In this document: in pieces, positions 1-64,000 of the stretch
Numbering within the stretch: position 1 is the first letter of the stretch
How the letters are laid out: every line of letters starts with the position of its first letter
Source of the DNA: Solen grandis
Taxonomy: Eukaryota > Mollusca > Bivalvia > Adapedonta > Solenidae
Reading direction: 5' to 3'
Length of the DNA: 64,000 bases
Assembly: GCA_021229015.1 (NCBI GenBank)
Contig: CM037789.1
Coordinates: 40,708,926 to 40,772,925, forward strand
Notes under the pieces: generated by a model
Told to the model about the DNA's origin: nothing
Databases searched by the model: none
The model's input: the letters and a program-made list of their open reading frames with translations, nothing else
Program-made: the position numbers and the translations under genes

Positions 1-7
1 TTTGCAG

Positions 8-94
8 TCTTCTTTTTGATCATAGATGTCATAATCTGTGTCTATGTCAATTATTCGATTATTTTGAATATTTGCAACGAATGCACAAGGAAAG
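8..94 (+). CDS. candidate internal exon 1 of a multi-pass membrane protein
   Basis: A TTTGCAG acceptor-like sequence at the window edge precedes an 87-nt open stretch that ends in AAAG followed by the donor GTAAGC. Reading with two bases completing a split codon gives 28 full codons plus one base (phase 1 in, phase 1 out). The peptide is one hydrophobic helix (FFLIIDVIICVYV...) followed by a Cys-rich basic end (CNECTRK). It joins in frame to the exon at 1109. I do not recognise the family. The acceptor cannot be judged fully because the window starts there. Confidence 0.45.
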
Positions 95-1108
95 GTAAGC
101 TATATTTTCTTCTATTTATTCTTGTATCTTTGAATATACGGATGTTTCTGCAAAGTACTAATGTCATCAGCCGGGCATGATCCAAAAAAAATGTTTCGAT
201 CCATTGAGCCCAGAAAGTCGGTTCAATGGTGTTCATGCCTCACTGTCCCTCAGTAGTTGGCTCTCAGCTCTGTTACTCGCGGTTGCTCCAGAGCAAGCTG
301 GATGCCCTTTCTGCAGACTTTCCAATCATCTCCTAGAGAGCTTCAAACTGATTGTGCAGGGGCACTTCTGCAGCCGACCTTCCATGAAAACAGACATGTG
401 TTCCATCCCCTTTCCTGGCTTTTTCCTGGATTTTTCTGATTATTATGGCCATTTTTACTCCCGGGTTTTGGCTAGGTCCCGATTGTTTACTATACAAATA
501 TAAATTTTATTTTGCACATTTGATTACCTTTAATCCATCTACTACACCTTTTAACATAAACCAATCCTTTGAAAAATGAGTCGATGGTTCCTTACAAATT
601 TTCATAATCCTTGTCCTCTGAAATTAATGTTTAAATGTGTTTTTTTAGGTTAATGTATCTAAGATGAGCCATCAAAGGTCATTATGGCCCTCTTGTTTGA
701 CAATTTTACTAAATTTACTTCAAACTATGAACCATTTGAATTTATGGGAAAGCATGGTATTTTTATACATATAACTTAAAGTTGAATAGTCAAGAATTAT
801 TGTACGGAATACTATTATTTATAATGATGTTACTAAGGCAAATAGGTTTCTGGTCTCCAGCAAATGAAAAAGAGAGTCGGTAGGTCGGGATTTTAAATTA
901 TTTTTTTTTTTATTTTATTTTTTAAATAAAACGAAAGGTAAAAAAAATTAAAATATTTTTTAAGGCTTGAAAGTAAAAAAAAAATCATTTAGGTCGGTCG
1001 TTCAAAAAGAGGGTCAGTCGAGAGACCAGAAACGGAACTATTTTGCTTTTATGGCCTTATGTTAATAATACTGGACCACTGTGCCCCTCTTGTTTTATCT
1101 CTTTTCAG
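95..1108 (+). other. probable intron, no feature seen
   Basis: AT-rich sequence between two candidate membrane-protein exons. It contains poly-T and poly-A runs at 900-980. No coding signal was found on either strand; short open frames here have no recognisable content. Confidence 0.4.
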
Positions 1109-1195
1109 AAAATTATCCATTGATTAGTCAATTAGCTGGCATGATTTTTATAATTCTATGTTCAGTAATATGGTTCGGTATAGTGGCTGGGAAAG
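1109..1195 (+). CDS. candidate internal exon 2 of the same membrane protein
   Basis: Bounded by the acceptor CTTTTCAG and the donor AAAG/GTATGT. It is 87 nt, exactly the length of the preceding candidate exon, and again phase 1 to phase 1. In the only frame compatible with that exon it is open and encodes a short polar start (NYPLISQ) and one membrane helix (MIFIILCSVIWFGIVAG). No start or stop lies inside, so it is an internal exon. Equal length, equal phase and one helix per exon suggest repeated transmembrane exons. Family unknown; function not assigned. Confidence 0.5.
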
Positions 1196-1755
1196 GTATG
1201 TCCTTTTCAAATTCCTCTTTGATTAATATGTTTGCTAATGACAACAAATAACATAATTATATTGTAATTGTTTAACATTAACTTCAAAAGTTTTAGAAAA
1301 GGGAAACATTTTCTGCTGGATCTGAAATATTTAAGGGATAAAATATATCTTACATAAGGATATATATATCTCAATTTGGCATAATTATAGAACAAGAATA
1401 AATACCATTCCATGATAAAATCATAATGTTGGGTGTAAGTATGATTCACCCGACCAAACCGTCCCTTACTACTTTATAGTATTAACATTTAGTTTTGTTT
1501 ATTTGAATAGTAATTAACAAACATCAGTAAATTATCAGAATAAACACCTTATGGTAAACAATTTTTGTGTGTAAAGTAAAATAATGTTTATCGAAATAAA
1601 CAGAAAAAAAGCGCAAAGTTTTAGTTCAACATGTATTGAAGTACGGGTCAGACAATTAAAGGAATACAGATAAATACAATGTATTACTTTTAAATACATG
1701 CATGTTGTGATGCAGAACTTTATTAATCAAATTTAATATAATGTACTTAATTTAG
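1196..1755 (+). other. probable intron, no feature seen
   Basis: AT-rich sequence between the second and third candidate membrane-protein exons. No repeat or gene was recognised. Confidence 0.4.
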
Positions 1756-1893
1756 TGGTGCCCATACTACCTGATGGAGAATTAGATGATTGCTGTGACT
1801 GTACACATCTAATAGTATTCGTTGCCTTTATGGCTATCTTCATCTGTTTAGGAATTGGATTTGGTTTGCTGAAAATATATTGGGATCGAAAAG
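1756..1893 (+). CDS. candidate internal exon 3 of the same membrane protein
   Basis: The acceptor TTAATTTAG and the donor AAAG/GTAACA enclose 138 nt, phase 1 to phase 1, in frame with the exon at 1109. It encodes an acidic, Cys-containing loop (LPDGELDDCCDC) followed by a membrane helix (LIVFVAFMAIFICLGIGFGLL) and a basic end (KIYWDRK). The next exon is not certain: a TTTTCAG at about 1988 leads to an open frame that runs into a repeat. Three hydrophobic exons that stay in frame make a real gene more likely than chance, but transcript evidence is lacking. Confidence 0.5.
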
Positions 1894-2048
1894 GTAACAT
1901 GTTATTTAATATTGATAAAAAATTGTGCTTGTTTGATCTTTAGAATTCTTAGGTATTCTTGATCGAGTATTTCAATTAAAGTTTTCAGGGACGTTGTGTA
2001 CTGTAATGAATTATCTATTAATTCAGTCATTGAAAGTGATCATTTCAT

Positions 2049-3047
2049 TTTTATACGCCCCGCACAACAAAGTTGTAAGGGGGGTATACTGGATTCAGCT
2101 TGTCTGTCTGGCCGTCCGGCCGTCCGTCGGGTTTTTTTTTTGTCCGGGCCGTAACTCAAAAAGTATAGAAGGCATCAAGATGAAACTTCATATGTGGATA
2201 GATCTCATTAAGGGGAAGTGCAGTGACCAAAAAACCATAACTCTCAGTAGCGTAATTTTGGAGTTATTGCCCTTTGTAAATTTTCATACTTAATTTTTGT
2301 CCTGGCCGTAACTCAAAAAGTATAGAAAATATCAAGATTAAACTTCATATGTGGATAGATTCATTGAGGGGGAGTGCAGTGACCAAGAACCATAACTCAC
2401 TGTCGCGTAATTTTGGAATTATTGTCCTTTGTAAATTTTCATACTTAATTTTTGTCCGGGCCGTAACTCAAAAAGTATAAAAGGCATCAAGAGGAAACTT
2501 CATATGTGGATAGATCTCATTGAGGGGGGTGTAGTGACCAAGAACCAAACTCTCTGTTGCGTAATTTTGGAGTAATTGCCCTTTTTAAAATTTTATACTT
2601 AATTTTTGTCCGGGCCGTAACTCAAAAAGTATAAAATGCATCAAGATTAAACTTCATATGTGGATAGATCTCAATGAGGGGGGTGCAGTGACCAAGAACC
2701 ATAACTCTCTGTCGCGTAATTTTGGAATTATTGTCCTTTGTAAATTTTCATACTTAATTTTTGTCCGGGCCGTAACTCAAAAAGTATAAAATATATCAAG
2801 ATTAAACTTCATATGTGGATAGATCTCAATGAGGGGGGTGCAGTGACCATGAACCATAACTCTTTGTTGCGTTATTTTTGAGTTATTGTCCTTTGTAAAT
2901 TTTCATATTTAATTTTTGTCTGGGCTTTAACTCAAGAAGTATAAAAGGCATCAAGATGAAACTTGAAACAAGAACTGTAAATTTCATTCCTGTGACAAAG
3001 CGACATGCGGGGGGTATTTGCGCCATTACAATGGCAGTTCTAGTTGT
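2049..3047. repeat. pearl-like element: six ~155-bp tandem units between conserved ends
   Basis: The phrase TGTCCGGGCCGTAACTCAAA or a close variant recurs at 2141, 2298, 2453, 2607, 2762 and 2917, a period of 154-157 bp. Each unit also carries CATATGTGGATAGAT and a GCGTAATTTTGGA-type segment. The block is bounded by TATACGCCCCGCA on the left and an imperfect inverted match TGCGGGGGGTATT on the right, followed by a GCCATTACAATGGC hairpin. Flanks plus a ~160-bp tandem core is the known layout of bivalve pearl-type non-autonomous (Helentron-related) elements; membership is inference. Confidence 0.75.
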
Positions 3048-3221
3048 GTAAGGTTAGTTGATATATTCATGCTGTTAAATTTATATTTACTTATTTCAAC
3101 AATTATGACCACTCTCTACTGAAAAACGTTGGCTTTAAATTAAGATACTCTACCAGTACACGGCAAAATACCCATCTTATATGATTATGTGTATTTGCCT
3201 AGATTTTTTCCCTTAATTGTT

Positions 3222-3735
3222 TGTAGCTCACCTGAACACTTGTTCTATGGTAGAGCTATTGTGACCGGTCTTTGTCGGGCATCCGTTGTGCATATATATT
3301 TGGTTTTGAACACACAAAATGCCAATTGCATATGTTTGGCCCATTCGTTCTGTAACTTCATCAGATTGTATATCTGTATGGAATCAGGCTAGTTCAAACT
3401 ATGTCATGTAGGGTTAACATGTCAAAAATTCTTCTTTAAACTTAAACCTGGACACAGATGTGGAAAATAAACTTGAGGTTACATATTTTGCCAAATATCA
3501 GAATTTTTGAGTGCATGAAATCTTAAAGAAGTTTTAAAACTTTGTCATGTAGGGTCAAAAGATAGGTCACCAGAGCAAATCTTAGAAATTAAAACATTGC
3601 ACATTCTCAGGACGCCTCCTTTTTTACATAATCTACATGAAACATGGATGGAACAGACCTACTCAAGAAAACGATATAGTGCCATCTTGATCCCCTTGAC
3701 TAAAATTGTTGAGTCACTGTGAAGTAGATGGGGTA
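3222..3735 (-). repeat. hairpin-ended dispersed repeat (GAGCTA family)
   Basis: It starts with TAGCTCACCTGAACACTTG...GTAGAGCTATTGTGACC, which can fold through the TAGCTC/GAGCTA stem. The same end recurs, inverted, near 23652, 25803-25840, 32757, 34901-34941 and 54205-54230. The body resembles the degenerate tandem phrases seen at those sites ('...AACTTTGTCATGTAGGGTCAAAAG...'). No coding capacity. Confidence 0.5.
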
Positions 3736-5054
3736 TTTATCACCTTTATTTATTTTTCTAATTGACTCACAATCCTCATTTAATATATGCAGCTTAGGAA
3801 TGCAAGATTGAAGAATGAATGCCTTTCAACTTTCTGTTGATTTAAATTTCAACAGCTGTTTTCAAAATTTAATCTAATTAAACAATTCTACAACTTTATA
3901 AATAACAATGTTAAACTTACCAGACTGTGGCTGAGAACGTATCCTTGTCAAGGTATATCGACTCTTTGACTGAAGTGTTTTAAAAAGTGTTTATAAAATA
4001 AAGATATAAAAAATGTGAAGTACAGAGGAATTGAGCAATCTGGGTGTAGGGAGACTATTGAGGAAAGAAGGAAATTCAAAAAGAGAAAGTATTATGAGAA
4101 AAGTATGGATGTTATTGCATAAGCATGCGCACACACACAGTTTCATACCGATAAAACGTCCACTTCTTTAAACAAAGACATGAACATGTCATGCACAGGG
4201 TTAGCAGGCTACAAAATTTGACCACATATTTATGGATTATCATGTGAAACACAGGAAACTGGTCAACATGTGAAAGTAAAATACTTATCTGACTTTATTG
4301 AAGTCTCACTCTTTAATGACATTCAAACCCTACTCATATTTTATACCAAATATTTTAGAGATTATTATATGAGAGTAACATTTTCCCATTTACTTGCTTG
4401 AATTTGAAAATAATAATCAAAGGTATTGGCAAAATCAGCATTATACCTTGCCTATTTACAATATGCATATGAATATAATGTAGTTACTTCATACCCCTTG
4501 AGTCATTACAAGTTTTGGTTTATGTTTGCATTCTTCAATGCTTCTTGAGACATTTATGTTTTTACAGGGAATACTTTCTAACACTGGCCGCATGCACTCA
4601 GAAATGTGCATGGTGTAATTGCATAATTTTCAACAAAAATTGTGATTTTGTTTCATATATAAGCTCATCTGAAAACAGATATTCTCATAATTGGATAATT
4701 AGAATTTCTAGAAGTCCGTCGTCTAACCATCTGTTGTTCGCAGTTTGTTTTTCTAAGCAATTGTAAGCTACATTCGTTGATCTCGCTTGTTTTATTATAG
4801 AGTTTGAATTCTTACTTTATCAAATGTTTTAGAAAAACAACATTATGCATCTTCGCAAACAATGCTTTATATTGCAGTGGTACTCAGATGAGCCATGTAT
4901 GGGCACGTTATCACATAATAAGAAAACATAGGTTAATGCTTTAATTAATGTATATGTTGGCTGAAAATTTAATTGAAAATACTGAAACAATAAAAGACAT
5001 TAAAGTGATTGTAGATGACATAGGTTATAAAGTTGTTTTCTATTTTTGATTTTA
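3736..5054. other. no gene recognised
   Basis: AT-rich intergenic or intronic sequence. Open frames of up to 83 codons show no domain, no splice-supported continuation and no repeat match elsewhere in the window. Confidence 0.4.
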
Positions 5055-5339
5055 GATAAGTCCCGACAAAAAAAGTTCACGGATATTTCTATGTCTGAGA
5101 GATAGCATGCTGCCACACTGCAGTATCTCGCCGTGGACATTTGGCATGACATCATACCCAATGACATTATACTCACTCCGAGCTTACCAGTCCTGGAACT
5201 ATACTCATATACTGAGCGCCAAACAAAGGGAGCTATACCAGTACCGTTGTTTACGACTTAAGTATGTCTCGGCCGGAAATTAAACCCACGAACTCCCGAT
5301 TATGGGGCGAACGCTCTAACCATTCGGCCACCGGGACAG
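5055..5339 (-). repeat. tRNA-derived SINE, family 1
   Basis: Read on the minus strand, the head begins GTCCCGGTGGCCGAATGG TTAGAGCG (a tRNA A-box-like stretch) and continues to a degenerate B box (GTGGGTTTAATTTCC). The body then passes through the shared phrases ACTGAGCGCCAA, TGTGGCAGCA and a degraded tail. The same body occurs at 39884, 48450, 51361, 51866, 57716 and 60968. The RNA polymerase III heads are repeat promoters, not functional tRNA genes. Confidence 0.75.
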
Positions 5340-6224
5340 GTCGTAGGTGATAAAGTAGTCTAGTTGAACTCATTTAAATATCAACGATGGTATATTTTTA
5401 CATAGTCATAGTTGTAAATTGTAATAGTGTAGTGAATCTACCTAACAACGATGTATTACTCACAAATAAAGATGTATTCGGACCATTTGGTTTCAAGTGG
5501 ATGTTGACTTATACCAACCACGTTGTAATGTGACAACCTGAAATACCATGCGCTAAACTGTTTTGGAAAATCTGAAGTATTGTAGTTAACATTCTTTTAA
5601 AATACCATTTCCATAATTAACTTGTTATACCGAATTCATTAGAGTCATCATTGATGTTGTAAGAGAATGGGTTCATCTTTATTAACAATGGTACAACACG
5701 TGTGTTTACTGGTATTTCTTGTTCCTGTAGCTTGTCGAGGATGGATGGTGTGAATACAGCATACCCCTTGAAACCTGGTTTGAGCACAACAGTTGGTCAA
5801 ATGACCATTCGAAGGCGGTAACCGTTGACATGACATTTGGAAGCTGAGATGGGTATCTGTCAACAATCTATGGCAGTTCCTAAACAAAATGTGATGCTTG
5901 ATTATCAAAATAATTAGAAAGAAACTAAACACATCCTTGGATGGACTATGCCTTTTTGTATTTACATAAACATTTGTTTGCATTATATTAAATTTTATAT
6001 TAAAAAATGAAGAAAAAATAACTTGGGGGTTAACTTGCATGAAAGCATTTCTGCTTTAAAAAGTGTGGTCCTGTTTAGCTGATAAACTTGATTATTTGAT
6101 ATTATCAAATATTTGACTAAGGAAGGATTTGAAAAAAAAATATGACGATGAGGGCTACAGTGGTATTAATGGTAACTATTTAGATAGTCATATGAAACAG
6201 AGCTTTAAAGTTATTTGAAGCAAG
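5340..6224. other. no gene recognised
   Basis: An open frame of 130 codons on the minus strand (5648-6040) has low-complexity, unconvincing composition with no domain. Nothing else was seen. Confidence 0.35.
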
Positions 6225-6735
6225 TCAAGTCAAAACCGCTTTATTCACTCATTACATATATTATGTAAAAGAGAGGTAACATAGATGTACTGACAAACGA
6301 GAGAACGAGCTTCCTAGCACACACATACACACACGTTAATTAATTGTTGAGAATCCTGGTCGGAAACCTGATTGACATTTGTTTAAAGGATTGTTATTTT
6401 CAAGATAATGTTTTATCCTATTATTAATGACAGACGTGAATAACTTCCCAAGACAACTTAATAAAGTGATAGGTCTATAAGTTTTTGGAAGTTCGGGATC
6501 ACCCTTATTTTTGTCATCGGATTTATTATGCCTATCGTCAATGATTCAGGTATAACTCCGGAGTCCAGTGCAATATTGAATAAATTTATGTATACATTTT
6601 TCATTTTATCGTATGAAGATTTTATATGGTTATTTAAAATTTTATCATAACCGCTTGCCTTGTTGTTTTTCAATTTGTTGACTGCAACTTCAATGTTTTG
6701 TTCAGTAATGCGTTTTTGGGAGTATTGCAAAGCTT
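6225..6735 (-). pseudogene. LINE reverse-transcriptase fragment with 3' tail
   Basis: The minus strand encodes an RT palm/finger segment: VNKLKNNKASGYDKI, then LDSGVIPESLTIGIINP in the first frame. After a frameshift near 6515 it continues with KTYRPITLLSC and a segment ending KCQSGFRPGFSTIN. These are the standard motifs leading into the RT core of non-LTR retrotransposons. The catalytic YADD/FADD region is absent. It is followed at 6225-6300 by a tail resembling a LINE 3' end. A 5'- and internally deleted dead copy; clade not assigned. Confidence 0.8.
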
Positions 6736-8927
6736 AGTGTAAAATCTACTGGCAATATGTACACAGCGGTTTGTTGTCTTTATGGTCAGTTCATACATGT
6801 ACATATGGGGTTTTTATTTATTTATATTGTAATGTTAAGTATAAATCCGTATTTTGTAACGCAGAAATATTGTAAATTAAGATTTCAACATAAGTATGGA
6901 AAGGTTAAGTAATTCAAAGACACTGTTTTTATGTTGCGTTGTTATTAACGTAATAAATTACCACTGCCCTTGGGAATTCCAATACCGGATATCCAAATCC
7001 AATACCCTCTAGTTGGCAAGTTTTACGAGCACCTGTTTACTCGTGCCATCGTTATACAATAGATAAACAAGGAAAATTTTGACGCGAGCGTCAAAGAATC
7101 GGGTCGAAGAACTATTGTTGTTGGCGTGATTCTCCGTTATTGCGGAGAAAAAAATATGTGATATCAACTGCGCTGCTCTACTGGTACTTCCTTCTTTGCT
7201 TAACGCAGAAATTCATTGGATACTAGCATGTCAAAAAACTGCATTTTGAGATGTTTGAACAGGGTTTAATTGCAAAGCTGTTCTTTGGTAGCACACATTT
7301 TGATTCAGACAACAACACGAGGCTGTATTTAGACATCTTTATTTATAGATTTCCCCTTAAATATGTTTTGTTTTTACTGCGCAGAGAAATAGTTCCATTT
7401 TTTTTGTCTTATCACTAAATGGTGATACTTTATGTTTATTTCAGTACGATTGCGTTATGGATAGTCATGTTCTGATTGTCGCCAGTCGCTGACGACCAGT
7501 TACTTTAATGAAGAGCGACAATAATCGATTTACATATATATCCGTTCCACAACGTCTTGGTAAAACTTTATACCAGACCATGTGCTATCTGTCTGGTGTA
7601 CAGTGTATACCATTTGGAATCTCTTGGTTTTATGCAGGTTTCCACAGGAAAACCTTTAAAGTCTCCCTTTAAACAATAAGGCCCATAACTAAGTATAACC
7701 TATTAACTGCTCCAGCATTATAAAACTAAAATTGTGTCGAAAACTACTTTATGAAGTTCATGTTACTGAGTATAACCAAGCATCTTGCTTGAACTTTACG
7801 ACTGGTTCAAGCGATTATTAATCCGATTCGAAAAGTTATCGCTTATACCCCATCCGATTGAACCGATAATCGATTATAAGAGATATCAACAGATTTCTAA
7901 CGTGAAAACGTGTTAAACAAAGTTAACTGTAATGAAAAAAGAACGTACACGAGCGAACAATCGCATCTCTTTCAAAGATACTTTGAAACATGACTGGATG
8001 GAATTTCCAGCGACATACAACAATACAGATAAAACTTCTCCTGATTGTAACAGTTAGCCCATTAGTACACTGGGTTAAATAGTCATAGTTGATCGCCATA
8101 CAAACGGCGTTGAAATGGGGTGTGGGTTCGAGTTACAGCCGGAGAAATTTTTTATCTAACTCTTTTTTTAAATTATTTTTGCTAAATAAGATACATACGT
8201 ATATTTTCGTTATATTGAATAACATTAATTTACATATATTAAGTACAATTGTATATAAAATGAAATGAAAAAAATACATAAATCAAATAATTAAAGTTTG
8301 TTGTTTTTGATTTGCTTCCACGTATAATCTTGTAAACAGGGGGAGAGTAAGAGTGGCGATATGCTTATAGTTAGCAATCCATTAAGACAAATCATCTTTT
8401 TTAACGACTTCGTTAAAGCAATGTCAAATCGGATTTATAACATGTCAAATGTCATTTACAAATGTCATTGATACATAACATTCATAATCATTTTATTTCC
8501 TTGGCCAATGGTCATTTATATTTACAAACTTATGACATGTTTGAATTCAACTGCATATCAGAATATATATACTGCTATAATGTAAATGGTGTACTAACTA
8601 AAAAGGAATGCTGATCAAAATATGTCTTCTATTTCATAAAACTGTTCAGTGGTTGTGCATTACAAATATATCTATGTTATAAACATGTTAATTATCGTCA
8701 CACACTTTTATATAAAAATAAAAGGATTTTGTTGTGATACAAGCGTTATCTTTTATTTGTTCACCATATTTTTATATCTTTTTTCATTATTTTTTTTTTT
8801 TGCATATGTAGGACTTATGTTGTGTCCACTACACACAATGAGGTTTATAAGTTGTGAAGTAAAGCATAATAACATATATCCTTCATATATAAGACTTAAT
8901 GCTATGTTAAGCTACACCCCTCTCATT

Positions 8928-8933
<6 letters not shown>
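6736..8933. other. no gene recognised
   Basis: AT-rich. A tRNA-like patch at 8052-8150 (TTAGCCCATTAGTACACTGG and, downstream, GTGGGTTCGAGTTACAGCC) may be a decayed SINE head, but the middle does not fold convincingly. No exon-like open stretch was found. Confidence 0.35.
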
Positions 8934-8976
<43 letters not shown>

Positions 8977-8984
8977 TATATACT

Positions 8985-9041
<57 letters not shown>

Positions 9042-9066
9042 ATATATATTTTAATGTATGTATGTA
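8934..9066. repeat. compound microsatellite (TA)n-(GT)n-(GTAT)n
   Basis: Long TA runs, then GT, then GTAT units. Open frames across it (poly-IY peptides) are artefacts of the repeat. Confidence 0.95.
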
Positions 9067-9261
9067 TATGTACGTATGTGTGTGCGAACTACTTTTTTCA
9101 AACTTAAGTATCCCATCGTTTTTTCGGTTTTATAAGAACAGTTCAAAGAAACAGTCAGAAATCAGTAACATATCTACCTCCCTCCCAGTGTTTACATGTA
9201 AAGCAAAGCATTTGCCTTTGACGGCAACTACATGTCAAGGCCAGTGTTTACAAAAAAGGTG

Positions 9262-9263
9262 CG

Positions 9264-9295
<32 letters not shown>
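9262..9295. repeat. (GT)n microsatellite
   Basis: Uninterrupted GT dinucleotides directly after GCGTGTTT. Confidence 0.9.
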
Positions 9296-9335
9296 GTTTT
9301 GGGTTTCTTAAAATATGTTGAAAATATATATAGGT

Positions 9336-9555
9336 AGACCTCGATTTGTGTTAGGGTTAGTGTTAGTTTATGTGGTTTGGGTTAGTTTTAAGGTTGAAAT
9401 AGTGATAAATTTTAATGTTGAATTTTATACAAAATGTTCACCTTGGAAATTTACCTCGGTAACAACACTTTGCATATAATATACAAACCGAGGTACAAAC
9501 CGTCTTAGTGAGATACGAGGCATACATGCAAACCTCAGTAAGATAGGTAGACCAA
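9336..9555. repeat. dispersed repeat with telomere-like core
   Basis: The segment contains GTGTTAGGGTTAGTGTTAG and, on both sides, 'gaggta'/'tacctc' phrases (TTTACCTCGGTAACAAC, AAACCGAGGTACAAACC). Related sequence, inverted, lies at 24250-24395 and 33360-33495 (ACCCTTACCCTAACC followed by AAACCGAGGCGCAAG). This makes it a dispersed repeat, not a telomere. Confidence 0.5.
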
Positions 9556-10138
9556 TCTGTGTGTGTGCGTGCTTGTAAGGCTGGGGGTTCCACCCACTAA
9601 ATCGTTGAGCTGTAAGTCACGTGGGATGACTATATTCGTCATTGTTATACCTGAACAATGAGTCCGTGTGTAAATAAACACACGGCGATGTACAGAAAAT
9701 AATTCAGAGGTTCCTTGTACGTATTTTTTATTGCTGATAATAATGCGTATGGGGTTGTAACTTCAATAAGCTAAAATAAGCTAATATATTGATCCTCCAC
9801 AAAGACTTGTACACAATATGTATCGGATATAGCAATTCATGTTTTTTTTTTGTTTTTTGTTTTTGTTTTTTAGCTTACATGTCAATACACGAACTGCATA
9901 TACACTTGTCAAACATAGATCTACCTATGTAATTTTCACAATCGCATAAAAGATTTTGATTTGAAAAGAAAAGTCCTTTCTCAACAACAAGAAAGAAACC
10001 CTCAAGGCCACAGACAGTGACTTGATTGACTAAATTGGCTTGATTGATTAAGAAATATGTGTTATTTATAGAAGTTATTATTCAACTTGACAACCTGCTC
10101 CATGAATACATTCCAAAATGAAAAACATGCATTATACT

Positions 10139-10140
<2 letters not shown>

Positions 10141-10180
<40 letters not shown>
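10141..10180. repeat. (CT)n(CA)n microsatellite
   Basis: A CT run passing into a CA run. Confidence 0.9.
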
Positions 10181-10181
<1 letters not shown>

Positions 10182-10571
10182 AACATCTATATTGCATTAT
10201 ACTTCAAGTTTACAGGACTTCGCGGTCTGTTGGATGTTTTGGAGTCCCTTCAATCTTTATGCATCTATTACAACATATCAGTAGTGATCCGTAATATGTA
10301 GGTGTACAGTATAATGCACGTTAAAAATGAATGGGTATTAAATTGTAAACAAGGGCTTTACGATACCGATCTTCCATTAAAAGTAGGCAATTGTATACGG
10401 AGGAAGAAGAACATGAATGCGTGAATAGGCAAACGATTTCGATATCATATTCAAAATGTATTGATTTCAAAGAAGTGGCGCTAATAATCACAATACATGT
10501 ATACAACTATTTTTTCTCAAATTTATAGTACAAAACATTAGACAACCGTAATCATCCAAAAAATTTTAAGG

Positions 10572-10656
10572 TCGCTTCCTCCACCTGTAATTAGCTGGAC
10601 GTTGCTATATGACTGAAATACTGTCGAAGCGACTCAAATAAACTCAAATAAGCAAG
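10572..10656 (+). repeat. 3' fragment of SINE family 2
   Basis: CTAATTAGCTGGACGTTGCT-type sequence followed by TGACTGAAATACTGTCG matches, in opposite orientation, the tail of the SINE at 14585-14855. Only the tail is present, consistent with 5' truncation. Confidence 0.75.
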
Positions 10657-13600
10657 TCAAGTAAAGTAATCAGAACTCAGTGACTTTTTCCAGGACCTTC
10701 GTTGCAGATTTCTGAGGAATATATGACAAGTTATCAGAATAAATGTAACCCCACAAACATGTGTATGGGGGTCGCCAGGGAATGCCCGAATTTTAAAACT
10801 AAGATCATCTTGCAACTTATGAACAGACTGATTAATGTAAATTTCATGCTGGTCGCTCTTAATCAGCACCTTTAATTTGACAATATAAATCTAGATGCGC
10901 TCAATCTGAACTAGACTTGCTTTAACCTATCAAATTATCAATTGGCGTTTACATAGGGGATATAGGCTGTTAAATAATTAACGTTTACCTTTGCTGTGTA
11001 TTATTATCAAATGTACGAGTATATCATTAGATAAGGATGGTAACCTTTTGGAAAGAAATTATTAATTAAATGGCACCTATATATACAAATGTAGTTAGCC
11101 ATTGCAAACCTTTCTAGACCCCCTACCACCGTCTAGTCTCTTTAAAAAATAACCATTCAACACATGTCGCATTTACCCAAACATTCCACATTGTCATGAA
11201 GTCAGTCCAAATAATATTATGCGCAGATAAATTTGTATCGTTGTAAAAGATTGTTGAAATTCAAACAATCTGTTATTGACAAATGAACATTATATGTACA
11301 ATGGTCTATTTATATCTGCTATGTAATCGATATTAAGCCATCTATTGATTTGTGTTATAAATGATCCGAGCGGGCGACCAATTAACCTATACATGTATAC
11401 CTAAAAACGTCGGACCGACTAAATTAAGAATCGGAAGCCAACCCGTTGAGCACATAATGAGTGAATGAATGACATTGACACCGGCAATACCAAATTATAA
11501 CTTTAAGAAAATAAATTTTAAAGTAAAGTTCTTTTCCAAATCAGGAAACACGTGCGACGATGTTTCAGACATTGAAGAGGAATATTAGCTTCATGACTTA
11601 GCCTTAATGGTTCTTAGAATCTAATTTACAATTCCTAATTAAGCTGCGAAGTAAGTTACTTTCTTGTTGTCCTCTTAAGTAATAAGGATACACGTTTATT
11701 TCTCTTCTTTATTTATTTATAAGAACAAATAAGTTGACCTGCTATTTACGACATACGTTTACTTCTGGGAAGTGGTGTCTATACCTGAACGCTTGAATTG
11801 CCTACTCAGGCATATGATCAGTGTAGACACACAAGAAATCAAGCTTATAGAATTCATGGCTTTTATGCAAACGTGTTTTTTTTTCCATTGAATAAAGTAT
11901 AATCATAAATATTTGCACCCTAAATTTTGTTCTACTCAAAGTTCAACACTTCGTTATTTCAGAAGTAAAAAAAATATTTAATATAATTTTTATTTTTAAA
12001 TGATATTTTGTATTTACACGAAACAATTGGTATTATGTTCAATATTTCAGTGTACAAAGATACAAAGATTTCTTAAAGCAGTTCGTTCACATAAAGTTTG
12101 ATTTAAACTATCTGCGTGTATTATCTCTATTAATACCCATCTACAGATGCATGATCACTTTATGCAATATTCCGTTATTGTAAAATAAATGAGTGGGCTA
12201 CAACCGTAGTTCCTGTCGACAATCTTCCACGCCACAAGCAATATGTCCAATAGTCCCGACTCTAAACTACACAACCTGGAAATATACGACACCTTTTATT
12301 GACAACATACTAGTCATAACATTGCAAATCTACCATGAAATGATCCTAGTGTTTACAGCAGTCAGGTAGTACAAAAATCTGCGATTCATCCAATAGAAGC
12401 CCAAAATCTACTGTGGGCCGAGACCACAAACATCACATTTTGTCACTCTGGCAAAATTTAACTGAAACTGGAATGGCTTTGATAAAGTGTTTCTGCTTTA
12501 ACAACTCCCTTTACTTGCAAACTCCACCCCCCTAAAAAAAAAGAGTTCTCATCCATCAAGATTTTTTAAAATTACTAAAAGTGTTTCCGTTGTAAAATGA
12601 CTTGTTTGTTACAGGTATGCAGAGGAGAAGCACTGTTTACAGAAAATGGCGTCCTTGACATTCATATACATGAACAAGTGATTCTTCACACAGCTGTTTT
12701 CGAATTTGCCAAAATTCATTTTAGAAGTCACAAGACCAAATTTGATTCTAAAAAATGCATTTAAAAGACAAACAGCCATTTAAATCCAGAATATTTACCC
12801 TATTCAAGAAACCCTCCCTGCCCATTCGAAGCTGTGGCTACATAAAGTGTGGTGTGCTCCCTTAACTGTGTCTACAAAGTAGTGGATAGTTTCAAAAATA
12901 CGTAATGGTGAAGGATAGTTAAGCCGGTTTCATGCCAAACCGTTTTAGCTTTTCAAAAAGATTGCCGCATCTTAAAAAGCATTTCAAAATGTGTGTTGTA
13001 TTTTAACATAAAATCTATCTTGATTTATTAAACATTTAAAAAATCCTAGACCATCTTTCAAGTATTCTTTCCTAGTTTCCAAGGACTGTTAATAATTGAA
13101 CTCTGGATCGGGGATGGCCAAGAATACCGAAGAAATGCTCATTGTTGTGATCAGGCGTGTAATTCGAATGGTATATGGGATAACAAGACTGGTTGATGTT
13201 TTTGAATGCAGTCTCAAATATGTGATATAATAGATATTTGCATACATTTATTGCGCTTGCGCGAAACACCGTGATTTTACGGGATGATACGATACTTTCA
13301 AGCCAGTGTGTATAAGGAGTAGTAAACTACATATGCGAAATTCATATACAGAATCAGTAACAAAATGAACTGATTAAGATTGTAACAAACGCATCGGTTA
13401 TTAAATTTTCGAGAAAAAAAAACACATTGTCGTTTGGCAAATAGCTGTGTCCTGTGATAAATATATGACATTATCAAGGATTGAAAAGAGAAAAAAATCA
13501 ACTAAAGCATTTGATTCTTCCTTTGTTTTGGATCAACCATATTTGCAGACTTATCTATGAGATATTCTATCTATATTAGTTTCTATCATGAATAACAACC

Positions 13601-14240
13601 AAACTGTATTTTACCTTATATCTTACTAAGCATAATTTGCTTCAGATCTGATTCTTTTATTGCATATAAGGATGTTGTTCTTGTGTGCAGATGAATTAAA
13701 TATGTTTAAACTGAACTTAAACTTTGAAGTATTCTTTAGATAGACCAAGATTTGTAAGCAAAGCAAATTCTTAAAAACGCTGATATCAAAAATTGAAAGT
13801 CAAAATGAGACGTTTTGCGATATAGACTTTGAAAAATGTTGTTTCCGTAATATTGTTTTGGAGAAATTATACTGTGCTTAATAGTTAATATTGAAGTACT
13901 GAATTTAGCCCCTTTCTGATGATTTAAGTGTTTATCAATTTGAAATTAATATATTATAAGTTGAAATTTGTAAAATCTCTTTAAAAGCAGCACCATAACA
14001 CAAAAAGAAGGAAAACAGAAATAAGCATCTCATTTTAGTTGGTTTCACCAGGTAATGATGTTTGTTTTATTCCTTTTCCTCACAGAATACAGAATATTTT
14101 ATTTTCTAAAACAGTGTACAGTGCCAAGTACACAATAAATAGAAAAATAGCATTTTGTCACATACTATCAAGTTAAAGAACAATTTTCGGAGGCGATGAT
14201 GAACCACAATCACAAGCACAATGCTTTTATGTTTTGTAAA
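10657..14240. other. no gene recognised (3.6 kb)
   Basis: AT-rich, non-repetitive within this window. No open stretch with splice sites, domain or recognisable repeat was found on either strand. The longest open frames (65-70 codons, minus strand) have no convincing content. Confidence 0.4.
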
Positions 14241-14283
14241 TAAAACATGATTGAGTATCACACACACACACACAGTATATATG

Positions 14284-14332
<49 letters not shown>

Positions 14333-14364
14333 TGTGTGTGTGTGTGATACTCAATCATGTTTTA
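14241..14364. repeat. 124-bp near-perfect palindrome around a (TA)n core
   Basis: AAAACATGATTGAGTATC plus eight CA units plus GTATATAT on the left is mirrored on the right by ATATACT, seven TG units and GATACTCAATCATGTTTT. The arms differ by one dinucleotide and by a GTAA interruption in the TA core. The whole block can form a hairpin or cruciform. Confidence 0.95.
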
Positions 14365-14584
14365 ATTACATCTTGTGATAAACGTCCGTTTCACAACTAT
14401 CGAAACTTTAATTGCAAGCTTATCACTGGGTTTCAAGGAAAATGGGATTGTACTTTTTGAACGAGCAGGACATGCATTGACTTGATAACAAATACAACAT
14501 GTTTTAAATACTGACATTTCCCAAGTTTAATGTAAGCATAAATTTACAAAATCGATGATTCTTAGTGTATGACCATGTCTACTG

Positions 14585-14856
14585 GTAACATTTATTTGAC
14601 TTGAATTGACTATTTGAGTTTACCGTCGCTTTCGACAGTATTTCAGTCATATAGCGACGTCCAGCTAATTACAGATGGAGGAAGACCCCGAATGCATGGA
14701 GGCATCCGGGTAGAACCACCGACCTACCGTCAGCCAGCTGGAAGGCTTCCTCACATGAACACCCGAATAACCCTGCCGGGATTCGAACGCACGCGGTGAG
14801 GGGCTAAGTTAGTGTTAAAGTCAGCGACTTTACCCTCTCAGCCACGGAGGCCCCCA
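14585..14856 (-). repeat. tRNA-derived SINE, family 2
   Basis: Minus strand: the head GGGCCTCCGTGGCTGAGAG has a Ser/Leu-type A box, followed by a clean B box (GCGTTCGAATCCCGGC). The body leads to the tail TGACTGAAATACTGTCGAAA and then CGGTAAACTCAAATAGTC. The central tail phrase is shared with SINE family 1 although the heads and bodies differ. Confidence 0.8.
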
Positions 14857-15585
14857 CATTTATTTGAGTTACATGTTGTAGTTTTACTAGTCAATAAACT
14901 TGATTAGTCAACTCTTTTTTCCTCCATTTTTTCTAAATTCGATCAGAAAATACCGCACAGTGGATTACAGAATTTACTTCACGTCAAAAGTCTTAAGATA
15001 TCGCAAGAATTTTCTAGAAATAAAAATTCAAGAAATTGTACACACACACACACATATATGTTTGTGTGTGTGTATGTTTTAACACTCATCCCAAAATCAT
15101 AAAAACATACATGTAAAGCAACATAACACTATATATATGTATGCCAATGTACATCTAGCAATATACTCAGTTGAAAAAGAAAATATGCACCAAGGTTATT
15201 ATAAATTTAAATATATTATTTCCATCAGAAATATACTATGTTCGAGGTAAAGCAGTTTCCAAAATACCAATATTTTCTTATTTAAATATAGTTTGTCCAA
15301 AGATTATTGAAAGTTTTATCATCAAGGTTTATTATATATTGTCATGCTTGTCATGCTACATTTAATGAGGTAGATTTTGTAATGGGAAACAACTTTCCGC
15401 TACAATTTCCACAAGTCATTTAGAGTTATCTTCCTTGCTAACTTGAATTAGCAGACGACCTTCACCAAGTGCATTTGAAAAAAGACATATCGTCTTAGTG
15501 CTCTTTTAACAGTTCTTTGCATCATTGGACATTTCTGAAAGGTCAAGCATCAGTGTACATGGTAATGAAAACAATCACAGATGGT
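14857..15585. other. no gene recognised
   Basis: AT-rich, with a short CA/TG microsatellite pair at 15042-15074. Confidence 0.4.
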
Positions 15586-15735
15586 GGACGCTTGGCGCTC
15601 AGCACATAAGGTTAGTTCCAGGATTGAGCCCACGTCTACGGCGTGACGTTGCAATGTGAAAGCACTATATCTGTCTCAAGTTGACATAGTCTTCAAATGA
15701 CTGAAATACTGTCGGTGGAACGTTAAACCTAATAA
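15586..15735 (+). repeat. partial SINE family 1, plus orientation
   Basis: GCTTGGCGCTCAGCACATAAG, then CACTATATCTGTCTCAAGTT and TGACTGAAATACTGTCGGTGG with GAACGTTAAACC. This is the body and tail of family 1 without its tRNA head. It is the only family 1 copy in this orientation in the window. Confidence 0.75.
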
Positions 15736-15745
15736 GGGGGAAGTA

Positions 15746-16545
15746 TTGAGCATGAGAAGGGCGCAACTAGGCCTGTGAAAATGACTTTTAGTGAAAGGAG
15801 GAAGCTGGGTTTGATATCTCTTGCAACCTTAGACTGAGTTTGAACAAAATAAGGATAGAACTGTTGGGTAGTGGGACTGTACCTGTTTGTAAAGAAATTG
15901 TAAGATGGCAATCTATTGGGCTGCAGAAAAAGACTGCTATTCCTTCACCACTTTTGAAGTCTGAACATTGCTAGAGGCGTTTAGAATTGTGTTTGGGCTG
16001 TTAAGACTTCAACTAGGACGATGTGAATTTCACTGATGAATGTCCCATCTGTTTTATCCTAACAATATGGTTATGCGGACTAGGACTGATGAGACGCCTC
16101 TGTGCCCGCGTCCTGCTTACAGTAATAAGTTTCATGTGTGGGTGGGGTATATGTCCGAGGAGCCATACTACTTTGTGTATTAGACGGATACATGACTAGT
16201 TATTCTAGAGGGACGCCTGCTTCCGGATACAATCACATTGCACAAGGGTGACTTTATCTTAGTTTATCTTACAGCACGACAATGAACCAAAATATTATTC
16301 AAGACATTCAAACCAGTGGCAACAGCAGCAAAATATAATTCTTCCAATGATTGAAGCTACAATCTGGACCCAAACCCCATTCAAAATATCTTGGAAATTA
16401 TCAGGAACGATTTAAAACAGAACAAAAAAAAAAAAAATATTAATGAAATGAAAAGAGAGGTGGTGAGAATCTGGGACACAATGATTCATGATATGCTATC
16501 ATATTTGATGAACAGCATGTCTGATCGCATAAATTAGTGTATTGA
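15746..16545 (+). pseudogene. decayed Tc1/mariner-type transposase
   Basis: Translated fragments in shifting frames follow the Tc1 order. A strand segment FHVWVGYMSEEPYYF begins near 16131. QHDNEPK begins near 16272 and holds the second catalytic Asp. LDPNPIQNILEIIRNDLK begins near 16365, where the family's usual Glu of the NPIEN motif is Gln. It ends with REVVRIWDTMIHDMLSYL, the C-terminal helix region. Stops and frameshifts are frequent and no clear terminal inverted repeats were found. An inactive remnant. Confidence 0.75.
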
Positions 16546-17306
16546 TGAGAATGATTGACTGACACAATACTGACTGAAAGTTTATTGTAATCCTTGAAAA
16601 TGTTATAAAAGATGGTGTAAAAAAGTAAATCATTTTCTTTTTCTTTTATGTTGGAAAATGACTTTTGTCCTTCTCAATAATTCCTGTAAATGCACACTTG
16701 CCATAGAATATTCAAAAAAGTAATATAACTGTGTAAAAAAAAAAAGAACCAAAAAAAAAAAAAGTTGAATGACCGAACGCCTTATGCCACATATTGTTTA
16801 ATGAGTATATGTAAGCTAACAGTAGTATGCATCTGAAGGTACTGCTAAGGTTGTTGTTGTTTGCATTTGTTTTTGCTTTTTTTGTTTTTTCATGTTTATA
16901 CAAATTTTATTGCCAAAATACAAAAAAATAGGTACAGATTATATATTTTTTTTTAAACAGAATATGTGTTGTAATTGTAGACAAAAGGGTTGAGTCACAA
17001 GTTCTCAAACTTATATTCGACTCTCCCCTGACAAGAGATAACATGTAAATAAATTTATATGACTGGAATAGATATATGTTCTTGGCAGATACATGTAGAA
17101 ATAATGGTAACACTACTACTACTAATAATAATAGTTATGGTAATTATAGTAAAAGTTAACAACAACAACAACAAAAAAAAAAAAAAAAAAAAAAACGAAA
17201 AAAAAACAACATACATTGAAGGTGTAATTAAAAAAGAAAGGTAGAAAAAGAATAGAAAAGAAAGAAGAGGAAGAAAATAAGAGGAATATAAGAGCTGGAT
17301 GGTCTC
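16546..17306. other. no gene; A-rich and simple repeats
   Basis: Several poly-A runs (16735-16763), an (ACA)n-poly(A) stretch at 17158-17200 and purine-rich sequence to 17290. The latter may include the 3' end of the minus-strand LINE that follows, but no poly(A) tail in the right orientation is visible. Confidence 0.5.
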
Positions 17307-18539
17307 TCAATATTTCCTGAAGCGTTTTGTGTTTTTGATGTATTTATGGACAGCATTTACTATACTTATGTTGTCTTCTTGAGAAATGGTTACATCTCCG
17401 TTAAGAAGGAGATTGCAATTTAAAGGATGCAAATGTCTTGTTTCTTGGAATAATTGGATACGTTCATTATTGTATTTTTTACATCGAAATAAAAAGTGCT
17501 CGGCATTTTCAGGTACATTACAATATGAACATAAATTATTTTCAGTAACATGGTTAAGGAATAAATCATTCTTCAGGTCACTACAATTATTACGCATTCT
17601 GGTGTGTAACACAGATAAATGACGCGTCCCGTGAAGAAAATGAGCAGGTACATAAGAGGGAGAGAACATATGTTGGATTAATTTATGTTTGAATGAGCCA
17701 ATTGACTGAATGTTTCTAAGTGAAATAGGCAAAGAGTTCCATAAATCAATTGATGCAGGAACAAAAGACTTTTCAAAAAGTGTTGTTCTTCTGTGAATAC
17801 CTATGAAGTCATTATTGCTTCTGAGGTTGTAACTAATACTTTCGTTAACGGGTCTTTGAAAGAGGCTATTCAGATAATCAGGTACCATATTATTTTTTAT
17901 TTTAAACATTAACATAATTGTCTGGTATGTTCTTCTCTCACTTAGAGTTAGCCAACCAGTTTCTTTATATAGATTGTTCAAACTGATGGAACGCGTGGTA
18001 CCAGTGACTATTCTACCTGCTTCAATTTGTAATTTCTCTATTTTTTCTTTATCATATTCCGTGCAGTTATCCCATACAACGGAAGCGTACTCAAGAATTG
18101 GACGTAGGAATGATACATATATTTGATTTAGCGCTTTGCGTTTTACAGTAAATTTTAGTTTTCTCATGATACCAATTATTTTGGATGCAGATTTTATGAT
18201 ATTATTTGTGTGTGCGTGCCATTTACAATCACTGCTTAAAGTAATACCTAAATGTTTGTGGGTATCTGAGATAGATAGGATGTTATCATCAAAATTAAGA
18301 ATAGGCGGTTGCTAATTTCCAAAATATAAAACTTCAGTTTTTTCAGGATTAAACGTCACCAACCATTGTTTAGACCACCTTAAAATTTCTTTTAGATCGT
18401 GGTTCAGTATTGCTCCTAAATCTGCAGTATTTGAAGATGTAGCCGCTAAAGATGTGTCATCTGCGAACAATCTCGTAATACTCCTTAAATTATCTGTTAT
18501 GTCATTTACATAGATCAGGAAAAAGAGAGGACCCAAGAC
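17307..18539 (-). pseudogene. non-LTR retrotransposon (jockey/CR1-like) RT C-terminal part, cut by gap
   Basis: The minus strand encodes the RT from GPLFFLIYVNDI through the catalytic LFADDTSL (FADD) and the NPEKTEVLYFGN motif. One in-frame TAG follows at 18312-18314, then the frame stays open for about 330 codons to a stop at 17307. This second part holds the RT thumb (LGITLSSDCKWHAH), the LRPILEYASVVWDN motif and a C-terminal Cys/His cluster (LCSYCNVPENAEHFLFRC). The upstream RT and endonuclease are lost in the assembly gap. Only one stop interrupts what remains, so the insertion is fairly young. Clade assignment is tentative. Confidence 0.85.
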
Positions 18540-18639
18540 NNNNNNNNNNNNNNNNNNNNNNNNNNNNNNNNNNNNNNNNNNNNNNNNNNNNNNNNNNNNN
18601 NNNNNNNNNNNNNNNNNNNNNNNNNNNNNNNNNNNNNNN
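18540..18639. other. assembly gap (100 N)
   Basis: Exactly 100 N, the conventional placeholder for a gap of unknown size. It directly abuts the left end of the first copy of the tandem duplication. Confidence 0.99.
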
Positions 18640-18841
18640 TAACAGAACTATGAGGAATAATGAACTTAACGGGAAAAGCAGGATATTTGCCTATACAAAA
18701 GTGTATTTACATGTAAAGAATGAAACAATGAAAATAGCTCTCATTAAAACTCAATATTGCATCAACACAAAATTTAATGTTGTTATTTTCTTTATATGAT
18801 GCCTGGACAATTTCCATCTAAATACTCATAGAATTACCTAC

Positions 18842-19125
18842 CGGCGCAATAAAGTGTTCTCTTTGCGTTCGGGAGGTCTGGGGTTCGAATCCCAGCCGGG
18901 GGACTTCCTCCTTTGACTGAGTCATACCAAAGACGTATAAAATTGGCACCAGATGCACCCTTGCCTGGCACTCGGCAAAATGGGCCGGGGTTGCTTTGGG
19001 AACTCATAGAACTCAGTACAGGCTCTACCCAGGAACTTGTCTCCCATGTACCGGTGCTATACACCGGGCACGTAAAATAACCAAGGGGTGGCATTCCGTA
19101 CTGCATATGTCTGTTAATTACTACT
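18842..19125 (+). repeat. tRNA-derived SINE, family 3
   Basis: The head CCGGCGCAATAAAGTG has lost about a dozen bases of the A box compared with the copy at 25190-25493. The B box GGTTCGAATCCC is intact. The body contains CCAAAGACGTATAAAATT, GCACCCTTGCCTGGCACT and GAACTTGTCTCCCATGTACC. The duplicate lies at 27879-28162. Confidence 0.8.
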
Positions 19126-20335
19126 GGTTAGTTAATACCCTGGCCTTTTATTAAAATATGAAGTAGGTCTAATATAAGAACAAGCAATTATATTGTACAC
19201 CTAATACAGTTTTGTGAAAAAGTTACCGTGATACGAAGATGATGAATCAAGATGCCCATAGTCAGAGTCAAAACGCCCACATAAATAACTAAATTCAGCT
19301 ATAAAAGTCCCGCATAATGTTATCATTTTTTCAATCTGAAAGAGGAGTCATTCTTTAGCAATCCCTAAAGTCACCAGTATATTTTTTCAATACGGATTCT
19401 AAATATGGTCGCAAAGAAGAGAAAAAAAAAAGAATTATTTTATTTCAATTGTATTACGTTATTAACGGTGTATAACGTAAGTAAACATTTTTATACATAA
19501 AGCGGGTTACCACTGACTTTATTTTTTTTTAAATTCTCATTTTTTTGAGTAAAATATTAGAGGAAACCCCAATTTCTAAGATTCATATATTTAAAACATG
19601 ATTCAAAGTATATTTGTCAATTGTTGAGGGTCCAAAAAGTCACATTTTAGTGCAAATTAAGCTAAATTTAAAAAAAGGCAGTTTTAGTTTTACATTTTCA
19701 GAAAGCCTTTATATCAGAGGATTGATTTTGAAAAAAAATAAAAGAAATCTTTCCGTTGATTTTTTTATCAAGAAAATATTTTAGGTAGTTTTTGTATATA
19801 TTTTGGTCCTGAAACAATGGCGATTTTTTCTCATTTTGTATTTTCCAAGCATGTTTGACAGTATTTTTACCTATAACTTACAAAGCGCATAATGTGTTAC
19901 AAACTGTTATTAAATATTCTGAAAATATTATATTGATATGTTATTAAAGTATTTAGAATACATCTTTAAATTTTTAATGCTTTAAATTTTTCAACAAGTT
20001 TTTGCAACAGTGATTCTTTACTATAAGATAGATTTCTAAAACGAGCATGATAACCCCCTTTTTTCAATTCATATATCTTTTAGCTTTAGTTAAAAGTACC
20101 TTTGAGCAAAAATTTAGAAAAATCTGTCCGTAAGAAAAAAAAAAGAAAAAAAAAACAACGTCGAAACGCCATTAATGATGGACAACATACATTTTGTGAA
20201 ATGCATAAAATATGATATTTCCATAGGGAATATTTCCAAAACATTATACATGTTTGTCATTTATATCTTGTAAACTGTCACAGGAATATATTTATACGAT
20301 AAAATTTGGCACAGAAATCGTTATATATATATATA
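19126..20335. other. no gene; 3' flank of TRIM unit A
   Basis: AT-rich, with many poly-A/T runs. Its last ~110 bp (TTTGTCATTTATATCTTGTA...) is also recognisable downstream of the TRIM exon at 48960-49070, so it belongs to the ancestral TRIM unit. Confidence 0.5.
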
Positions 20336-21569
20336 TTAATTAAGATCGTACACCAGTATTTCATTTTGATGAATGTTTGTCACAATCAGTTTCTTATTAC
20401 TTGGATCAAAGCTCAATGATGTAGGATACTTCAAACCATCTTCCTGGGTCAGGACTACACCCAGCTCCTCACCATCCGCCCCTACCTGGACCACATTGTG
20501 GGAGTCATACCCACACAGGAACATTCCGCCCCGTCCGTCTGCACAGACACCCCGCCAACCCTTCATCTGTGTACCTGTGTACCTGTACAGTTGTGTCCCT
20601 TTCCTGTCTGTACAGATAAGTCCCATGAACATATCTGCTATGTAGATCCTCTCTCCACTGACGGTCAGGCCTCTGATATTTGTGAGTATTTTCTGGCTGA
20701 TCGTCTGCAGCAATGTTCCGGACAGGTTGTACACATACACTTTATTACGCTTGTCCGAAACAAACAGTTCCCCGTCACTATAAGCAATAACATAACAATC
20801 ATAATTCAGCTTTACTGTCTTTGCTGGGGTCATTGTCTTACCTACAGACACAAACTGTAACTCGTATTCAAGACAAATGACCACTTCCTGTGGCCCTACA
20901 CAACACATTCCATAGGGACGACACGGCAGGTCACAGTGGTCTGTAACAGTGTAGGTGGAGCTGTCCAAAAGCTTCAGTCGCTTATTCTTGATGTCGATAA
21001 ACATAATTGCATCATCAGACAGAAGACATGTACTTTGTATGTGACACGTGATTCTGTCTTGAGGTAATTTAACTTTGACCTTTGACACGCCTGTTACCTT
21101 ATACGAAGTGATACGCTTGTCTGGTTTCACATGAATGTCTCTTTTGTCGGTGACTTCCTTTGCAGTTGTCATTAACTTCTGTCCCTTCTTCATGGAGACA
21201 AACAACTGGGGCTTGTTCTCAGATGTCGTATCCAACTGTTGAATACAAGATATGGTGTCTCTTTCCAGCTGATCACAGCATTCCTGATCCTCGTCAAACT
21301 TGAACCTGTTCTCGCTGTACCAAACATTGATCTCTCCTACAGCTATCTCTTCAAGTGATTCAACTATCTTAATGATCTTTCTCTTCTGCTGTTCCACCAT
21401 ATCCAGATATTTCTTTTTCTCATTCAGCAATTCTTCCCCTGTCATGTTACGTATATTCTTCTGTGTCGCCAGTCTCTTTCGTGTTCTCCCAAGACCGTCT
21501 ATAGTCTCTTGTAGCTCTTGTAAGAGGTCGTCAATGTCGCCAGGGATAAACTTGACCTCCTCACAGGAT
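20336..21569 (-). CDS. TRIM-like (B-box/NHL family) 3' exon, unit A
   Basis: An intact open exon of 410 codons on the minus strand. It starts at the acceptor ATTCCAG/ATCCTGTG (first base 21569) and ends in TAA at 20336. The order is: SCEEVKFIPGDID, completing the second B-box; a coiled-coil-like region (EELLNEKKKYLDMVEQQKRK...); then a six-bladed NHL-like propeller from about residue 150 (GELFVSDKRNKVYVYNLSG, GERIYIAD.F.GLICTDRKG, PTSLSFDPSNKKLIVTNIH). Such proteins are E3-ligase-like adaptors, often linked to innate immunity. The B-box exon expected upstream (about 27.6 kb) is absent, so this unit may be a 3'-only copy or be spliced from the exon at 36764. Confidence 0.8.
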
Positions 21570-22340
21570 CTGGAATGATAGTATCTTGCAAGTTCATCTG
21601 TATTCAGAAACTGAGTCATCTGCCAGAATGCAATAGTTGTATACAAGTACTCTTTTGATAATATAAGTCACGTCATCCTTATTCTCTATTCTTTTACATG
21701 CTTTCTTATTACAATACAAATTGACATCCGATAACCACTCTCTGTATATTTTGTATTAATATACTTCGTAATACTAAACTGAGAACATACAATTATAAAA
21801 TACTCTCTCCCCACCCCCACCCCCTCTCTATCTCTCTCTCTCTCACACACACACACCCGAACTATTTCTCTTTAAAACACTATCTCTCTCTCTCTATATG
21901 TACTATTGAATAAATAAATAAATAAATTACTGAAACAATATAAAGCTATTATACCTAAATCTTATTTCTTTGCTTCAAAAACATTTGGTTAAACTGTTGT
22001 TGTTTTCAAACTTATGAGGTTGTGTTCACAAACCATGTCTCGGCCCCCCCCCCCCCCCCCCCACACACACACACTGGGGCACACAGTGACATATACTTCA
22101 TTTGCTTAGAAATAGTAGATCTACCATGATTTCAGTTACCAAAACATTAGTTCACTTTTGCAAATAAGGAATACAATATTATTTTTCACATGTAAAAGAA
22201 TAATTAGGATAACAAGCAACAGGTAAGCCCTGTGTGGTTAAGTACCGTCCGAATTTGTGGGCTTTGTGTTTGACTTTCTCTCATCAATTTCTTCCCATAA
22301 CAGAAAATTTGTTTCAATAGCTTAATTAGAACAGGAGTTA
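21570..22340 (-). other. intron-like sequence with microsatellites
   Basis: CT/CA repeats at 21812-21855 and a poly-C run then CA at 22046-22074. The minus-strand open frame continues ~25 codons past the acceptor but is intronic, as shown by the conserved CAG/ATCC junction in all three units. Confidence 0.6.
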
Positions 22341-23665
22341 TCTTCCGGTCAAGAAATAATGAAAAAGGGGAATAACTCAAAAATTAATGAGGCCAGAGTT
22401 ATGAACCTTGTACATGACACTTTTTCTTTCTTACCGTAAATGAAATTTAATTTCAATAACATGAGTCGAATTGAAATTATCTTAAGGACTCAATATTGTA
22501 TAAAAGGGAAAAAACTCAAACAAGAAACCTAGGAAATGGATTATGCTCTTGTGTACTGCTATTCTCGTTAATAATGTCTACCCACCTATGAAGTTTCAAG
22601 GTTATATGTTTCATGGTGCATTAGTTATGCTCCGAACAAAACTTAATTGAATATGAAATTAAACAACGGGCAATAACTCCTAAAATATTATTTACAGAAT
22701 TAAGGTTCTTGTGTATTGTATTGCAATAATAAAAAAAGAAGTATAAAATTTAACAAAGGGCTATAACTCCAGAAATATGTGCAGAGGTATGGTTCTTGTG
22801 TATTGCACTTCTTCTCCTATGAATCATCTACCTATGAAATTCCAAGGTTATATGTCTTATGGTGCGATAGTGCGTGAGTAATGGTCTTGACCAAAATAAG
22901 TTTAAAATCTAAAAAAAAGGAATAACTCCAAACATATGATTGGCAGAGTTACCATTCTTTTCCTCCATGAGATCTGTCCACCTGTGAAGTTTCAAGTTAC
23001 TACCTTTGATACTTTTTGAGTTATGCTCCGGACAAAAATTAAGCATGAAATTTAACAAAAATGATGCGCAGAGTTAATGTTTTGTGCATGACACTTCTCC
23101 TTCATAAGGTCTATCCACCTGTGGAGTTTCAAAGTAACAGCTTTGATACTTTTGAGATATGCTCCAAAAATAAATAATAAATATCAAAGGGCAGTAACTC
23201 CAAAAATATCACGGGCAGAGTTATGGTTCTTGTGCATGACACTAATCCTCAATTAGATCTACCTATCTGTGAAGTTTCAAGTTATAATAGCTTTAAGCTT
23301 AATAATAGCTTATTCTGTATTTTTCCCTGTATATCTCTAAAAATCAGGTGACCCCTTGGGCGGGGCCAATTTTGACCCAAGGGCTATTGATTTGAACAAA
23401 CTTGGTAGAAGTCCACTAGACAATGCCACACGCTAATTATCTTTGCTCTTGGTCTGCGGTTTCGGAGAGAAGGATATTTAAATATTTCACTTTTTAAACC
23501 TATTTTTAGCTCCTGTGACCCAGACATGCAATGGACCAGAACCATTTAAACAACGTTGGTAAAGCTTCATGCAAGGAACATCATCACAGGCAAGTTTCAT
23601 CAAATTTGGCCCAGTGGTTTCAGAGGAGATGCCGTTTGTACTACGTGCTTAAGTGAGCTAAAATA
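22341..23665 (-). repeat. hairpin-ended dispersed repeat with ~140-bp degenerate tandem units
   Basis: Phrases such as GAGTTATGGTTCTTGTG, ATCCACCTGTGAAGTTTCAA and TATGCTCCGGACAAAAATTA recur several times. The block ends in GTGCTTAAGTGAGCTAAAAT, the GAGCTA terminus seen elsewhere. The counterpart at 31370-32770 has one extra ~100-bp stretch near 31744. Non-coding. Confidence 0.65.
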
Positions 23666-25189
23666 TATTGAGATATTGTTGCTTTAGATTTACTTTCACA
23701 TATTCATATAATCTCATAAACTGCAGACAGGAGAGAGTGGCGTTATGCTTAATGTTAGCAGTCTAATGAGACAAATGGTGAAGTTCATCTTTTTTTTGTA
23801 ACGACCGTGTTGAAGCAATGTCAAAGCGGGTTCATAACACTGGGTGTATTGGCATCGCTTGTAAATTTGATCATCGTTTATTAAATTTACTTTGATAAAC
23901 AAACGAAATGCGACATTCCTGTTCTTTCAGCGCTATCAGCGCTTTGATATCACACGCAACTAAGTGAACTGTAACGAGGTGAGAAAATTCGCAACCAGGT
24001 CACCCTTTGCTTTGGCTTGGAGTCTGAAAGCTTAGTCAGTAGAACACTCGGTCCTAGTCCCTCCCTAGCAGTACGTTTTTTACACCCGGATTCAGTTGGC
24101 ATATGCATTGTTCTCATATAGTTCTCCTGTATGTACAACAATGTTGGATCACACAACCAAACATACCCACAATCCTGCATCTCTATCTTAGCGAGGTATC
24201 ACATGTGTGGTATGTGTGCTTGAATTTCATACTTCACTAGTGCTGTTTTACATTGAATTGTAGGGTCATAGCCAGGTAAAATTACCGAGGTATTTAATTC
24301 AACATTGAAACTTCCAAAAAATAACATTACCCACAAACAGTAACCCTTACCCTAACCAATATTCAAACCGAGGCGCAAGTTTTCTACCTCACACGGAATG
24401 GTACATCTTCATACACAGAGAGAGATTATTTTTGCCAAAGAAATCACTGTAAGAAAATGTATGTGTTACGCCGTCTTGTCAGCTTTACAGTAATTTATAA
24501 AGATTGTTGGTCACTTGCTTCGTATGACGTTTGTGATAAAGCAAAAATTTGGATTGCATTCCTTATCATTCTGACTATTTCATACAGATGTATCTTATTA
24601 TAAATTATCTTCTAAAAGCAGACATTAAACTTATCATATATATTGTATATATTATATATTTGGTCAAGTATAAAGTTAAATGTTTTATCAAGTTTTGTCT
24701 GTGAATCTTATCGGTGATCGTATAGAAAAAATATTTGTGACAAAAAAAATCTGATTGTGAATGCAAAGTTATAATTCAGAAATAAGTATATATTTACATT
24801 AATAAGTTTTAAGATGTATGGAAGATTAAATTATCATACTTTGTTTCATTTTAATTACAGGAGATAGCGTTTTCCTTAACTTTAGTTTTCCTGAACATAT
24901 ATGAACTGGCGTTAATTTGAAATGCTTTGTTTTAGCAATTAAAAAATATTAAAAAAAAAAAGATCAACATGTTCAAATGGAAAAACGATTGATCTTTACA
25001 GTTTAAACATATTCATTATATCCGCAAATATTGAAGTTTATCCTACATTTCTTCTTTCTTTACTTTTATTGTAATGGTTAGCAAACATTTTCTGATTATA
25101 ATGGCCATACTTTAGACCTTACGGTCAAGGATTTCCCACGTGTGGGTCCCGTTTTTTGCTAAAGAGACAGCAGCGGAAGAGACAGCACT
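23666..25189. other. no gene; includes a dispersed repeat at 24195-24395
   Basis: The part at 24195-24310 (TGCTTGAATTTCATACTTCA, ATTGAATTGTAGGGTCATAG) is similar to 40730-40860. An inverted telomere-like phrase ACCCTTACCCTAACC follows at 24343. Short open frames on the minus strand are conserved only because the whole block is duplicated. Confidence 0.5.
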
Positions 25190-25493
25190 TTGATACAAGG
25201 GAGTCCGGGTGCGATACCCTAGCTCATTTTACGAATAGACACCTTGGTTCTTTTACGTGCCCGGCGTATAGCACCGATGCATGGGAGACAAGTTCCTGGG
25301 TAGAACCAGTACTGAGTACTCCGAGTTCTCATAGCAGCCCCATTTTGCCAAGTGCTAGGCAAGGGTGCATCTGATACAAATTTTATACGTCTTTGGTTTG
25401 ACGCGGTCATCGGAGGAAGTGTCCCGACTGGAATTCAAACCCTAGACCTCCCGAACGCAAGGCGGACACTTTACCACTGAGCTATTGCGCCGG
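25190..25493 (-). repeat. tRNA-derived SINE, family 3
   Basis: Minus strand: CCGGCGCAATAGCTCAGTGG gives a textbook A box (TAGCTCAGTGG). The B box is GGTTTGAATTCC and the anticodon-loop region reads CCTTGCG. The body is collinear with the plus-strand copy at 18842. It is the best-preserved head of this family here. The duplicate lies at 34293-34596. Confidence 0.85.
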
Positions 25494-26900
25494 TTTCTTT
25501 TCCCTTATAGTAATGCATATCCCAAACAAAGGGACCAGGTAAAGTTATAAGTCTTGGCCATTTCACTTCCCATAGTCACCATCTACCGGTCTTGTACAAT
25601 ATTTTGACATTGCTCCGGACAACAAAAAAAAAAACATTATAAAATGAAATAAAGGGAGATTATCAAAAATGGGACTAGTTATGGATATTGATTACTGAAC
25701 TTTTCCTATTAACCAACTATATAAGGATCAATCTTGTGAAGGTTGTTTAAAGGAAACTGTTGACGACGGACATACGGACAACGGACAATGACCCAGCCTA
25801 ATAGCTCACCATAGGCACGTTGTGCTCAGGTGAGCTAAAAATTATGGGAGATCAGTAACATTGTACAAGGAATGCTTATGGGTCTTTGTCACTGCATTTC
25901 TTTTCGTCATCAATTTATTTATGAAGTTTCAAGTCGATACCTTGTTAAGTGTCCAGGTATATAGTAAATGGGTTATGCTCAGGACTAAAATTCATAATAA
26001 AATTATATTCAGGGAGATAATTCGAAAAATGGTCCAGTTAGAGTTATGGTTCTTGGTCACTGCACTTTCCAATCTCGCCATCTATCTATCGTATATTTTG
26101 ATTTTAATGTCTTTACCTTGAAAAAAATACGTGTTAATAAATGAAGATTTTTTTATTTTTTTTTAAGTAAAAAAAAATAAAGGCGGTGGAATTCAAGACA
26201 TGGTTCAGAGAAATTATGGTTCTTTGTCGCTGCATTCTACTAGTCGCAATCTATTCACATACATGCATAAAATTTAAATTTAGGGTAAAGTCCCTGTAAT
26301 GATTTCACTACATTCACTACCTCATGGCCTTTCACAGAGATAACCAAGGTTCCCTAATGTTTCATTAGGGTACCTTGGTTATCTTGGTAGAGGTTAAGTG
26401 GTCAAAGACGTAGCGGATAACAGGGACTTTACCTTAATACCTTGTATAGTTTTCAAGTTGTGACCAATGTAAAAGTTGCTAGCAAAAATTAATCATAAAA
26501 TAAGTTAAAGTGAGATAAAAAAAAATTGGACCAGGTAGAGTTATGGTTCTTAGTCACAATTATCCTAGTCATCATCTGTTCCAAGGTAAATCCTTGTATG
26601 GATTTTGAGTAATACTCTGGACAAAATGCATTTTAAAATAAAGGAAAGGGAGAAAATTGAAGAGTTGTTTTTTTCTTGACACCATCTATGTAAATTAAAA
26701 GATTCAAGTCAATAGCTTGTATATGTTTGGAGTAATACTCCGGACAAAAATTCATTATAAAATAAGGGGAATAATTAAAAAAATGGGACCAAGTAGAGTA
26801 ATAGTTCTTCGTCACTGCACTTGACCTCCTCCACTTGACCGCTATCCACAATCTCCAAGCAGAGTTGTCGTTCGTTCCTCACATAACTTCTCTGCAATGG
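25494..26900 (-). repeat. dispersed repeat block with terminal hairpin
   Basis: Repeated phrases (GTAGAGTTATGGTTCTTAGTC, AATACTCCGGACAAAAATTC) with a perfect terminal stem TAGCTCACC...GGTGAGCTA at 25803-25838. Same family as 22341-23665. No coding potential. Confidence 0.6.
26292..26456. repeat. foldback MITE, copy a
   Basis: Ends GGTAAAGTCCCTGT and ACAGGGACTTTACC are exact inverted copies. The two halves pair almost end to end through AACCAAGGTTCCCTAATG and CATTAGGGTACCTTGGTT around a 3-nt turn. About 165 bp and non-coding. Confidence 0.85.
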
Positions 26901-27064
26901 GCTCAATGACAAGAATCTTGTCAAAACAGAAAACACTCATTTAATGCAGATTTAAGTGTATTTTACGGATCAAAAGTATAGAAACATTGAATAAATACTT
27001 TTTGAATCATCATAAAACGTGTGAAAATTATTAATTTCAGTTGTTATTATCGGAACTATTTTCT

Positions 27065-27674
27065 GTGTGCCTAAAGCAACATATCCGAAATGGTAGGAAA
27101 ACGATTATAAGGGAATCACAAAATGACGTATATACTGGCTTGCGGTCGTGGCCGTGGGATTTATATACCCTAGGAGACTTCCAAATGAAAAAACATTATA
27201 AAGTTTTAACATATTATTGGGTTTCCAAATTAACCAAAAAAAAAAAAAATTAAAAAAAAAAAAAAAAAAAAAAACTGCATAAAATGATTGCATTTAATAC
27301 CAGAATATACAAAATATCATTCTACATAAAATGATATAAATAAATACCTCAAAAGGTCTTTTTCCATTCAAGGTAAAGTCCCTGTTAAGGTTCCGCTATG
27401 TCTTGGACCATTAACCTCTACCAAGGTTCCCTAATGAAAAATTTAGAAACCTTGGTTATCTCCGTGAAAAGCCATGAGGTCTGAAAATGTAGCGGAACCA
27501 TTACAGGGACCTTACCTTAAGTTGTATCTATCTAAAAATAGATTACTTCAGCATACCTGGAGTCGCCAATAGCAACCTACACCAAATATTCAAGATGTCA
27601 ATACACACAAATGTAGATATTTAAACTTTATCTTGATTTTACACAACAATAGGGATGATTTTTGATAACAAATT
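27065..27674. other. spacer between the duplication copies
   Basis: Not shared with the start of copy 1, which is hidden by the N gap. It holds a poly-A block at 27238-27274 and a foldback MITE at 27371-27519. No gene is visible. Confidence 0.7.
27371..27519. repeat. foldback MITE, copy b
   Basis: AAGGTAAAGTCCCTGTTAAG at one end and ACAGGGACCTTACCTT at the other, with internal CCAAGGTTCCCTAATG. Same family as 26292-26456 but an independent insertion, in opposite orientation judged by the central arms. Confidence 0.8.
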
Positions 27675-27878
27675 TAACAGAACTATGAGGAATAATGAAC
27701 TTAACGGGAAAAGCAGGATATTTGCCTATACAAAAGTGTATTTACATGTAAAGAATGAAACAATGAAAATAGCTCTCATTTAAAACTAAATATTGCATCA
27801 ACACAAAATTTAATGTTGTTATTTTCTTTATATGATGCCTGGACAATTTCCATCTAAATACTCATAGAATTACCTACC

Positions 27879-28162
27879 GGCGCAATAAAGTGTTCTCTTT
27901 GCGTTCGGGAGGTCTGGGGTTCGAATCCCAGCCGGGGACTTCCTCCTTTGACTGAGTCATACCAAAGACGTATAAAATTGGCACCAGATGCACCCTTGCC
28001 TGGCACTCGGCAAAATGGGCCGGGGTTGCTTTGGGAACTCATAGAACTCAGTACAGGCTCTACCCAGGAACTTGTCTCCCATGTACCGGTGCTATACACC
28101 GGGCACGTAAAACAACCAAGGGGTGGCACTCCGTACTGCATATGTCTGCTAATTACTACTGG
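27879..28162 (+). repeat. tRNA-derived SINE family 3 (duplicate)
   Basis: Same insertion as 18842-19125, carried by the duplication. It has the same A-box deletion. Confidence 0.8.
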
Positions 28163-29362
28163 TTAGTTAATACCCTGGCCTTTTATTAAAATATGAAGTA
28201 GGTCTAATATAAGAACAAGCAATTATATTGTACACCTAATACAGTTTTGTGAAAAAGTTACCGTGATACGAAGATGATGAATCAAGATGCCCATAGTCAG
28301 AGTCAAAACGCCCACATAAAGAACTAAATTCAGCTATAAAAGTCCCGCATAATGTTATCATTTTTTCAATCTGAAAGAGGAGTCATTCTTTAGCATCCCT
28401 AAAGTCACATGTATATATTTTCAATACGGATTCCAAATATGGTCGCAAAGAAAAGATGTGAGAATTTTGAATATTTTGTTTAAATTGTATTACGTTATTA
28501 ACGGTGTATAAAAAAATTTTTATACATAAAGCGGGTTACCACTGACTTTATTTTTTTTTAAATTCTCATTTTTTTAGTAAAATATTAGAGGAAACCCCAA
28601 TTTCTAAGATTCATATATTTAAAACATGATTCAAAGTATATTTGTCAATTGTTGAGGGTCCAAAAAGTCACATTTTAGTGCAAATTAAGCTAAATTTAAA
28701 AAAAGGCAGTTTTAGTTTTACATTTTCAGAAAGCCTTTATATCAGAGGATTGATTTTGAAAAAAAATAAAAGAAATCTTTCCGTTGATTTTTTTATCAAG
28801 AAAATATTTTAGGTAGTTTTTGTATATATTTTGGTCCTGAAACAATGGCGATTTTTTCTCATTTTGTATTTTCCAAGCATGTTTGACAGTATTTTTACCT
28901 ATAACTTACAAAGCGCATAATGTGTTACAAACTGTTATTAAATATTCTGAAAATATTATATTGATATGTTATTAAAGTATTTAGAATACATCTTTAAATT
29001 TTTAATGCTTTAAATTTTTCAACAAGTTTTTGCAACAGTGATTCTTTACTATAAGATAGATTTCTAAAACGAGCATGATAACCCCCTTTTTTCAATTCAT
29101 ATATCTTTTAGCTTTAGTTAAAAGTACCTTTGAGCAAAAATTTAGAAAAATCTGTCCGTAAGAAAAAAAAAAGAAAAAAAAACAACGTCGAAACGCCATT
29201 AATGATGGACAACATACATTTTGTGAAATGCATAAAATATAATATTTCCATAGGGAATATTTCCAAAACATTATACATGTTTGTCATTTATATCTTGTAA
29301 ACTGTCACAGGAATATATTTATACGATAAAATTTGGCACAGAAATCGTTATATATATATATA

Positions 29363-30594
29363 TTAATTAAGATCGTACACCAGTATTTCATTTTGATGAA
29401 TGTTTGTCACAATCAGTTTCTTATTACTTGGATCAAAGCTCAATGATGTAGGATACTTCAAACCATCTTCCTGGGTCAGGACTACACCCAGCTCCTCACC
29501 ATCCGCCCCTACCTGGACCACATTGTGGGAGTCATACCCACACAGGAACATTCCGCCCCGTCCGTCTGCACAGACACCCCGCCAACCCTTCATCTGTGTA
29601 CCTGTGTACCTGTACAGTTGTGTCCCTTTCCTGTCTGTACAGATAAGTCCCATGAACCTATCTGCTATGTAGATCCTCTCTCCACTGACGGTCAGGCCTC
29701 TGATATTTGTGAGTATTTTCTGGCTGATCGTCTGCAGCAATGTTCCGGACAGGTTGTACACATACACTTTATTACGCTTGTCCGAAACAAACAGTTCCCC
29801 GTCACTATAAGCAATAACATAACAATCATAATTCAGCTTTACTGTCTTTGCTGGGGTCATTGTCTTACCTACAGACACAAACTGTAACTCGTATTCAAGA
29901 CAAATGACCACTTCCTGTGGCCCTACACAACACATTCCATAGGGACGACACGGCAGGTCACAGTGGTCTGTAACAGTGTAGGTGGAGCTGTCCAAAAGCT
30001 TCAGTCGCTTATTCTTGATGTCGATAACATAATTGCATCATCAGACAGAAGACATGTACTTTGTATGTGACACGTGATTCTGTCTTGAGGTAATTTAACT
30101 TTGACCTTTGACACGCCTGTTACCTTATACGAAGTGATACGCTTGTCTGGTTTCACATGAATGTCTCTTTTGTCGGTGACTTCCTTTGCAGTTGTCATTA
30201 ACTTCTGTCCCTTCTTCATGGAGACAAACAACTGGGGCTTGTTCTCAGATGTCGTATCCAACGTTGAATACAAGATATGGTGTCTCTTTCCAGCTGATCA
30301 CAGCATTCCTGATCCTCGTCAAACTTGAACCTGTTCTCGCTGTACCAAACATTGATCTCTCCTACAGCTATCTCTTCAAGTGATTCAACTATCTTAATGA
30401 TCTTTCTCTTCTGCTGTTCCACCATATCCAGATATTTCTTTTTCTCATTCAGCAATTCTTCCCCTGTCATGTTACGTATATTCTTCTGTGTCGCCAGTCT
30501 CTTTCGTGTTCTCCCAAGACCGTCTATAGTCTCTTGTAGCTCTTGTAAGAGGTCGTCAATGTCGCCAGGGATAAACTTGACCTCCTCACAGGAT
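29363..30594 (-). pseudogene. TRIM-like 3' exon, unit B, two frameshifts
   Basis: Near-identical to unit A's exon (1232 versus 1234 nt) but with two one-base deletions: one in TCGATAACAT at 30021-30030 and one in CCAACGTTG at about 30262. Both break the frame, separating the coiled-coil part from the propeller part. The acceptor ATTCCAG/ATCC at 30594 is kept. Whether these are true mutations or sequencing or consensus errors cannot be told from one sequence. Its own B-box exon, at 36764-37091, is also damaged, which favours a pseudogene. Confidence 0.8.
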
Positions 30595-31369
30595 CTGGAA
30601 TGATAGTATCTTGCAAGTTCATCTGTATTCAGAAACTGAGTCATCTGCCAGAATGCAATAGTTGTATACAAGTACTCTTTTGATAATATAAGTCACGTCA
30701 TCCTTATTCTCTATTCTTTTACATGCTTTCTTATTACAATACAAATTGACATCCGATAACCACTCTCTGTATATTTTGTATTAATATACTTCGTAATACT
30801 AAACTGAGAACATACAATTATAAAATACTCTCTCCCCACCCCCACCCCCTCTCTCTCTCTCTCTCACACACACACACCCGAACTATTTCTCTTTATAACA
30901 CTATCTCTCTCTCTATATATGTACTATTGAATAAATAAATAAATAAATTACTGAAACAATATAAAGCTATTATACCTAAATCTTATTTCTTTGCTTCAAA
31001 AACATTTGGTTAAACTGTTGTTGTTTTCAAACTTATGAGGTTGTGTTCACAAACCATGTCTCCCCCCCCCCCCCCACACACACACACACACTGGGGAACA
31101 CAGTGACATATACTTCATTTGCTTAGAAATAGTAGATCTACCATGATTTCAGTTACCAAAACATTAGTTCACTTTTGCAAATAAGGAATACAATATTATT
31201 TTTCACATGTAAAAGAATAATTAGGATAACAAGCAACAGGTAAGCCCTGTGTGGTTAAGTACCGTCCGAATTTGTGGGCTTTGTGTTTGACTTTCTCTCA
31301 TCAATTTCTTCCCATAACAGAAAATTTGTTTCAATAGCTTAATTAGAACAGGAGTTATCTTCCGGTCAA

Positions 31370-32770
31370 GAAATAATGAAAAAGGGGAATAACTCAAAAA
31401 TTAATGAGGCCAGAGTTATGAACCTTGTACATGACACTTTTTCTTTCTTACCGTAAATGAAATTTAATTTCAATAACATGAGTCGAATTGAAATTATCTT
31501 AAGGACTCAATATTGTATAAAAGGGAAAAAACTCAAACAAGAAACCTAGGAAATGGATTATGCTCTTGTGTACTGCTATTCTCGTTAATAATGTCTACCC
31601 ACCTATGAAGTTTCAAGGTTATATGTTTCATGGTGCATTAGTTATGCTCCGAACAAAACTTAATTGAATATGAAATTAAACAACGGGCAATAACTCCTAA
31701 AATATTATTTACAGAATTAAGGTTCTTGTGTATTGTATTGCAATTCTACTTTTTGAGGTCTATCCAGTGTCAATGATTGAAGTTTCAAGGTTATATGTCT
31801 CATAGTGCATGAGTAATGCTCTCGACAAAAAAATAAGTATAAAATTTAACAAAGGGCTATAACTCCAGAAATATGTGCAGAGGTATGGTTCTTGTGTATT
31901 GCACTTCTTCTCCTATGAATCATCTACCTATGAAATTCCAAGGTTATATGTCTCATGGTGCGATAGTGCGTGAGTAATGGTCTTGACCAAAATAAGTTTA
32001 AAATCTAAAAAAAAGGAATAACTCCAAACATATGATTGGCAGAGTTACCATTCTTTTCCTCCATGAGATCTGTCCACCTGTGAAGTTTCAAGTTACTACC
32101 TTTGATACTTTTTGAGTTATGCTCCGGACAAAAATTAAGCATGAAATTTAACAAAATGATGCGCAGAGTTAATGTTTTGTGCATGACACTTCTCCTTCAT
32201 AAGGTCTATCCACCTGTGGAGTTTCAAAGTAACAGCTTTGATACTTTTGAGATATGCTCCGGACAAAAAATAAATAATAAATATCAAAGGGCAGTAACTC
32301 CAAAAATATCACGGGCAGAGTTATGGTTCTTGTGCATGACACTAATCCTCAATTAGATCTACCTATCTGTGAAGTTTCAAGTTATAATAGCTTTAAGCTT
32401 AATAATAGCTTATTCTGTATTTTTCCCTGTATATCTCTAAAAATCAGGTGACCCCTTGGGCGGGGCCAATTTTGACCCAAGGGCTATTGATTTGAACAAA
32501 CTTGGTAGAAGTCCACTAGACAATGCCACACGCTAATTATCTTTGCTCTTGGTCTGCGGTTTCGGAGAGAAGGATATTTAAATATTTCACTTTTTAAACC
32601 TATTTTTAGCTCCTGTGACCCAGACATGCAATGGACCAGAACCATTTAAACAACGTTGGTAAAGCTTCATGCAAGGAACATCATCACAGGCAAGTTTCAT
32701 CAAATTTGGCCCAGTGGTTTCAGAGGAGATGCCGTTTGTACTACGTGCTTAAGTGAGCTAAAATATATTG
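31370..32770 (-). repeat. hairpin-ended dispersed repeat (duplicate of 22341-23665)
   Basis: It carries an additional unit segment, about 31744-31843 (CTACTTTTTGAGGTCTATCC...), that is missing from copy 1. This is as expected for deletion between short direct repeats in copy 1. Confidence 0.65.
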
Positions 32771-34292
32771 AGATATTGTTGCTTTAGATTTACTTTCACA
32801 TATTCATATAATCTCATAAACTGCAGACAGGAGAGAGTGGCGTTATGCTTAATGTTAGCAGTCTACTGAGACAAATGGTGAAGTTCATCTTTTTTTTGTA
32901 ACGACCGTGTTGAAGCAATGTCAAAGCGGGTTTATAATACTGGGTGTATTGGCATCGCTTGTAAATTTGATCATCGTTTATTAAATTTACTTTGATAAAC
33001 AAACGAAATGCGACATTCCTGTTCTTTCAGCGCTATCAGCGCTTTGATATCACACGCAACTAAGTGAACTGTAACGAGGTGAGAAAATTCGCAACCAGGT
33101 CACCCTTTGCTTTGGCTTGGAGTCTGAAAGCTTAGTCAGTAGAACACTCGGTCCTAGTCCCTCCCTAGCAGTACGTTTTTTACACCCGGATTCAGTTGGC
33201 ATATGCATTGTTCTCATATAGTTCTCCTGTATGTACAACAATGTTGGATCACACAACCAAACATACCCACAATCCTGCATCTCTATCTTAGCGAGGTATC
33301 ACATGTGTGGTATGTGTGCTTGAATTTCATACTTCACTAGTGCTGTTTTACATTGAATTGTAGGGTCATAGCCAGGTAAAATTACCGAGGTATTTAATTC
33401 AACATTGAAACTTCCAAAAAATAACATTACCCACAAACAGTAACCCTTACCCTAACCAATATTCAAACCGAGGCGCAAGATTTCTACCTCACACGGAATG
33501 GTACATCTTCATACACAGAGAGAGATTATTTTTGCCAAAGAAATCACTGTAAGAAAATGTATGTGTTACGCCGTCTTGTCAGCTTTACAGTAATTTATAA
33601 AGATTGTTGGTCACTTGCTTCGTATGACGTTTGTGATAAAGCAAAAATTTGGATTGCATTCCTTATCATTCTGACTATTTCATACAGATGTATCTTATTA
33701 TAAATTATCTTCTAAAAGCAGACATTAAACTTATCATATATATTGTATATATTATATATTTGGTCAAGTATAAAGTTAAATGTTTTATCAAGTTTTGTCT
33801 GTGAATCTTATCGGTGATCGTATAGAAAAAAATATTTGTGACAAAAAAAATCTGATTGTGAATGCAAAGTTATAATTCAGAAATAAGTATATATTTACAT
33901 TAATAAGTTTTAAGATGTATGGAAGATTAAATTATCATACTTTGTTTCATTTTAATTACAGGAGATAGCGTTTTCCTTAACTTTAGTTTTCCTGAACATA
34001 TATGAACTGGCGTTAATTTGAAATGCTTTGTTTTAGCAATTAAAAAATATATTAAAAAAAAAAAGATCAACATGTTCAAATGGAAAAACGATTGATCTTT
34101 ACAGTTTAAACATATTCATTATATCCGCAAATATTGAAGTTTATCCTACATTTCTTCTTTCTTTACTTTTATTGTAATGGTTAGCAAACATTTTCTGATT
34201 ATAATGGCCATACTTTAGACCTTACGGTCAAGGATTTCCCACGTGTGGGTCCCGTTTTTTGCTAAAGAGACAGCAGCGGAAGAGACAGCACT
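32771..34292. other. no gene; duplicate of 23666-25189
   Basis: Same non-coding sequence as the first copy with few substitutions. Confidence 0.5.
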
Positions 34293-34596
34293 TTGATACA
34301 AGGGAGTCCGGGTGCGATACCCTAGCTCATTTTACGAATAGACACCTTGGTTCTTTTACGTGCCCGGCGTATAGCACCGATGCATGGGAGACAAGTTCCT
34401 GGGTAGAACCAGTACTGAGTACTCCGAGTTCTCATAGCAGCCCCATTTTGCCAAGTGCTAGGCAAGGGTGCATCTGATACAAATTTTATACGTCTTTGGT
34501 TTGACGCGGTCATCGGAGGAAGTGTCCCGACTGGAATTCAAACCCTAGACCTCCCGAACGCAAGGCGGACACTTTACCACTGAGCTATTGCGCCGG
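34293..34596 (-). repeat. tRNA-derived SINE family 3 (duplicate)
   Basis: Same insertion as 25190-25493, with intact A box and B box. Confidence 0.85.
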
Positions 34597-36000
34597 TTTC
34601 TTTTCCCTTATAGTAATGCAAATCCCAAACAAAGGGACCAGGTAAAGTTATAAGTCTTGGCCATTTCACTTCCCATAGTCACCATCTACCGGTCTTGTAC
34701 AATATTTTGACATTGCTCCGGACAACAAAAAAAAACATTATAAAATGAAATAAAGGGAGATTATCAAAAATGGGACTAGTTATGGATATTGATTACTGAA
34801 CTTTTCCTATTAACCAACTATATAAGGATCAATCTTGTGAAGGTTGTTTAAAGGAAACTGTTGACGACGGACATACGGACAACGGACAATGACCCAGCCT
34901 AATAGCTCACCATAGGCACGTTGTGCTCAGGTGAGCTAAAAATTATGGGAGATCAGTAACATTGTACAAGGAATGCTTATGGGTCTTTGTCACTGCATTT
35001 CTTTTCGTCATCAATTTATTTATGAAGTTTCAAGTCGATACCTTGTTAAGTGTCCAGGTATATAGTAAATGGGTTATGCTCAGGACTAAAATTCATAATA
35101 AAATTATATTCAGGGAGATAATTCGAAAAATGGTCCAGTTAGAGTTATGGTTCTTGGTCACTGCACTTTCCAATCTCGCCATCTATCTATCGTATATTTT
35201 GATTTTAATGTCTTTACCTTGAAAAAAATACGTGTTAATAAATGAAGATTTTTTTTTTTTTTTTTTTAAGTAAAAAAAAATAAAGGCGGTGGAATTCAAG
35301 ACATGGTTCAGAGAAATTATGGTTCTTTGTCGCTGCATTCTACTAGTCGCAATCTATTCACATACATGCATAAAATTTAAATTTAGGGTAAAGTCCCTGT
35401 AATGATTTCACTACATTCACTACCTCATGGCCTTTCACAGAGATAACCAAGGTTCCCTAATGTTTCATTAGGGTACCTTGGTTATCTTGGTAGAGGTTAA
35501 GTGGTCAAAGACGTAGCGGATAACAGGGACTTTACCTTAATACCTTGTATAGTTTTCAAGTTGTGACCAATGTAAAAGTTGCTAGCAAAAATTAATCATA
35601 AAATAAGTTAAAGTGAGATAAAAAAAAAATTGGACCAGGTAGAGTTATGGTTCTTAGTCACTATTATCCTAGTCATCATCTGTTCCAAGGTAAATCCTTG
35701 TATGGATTTTGAGTAATACTCTGGACAAAATGCATTTTAAAATAAAGGAAAGGGAGAAAATTGAAGAGTTGTTTTTTTCTTGACACCATCTATGTAAATT
35801 AAAAGATTCAAGTCAATAGCTTGTATATGTTTGGAGTAATACTCCGGACAAAAATTCATTATAAAATAAGGGGAATAATTAAAAAATGGGACCAAGTAGA
35901 GTAATAGTTCTTCGTCACTGCACTTGACCTCCTCCACTTGACCGCTATCCACAATCTCCAAGCAGAGTTGTCGTTCGTTCCTCACATAACTTCTCTGCAA
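34597..36000 (-). repeat. dispersed repeat block with terminal hairpin (duplicate)
   Basis: Counterpart of 25494-26900, with the TAGCTCACC...GGTGAGCTA stem at 34904-34939. Confidence 0.6.
35392..35549. repeat. foldback MITE, copy c (duplicate of copy a)
   Basis: Same insertion as 26292-26456, carried by the segmental duplication. Confidence 0.85.
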
Positions 36001-36142
36001 TGGGCTCAATGACAAGAATCTTGTCAAAACAGAAAACACTCATTTAATGCGGATTTAAGTGTATTTTACGGATCAAAAGTATAGAAACATTGAATAAATA
36101 CTTTTTGAATCATCATAAAACGTGTGTAAAATATTAATTTCA

Positions 36143-36208
36143 GTTGTTATTATCGGAACTATTTTCTTATTTCGCCGATGGGAACAAGCCGCAAATGCTC
36201 GTCTGCAA
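36143..36208 (+). CDS. possible membrane-helix exon spanning the duplication breakpoint
   Basis: AATTTCAG followed by an open stretch encoding a hydrophobic run and a positive-inside stop-transfer (VVIIGTIFLFRRWEQAANAR), then a possible donor GTAAAT. In copy 1 (27040 onward) the same acceptor leads to VVIIGTIF and then diverges at the duplication edge, with a stop soon after. Too short to be sure; it could be chance. Confidence 0.25.
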
Positions 36209-36734
36209 ATGTAAATATTTACAGATTCAGCCCGATATCGTAATTTAAAGCACGCTTTTTATTTTCATAATTTGTAATTTTAATGACCATTTCGATCAGG
36301 ATCAGTGGTGCTTTTTATATATATTTCAAAGTTTAACGAGCCTATCTAGTATCAAATTAAATATTTGAACAACGGTCTGGATGATGTCATATATTTGGAA
36401 CTACTTTCTGAGCCCACCACAGAGGTGAATGTAATGTTAGCCGATGTGTAAGAGAGTGCTCTATCCATATACGAATACAAAGTTTTATATGTGTTTTTTC
36501 CCAATCTAATCCGGGGGTAAAAATAAACTTTTACCGTTAAAGCTTCAAAGTGAACTACCGTTCACAATAGATTTTTTTATTGCAACACCACGAAGATTGC
36601 TGTAGGTATATAGGGTAGCTGTTTAGCTGTTATATTGTGTGACCCATCACGAGGCGATTACCTGTGCTTGTAATAACACACAAGGTTCTCTTAACTACTG
36701 TATATAAAGGGACTGTTATAATGAATATATAAGA
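36169..36734. other. no further gene recognised
   Basis: Unique AT-rich sequence between the end of the 9-kb duplication and the start of the block shared with 54755-58248. Confidence 0.4.
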
Positions 36735-36763
36735 AAGCAAATCCTACTTTCGATTTCACCTAC

Positions 36764-37091
36764 CTATGATCCATAAAGGCGCATGTATTGCAGGTATTGC
36801 AAAGAACTTCATTGTGCTTCTTGTACCACAGTTCAATCATTTTCTGACCATGTCGTCGGCATTTTTCCGTTGGCATGACAACCCCACAGCTTGCGCCCGA
36901 CGGTTCCACCAGGGTTTGATCCTCCATATAATCGTTGTGTTGATCCAAACAGGAAGTACATAGGTACTTGTGACACTCCTGACAATATTTCACAGCCTCG
37001 CTGACCCGGTTCTTCTTACGACACACGGGGCAGGTGTAGTCAAATGTTTCTTCGGATACCTCAAATAGTCCGGAGACACCAGTTGTGTTAC
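36764..37091 (-). pseudogene. TRIM-like B-box exon, unit B, start codon lost
   Basis: Minus-strand exon between the acceptor TTTCTCAG (37092-37094 side) and the donor ATAG/GTAGGT at 36764/36763. It encodes the tandem B-box part (TCPVCRKKNRVSEAVKYCQE..., TEKCRRHGQKMIELW). Compared with unit C it has a 12-bp deletion that removes the ATG, a Cys-to-Tyr change at the third zinc ligand of the second B-box (LWYKKH instead of LWCKKH), and a 9-bp internal duplication giving CNTCNTC. It would splice in frame to the exon at 30594. Probably non-functional as a zinc-binding B-box protein. Confidence 0.8.
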
Positions 37092-37990
37092 CTGAGAAAC
37101 ATTGAGGGAAATAAATTTAGGTAATATTTCTCTTTGAACAAAGAGTTATCGGACGTGCAGTCCTATTTATTAATGTGACATATTGAGGGAAAAGGGTTAC
37201 GCACAATGCTTTGAAATATTTATAAAGTATCAGTTTCTTTGATAAAATCAAAGTTGTTTTATCTGAAAGGGGGTTATAGTGCACGTTTCAACTTTTATTT
37301 CATCATTAAGCTTATATTATAAATATACAGAACAAGAACTATCACTGTTAATGACATATGCTCACCCCCTCCCCCCTCCAAATAAAAAAAGAGTTGCTTT
37401 AACAAAGAACTGTTTTGTCAGTTTAGCAGATTTTAGCACATACTTGATGTACACTAGACTTGTGCGTTCCTTGGAAAACCGGTTAAACGTGTGTCCCCTT
37501 CCCAATAGCTCTATCAACAAAGGGAAGTACCTCAAAAATATTAATGTTAAGAGTTATTGGTCTTGTAATCAGCACTTTGTTGATCTTCTTGACTGCTTTA
37601 TACATTTTATGAAGTTATCGCGTACCCTCTACTTAAACAAATATATAAAAACTGCACTATTACGTACACCCTGCGATTTCCATATTTTATAGAAACCTAA
37701 TCTGCTAAGAATAACTTAACATTCGTTGATCAGCATTGTTTTGATGGGTATCTTTACATATCTTCTAACATAACATTATATATCATGTTAACTAGTATAA
37801 TTTATGATATTACAACCTTAAGCAGGTATTTTATCATATTAATTACACCCTAAGAATAGAAACATAGACGGTCAGTTACACAGTAAATTAATTCATTTTT
37901 GGTGCTATTTTTTAAGGCCAAGAACGTATTTCATGAAATATATGTTTGTAGTATTTCAATTGAATTTTGCTTTGAAAGAAAAAAAAAATA
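37092..37990. other. 5' flank of TRIM unit B, no gene
   Basis: Homologous to 55115-55965. Probable location of a non-coding first exon and promoter, but no TATA or initiator could be picked with confidence. Confidence 0.4.
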
Positions 37991-37999
37991 CTTCAGATC

Positions 38000-38719
38000 C
38001 ATAAAGTTTTTTTATTTACTTTTAATTTCTACTTTGTAAAATATTCACTCAGAATGTCCAAATTGTTTTTGAGATCACTGTCTGAATTACCAAAATAACT
38101 ATGTCATCCGCATACGTAAGAAAAATCAACTTGTGTGTATCTATACCCTTAGCACCATTTAAGGACAACTCATCTTCCAGATCATTAATGTACACAGAAA
38201 AGATAAATGATGATAGACCCTCGCCTTGTCGAACCCGAAGATTATTTTAAAAAATATCACCCAATTAATTTTGCATACGAACTCATGAATGAACATAATT
38301 ATATCTTGACTCAATAATATTATACAACTGTCCTCAAATACTCAATTTATACAATTTGTACCATATAAGTCCGCGAAGGTCATTGAAAATATAACAAAAA
38401 CACATAACAGTTGTTTATTTCGATTAACTGAATGATTTGTTATACCATGAAGTATGAAAATGTTATAAACTGTGGCCATTTTGGTCCCAAACCCCGCCTG
38501 TAACTAAACAAAAACACTATCAATGCTTTTTGCCCATGACGCTAATCTATCATTTATAATATTAAAGAAGTTTACCTATCACATTTAAGACAGAGATACC
38601 TCTAAAAAACGTACGTCATTTAAGGAATTGGTATAATAGAACCTTTTGCACACTTCTCAGGAAAATATCCGACTGGTAATATTTTGTTAAATTACTTAAG
38701 TAATCTATCCTCTCCATAA

Positions 38720-38757
<38 letters not shown>

Positions 38758-39725
38758 ACATCATGTCAGGACCAGCATTTTTTCCTAAGTTAAGTTTTGA
38801 CATTCCTGTTTTATTCTGAAAACATATATTGAAGTTCCTCTATTGATAATGTGTCATTGAAATACAAAAAATATACCATCTGGTCATCTGGATCATTGAT
38901 AGAATTAAAATCTGCTGTTTCTTTTAGTAATATTCAGTATTGTTAAGTATTATTATATCTGGATTTCAATTGCTTAGTAGTATTTTCCTTCTTTCGTTGA
39001 TAAATAAACTCTTACTCTGTTTTTATAGCCTGAACTAATATTTGACGATTATGACCCGATTTGTTTATCCTTCATTCGTTTAGTAGAGCATAATCACTCA
39101 TCCCCACATACTTTTTAAAAAAAAATGATCTATAACATCTCTTAACAAATTTATTTACACATTGGTTTTGACGGGCCCGTACAAATCATATTCTCAGAAA
39201 AAAGTGAAAAACTTGTATGTTCTACTACTGTCAAAACATCGTTAATGCTTTTATTTGTATCCCGAACGTTTGTTGCTAAACCTATCCCGAATTCTAATTA
39301 ATTTACGTATTCTACCAAGTTTCACTATTTATTGACTGTAAATATTCATCCTTCTTGTTCACCCATATTTATACTCTAACGTATAATTTTTGACAAGGGA
39401 TATATTCAATTCTAATATTAAATCTACCCTTCAGAGAAAATTCTATTAAACAATGATCAGATAGTATATTCGGACTTTGAACAATAAATGGATTAAAAGC
39501 AGATAAAAGAATTTCATTAACTATACAGTAATCTTTTACGCTTGAACCATTATTCCCTACAAATGTATCATCTCCAAAGTTCGTATTAGAACCAAAACGA
39601 CCATTCCCTATTCTAAATCCTGTTTGAATTAGGAAAACAATCAATAAACGTCCGCTTGCATTAACAGCAGCATCCTTTGCTTTACGTAATAATATATTAT
39701 CAAGGACATAATTACCGGCTGCATA
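38000..39725 (-). pseudogene. LINE remnant with RT and endonuclease pieces
   Basis: In minus-strand order: endonuclease motifs at 39725-39370 (GRLLIVFLIQTGFRIGNGRF, then SVKDYCIVN and SPNILSDHCLIEFSL), then a long decayed stretch, then RT motifs at about 38245-38085 (LRVRQGEGLSSFIFSVYIND and LTYADDIVIL with the catalytic YADD). A 36-base poly-A at 38719-38753 lies inside. Frameshifts and stops throughout. The same insertion is present at 55960-57600, so it predates the unit duplication. Confidence 0.8.
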
Positions 39726-39883
39726 CTAGTGGACTGCAGGTTTTATAGTACATGTATAATGTTTTATATCATTAAAGGGTTGGTATACTTGTTTGTCAAA
39801 CGTCTTATATCTAATTAAACATTCATGCAAAAGTTTTGCTAATTTCCAGTTAACAATATATGCTTTTTTGGGGGGGGGGGGGG

Positions 39884-40169
39884 ATAACGTTCCACCGACA
39901 GTATTTCAGTCATTTGGAGACGATGTCTATTTGAGACAGATATAGTGCTGCCACACTGCAGAATCACGCCGTACATATGGCATGATACCACACCCAGTCA
40001 CATTATCCTGACACCGGGCTAACTGAAACTACCTTTATATGCTGAACGCCAAGCAAGGGAGCTATACCAGTACCATATTTTACGACTTTGATATTTCGCG
40101 GCCGGGGATCGAACCCACGACCTCAAGCTCCCGAGGCGGACGCTTTTACCACTCGACCAGCGGGAACGG
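39884..40169 (-). repeat. tRNA-derived SINE, family 1
   Basis: Minus strand: the head contains GGTCGAGTGGTAAAAGCG and a B box GGGTTCGATCCC, then the body and a complete tail TGACTGAAATACTGTCGGTGG. Flanked by a poly-G/T run. The duplicate lies at 57716-58028. Confidence 0.85.
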
Positions 40170-40412
40170 TAAGTAATCATTTATACATTTACCTCAAAAT
40201 GTCGTTAAGGTACGTGTTAGAAAATGATGTTGGCACAAATCAGACTTGTCTTAAACGTTTTAAAGATTTTAAAATAGTTTGTATAAAATTCTATTAAACT
40301 CATATTTGATAGCTTTATATCATTTCAAAAATATGTTTATCCTCTTTCCCTAGTTTAAGTTTTGTAAATTGACTCGTTCGCTGAAGGCATGATCTTGTTA
40401 TGATATGATATT

Positions 40413-40885
40413 ATTTTTTTTTCTCACTTGAATAAATATGACATATGAATTTATATGACAACGGTTTAGTTGATATTGCTAGATAATATAAATACTTGGC
40501 CTATATATTTTGACAGTTTGGGTTATTTTCTATGTACCAAGAAACATATTCCTAAACAAGCCAAGTTTGATTTAAAAAAAAACAATCTTTGTCTAGCTAT
40601 TGGCATACAAAAATCAAACCAATACCAGAGTATAGATACGAAATTCAGTTGGTTTATGCATTGTTGCTATGTATTGTTTATATAATACCCTTTGATCACA
40701 AACCTCTCAAACACAGTCTTGTATTCTTTATTAGCGATGTATCCCATGTGTGATATATATGCTTGAATTTCATATCCAACTAGTGCAGTTAATACCTCGA
40801 ATTGTAGGTAGACTGCTGTCATAGCGAGGTAAAATTTATAGAGTATGTAATTCAACATATTTTTTTTTCAGCCAAACATCCGATT
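40413..40885. other. no gene; dispersed repeat at 40730-40860
   Basis: The part at 40730-40860 (TGCTTGAATTTCATATCCAA, TGTCATAGCGAGGTAAAATT) is a diverged relative of 24195-24310. The Polinton inserted about 25 bp beyond it. Confidence 0.45.
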
Positions 40886-40891
40886 GTTTTA
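40886..40891. repeat. target-site duplication, left
   Basis: GTTTTA directly before the AGTAGTA terminus. An identical 6-mer follows the right terminus at 48346-48351. Six bases is the length made by Polinton/Maverick integrases. Confidence 0.9.
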
Positions 40892-40989
40892 AGTAGTATA
40901 GGGGCCTCTTTAGGTGTAAACAAACTTGACCTACTTTCTAGGTAGGCGGCCAGTTTTTTTTTGTGCTCTGTTTTTTTAATATATTTATT

Positions 40990-41180
40990 TAGGTGCGGCC
41001 TTTTGTTTTTAATAACTATTTGCATATAAGCGTTTAAGGGTGTGCGCATGTGCGGCGGCCTTTTTTTTTAATAACTCATTTTTTAAGGGTTGTGCGCATG
41101 TGCAGCGGCCATATTGAATTTTTAGGGTATCTAATTTGCATATAAGAGTTTAAGGATAGTGCGCATGTGCGGCGACCATA
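40990..41180. repeat. subterminal tandem block with TGTGCGCATGTGC boxes
   Basis: Three copies of a 50-68-bp unit. Each has a TTTAAGG-type segment, an NRF1-like GTGCGCATGTGC and a GCGGCC or GCGACC box; the boxes are at 41041, 41091 and about 41159. The right arm has the unit once (48216-48239, GGCCGCCGCACATGCGCAC). The CGGCGGCCAT/ATGGCCGCC parts look like YY1 sites. Host-factor binding is inference. Confidence 0.7.
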
Positions 41181-41592
41181 TTAGTGGTCATTTGCTTGGT
41201 TATAGTATACAGAGGTGACTTGTATACTCGATCTGAGATCTACTCGCGGAAATTGAGGGTCACTTCCATTCGATCTCAGACCTTGGTATTCTTTTAATAG
41301 TAATAATTAATTTACTAAGCAACAACAAATAATAATAACAATAATATTAATTTTAAAAATCACATCAATAATAATAATAATAATTAAATATATAGAACAT
41401 TCATAAAAAATAGGATGATAATATATATCAACTAGGTCTAAATACTAATGCTCACCTTTTACGATGCTGACTCTTCAACGTCCTACCTTCGAATGAATCG
41501 AGTGCAACTATTGCTTCAGTTCAACTGTTTAAATACGCAGATCTGGTGCTTTAAAAGGGGGGTTATTTTTAGGATGGAACAAAAGCGATATT

Positions 41593-41850
41593 GATTTAGG
41601 GACGGAAATGCGAACAATGGGGTATTCAACTGTCAAAAGTTAATCCCTTTAAAGTCGCCACTCTGTCTGGCGTGTGTTGATTTAGGGACGGAAATGCGAA
41701 CAATAGCCCTTTCAAGTGTCAAATGTTAATCCCTTTAAAGTCACCACTTTGTCTGGCGTATATTGATACAGGAATGGAAAGACGAACAATAGCTTTTTTG
41801 TTAGACACTATTGGTACGTAAATTGTAGTTAGCGGATTGAAAATTCAACC
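41593..41850. repeat. 86-bp tandem repeat, three units, in left arm
   Basis: GATTTAGGGACGGAAATGCG starts at 41593 and 41679 and a diverged copy (GATACAGGAATGGAAAG) at 41765, an exact 86-bp step. Each unit continues with AATCCCTTTAAAGTC and TGTCTGGCGT. Three mirrored units are in the right arm at about 47520-47725. Confidence 0.85.
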
Positions 41851-43265
41851 AATCAGAATCCTCCCTTTTCACCCAATCAGGAACGAGTCCTCGACCAATC
41901 GAATCTCAGCATTTTGTGACCAATCAGAATCGCGTATCCAGAACGAGGCTCAGGTCTGATTCACATCTTAAGTTTTCAGAAATTATGGGTAGCATAAAAT
42001 ATATTATAATACATAAAGTGAACATTTTTCATTACAGCTTTTTAATAAAAACGCATTTAAATTTCAGATTTTTCCCAGCCTAACATCTTTCTTGTACATA
42101 TAATCAATTGACATAATAGAATTTAATGAAAATAATTAAGTTAATTATAATAATAGGAATCTACTGAAAATACTATCACATTAGCGTCTGATCACTTTGA
42201 TGAAAAATCGACTTACCAAATTGTTAACTTTCAAATTAAATCTTTCAGTCACCATTCCAATTTATATTATGTTGCTTTTTAGTATATTTTCTGCATGAAA
42301 GCATTGATGAAAAATCAACTTACCAAATTGGTAAACCTTCCAGTCACAATTCCAATATATATATGTTGCTTCTTAGTATCTTTTCTGCGCTAGAGTGGAC
42401 ATGAATGGTCAAGTTTATACATGACTTCGACTCCTTGTAAGGGCCCAGTACCATTTATACGTCAATATTGGTTGACTTGAGATCGGATTAAGATAGCCCT
42501 ACAAAGGGAGCTGACCAATGTTTACGTTAATCCTTAGCTTTACCTAGATAACGGATTAAATATCTCCCAGTTGCACGACTTTTAGAGGGAGTTAGAATAA
42601 GGGTTATAAAGCGATGTAGGTATCTATATATTCTGTTAAACTACGAATATTTGTTAGTGTAATACTTCAAAATAATCGGAATTCTTTAAACTTTAAAACC
42701 GTAATGTTCATATTTTCTATATTGGTTGAAACAACAACAAAATAATAAAAGAGCTTAAATCAGTTTTTCCTGTCTAGTGCAACCGTTTACGATATTGATT
42801 TTCACAATTTTTAATAATTGTATTTATCAAAATATTAAAAAAAATTTTCAACCGTTACTGAGTTATGACGTAACAGCGATTTTTAAACCCAATTTTCAAC
42901 TTTCTCAAAAGATCGTGTTTCATATACCGTTGGAAAGGTATACCTTTATAGGGTTATCTTTATTCGTTCGCGAGATATAAGCGTTTGAAAAATGTCACGT
43001 GACCGAAAAATGGCGTCAAATATTCTCCACAAAATATATTTAAGGCTATATCTCAGTCATTTCATGACCGATTTGCGTGATCTTGGTATAGATAGAAAGG
43101 TCTCACTTCAAGCTATGTTTTGAATTCAATAAACCGGAAGTGTATTGGTGGTATAACCGGAAATGACGTCATCACATATAAAATCTCTCTTCATAGACAA
43201 CCGTCTGACTCGTTATTGGTCGTTCTCTCTCTCTCTTATACATACTAGATTCGGTGGATATGAAA

Positions 43266-43540
43266 CACCCCCTCCTCCTCTTCCTCCCTCCTCCTCCTCT
43301 TCCTCCCTCCTCCTCCTCTCACTCCCTCCCTCCTCCTCATCCCTCCTCCTCCTCCTCCCTCCTCTCCCTCCCTCCTCCTCTCCCTCCTCCTCATCTCCCT
43401 CCTCCTCTTCCTCCTCCTCCTCCTCCTCTCCCTCCTCCTCCTCATCTCCCTCCACCTCCCTCCTCCTCCTCCTCTCCCTCCTCCACCTCCCTCCTCCTCC
43501 CTCCTCTCCCTCCTTTCCCTCTTCCTCCCTCCTTCCCTCG
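43266..43540. repeat. (CCTCCT)n polypyrimidine tract, left arm
   Basis: Almost pure CCT/CCCT over ~270 bp. The corresponding GGA tract in the right arm (45889-45990) is ~100 bp. The G-rich strand could form quadruplexes or triplex DNA. Pro/Ser-rich, Leu-rich and Glu/Arg-rich open frames across it are artefacts. Confidence 0.9.
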
Positions 43541-43547
43541 AAATATT

Positions 43548-43565
43548 GTAAGAATAAGCGAGTAT
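43548..43565 (+). promoter_or_regulatory. candidate core promoter motif, copy 1
   Basis: GTAAGAATAAGCGAGTAT, 37 bp before the ATPase ATG. It differs in one base from the sequence 40 bp before the 112-aa gene. It overlaps the inner boundary of the left repeat. Function inferred from position and conservation only. Confidence 0.5.
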
Positions 43566-43584
43566 GTAAATCTACATTGACAGA

Positions 43585-44775
43585 ATGTACAATTGTACTA
43601 TATGTGATAAAGTCTTTTCTAGAAAAGACAATATGCTTAGGCATCACAATAGAGTTCACGATAGTCGTGAAAATGAACGATTGGAAAGGGGTGAAAATGA
43701 CGCGATACAAACTGTTCATAATCAGAAAATGACATTTAAACACCCGTTTACTATGGTCATATCGGGACCCAGTTCTAGCGGTAAAAGCGAGTGGACCAGA
43801 AGACTTTTTCTGTCATATTTGATTGAACCATGGCCAGAAAGGATTATATTTTGTTTTGGACAATGGCAATCTATGTACAAAGAACTCGAAAAAAGTTTTC
43901 CATTCATCGAGTTTGTTCACGGTATACCGGACCATATCGACAATCCAAGATATTTGGACATAAACAAAAGAAACCTTATAGTCTTTGATGACCTGATGAC
44001 AGAAGCGAAATGCGACCAAAGAATTGCTGATATCTTTACGCGCGGTAGCCATCACCGAAATTTGTCGGTCATTTTTTTGACCCAAAACTTATTTCCTCAA
44101 GGTAAAGCATGCCGAGATATCGCCCTTAACACGCAGTATTTGGTCCTATTTAATAATCCGATAGACAGACAACAAGTGACGACCTTGGCTAGAAGAATTT
44201 ATCCATCAAACAGTAACCTACTTATAAAGAAATTTGAACAAGCGACTTCTAAACCATACGGTTACTTGGTCATAGATCTGAAAGCGAACACGCCGGAACA
44301 GGACCGTTTGCGTACCGACATATTCAAGAAAAATGATCCTAAAAGAACATATTTGTTGCCATCAGATATAAAATCTGAACGTGACAGTGACTCTGAACTT
44401 GGCAGTGACAGTGATTCTGGTTCTATATATAACGAAGATGATGACCTAAATGGTAAAAAAAGGATCGCCACTTTCAACGGACCACCCGGTAAAAGATTTC
44501 GCGAAGACCTTCAAGAGCAGCAATCGCTTAAACGCATATGGGACAGGCGCTTTAAGGAACCTTTAAGGAAGTCTAATCAAGAACGGTTCGAAAAAGAGGT
44601 GAACGAATACTTGGAGAAAGGATACTCGCAAAACGAGGCCGTATCTCGTGTTGCTAATGACTCATTGCTCCAGCTTCGTAAAGAATTGAGAAGAGACTAC
44701 GGAAATTTTTTGATAGACTTTTATGGGTTACAACAAGATGTTACGCAACAACAAATAATACAATCAGCGTATTAA
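43585..44775 (+). CDS. C2H2-finger/A32-type DNA-packaging ATPase of the Polinton
   Basis: 396 aa, starting at the first ATG after the repeat boundary. Residues 4-25 form a C2H2 finger (C4, C7, H20, H25; CTICDKVFSRKDNMLRHHNR). Residues ~55-250 are a FtsK/HerA-superfamily ATPase: Walker A GPSSSGKS at 61-68, Walker B LIVFDD at 131-136 and a polar FLTQN strand near 164-168. The family pumps genomes into capsids of adenovirus-like and nucleocytoplasmic viruses and is a hallmark of Polintons. A Ser/Asp/Glu-rich stretch (about 265-290) and a basic, helical C-terminal ~100 residues are extra. The finger fusion could confer recognition of the element's own DNA. ORF intact, no frameshift. Confidence 0.9.
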   Translation: MYNCTICDKVFSRKDNMLRHHNRVHDSRENERLERGENDAIQTVHNQKMTFKHPFTMVISGPSSSGKSEWTRRLFLSYLIEPWPERIIFCFGQWQSMYKELEKSFPFIEFVHGIPDHIDNPRYLDINKRNLIVFDDLMTEAKCDQRIADIFTRGSHHRNLSVIFLTQNLFPQGKACRDIALNTQYLVLFNNPIDRQQVTTLARRIYPSNSNLLIKKFEQATSKPYGYLVIDLKANTPEQDRLRTDIFKKNDPKRTYLLPSDIKSERDSDSELGSDSDSGSIYNEDDDLNGKKRIATFNGPPGKRFREDLQEQQSLKRIWDRRFKEPLRKSNQERFEKEVNEYLEKGYSQNEAVSRVANDSLLQLRKELRRDYGNFLIDFYGLQQDVTQQQIIQSAY

Positions 44776-44793
44776 CTTAGATGGGAACACAAC

Positions 44794-44940
44794 ATGAATT
44801 TCCCCGATTCAATACGGCAAGCAGTAAAACTAAGAAAAGATCTTTTTACAGAAATATGGCCTAATCACGTGACAAATGAAAGTGATGATGAAAGTGAAGA
44901 AGAGCAAAAGTACAGCGAAAGTAATCAGGAGAATGCGTAA
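44794..44940 (+). CDS. 48-aa acidic protein of the Polinton, unknown
   Basis: A short ORF 18 bp after the ATPase stop. The N-terminal half is amphipathic (FPDSIRQAVKLRKDLFTEIW) and the C-terminal half is strongly acidic and Ser/Asn-rich (ESDDESEEEQ). Its stop codon lies inside the second candidate promoter motif. The tight packing between intact genes supports reality; no family is recognised. It could be translated from the ATPase transcript by reinitiation, or be a remnant of a larger gene. Confidence 0.5.
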   Translation: MNFPDSIRQAVKLRKDLFTEIWPNHVTNESDDESEEEQKYSESNQENA

Positions 44941-44954
44941 GAATAAGCGAATAT
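44937..44954 (+). promoter_or_regulatory. candidate core promoter motif, copy 2
   Basis: GTAAGAATAAGCGAATAT, 17 of 18 bases identical to 43548-43565 and 40 bp before the ATG at 44977. An AATAAA follows at 44968-44973, which may serve as poly(A) signal for the upstream unit. Confidence 0.5.
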
Positions 44955-44976
44955 CTGTTTGAAACTAAATAAAATC

Positions 44977-45315
44977 ATGGGCTCGATAGAAGTATATGAT
45001 GCGCAACAACAAAAATGGGTTCCTCATAACCCTGACCCCGAGGTGTTGTATCAGCATTTAAAAGATTTGAGGGACGGGTACGTTCAACCCGACCACCTTG
45101 GACGATATTTTATAGGGAGCGGTAGATTTAATAGACAAATAGCCGAAATGAACAAACAAAAAGAAAATCCCATTGTAAATCTAGTGACACCCGTGGCACA
45201 AGCCATTGAAATAGCAAAGTCCGAACTAGAACGAGCACGCGATTCTCCTAAAAAGAAAAAACCGTATGAAAGACCAAAGAATTATCTGAAGGATTGGAGA
45301 AAAACCAAATACTAA
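44977..45315 (+). CDS. 112-aa basic-tailed protein of the Polinton, unknown
   Basis: Start chosen at the first ATG (44977); the open frame extends a few codons upstream without ATG. It begins with a short hydrophilic part (YDAQQQKWVPHNPD). A central Gly-rich motif (GRYFIGSGRFNRQIAEMN) follows, then an amphipathic helix (PVAQAIEIAKSELERA) and a Lys/Arg-rich tail (SPKKKKPYERPKNY...). The basic tail suggests nucleic-acid binding. It is followed after 5 bp by the protease, so both probably share a transcript. The position beside ATPase and protease fits a small virion-associated protein, but I do not recognise the family. Confidence 0.65.
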   Translation: MGSIEVYDAQQQKWVPHNPDPEVLYQHLKDLRDGYVQPDHLGRYFIGSGRFNRQIAEMNKQKENPIVNLVTPVAQAIEIAKSELERARDSPKKKKPYERPKNYLKDWRKTKY

Positions 45316-45320
45316 AAACG

Positions 45321-45743
45321 ATGAACAATATCGAGCTCGAACAATTACTGAAAGGATATCCAGTGAGTGTGCATTTTGCCGATGAAGTTGAAATAAAAAG
45401 AGGAAATTTTGTTATTTCAAATACGATTAAAACAGGAGAACGTGGACAACATTGGGTGGTTTTCTATTTCCCGCGAAGGGGACCGGACGAATTCTTCGAC
45501 TCTTTAGGACGTAATCCAGAATTTTACCACGTGGACTTTGAAAAACGTTTAAAAATGCCCTATTTTATGAACTGTAGTCAAATACAAGACAGTGACTCAG
45601 ATGTGTGTGGGCTATATTGCGTGTATTATGTGCTTAATAGATTTGCCAAAAGATCAATGAAAGATATTGTAAAGCCTTTTGACGTGAATAATAAGCCATA
45701 TAATGACAAACTTGTCGCTAAATTGCTTGAAACTATATTGTAA
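45321..45743 (+). CDS. adenovirus-type cysteine protease (adenain-like) of the Polinton
   Basis: 140 aa from the ATG at 45321. Catalytic residues in family order: His44 (GQHWVVFYF), Asp60 (FFDSLGRNP), Gln87 or Gln89 (NCSQIQDSD) and Cys96 (SDVCGLYCVYY). This is the C5/Ulp1-like fold used by adenoviruses and Polintons to mature capsid proteins. Length is somewhat short for the family (about 200 aa in adenoviruses), but all active-site positions are present. The start lies 5 bp after the preceding stop. The AATAAA at 45774-45779, about 30 bp after the stop, is a likely poly(A) signal. Confidence 0.88.
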   Translation: MNNIELEQLLKGYPVSVHFADEVEIKRGNFVISNTIKTGERGQHWVVFYFPRRGPDEFFDSLGRNPEFYHVDFEKRLKMPYFMNCSQIQDSDSDVCGLYCVYYVLNRFAKRSMKDIVKPFDVNNKPYNDKLVAKLLETIL

Positions 45744-45773
45744 ATGTGTTTGTATGTCGAATATTAATATGAA

Positions 45774-45779
45774 AATAAA
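45774..45779 (+). terminator. poly(A) signal of the Polinton gene cluster
   Basis: AATAAA 30 bp after the protease stop, followed by T-rich sequence and the right repeat arm. Confidence 0.55.
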
Positions 45780-45815
45780 ATTGACAAAAGTATTACCTGT
45801 TTTTCTTATCTTTAT

Positions 45816-45856
<41 letters not shown>

Positions 45857-45870
45857 GATATAATGTCACA

Positions 45871-48345
45871 TATTCTAACAATATTTCGAGGGAAGGAGGG
45901 AGGAGGAGGAGGAGGAGGGAGGGAGAGGAGGGAGGAGGAGGGAGGAGGAGGGAGGGAGAAGAGGAGGAGGGAGGAAGAGGAGGAGGGGGTGTTTCATATC
46001 CACCGAATCTAGTATGTATAAGAGAGAGAGAGAACGACCAATAACGAGTCAGACGGTTGTCTATGAAGAGAGATTTTATATGTGATGACGTCATTTCCGG
46101 TTATACCACCAATACACTTCCGGTTTATTGAATTCAAAACATAGCTTGAAGTGAGACCTTTCTATCTATACCAAGATCACGCAAATCGGTCATGAAATGA
46201 CTGAGATATAGCCTTAAATATGATTTTGTGGAGAATATTTGACGCCATTTTCCGGTCACGTGACATTTTTCAAACGCTTATATCTCGCGAACGAATAAAG
46301 ATAACCCTATAAAAGTATACATTTTTGAAATCGGCATGAGGAGACCTTTCCAACGGTATATGAAACACGATCTTTTGAGAAAGTTGAAAATTGGGTTTAA
46401 AAATCGCTGTTACGTCATAACTCAGTAACGGTTGAAAATCGAATCGAGAACATAGGGTTTATTTTGAAGTATTTTGATAAATCTATCAATTGATATAAAA
46501 ATTGTGAAAATCAATATCGTAAACGGTTGCACTAGACAGGAAAAACTGATTTAAGCTCTTTTATTATTTTGTTGTTGTTTCAACCAATATAGAAAATATG
46601 AACATTACGGTTTTAAAGTTTAAAGAATTCCGATTATTTTGAAGTATTACACTAACAAATATTCGTAGTTTAACAGAATATATAGATACCTACATCGCTT
46701 TATAACCCTTATTCTAACTCCCTCTAAAAGTCGTGCAACTAAGAGATATTTAATCCGTTATCTAGGTAAAGCTAAGGATTAACGTAAACATTGGTCAGCT
46801 CCCTTTGTAGGGCTATCTTAATCCGATCTCAAGTCAGCCAATATTGACGTATAAATGGTACTGGGCCCTTACAAGGAGTCGAAGTCATGTATAAACTTGA
46901 CCATTCATGTCCACTCTAGCGCAGAAAAGATACTAAGAAGCAACATATATATATTGGAATTGTGACTGGAAGGTTGGATTTGGAAGTTTTCAATTTGGTA
47001 AGTTGATTTTTCATCAATGCTTTCATGCAGAAAATATACTAAAAAGCAACATAATATAAATTGGAATGGTGACTGAAAGATTTAATTTGAAAGTTAACAA
47101 TTTGGTAAGTCGATTTTTCATCAAAGTGATCAGACGCTAATGTGATAGTATTTTCAGTAGATTCCTATTATTATAATTAACTTAATTATTTTCATTAAAT
47201 TCTATTATGTCAATTGATTATATGTACAAGAAAGATGTTAGGCTGGGAAAAATCTGAAATTTAAATGCGTTTTTATTAAAAAGCTGTAATGAAAAATGTT
47301 CACTTTATGTATTATAATATATTTTATGCTACCCATAATTTCTGAAAACTTAAGATGTGAATCAGACCTGAGCCTCGTTCTGGATACGCGATTCTGATTG
47401 GTCACAAAATGCTGAGATTCGATTGGTCGAGGACTCGTTCCTGATTGGGTGAAAAGGGAGGATTCTGATTGGTTGAATTTTCAATCCGCTAACTACAATT
47501 TACGTACCAATAGTGTCTAACAAAAAAGCTATTGTTCGTCTTTCCATTCCTGTATCAATATACGCCAGACAAAGTGGTGACTTTAAAGGGATTAACATTT
47601 GACACTTGAAAGGGCTATTGTTCGCATTTCCGTCCCTAAATCAACACACGCCAGACACTAGGGCGACTTTAAAGGGATTAATTTTTTGGCCTTTTCGCGT
47701 TTCCGTCCCTAAATCAACATGGCTATTGTTCTATCGCTAAAAATAGATATTGTTAACGCAGGTGGCCTGGGAATCAAGTGCACTAGTTGAGAAATGTCAT
47801 TTATAAAAATAGCTGTCACTTAGCTCGAGTCTCATTTGAGCAAAAGACGCCGAGGAGTCAACATCGTAAAGGTGAGCATTAAAGTATTTAGATATATTTT
47901 TTTATATAATTTATTTCATCTTTATTAATGTTGGATCGTGTTTTGTTTTTATTAATGTTCTAGATATTTAGTTAATGATATTATTATTATTATTTTTGTT
48001 ATTATTATTATTATTATTGTTAATAATATTATTATTATTATTACATGTATTAGATATACATTATTAATTACTATATCAAAACATAAAAGGGTAGATATTA
48101 TTATATACCAAGGTCTGAGATCGAATGGAAGTGACCCTCAATTTCCGCGAGTAGATCTCGGGTCGAGTATACAAGTCACCTCTGTATACTATAACCAAGC
48201 AAATGACCACAAATATGGCCGCCGCACATGCGCACTACCCTAAAAGCCTTATATGTAAATGAGTTACTATAAATAGAAACAAAATGGCCGCCTACCAAGA
48301 AAGTAGGTCAAGTTTGTTTACACCTAAAGAGGCCCCCTTACTACT
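45871..48345 (-). repeat. right terminal inverted repeat of the Polinton
   Basis: Inverted copy of 40892-43556, beginning at TATTCTAACAATATTTCGAG and ending GGCCCCCTTACTACT. It has a shorter GGA tract and only one NRF1-like unit. Extra pieces absent from the left arm lie at about 46310-46345 (GAAATCGGCATGAGGAGACC) and 46440-46475. Divergence between the arms shows they have not been homogenised recently. Confidence 0.9.
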
Positions 48346-48351
48346 GTTTTA
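48346..48351. repeat. target-site duplication, right
   Basis: GTTTTA, identical to 40886-40891. Confidence 0.9.
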
Positions 48352-48449
48352 ATTGTGTTTTATGTCCGTCTGTCTAACATAGAGGATCGTTTCTAAGCAC
48401 GGTCTGATCCATAAAGCTCTCGTCATGATCACCTTTCAGTTTTGTTTGT

Positions 48450-48597
48450 TGGGGTTAGCGTCAAACCGACAGTATTTCAGTCATTTGGAGACTATATGTA
48501 CTTGAGACAGATATAGTGCTGCCACACTGCAGTATCACGCCCTAGACATGTGGCATGATACCACACCCAGTCACATTATACTGACACCGGGCCACGA
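48450..48597 (-). repeat. 5'-truncated SINE family 1
   Basis: Tail and part of the body are present on the minus strand (CCCGGTGTCAGTATAATG through TGACTGAAATACTGTCGG). The tRNA-like head is missing. Confidence 0.75.
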
Positions 48598-49045
48598 AGT
48601 TTTGCATACTTCTAAATCGGAGAACACACTTTTAAGAGTAATATGAATTACAGTGTATGGTTAAAGATAAATTTAGAGCAAATAAAAATATATCTAAAAA
48701 ACACACTTCAACGATTTGATAAACTGTCGGTATATATTTAATCGTTTTAATATCATCGTCAGTGAATGTTCAGGTGTCACTTTTATAATAGTCGATTTAG
48801 TAATTCAAATATTTTGGGGCGGGGGGGGGGTAACAGTTTCGCGGCAATGCCACTCGATTACCACTGAACGTTGTCACACACTACAATGTTGCATATACTT
48901 TATTATACGAGCTCGGAAAAAAACACCCATATAAATAACCAAAGTCAGCAATATATATTTAAGATGTTTGTCATTTATATCTTATAAACTGTCTCAGGAT
49001 TATATATATGTATATACACGATAATATTTGGCACAGGAATCGTGA

Positions 49046-49101
<56 letters not shown>
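48598..49101. other. 3' flank of TRIM unit C
   Basis: Contains a poly-G run (48819-48831) and a long TA microsatellite (49050-49101) ending just before the stop codon. The part at 48960-49040 is homologous to the 3' flank of units A and B. Confidence 0.6.
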
Positions 49102-49104
<3 letters not shown>

Positions 49105-50425
49105 CTCGAGATCGTACACCAGTATTTCATTTTTATGAATGTTTGTTACAATCAGTTTTTGATTGCTTGGATCAAAGCACACTGATGTAGGATAGTTAGG
49201 ACCATCTACCCGGGTCAGGACCACACCCAGCTCCCGACCATCCGCCCCTACCTGGACCACATTGTCAGATGTAAAGCCACACAGTAACACTCCGCCCAGT
49301 CCGTCAGCACAGACCGCGTAGCAACAATTCATCTGTTTACCTGTGTACCTAAACACCTGCGTCCCTTTCCTGTCTGTACAAATAAGTCCCATGTTCCGGT
49401 CCGCTATGTAGATTCTGTCTCCACTTACGGTCAGCTGTCTGGTACGTGAAAACATTGCCTCACCTGACGGGGTCTGGCTGATTGTCTGCAGCAGTGTTCC
49501 GGACAGGTTATACACATACACTTTATCATTGCCGTCCGAGACAAACAGTTCCCCGTCACTATAAGCTATACCAAAACAATCATGATTCAGCTTAACTGTC
49601 TTTGTTTGAGTCATTGTCGTACCTACAGACACAAACTGTATCTTGTAATCAAAATAAACGATCACTTCTTGTGGCCCCACACAACACACTCCCCAGGGAC
49701 GCCCAGACAGGTCACAGTGTTCTCTAACGGTGTAGGTGTTTCTGTACAACCGCTTCAGTCGCTTGTTATTATAGTCGGTCAACAGAATTGTACCATCAGG
49801 TAGAAGGCATGTGCCTTGTATTTGACATGTGTCTGAGTCTCGAGATAATTTAACTTTGACCTCTGACACGCCTGTTACCTTATACGGAGTGTTACGTTTC
49901 TTGAACGACCCAAGAGACCGTCGAACAGCCAGGTACGTTTCTATGTCATTGTTCACTTCATACTCTTTGTCCGGTTTCACCTTAATGTTTCTTTCATTAG
50001 CGAGTTCATTTGTAGTTGTCAATAACTTCTGCCCCTTCTTCATGGAGACAAACAACTGGGGCTTGTTCTCAGATGGTGTATCCAACTGTTGAAGACAAGC
50101 CATGGTGTCTCTTTCCAGCTGATCACAGCAATCCTGATCCTCGTCAATCTTGCTCCTGTTCTCGCTGTACCAAACATTGATCTCTCCTACAGCTGCCTCT
50201 TCAAGTGATTCAACTATCTTAATAATTTTTCTTGTCTGCTGTTCTACCATATCCAGATATTTCTTTTTCTCCTTCAGTAGTTCCTCCCCTGCCAGACTCC
50301 GCTCATTCTTCAGTGTCGCAAGTCTCTCTCGTGTTCTCCTCAGACCGCCTATAGTCTCTTGTAGCTCTGCATCTTGTAATAGGTGGTCGATGTCGCCAGG
50401 GATAAACTTGACCTCCTCACAGGAT
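49102..50425 (-). CDS. TRIM-like (B-box/coiled-coil/NHL) protein, unit C, exon 2
   Basis: Minus strand, fully open from the acceptor TTTCAG/ATCC (first base 50425) to TAA (49102). Joined to 54784-55100 it gives 547 codons exactly (546 aa plus stop). The split Arg codon AG/A completes MDHRSCEEVKFIPGDIDH. A coiled coil (about 110-200: LLKEKKKYLDMVEQQTRKII) precedes a linker and an NHL-like propeller (about 250-546: GELFVSDGNDKVYVYNLSG, GDRIYIADRNMGLICTDRKG, PTSVCFDPSNQKLIVTNIH). Compared with unit A's exon it is 30 codons longer (an ETYLAVRRSLGSFKKRN insert and an SGEAMFSRTR loop). No RING finger. Likely a cytosolic adaptor or E3-like protein of the bivalve TRIM expansion. Confidence 0.88.
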
Positions 50426-50722
50426 CTGAAATGATAGTTTGTATCTTAATGCATATTTATCTGTATTCAGAAACTGAGTCACCCATAGACGAGACACAGC
50501 CTGAATCTGTCCCAGAAGGCACATTTGTATACTTTTTTGATAATATAACTCATGGCATCCCTTACCCCCCATTCTTTTACATACTTTCTTATTAGTATCA
50601 CAATAAAAATAGACATCCCATAACCACTCCATGGCTAGTTTATATTGATGTGCTTTGAAAGATTAAACTGAGAACGTGCAGTTATGAAATCCGTTTTTCA
50701 CTCTCTCTCACTTCTTCTCTTC

Positions 50723-50761
<39 letters not shown>

Positions 50762-51360
50762 TTATGTTCATACCATTAACTGCGTGCACTACTAGTATTA
50801 ATAAATAAATATAAAGCTAACATATTTTATTTCTAAATTTCGAACTCCTGGGTATATCTTTCATATAAGTGAAAAATCAGCAACTTTCATAGACATATAT
50901 TTTTGCTTCATCTTTTATGGTAGTTTCATCTAATAAATTACCAGTTTGATTTGAGAAATTAATATTTCCGAAAATAAGAGGTATGTAAAAATACAAAAGA
51001 TGAATATCTTCAGAGGTTACATGAACAGTCCCAGGTCCCAAGTTCTTATGGGAGATCTCAAACGCAAAACAGATGTCATACTCAAAAGCCATCATGAATA
51101 ACATGTCTAAGAATGAAAATTTCTCTTAAAAACTGCTTTTATTACGAAAACATATCATTTGTCTAGTATGAATTTACTGAGCAGGGATCACTTTCTCACT
51201 TATTTTGGCCAAATGAGATGTTTCGATTTTTTCCCCGGCTGAGTTAACTATCATATGAAATTTTCCGTACATATATGCACATGTACAATCATGATTTTCA
51301 ATTAAATCAGACCTGTATAAAATTATCCCAAACATTTACCCAGATTTTTTTTGAATTGAT

Positions 51361-51640
51361 ATAACGTCCCATCAGTCATTTGGGGCCTTTTGTCTAGATG
51401 AGCGAGATAAAATGCTCCTACAATGCGATATCATGCCTTAGACAAGTGGCATGATACCACACCCAGTCACATTATCCTGACACTGGACCAACCAGGACGA
51501 CCAGTCCTGGAACTTCCCTTATATGCTGAACTCCAAGCAAGCATACCATTTTTAACAACTTTGGTATGTGGCGGCTAGGGATCGAACCCACAACCTCCTG
51601 ATTCCGGGCCGGACGCTCTAACCACTCGGCCGCCGGGACC
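51361..51640 (-). repeat. tRNA-derived SINE, family 1
   Basis: Minus strand: GGTCCCGGCGGCCGAGTGG TTAGAGCG head (clean A box), a B box near GGGTTCGATCCC and a full body. The tail is slightly shortened (ACTGATGGGACGTTAT). The best-preserved family 1 head in the window. Confidence 0.85.
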
Positions 51641-51865
51641 ACAGCTAAATAATATAATATATCATGAAATAGTCTTAAATAAATATCTGCTCATTTCCTG
51701 TTATAAAGGTTTTGTTCATTCACACACGGAACGAGCTCTAAGATAACGCGTAAAAGTACATGTATTTTGATTCTTAGTTTAATTCATTAAGAGATGTTTG
51801 CAAAAAAAATAATAATAATAGTTTCAATTTAGATGTAGGTGGTCATGAAAATACTAAGCTTGCTT

Positions 51866-52100
51866 GTTTGGATAAACGTCCCATCGACAGTATTTTAGAG
51901 ACTTGTCTATATCTGAGACAGATATAGTGCTGCCAAATTGCAGTATCACGCCGTAGAAATGTGGCATGATACCACATCCAGTCACATTAGTTTGACATCG
52001 GGCCAACCAGTCCTGGAACTACATATGCTAAGCGCCAAGCAGGGCGCTACCAATACTACTTTTAACCAATTTGATATGTCGCCGTCGGGATCGAAAATAC
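51866..52100 (-). repeat. tRNA-derived SINE, family 1, head-truncated
   Basis: It runs from the tail (GTCGATGGGACGTTTATCC) to the degenerate B-box region (TTTTCGATCCCGACGGC). The A box is missing. Confidence 0.75.
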
Positions 52101-52744
52101 TTAGCCTCTTGATGTTTTGATATCGATATAATAACATGTGCGTTAATGCGTTAAAAGAGTGGGATTTTAAATTCATAAAAAAAAAGGAAAATAATCTTGA
52201 AAGAAGTAGCTTATTTATCTTTATACGGAAACGGGATTTACATGTCATGTTGGTTTAAAGATGAACTAAAAGATGTCAGGATGTTGCTTTACACATACAG
52301 CTTAATTTTCTACCAAATGTGAACTGTAACCAGGTGAGAAAAGGTGTAACCAGACCAGGATATGAAGATCCTTCGCTTCGACTTGCAGTTTGGGAACTCT
52401 CGGTTCTAGCAGTGCGTGTCAGCTGGTATATGACTTACCGTTATAAAGTTCTCAGTATATACACGCATACTCAGTTCTAAATACAGAGCAAAATGTATAA
52501 TTTATTTGTTTGGACTTAAGCATGTTTCTCATTCATAAAACACTATCGCATGTGATTACAATTGGGGTCAAATAAATATATCGAACATAATGATATCACT
52601 CTAGCGCGTACACACATTTTTATATTAAGAATATATGTGATACTTTATAGGTTTTTGTGCAGACACAACAATTAACTCTCTGTCCCATAAATTTGGGGAC
52701 CATCTCCAGCTTATTTGGGGAATTTGTAGAAGTCCATAGGAAAC

Positions 52745-52930
52745 CCATATTGGTGGGATTATATTGTAGCTCAGTCAGTTGAGCACTCACTCTGTTAGCG
52801 AATGGTCTCTGGTTTGAGTCCTAGTGTGGCTTTTTTTTCTCATTTGTTCTCTGACAGACTGCGTGCTGTAAATTCTGGGACAAGTTCCTGATTGGCATGA
52901 TACAGACTATAGCCACCTGTAAGTGAATGA
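52745..52930 (+). repeat. tRNA-derived SINE, family 4 (tRNA-Asn-like head)
   Basis: TGTAGCTCAGTCAGTTGAGC (A box), an anticodon-like CTCTGTTAGCG, and GGTTTGAGTCCTAG (B box) followed by T8. A non-tRNA body follows (GGACAAGTTCCTGATTGG). The acceptor stem does not pair well, so this is a retroposon head and not a functional tRNA gene. Confidence 0.6.
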
Positions 52931-53234
52931 CTTAAAAGTTCTCATTAACTTTAAAGTGCAGGCAATTACTTTTTAACCAAGCAGTTTGAAAAGTGTTTGG
53001 GTCACGTGACCCCTTTGACGGTGATGCTGATAGAGCAATTACATACCCATACCCTATCCTTTTCAATTTCGTAAAGACGTGTCTTATTATAAACCATCAT
53101 CTTAAAGTCGTAATTTAACACGTTATATACTTACTGGTATATAATTTGTATATACATACATTTTGGTCAAGCATTATGTTTAATTTTTTATCAAGTATTT
53201 CTGTGAATCTAACTGGTGATATTAATAAACAAGA

Positions 53235-54235
53235 GCTGTCAGAGGACAGCACGCTATCAAAATTATTCAAAAATGCTTGTTGGTAAATCAAATGAAATCT
53301 ATTTCAATTCTTGCCCTTCACATACCCTGTACATAATCATAGTCAAAAATGATATACCTTGATAGTCTGATACCCCTTAATATTTTTATGATGTCTAAAA
53401 TCAATCCCATGCCTAGTTACTGAGACATAAGCACAATAACATTGTGCATGCAAAACTTTAACCAGAAATCCAAGTTAGAAAAGGGCCATAATTTGCATCA
53501 GTCCAAAAGTTATCCTCCTTAGTTTTCTGATGCCCTTGAAGACACTCCTTAACTTTCTAGTCAATTCAACAAGCAATTTCTGAGATATAAGCTGTATAGT
53601 AGCTTGAATGCAAAAATTTAACCAAAATTTCTAAGTTAAAAAGGGGCAATAAATTGTAACATATTCCATCAAGAGTTATCTACCATGAAAGTATGATTCC
53701 CCTAAACATATAAAAGATGTTTCAAATCAATCTCATGCCTGGATACTGAATATAAGCATGAGAGTATCTTGCATGCAAAACTTTAACCAAAATGTCTAAG
53801 TTAAAAAGGGGCCATAATTTGTAATATATTCCATCAAGAGTTATCTACTTTGGTTGTCTGATGCCCCTAAACATATTCATAAACTTTCAAATCAATACCA
53901 TGAATGGTTATTGAGATACAAACTAGATAGTAGCTTGCACGCAAAACTTTAACCAAATTTTCTATTGCATGCAAAACTTTAACCAAAATTTCTCAGTTAA
54001 AAAGGGGCCATAATTCATATTAAATTCAGTCAAGAGTTATCTACCTTGGTTGTCTGATGCTCCTGAACATATTTATAAACTTTCAAGTCAATACCATAAA
54101 TGGTTATTGAGATATAAGGTTGATAGTAACTTGCAAGCAAAACTTTAACCAAAAGCTGCAACGCCAACGCCGACGCCGACGCCAGGGCGACTACAATAGC
54201 TCTCATATTCTTCGAATAGTTGAGCTAAAAATATT
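53235..54235 (-). repeat. large hairpin-ended dispersed repeat with ~150-bp tandem units
   Basis: It starts with the hairpin GAGCTGTCAGAGGACAGC. Six degenerate repeats of GCATGCAAAACTTTAACCAA plus TCAAGAGTTATCTACCTTGG follow. It ends with CCGACGCCGACGCCAGGGCG and a TAGCTC...GAGCTA stem at 54198-54230. Non-coding and common in bivalves; same terminal logic as the repeats in units A and B. Confidence 0.7.
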
Positions 54236-54420
54236 ATTGTGAAAACAAAATTCAGACGGGAAATGAAAAGTTATAATACATAAATAAGCATACATTTTAA
54301 ATTCAGGTTTATGGGAGTCAAAGTTATCAAAATTTGTTTAAATTTAAACTACATTGGCTCAGTGTAATACTTTCCATTGGTGGTAGTGGTACAGGGATGG
54401 TTATTTCTCTGTTGTTGATT

Positions 54421-54471
54421 TGTTGGGTTTAACGTCCCACCGATAGTATTTCAGTCATTTGAAGACGTCTC
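54421..54471 (-). repeat. SINE family 1 tail fragment
   Basis: GTTGGGTTTAACGTCCCACC followed by GATAGTATTTCAGTCATTTG only. Confidence 0.7.
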
Positions 54472-54783
54472 CTTTCAGTCCTGAAAACCCTTATTTTCTC
54501 TCATTCCTTTAAATATATGAAGTTAATATGCATTGAAATGATTGTTTAAGCAATTAAAATTAGTTACTAAATGGCACACTTATTGGATCAATTGGGGTAA
54601 TATACATGTACCATACAAAAACAGGACAGAACATACAGTACATAGTAATATGAATCCAGGTAAAATGCGGTGCTCGCTTCGAGGCTTTGCCTTTGCTGGT
54701 AATAAGGGTATAAAGACCTTCATGTACCTACGATGACAGAAATGTAAGATGGCTTCCTAAATCCTACTTTCGTTTTCACTTAC

Positions 54784-55114
54784 CTATGATCCATAAAGGC
54801 GCAGGTATTGCAAAGAACTTCATTGTGCTTCTTACACCACAGTTCAATCATTTTCTGTCCATGTCGTCGGCATTTTTCCGTCGGCATAACTACTCCACAA
54901 CCAGCGTCCGACGGTTCCACCAGGGTATGATCCTCCATATAATCATTGTGTTGATCCAAACAGGAAGTACACAGGTACTTGTGACATTCCTGACAATATT
55001 TCACAGCCTCGCTGACACGGTTCTTCTTGCGACACACCGAACAGGTGTGGTCAAATGTTTCTTCGGATACCTCAAATAGTCCGGAGACACCAGTCGCCAT
55101 GTTTGTTGTGTTAC
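54784..55114 (-). CDS. TRIM-like protein, unit C, B-box exon with start codon
   Basis: Minus strand. The acceptor TTTCTCAG precedes 55114, there is a 14-nt leader, the ATG is at 55100-55098, and the donor ATAG/GTAAGT follows 54784. Residues 1-106 carry two zinc-binding boxes. The first has C20, C23, C36, C39, C44, C47, H51 and H58. The second is a textbook B-box 2: C77-x2-H80-x8-C89-x2-H92-x4-C97-x2-C100-x4-H105. The exon joins in frame to 50425. A non-coding first exon further upstream is implied by the acceptor. Unit C is the only TRIM unit here with an apparently complete coding sequence. Confidence 0.88.
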
Positions 55115-55955
55115 CTGAGAAACATTGAGGGAAATAACTTTAGGTAATATTTCTCGTTGAACAAAGAGTTATCGTACGTGCTGTCATTTGACCTATTTAT
55201 TGATGATAACGCAAGATAAGACCAAAGAATGTGACATACTGAGGGAAAAGGGTTACGCAATTCTTTGAAATATTTATAAAGTGCCAGTTTCTTTGATAAA
55301 ATCAAAGTTGTTTTATCTGAAACAGGGTTATAGTGCACGTTTCAACTTTTATTTCATCATTAAGCTTATATTATAAATATACAAAACAAGAACTGTCACA
55401 ATCAGTGACATATGCCCCCCCCCCCCCCCAAATTTGCTTTAAAAAAGAACTGTTTTATTATTTTAGCAGATTGTAGCACATACTTGATGTACATTAGACT
55501 TGGGCGTTCCTTGGAAAACTGGTAAAACGTGTGTCCCGTACCTAATAGCTCTATCAACAAAGGGAAGTAACTCAAAAATATTAATGTTAAGAGTTATAGG
55601 TCTTGTAATCTGCACTTTGTTGATCTTCTTTATTGCTTTCTACATTTTAATGAAGTTATGGCGTACCCTCTACTTCAACAAATATATAAAAACTGCACTA
55701 TTTCCTACACCGTGAGATTTCCACATTTTATAGAAACCTAATCTGCTAAGAATATTTTAACATGCTTTGCCAAGCATTGTTTTGATGGGTATCTTTCCAT
55801 ATCTTCTAACATAGCCTTTATCATGTTAACTAGTATATTTTATGACATGACAGCCTTAAGCCAGTATTTTATCATATTAATTACACCAAAGAATAGAAAC
55901 GTAGACGGTCAGTTTCACAGTAAATAAATTCATTTTGGATGCGTGCTATTTTTAA
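55115..55955. other. 5' flank of TRIM unit C, no gene
   Basis: Homologous to 37092-37900. Contains a poly-C run at 55415-55429. No promoter motif is clear enough to call. Confidence 0.45.
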
Positions 55956-55959
55956 TTTC

Positions 55960-57600
55960 TACTTTGTTCAATATTCACTCAGAATGTCCGAATTGCTTTG
56001 GGGATCACTGTCGGAATTACCAAAAAGTTACATAAGAAAATAATTCAAAATATGTGTATCTATACCCTTAGCATCATTTAAGAACAACTCCACTTCTAGA
56101 TCATTAATGTACACAGAAAAGATAAATGATGATTGACCCTCGCCTTGTCGAACCCGAAGATTATTCTAAAAAATATCACCTGATTCATTGTACATACGAA
56201 CACTTGAATGAACATAACTATATCTTGACTTAATAATATTATACAACTGTCCTCAAATACTCAATTTATACAATTTGTACCATATATGTCTGCGAAGGTC
56301 ATTGAAAATATAACAAAAACACATAACAGTTGTTTATTTTGATTAATTGAATGATTTGTTAAACCATGAAGTATGAAAATGTTATAAACTGTGGCCATTT
56401 TGGTCCCAAACCCCGCCTGTAACTAAACAAAAACACTATGCTTTTTTGTCCATGACGCTAATCTATCATTTATAACATTAAAGAAATTTACCTATCACAC
56501 TTAAGACAGTGATTCCTCTAAAAAGAACGTACATCATTTAAGGAATTGGTATAATAGAACCTTTTGCCCACTTCTCAGGAAAATATCCGACTGGTAATAT
56601 TTTGTTAAAAAAGTAATCTATCCTCTCCATAAAAAAAACAACAAAAAACAGAAACAAAAACAAACATTCAACATCATGTCAGGACCAGCATTTTTTCCTA
56701 AGTTAAGTTTTGACATTCCTTTTTTATTCTGAAAACATATATTGAAGTTTCTCTATTGATAATGTGTTATTGAAATACAAAAAATATACCATCTGGTCAT
56801 CTGGATCATTGATAGTATTAAAATCTGCTGTATATGCATCAATTGTTATGTTTAGGGGATTATTTTGTGGTGAAGTTTCTTTTTGTAATTTTCAGTATTG
56901 TTAAGTATTATTATATCTGGATTTAAATTGCTTAATAGTATTTTCCTTCTTTCGTTGATTAATAAACTCTTACTCTGATTTTATATATACTTCTAGCCTG
57001 AACTAATAATTGACGAATATGACCCGATTTGTTTATCCTTCATTCGTTTAGTGCTCTGTAGAAGCATTGTCGCTCATTCCCACATACTTTTTAAAAAAAC
57101 AATTTATAGCTCATATCAAATTTATTTACACACTGGTTTTAACGAGCCCGTACTATTCATATTATTTGAAAACAGTAAAAACATGCATGTTCTACTACTG
57201 TCAAAAATCTTTAATGCTTTTATTTATATCCCGGGCGTTTGTTGCTAACGTATGATTTTTTTTTGACAAGGGATATATTATCTACTATTAAATCTACCCT
57301 TCAGCGAAAATTCTATCAAACAATGATCAGATATTATATTCGGACTATGAACAATAAATGGATCAAAAGCAGATAAAAGAATTTCATTAACTATACAGTA
57401 ATCTTTAACGCTTGAAATAAAAATGTATCATCTCCAAAGTTCGCATCAGAACCAAAACGACCATTCGCTAATCTAAATCCTGTTTGAATTAGGAAAACAA
57501 TCAATAAACGACCGCTTGCATTAACAGCAGCATCCTTTGCTTTACGTAATGATATCAGATACATAATTACCGGCCGCATACTAATGGCTTGCCTGGTTTA
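55960..57600 (-). pseudogene. LINE remnant, duplicate of 38000-39725
   Basis: Minus strand: endonuclease piece GRLLIVFLIQTGFRLANGRF at about 57520-57460, and RT piece LRVRQGEGQSSFIFSVYIND near 56160-56110. The YADD motif is destroyed here by a deletion (AAGTTACATAAGAAAATAAT), whereas the other copy still reads YADD. It ends with a different A-rich segment (56630-56665). Confidence 0.75.
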
Positions 57601-57715
57601 TATTAAAATGATTTATATTATTAAAGGGTTGGTATACTTGTTTGTCAAACGTCTTATATCTAATCAAACACTCAGGTAATGATTTTGCTAATTTCCAGTT
57701 AACAATATATGCTTT

Positions 57716-58028
57716 CTTTGTTGGGTTTAACGTTCCACCGACAGTATTTCAGTCATTTGGAGACGATGTCTATTTGAGACATTTGAGACAGATAAAGTGC
57801 TGCCACACTGCAGAATCACGCCGTAGACATGAAGCATGATACCACACCCAGTCACAATATCCTGACACCGGGCTAACCAGTCCTGAAACTACCTTTATAT
57901 GCTGAGCGCCAAGCAAGGGAGCTATACCAGTACCATATTTTACGACTTTGGTATTTCGCGGCCGGGGATCGAACCAACGACCTCAAGCTCCCGAGGCGGA
58001 CGCTTTTACCACTTGGCCACTTGGAACG
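57716..58028 (-). repeat. tRNA-derived SINE family 1 (duplicate of 39884-40169)
   Basis: Same insertion as in the other block. It has an extra 9-bp repeat (ATTTGAGAC twice) and a complete TTGGGTTTAACGTTCCACCG tail. Confidence 0.85.
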
Positions 58029-58248
58029 GTAACAATATATTCATTTATACATTTACCTCAAAATGTCGTTTAGGTACGTGTTAGAAAACGCTGTTGGCAC
58101 AGATCAGACGATTTTAAAATAGCTTGTATAAAATCCTATTAAACTCATATTTGATAGCTTTATATCATTTCAAAAAATTACCTAGTTTAAGTTTTGTAAA
58201 TTTATTCGTTTGCTGAAGGCATGATCTTGTTATGATATGATATATTCA

Positions 58249-58348
58249 NNNNNNNNNNNNNNNNNNNNNNNNNNNNNNNNNNNNNNNNNNNNNNNNNNNN
58301 NNNNNNNNNNNNNNNNNNNNNNNNNNNNNNNNNNNNNNNNNNNNNNNN
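58249..58348. other. assembly gap (100 N)
   Basis: Exactly 100 N. It truncates the segmental duplication block. Confidence 0.99.
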
Positions 58349-60967
58349 AAACCAGTACATGCTTTGGAATATGCTTCGTCACTCGTGAAAATATCACTTT
58401 TTATGTTCACTCAATGAAATTATTAATCGATCTTACACCAAAACAGAAATTTTTTCTTTTTATTTAATGCTTTAATATTCACTGTTTTAAGCAGTGAAAT
58501 TACCATTTTTAATTCTCTGATATTTCCCTATAATCCACCGAAAAGCATTAAATAAAATACAGTGGTCTTGCGATTCCTCAATATGTCGATTCATTGAATA
58601 CCGGCGATTACTTGAGCTACAAGCCCGGTCCCATGATTTAGCCCTTCTTATTCTATGTAAGTTTATGGGCGATTCTTCAAACATGCGATTTTGGATTCCT
58701 CGACCTCAGTCCTTGGTCCCCAGATAGTATATCTTATATAATTTCCATCAAAACCTACCTGTATCTCCTTGACAACTATACTTCGACCCTATGACCACTT
58801 GTCCCTGTAATTAACACCTTGGTCGAGATTGTTTTGTATTTGTTTTCACACATCGTCTAAATTGGTATCGTTATATCAACACGGCCATGTAAAACGTATT
58901 TTCGCACCTACTGATCATGTAACAAACTGTGACGGGTCTGCATGATTAGATAAATCATTTGTCATTAAAGGCGCCGATTTTGTTTGTTTGTATGTTGAGG
59001 GAGAGACTTTATGTGAGAGAGATATATTTAATTACATGAACTACAATTGTTAATGTTATTGTGTATGATAAATACTCTGTTTGAAAAGCTCATATGTAAC
59101 TCAGAAATAGAAAGAGTGAGGAGAGACTCTATGAGAGAGAGAGAGAGTGAGAGTGAGAGAGAGAAGGCTTAATACATATAAGTCTTTATTTAATTCTTTG
59201 ACTTATACACTCATGTACATCGTCAATACATAATAAATATACTACACAAATTACACACGTGAAACAAAACATCACTCTCTCTCCGACTCACTCTCTCATC
59301 TACTACATCATACCACTTTTACCTTCATCATTAGTTTCTTGTAAATTGTTGATACCTTGTTTATAATATTATATTTTAGTAATGTGGAGAATGGATCATC
59401 AAACCTGCTTATAATTTAATATTTAATATTAATGATAGGATAATGCGGAGAATGGATCCTCACTGCTATCTCTATTATGCATACATTTTTAATGATTTTT
59501 AATCTTGTATATGTAAATCTTTTATCATCATCGATATGCCTATGGTACTAACTTATACATATATAAATGCATACACCCAATGTGTAAAGTTGTCAGTAAA
59601 AAGCTACATATAAAGATTATAGATTCCAGTATAATCAATAATCCCACCAGTCGTTTTCCATTGCATTTATTTGTACTTTATATATCTATATGTTTTTGTG
59701 CTGCTAATGTTTCCTACTACGGTAGGACTTATGCATTTGTGAATAAAAGTTAAAGTTTTTCTCTGTAATAATTAATTTGGAGAACCACGGGATGAGGTTT
59801 AGTGTTTATTACACGAATGCAAAATATACGCAACGCCTTCATAACCACAAACTAAAACAAAGGTTTCAATCAAATTATCGTTAAAAAAGAATTTATTTCT
59901 GACTTAATTATCACAATGAAAGCTATGATTGTGTTATTTTTGTAATTGTTAAACATATTTATGTTTAAAAAGTACTATTAAAAGCGTAACAAAATAATTC
60001 ATGAGAAGACAACGTTAAGGTATCAATACATGTAAATGTGTTGAAGATTGACATATAAATGATTCCTCGAAAACGGCGATTCTTCGAGTTTTTTTGCAGA
60101 TCTCTCCCGACCTCGAGGAATCGCGTGACCACATGTATATATATTCCAAATAAAAAGGTGGTCGTTAGTATCACTTTCAAATGATATATTCTTACAATGA
60201 TATTAATGTATCTGACTTCATTCTGTTTAGAAATTATGTCCAATAGAATTGCATAATATACTATGTCTATATATACTATATCTTATTTAGTATTTCATTT
60301 TAATGACATCCTACATTTACAATGTCAACATTATAACTAAATTTATTCAGTTGTATATGTTAGGGTTATGACCTAGAATCCAAGACGATTACCAGTAAAC
60401 CATGCACACATCCAATTTTAATTATGAAATTAGTCAAAACTTAAGGCTCATAGAAGAAAATAAATACATGTATACACAAAATTTACCAGAACTATATTTA
60501 AAGTTTAGTAAAACTTTACATTTAGTGATATTCAATTAATCCTACAATTGCCAAAATTTGTGTTTTGCAAATGTGGGGTGTATTCAAGTACAATGTGTAT
60601 ACATTTCCTGAGCCGTCGTTATAAGTATGATTGTATTCTTTGATTCTCCATTTTGCGGCTGTGCATTCTTCTGAGCAATTTTCATAAATTGCTCATATTA
60701 AAACAAGAATAATCAATTGCTGTAATTCAAACCTTGAAACATGCCAAACTTTCGTAGACCTTTTCTATTTCACATTCTTTGCAATCTATTATTTCGAAAC
60801 ATTCAAGGACAGATACATAAAACGCTCAATCCACGATGATTTTATCAGTCTGAGAAAAAATAATATTTATATGTATGAATAACTAAATATTGTGGTTGTT
60901 ATCTATGTCTTGGACGAAATAATACCGACATTACATATCAAAGTGCTGATAATTTTGGTGTTATTTA
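58349..60967. other. no gene recognised; GA microsatellites
   Basis: GA repeats at 59136-59163 and a CT counterpart at 59275-59300. Short GATTCCTCGA/GAGGAATCG motifs occur at 58569 and 60060-60125 and may be ends of an old DNA transposon, but no transposase was found. Open frames up to 92 codons are unconvincing. Confidence 0.4.
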
Positions 60968-61163
60968 AGTGTGTTACCACACTGCAGTATCACGCCGTAG
61001 ACATGTAGCAAGTTGTCACATCAAGTAACATTATCCTGACACCAGGCCAACCAGACCTGGAACAACAACTATATGCTTAGCGCCAAGCAAGGGAGCTACA
61101 CTGATATCATATTTTGCGACTTCAGTATGTCGGACGGGGGATCGAAATCACGACCTCCTGAGT
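60968..61163 (-). repeat. SINE family 1, partial
   Basis: Minus strand: starts at the B-box region (GATTTCGATCCCCCGTCC) and runs to TGATACTGCAGTGTGGTAAC. Both the A box and the 3' tail are missing. Confidence 0.75.
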
Positions 61164-61269
61164 GTAACAATGAATTTGCATCACTCTTTTTTTCATCTAA
61201 AAAAAATGAAATCGTGTGTTTTTTGTCTTGTGTGAGTCTTATACTTTTTCATAAATTAAGAATTAGAAC

Positions 61270-61790
61270 TGGATAAGTGCACGTCTTTTTGAGTTATATT
61301 CCGGACAAAAACTGGGACAGACAAACGGACAGACAGACAGAACTGACAAAAAACAATATGTTCCCCCATATGAATATGGGAGGAGACATAATTAAAAGGA
61401 AGTAAAATATAAAAAGCCAACACTAGCTTGATCAAAGTGACATTTAGTGTAAAATACTTGTTTGATCAATAACTTTAGAAGGAATAAGTCTAGGATTGAG
61501 AAACTTAGTAGGGACATTGCCCTTGGCAAGAAAATGACCTCTATTTTTTAAGGTCATAAGGTCAAAGGTAAAGGTCACAATGACATTTAATATAAAATCC
61601 TTTGTAGATTGATTACTTCAGAGGGAATAAACCTAGGTCTGTGAAACTTGGTAGGGGCATTGACAATGGCCTGTAGTTGACCCCTATGATTTTAAGGTCA
61701 TAAAAACAAACTCAGGGTCACAATGACACAAATGTCATTTAGAGCAGAAACCCCTATCGTTTGTTCTGGACAAACGAAATCTAGTTTTTC
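61270..61790 (+). repeat. dispersed repeat with ~130-bp units
   Basis: GAGTTATATTCCGGACAAAA and a GACAGACAAACGGACAGACA run are followed by two units each containing GAAACTTGGTAG-type, ATGACC/TTGACC and AAGGTCATAA phrases. Typical non-coding mollusc repeat; no ORF. Confidence 0.55.
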
Positions 61791-61889
61791 TTCTTCTTCT
61801 TCTTTTTTTTCTTTTCTACGCCTTAATTGATATATGTTGAAAATTTAATGGCATATACTTCAGGTACTGAAATTTCCATTTTAATGATT

Positions 61890-64000
61890 TTCATTTTCCT
61901 ATGACATCATATGACGTCACACTTGACGTTGTCTACAAAAGTTTGTACGCGGTCTACGGCCAATATTTCTGGACTGATTTTCATCAAAATTTCACAGACT
62001 GTATATGTTACACTCTAGTTGTGCATCCCGGTGTCCATTTTTCTAAATTCGAAAAGGCAAAGGTTCTATGGCGAATCCAAGATTCGAACTAATGACGTCA
62101 AATTTCATATAAGTATACCATAGCTTCCAGATTATTTAGAAAGCTGATACTTGGACTAAATGTAAGTCTCGAAGTCTTTCTTACATTTTGATATGACAGT
62201 CATATGACGTCATTTGACGTTGTGAAAAAAGTTTGTATGCGGTCTACAACCATTATTTCTAAACCGTTTTTTTTTTTTTTTTTTTTTTTTTTAATCACAA
62301 AATGTATATATTACGTTCTAGTTGTGCATCCCCGTGTCCGTTTTTCCAAATTCGAAAAGGCAAAGGTTCTATGGCGAGTCCGAGATTCGAACAATTGACG
62401 TCAAATTTCAAATAAGTATAACATAGCTTCCAGATGATTTAGAAAGCTGATACTTGGACTAAATATAAGTCTCGAAGTCTTTCTTACATTTTGATATGAC
62501 AGTCATATGACGTCATTTGACGTCAGAATGTCAAAAAGTCTTGCTTGTAAAAAGTTAACATTTTTAAGGCATGTAAGCTTTATGTTTTGTTTGATTTCCA
62601 TGAAATTTTAAGTGAAGGTGCAGCATAAGATCTTATGGAGCATGTCACTTCCGTTTCCGAAAAATTGCAAAGGTCAAGGTTGTATTCGAATTATCGTGTT
62701 TTTTTCTTTGACATTAAATATCTCAAAACTGATAAATATTTTGTTGAGACAGAATGTACATTATTTGTAATGCTTTGAAAGAGCTTCTTTGCGATATAAA
62801 AGTTTTTTTAAAATCGGGGTTGAATCTGTTGAGCTATGGCGAGCTATGCGCTTAACAGTTTATATCTCAAAAACCTCAAAAGCCGTTTAATCAAGCACTT
62901 CGTGAAACCTTAGGATTTGTTTGAATGCGAACGGGCTACAGTTCCAAGCCATTTGTGTAACGTATTCACGTACTGTTTAAAAGAAACGGCTTAGCTGCTG
63001 ATGGAGATCAAATATTCCGCAGAAAGCTTTTATTTTTTTCCTTTGACTGATATTTGTCCCATCGAAATCGACGAAGAAACGAAATACCTATGGGTAATTT
63101 TCTATGTTCAAGCGAAGCCAAATGTTGACAGTTTTGTCTTGATTTTGATGCCTTTAGTGACGTCACGGTATCATGGTATTGCTACACTGCAAGTTAAAGC
63201 ATTTTCGGAAAATATCCTACTTTCACTTTTACTTAAAAAAATTTAAGCATTTTCAAAAAATGTAATTGCCAATGGCCAAAAACAATGTAAATTGTATGTC
63301 AAATATTTCAGACTATATCTTTCCCGAATGTAATGATTATTAGGTTCATATGGCGTCATATGACGCCAGATTTGACGTCAGGTAAAACGTTTGTACGCGC
63401 TCTGCAGAATTTATTTGTGAATGGATTTTCTTTTATTTTTCAAAGAAGGTGTAAGTTACACTTTAGTTGTGCATCCTTACTATCATTTTCCAAATATAGA
63501 AAAGATCGAGGTTCTGTGGTGAAACCAAGATTCGAAAATATGACCTCAAAATTAGTTTTAAGTACATGTATTACAGAAACCCCCAGATGGGATAGAAAGA
63601 TAGAAAGCTGAAATTTGCACATGTTGTAATTTTAAAGGTTTTCTTTAGATTTGCATAGGCCCGACGTCATTTGACATCATGGCGTTCTTATATGTTTTCA
63701 TTTCTCGTGCAATAAATTACTGTGATGCCAATGGTCCAGAATGATGAAAATTTTATGGCATTTATTCAAATGCTAATTTTTTAAATGCAATGAAATTCAT
63801 ATTCATATGATGTCAGAATTGACGTCACTGAAGGTGCAACATAGCATCTTATTGTAAAAAATAACTTCCGTTTTCGGAAAACCAGAAAGGTCAAGGTCAC
63901 ATGTCAATTATCGTTTTTTTCTTCGGCCTTAAATATCTCAAAAACGATAAATATTCTACTGAGACATTATGGGTATAATTTGTAGTGCTTTGAACGACCT
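61890..64000 (+). repeat. ~290-bp repeat family rich in TGACGTCA palindromes
   Basis: Two clear units start at about 61905 and 62195 (AAAAGTTTGTACGCGGTCTAC / AAAAGTTTGTATGCGGTCTAC, then CTAGTTGTGCATCCC and TTCGAAAAGGCAAAGGTTCTATGGCGA). Diverged pieces lie at 62508, 63345-63560 and 63800. TGACGTCA occurs at 61912, 62093, 62205, 62396, 62508, 62518, 63158, 63373 and 63820. No coding content. Confidence 0.7.

Follow-up and report, generated by a model that had tools for sequence, protein, structure and literature searches.

The locus described here lies within a 64,000-nucleotide stretch of Solen grandis contig CM037789.1 (hereafter the window). It raises the question of how an element that has the ends of a Polinton, and carries genes for packaging and maturation without an intact gene for polymerase, integrase or capsid, is maintained in a bivalve genome.

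Structure and gene content of the element

Full-length Polintons are typically 15–20 kb long and encode PolB and an integrase. The insertion in the window spans exactly positions 40892–48345, as read from its ends and the flanking duplication, and at 7454 bp is below this length. As in Polintons/Mavericks, its termini are inverted, and direct comparison of the flanks revealed a 6-bp target duplication with no mismatch. The preliminary description had taken the element as whole on these grounds, and GTTTTA is indeed found on both sides (Table 1); its figure of ~100 bp for the termini must be replaced, since the inverted repeats measure ~2.4 kb each. Accordingly, the arms take up about two thirds of the element. 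The outer ~0.8 kb of the arms is diverged and gapped between left and right, whereas the inner ~1.6 kb is mostly 99–100% identical, with some gaps.

Similar ends with perfect 6-bp duplications were present in 11 of 20 other genomic stretches, the hexamer differing each time; the same test failed in the remaining 9. The terminal pattern matched the genome 130 times, as compared with 0 matches for a reversed-pattern control. The distinct duplicated hexamers, together with this ratio, exclude chance. In 12 complete elements, a 24-base motif recurs in one to three copies at 23 of their 24 ends, ~100–270 bp from the end, and two of the three copies in the left cluster of the window element agree with it within 4 mismatches. 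It is a candidate packaging signal.

Table 1. Features of the element and its flanks (window coordinates)
Feature	Position	Strand	Basis or remark
Left target-site duplication GTTTTA	40886..40891	.	flank adjoining AGTAGTA... terminus
Left inverted arm	40892..43363 (inner end approximate)	+	self-comparison with right arm
Three terminal-repeat copies around GTGCGCATGTGCGGCGGCC (repeat family D6)	41032..41182	+	self-comparison and motif search
C2H2 zinc finger and FtsK/HerA-like packaging ATPase, 396 aa to in-frame stop	43585..44775	+	profile matches
54 in-frame codons past the stop, homologous to C-terminus of relatives	44776..44937	+	comparison with relatives
112-aa protein, basic C-terminus, adenain-site-like GSG motif, no family assigned	44977..45315	+	translation, homologues
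140-aa cysteine protease, adenain fold	45321..45743	+	predicted structure, fold search
Right inverted arm	45894..48345 (inner end approximate)	-	pairs with left arm
Terminal-repeat copy near right end	48212..48235	-	motif search
Right target-site duplication GTTTTA	48346..48351	.	flank adjoining AGTAGTA... terminus, inverted orientation

The list of open reading frames and their translations support three genes, encoding an ATPase, a 112-aa protein and a protease. The remaining ORFs of at least 100 aa are of low complexity or overlap arm sequence, and of the two small proteins originally proposed, which had brought the count to four ORFs, only the 112-aa one stands up. The ATPase exceeds the cut-off for both PF02456 and PF04665, as befits an FtsK/HerA-type packaging enzyme. 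Its sequence contains a single in-frame stop, which follows codon 396, and homologous sequence goes on in the same frame beyond it; this stop is absent from all 7 copies that are in frame among the 9 others examined at this point. The earlier statement that the packaging genes are intact does not hold for the ATPase of the window element.

The protease matched PF00770 with E=0.013 only, below the cut-off. The best fold match of its predicted structure was nevertheless the adenovirus protease (E=3.4e-5), on which basis we count it as adenain-like, with the proviso that bacterial deubiquitinases of the same kind reach fold-search scores close to that of adenain. The 112-aa protein was modelled with moderate confidence (pLDDT 72), and the fold search returned no viral match for the model. 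Its homologues carry the motif [MILVF]xGxG in 104 of 120 cases, as compared with a mean of 8.1 after shuffling; this small basic protein is probably a substrate of the protease.

As previously noted, polymerase, integrase and capsid genes are not visible: neither the ORF list nor the profile matches of the element's proteins contain an intact ORF for any of them, and none of the PolB matches listed genome-wide falls inside the element. No intact ORF is left to hold an RVE integrase, and outside the cassette there is none of a size fitting a double jelly-roll capsid or penton protein. The element has no ORF for a protein-primed PolB, which is present in long relatives with the same ends.

Copies of the cassette and selection

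The cassette is not peculiar to this locus. The genome search for the ATPase, in which the best 105 of 1708 candidates were scored, gave 103 places once second pieces of one copy had been merged, and that for the protease (best 150 of 646 candidates scored) gave 147 places after the same merging. Among the matches listed, 89 of the 103 ATPase places have a protease 0.9–2.8 kb downstream on the same strand, and these cassettes fall into three divergent classes within the same genome. At locus L059, which belongs to the third class, all three genes occur in the same order with 44–54% identity. The existence of other copies, which the preliminary description had left to be checked, is therefore established by dozens of them, and a private internal deletion is ruled out by the many copies and the three-class cassette. 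Scans of IMG/VR found no relatives.

All three genes are present in 9 of 21 elements compared, the core pieces of the compared elements being 96–99% identical to the window element (95% for two pieces). In each of the nine copies with a full cassette that were examined, at least one of the three frames is not clean; at least 18 intact close-class ATPases are found among the matches listed. Hairpin-like fragments also occur among the copies. Pieces of the ATPase 5′ or protease 3′ region lie in both arms of six loci (L031, L032, L033, L038, L045 and L047), and the listed protease coordinates include divergently oriented pairs 4–5 kb apart at five loci. One end seems to be copied onto the other, which would regenerate the long arms.

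Selection was measured by counting singleton and shared differences, protein-alignment dN/dS having been set aside as distorted near frameshifts. Differences shared between copies have a nonsynonymous to synonymous ratio of 13:25, as compared with 113:36 for private ones (Fisher p=3e-6). With a neutral expectation of ~2.8, the private differences fit neutrality, whereas the shared ones are mostly synonymous. By this measure, the ATPase and the small protein show selection; the protease alone gave no significant result in the shared/private test (p=0.55). The dN/dS comparison suggested at the outset for both enzymes is thus borne out, by these counts, for the ATPase only. Conserved genes of its own under selection, as required of a satellite virus, are found in this lineage, with the reservation just made for the protease.

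Long relatives and the mode of maintenance

The terminal pattern was built from the ends of short elements such as that of the window (hereafter S-type), and the census based on it favours this type. Among the 100 terminus places listed, out of 130, 35 facing end pairs were recognized, and their lengths are bimodal, with 29 short pairs (1.2–7.55 kb), 6 long ones (14.9–21.5 kb) and none between 7.55 and 14.9 kb. Among the matches listed, one PolB family occupies 6/6 long and 0/29 short pairs (the L053 PolB search scored the best 41 of 1548 candidates). Conversely, a listed protease occurs in 19/29 short and 0/6 long pairs, and a listed ATPase in 15/29 short pairs; 10/29 short pairs have neither. 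This pair table drew on 54 of the 103 ATPase and 57 of the 147 protease places. On contigs C1, C2 and C6, which hold the six long pairs, all listed places of all classes (22 ATPase, 32 protease) were checked: none is inside the six intervals or within 2 kb of them. The same is true of the PF04665 places listed on these contigs (best 150 of 429 candidates scored) and of the 31 PF02456 matches (111 of 129 candidates scored). PF00770 matched nowhere in the genome and is hence uninformative on the long elements. We had also considered the finding that 0/103 ATPases lie near a listed PolB as proof of separation, but dropped it because the control did not hold up. Listed PolBs are likewise not near the 150 PF04665 ATPases listed, and non-adjacency among listed matches is therefore weak evidence by itself.

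A terminus of one long element is identical to the left end of the window element over 29 bp, and one end of another matches window-element positions 191–409 at 95%. Longer relatives with common termini, as sought at the outset, thus exist in the same genome, and all six carry PolB.

Taken together, the many copies, the conserved cassette and the PolB-carrying relatives with the same termini support the satellite-like lineage with its own packaging ATPase and protease envisaged in the preliminary description. The most probable reading, to which we give reasonable though far from full confidence, is that the window element belongs to a selection-maintained, helper-dependent Polinton lineage that uses the ends and polymerase of a resident PolB Polinton. 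Helper dependence is suggested by the missing PolB. Since S-type ends match those of resident 15–21 kb elements with protein-primed PolB (L-type), S-type DNA could be copied in trans by the polymerase of the L-type and inserted in trans, probably by an integrase of the same type. The S-type would contribute its packaging ATPase, whose zinc finger may recognize the repeats near the ends, together with the maturation protease and the small basic protein. Its DNA would then enter particles made of capsid proteins from the L-type or another virus.

Alternatively, the PolB element and the ATPase–protease element may be mutually dependent halves of one viral genome, separately integrating and joined by common ends and packaging repeats. 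In such a bipartite animal Polinton, replication would reside on the 15–21 kb element, packaging and maturation on the 5–7.5 kb one. We regard this as unlikely, but worth keeping in mind: gene content on the same termini is complementary, the six long intervals hold no listed place for ATPase, protease, PF04665 or PF02456, and multi-segment bidna-class viruses with adintovirus-type PolB figure in passages of a published account (PMC11071296). However, divergent ATPase or protease genes may be present in the long elements, given that the best 150 of 429 PF04665 candidates were scored and that PF00770 is uninformative; at 15 kb or more these elements, of which only the PolB was read, are long enough for a complete set of Polinton genes; and the excess of short over long pairs is more satellite-like, albeit counted with a pattern derived from S-type ends. 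If true, the bipartite reading would mean that a multipartite virus with double-stranded DNA exists in the form of two families of transposons. The S-type itself would count as a satellite to an animal Polinton or, if the long elements lack packaging and protease genes, as one part of a split genome.

It is improbable that the S-type is a shortened L-type whose genes were kept by accident and moved passively. The common termini, the further deletion of many copies, including short pairs devoid of both listed enzymes, and the hairpin-like fragments would agree with such an origin. Against it stand the recurrence of this gene set, in unchanged order, across three divergent classes, purifying selection at the shared differences, the lack of listed ATPase or protease in the six long relatives and the gap in the length distribution. 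Least credible of all is a minimal element that needs no helper, is copied by host polymerases via its long hairpin-forming arms and uses the cassette for packaging only: repeated end-to-end copying of the arms, the gene pieces in both arms and the divergent protease pairs speak for it, but the termini match PolB-carrying elements of the same genome and the element has no replication protein of its own.

Comparison with known systems

MITE-type non-autonomous DNA transposons resemble the S-type in having common ends, many short copies and no transposase of their own; to our knowledge, however, MITEs keep no protein genes under selection. Virophages and other satellites rely on a helper while providing their own particle-assembly functions, as the window element probably does. 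Unlike it, virophages have genes for capsid proteins and for replication proteins of their own, according to passages of PMC11071308. Bidnaviruses and segmented bidna-class viruses recall the two-segment alternative in distributing adintovirus-type PolB and other genes over different linear DNAs; the parvovirus-like capsid and helicase ascribed to them in parts of PMC11071296 and PMC4061559 were not seen in the window element. Adomavirus tegillarca5526, from a clam dataset, shares the clam association, an FtsK/HerA-like ATPase and a zinc-finger protein, a likeness that concerns its description only, and differs by RepE1, Histoid and virion-protein genes (PMC11071296, in part).

With Polintons/Mavericks the element has in common the inverted termini, the 6-bp target duplication, the FtsK-like ATPase and the adenain-like protease, and it departs from them in its length, the zinc finger on the ATPase, the 2.4-kb arms and the lack of intact PolB, integrase and capsid genes. 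In passages of a Polinton survey, nine capsid-less elements also lack ATPase and protease, taken as concerted loss (PMC4028283), whereas the window element retains both without a capsid gene. Mavericks/Polintons encode capsid-morphogenesis genes, yet particles have not been observed, as stated in part of PMC8097293; a lineage in which selection maintains packaging and maturation genes alone would be evidence that Polintons really are packaged.

Structure and copies of the element

The preliminary description held the element to be whole, with both ends and a 6-bp target duplication, and GTTTTA is indeed found on each side. Its termini are far longer than the ~100 bp proposed there: inverted arms of ~2.4 kb each enclose a core of ~2.5 kb, and this core holds three plus-strand genes with one small protein, rather than four open reading frames with two. 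The outermost 0.8 kb of the arms (40892-41700 versus 47619-48345) is diverged and gapped and the inner 1.6 kb nearly identical, a pattern opposite to that expected from homogenisation starting at the ends.

Features of the element and its surroundings in the window
Feature	Position	Strand	Remarks
Element	40892-48345		Flanked on both sides by GTTTTA
Gene 1, ATPase		plus	N-terminal C2H2 finger (PF00096, just over cut-off), then packaging-ATPase domain
Gene 2, small protein		plus	112 aa counted from conserved start
Gene 3, protease		plus	140 aa
B-box/coiled-coil/NHL-like gene	20336-21667, 29363-30692, 49102-50445, 36760-37116, 54780-55139		Near-identical copies and paralogues around the element; presumably TRIM-type
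Reverse-transcriptase-like ORF	17307-18647	minus	Contains masked stretch; presumably part of a LINE

The first 409 bases of the element, searched against the genome (1.32 Gb in 811 contigs), gave at least 60 matches (40 of 595 candidates scored), and 20 stretches around them were compared with the window. The element is not unique: besides the window, 11 of the 20 stretches hold complete copies of 3.4-7.5 kb with perfect 6-bp duplications, the hexamer differing from element to element and the ends agreeing at 38-40 of 40 positions. The test of complete ends and duplication was not passed by the other nine (loci L032, L038, L042, L043, L044, L046, L047, L049 and L050). All three genes are present in nine of the 21 elements (the window, L035, L037, L039, L040, L043, L044, L045 and L050), with core pieces 96-99% identical to those of the window (two pieces, 95%); frameshifts, stop codons or deletions occur among these elements, and each of the nine has at least one frame that is not clean. 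The arms vary far more than the core and sort into subfamilies.

The three-gene cassette

In profile searches, the packaging-ATPase domain scored over cut-off with both PF02456 (26.9 bits) and PF04665 (25.7 bits). The packaging genes had been described as intact; they are present, but the ATPase of the window is broken by an in-frame stop after 396 codons, beyond which the same frame carries on with homologous sequence. At this codon, seven of nine other copies are in frame and none of the seven has a stop, while the remaining two have a frameshift upstream. For the protease, the residues invariant across 19 aligned sequences include His53, Asp69, Gln98 and Cys105, to which we attribute a catalytic role as in adenain; the best fold match of its model (pLDDT 93) is the adenovirus 8 protease (E=3.4e-5), with bacterial deubiquitinases of the same kind close behind. 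Adenain of adenovirus follows the cleavage rule [MIL]xGx-G. Among the 120 small-protein homologues listed, 53 contain the strict motif (shuffled mean 4.8) and 104 the form with V or F permitted (shuffled mean 8.1); the small protein of the window, with F in the first position, satisfies the looser form only. In the small protein, the GSG motif that is conserved fits the adenain rule.

The cassette is a conserved unit. Genome searches listed 103 ATPase places after merging of pieces (105 of 1708 candidates scored) and 147 protease places (150 of 646). That the gene set is kept, a point on which the preliminary description had proposed a check, is borne out by a same-strand protease 0.9-2.8 kb downstream at 89 of the 103 ATPase places listed (14 being without one) and by the same order of ATPase, small protein and protease at L059, a locus of a third class, with identities of 54, 44 and 45%. 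The downstream protease is found at 56 of 60 places listed in the close class (ATPase identity at least 78%), 9 of 13 at 55-61% and 24 of 30 at 65-74%, the class being the identity of the best piece listed, so that one fragmentary close-class copy is counted under 65-74%. Among the close-class places listed, 18 match along the full 396 residues, one of them starting at residue 2, in a frame open for at least 430 codons, and 17 of these 18 have the protease. About nine of the listed proteases at 45-46% identity, with near-equal scores, mostly 148-aa frames and no listed ATPase within 6 kb, are a separate young family.

Selection was assessed by comparing the window with 11 copies, using sites that lie clear of gaps and are represented in six or more of these sequences. 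Private differences (113 non-synonymous versus 36 synonymous) agree with the neutral expectation of ~2.8, whereas those common to at least two copies number 13 versus 25 (Fisher p=3.4e-6). Selection on both ATPase and protease had been put forward for checking; it is seen for the ATPase (p=0.001), as for the small protein (p=0.008), and is not significant for the protease alone (p=0.55), which has only three shared changes. Such a pattern would be expected of propagation genes that decay once inserted; recombination between elements can also spread shared sites.

Long relatives and the proposed mode of copying

A 29-base terminal pattern matches the genome 62 times in forward and 68 times in reverse orientation (reversed control, 0). 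The 100 of these 130 places listed (contigs C1-C13) form 35 facing pairs, 29 at 1.2-7.55 kb and six at 14.9-21.5 kb, with none of intermediate length. Under the exact pattern 30 ends are left unpaired, and three of them (C6:6596330, C2:5109724 and C6:66774058) lie less than 13 kb from a PolB of the type found at locus L053 (PF03175, E=2e-44). All six long pairs contain relatives of the L053 PolB at 91% identity or more, as against no PolB in the 29 short pairs among the places listed by two genome searches (Fisher p=6e-7). The preliminary description had proposed a look for a full-length relative sharing the termini; longer relatives with such termini, carrying PolB, exist. In the long element at C1:92.66-92.68 Mb, the 29-bp termini do not differ from the left end of the window element; in that at C2:22.68-22.70 Mb, one end is 95% identical to the window element over positions 191-409 of the latter.

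Among the places listed, 15 of the 29 short pairs have an ATPase and 19 a protease (fragments counted); none of the six long pairs has a listed ATPase (p=0.027) or protease (p=0.005), and divergent ones could escape the queries. No place listed for PF04665 (150 of 429 candidates scored) or PF02456 (31 hits, 111 of 129 candidates scored) falls within the long intervals, and PF00770 is uninformative on their content. Such absence weighs little alone, because the 150 PF04665 places listed are likewise all more than 25 kb away from any listed PolB. The frames at these Pox_A32-type ATPase places are mostly ~200-260 aa. In one of the two genome-wide PolB listings, ~40 places with near-equal scores and open frames up to ~1280 aa are a young family apart from the PolB of the six long pairs.

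Protein-primed replication by PolB of the Polinton type begins at the ends, and an element with the right ends is therefore copyable by a PolB made elsewhere; such an enzyme would copy the short element via its matching ends. The arms show end-to-end copying. Fragments of gene ends, from the 5′ side of the ATPase or the 3′ side of the protease, recur in both arms at L031, L032, L033, L038, L045 (2759-3128 and 4177-5576) and L047, a snapback-like trace of how the arms form, such as a displaced strand snapping back would probably leave. Divergent protease pairs 4-5 kb apart occur at C4:21.79 Mb, C5:28.68 Mb, C16:41.93 Mb, C19:45.73 Mb and C4:25.32 Mb; the more distant classes seem to have a protease gene in each arm. 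In addition, GTGCGCATGTGC-type repeats lie ~100-270 bp from the end at 23 of the 24 ends of the 12 complete elements. Adenovirus has repeats close to one genome end to which a packaging protein binds, and by analogy those of the present elements may serve as recognition target of the zinc-finger ATPase.

Homologues and place among known elements

Outside the genome, at E<=0.001, the ATPase has 571 homologues (120 listed), the small protein 126 (120 listed) and the protease 18, several ATPase and small-protein clusters having hundreds of members. The nearest among the matches listed, P0001 for the ATPase (75%) and P0121 for the small protein (71%), each lie on a 2069-base contig, probably one and the same. 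The ATPase homologue P0014 is assigned to a metagenome bin named Candidatus Thiodiazotropha and is probably carry-over of host DNA. Database scans gave no matching viral contig in IMG/VR.

By definition tests, the element falls short of a full Polinton and counts as non-autonomous: its termini are of Polinton type, and it keeps morphogenesis enzymes and, as originally proposed, contains no intact PolB, integrase or capsid genes. Such a lineage was not found described in the literature searched, including the accessible portions of PMC11071296, PMC10294476, PMC11071308 and PMC4028283, most subscription journals and Repbase lying outside its coverage. According to a Polinton survey, nine capsid-less elements were also without both ATPase and protease (PMC4028283); in the element described here, by contrast, both are retained.
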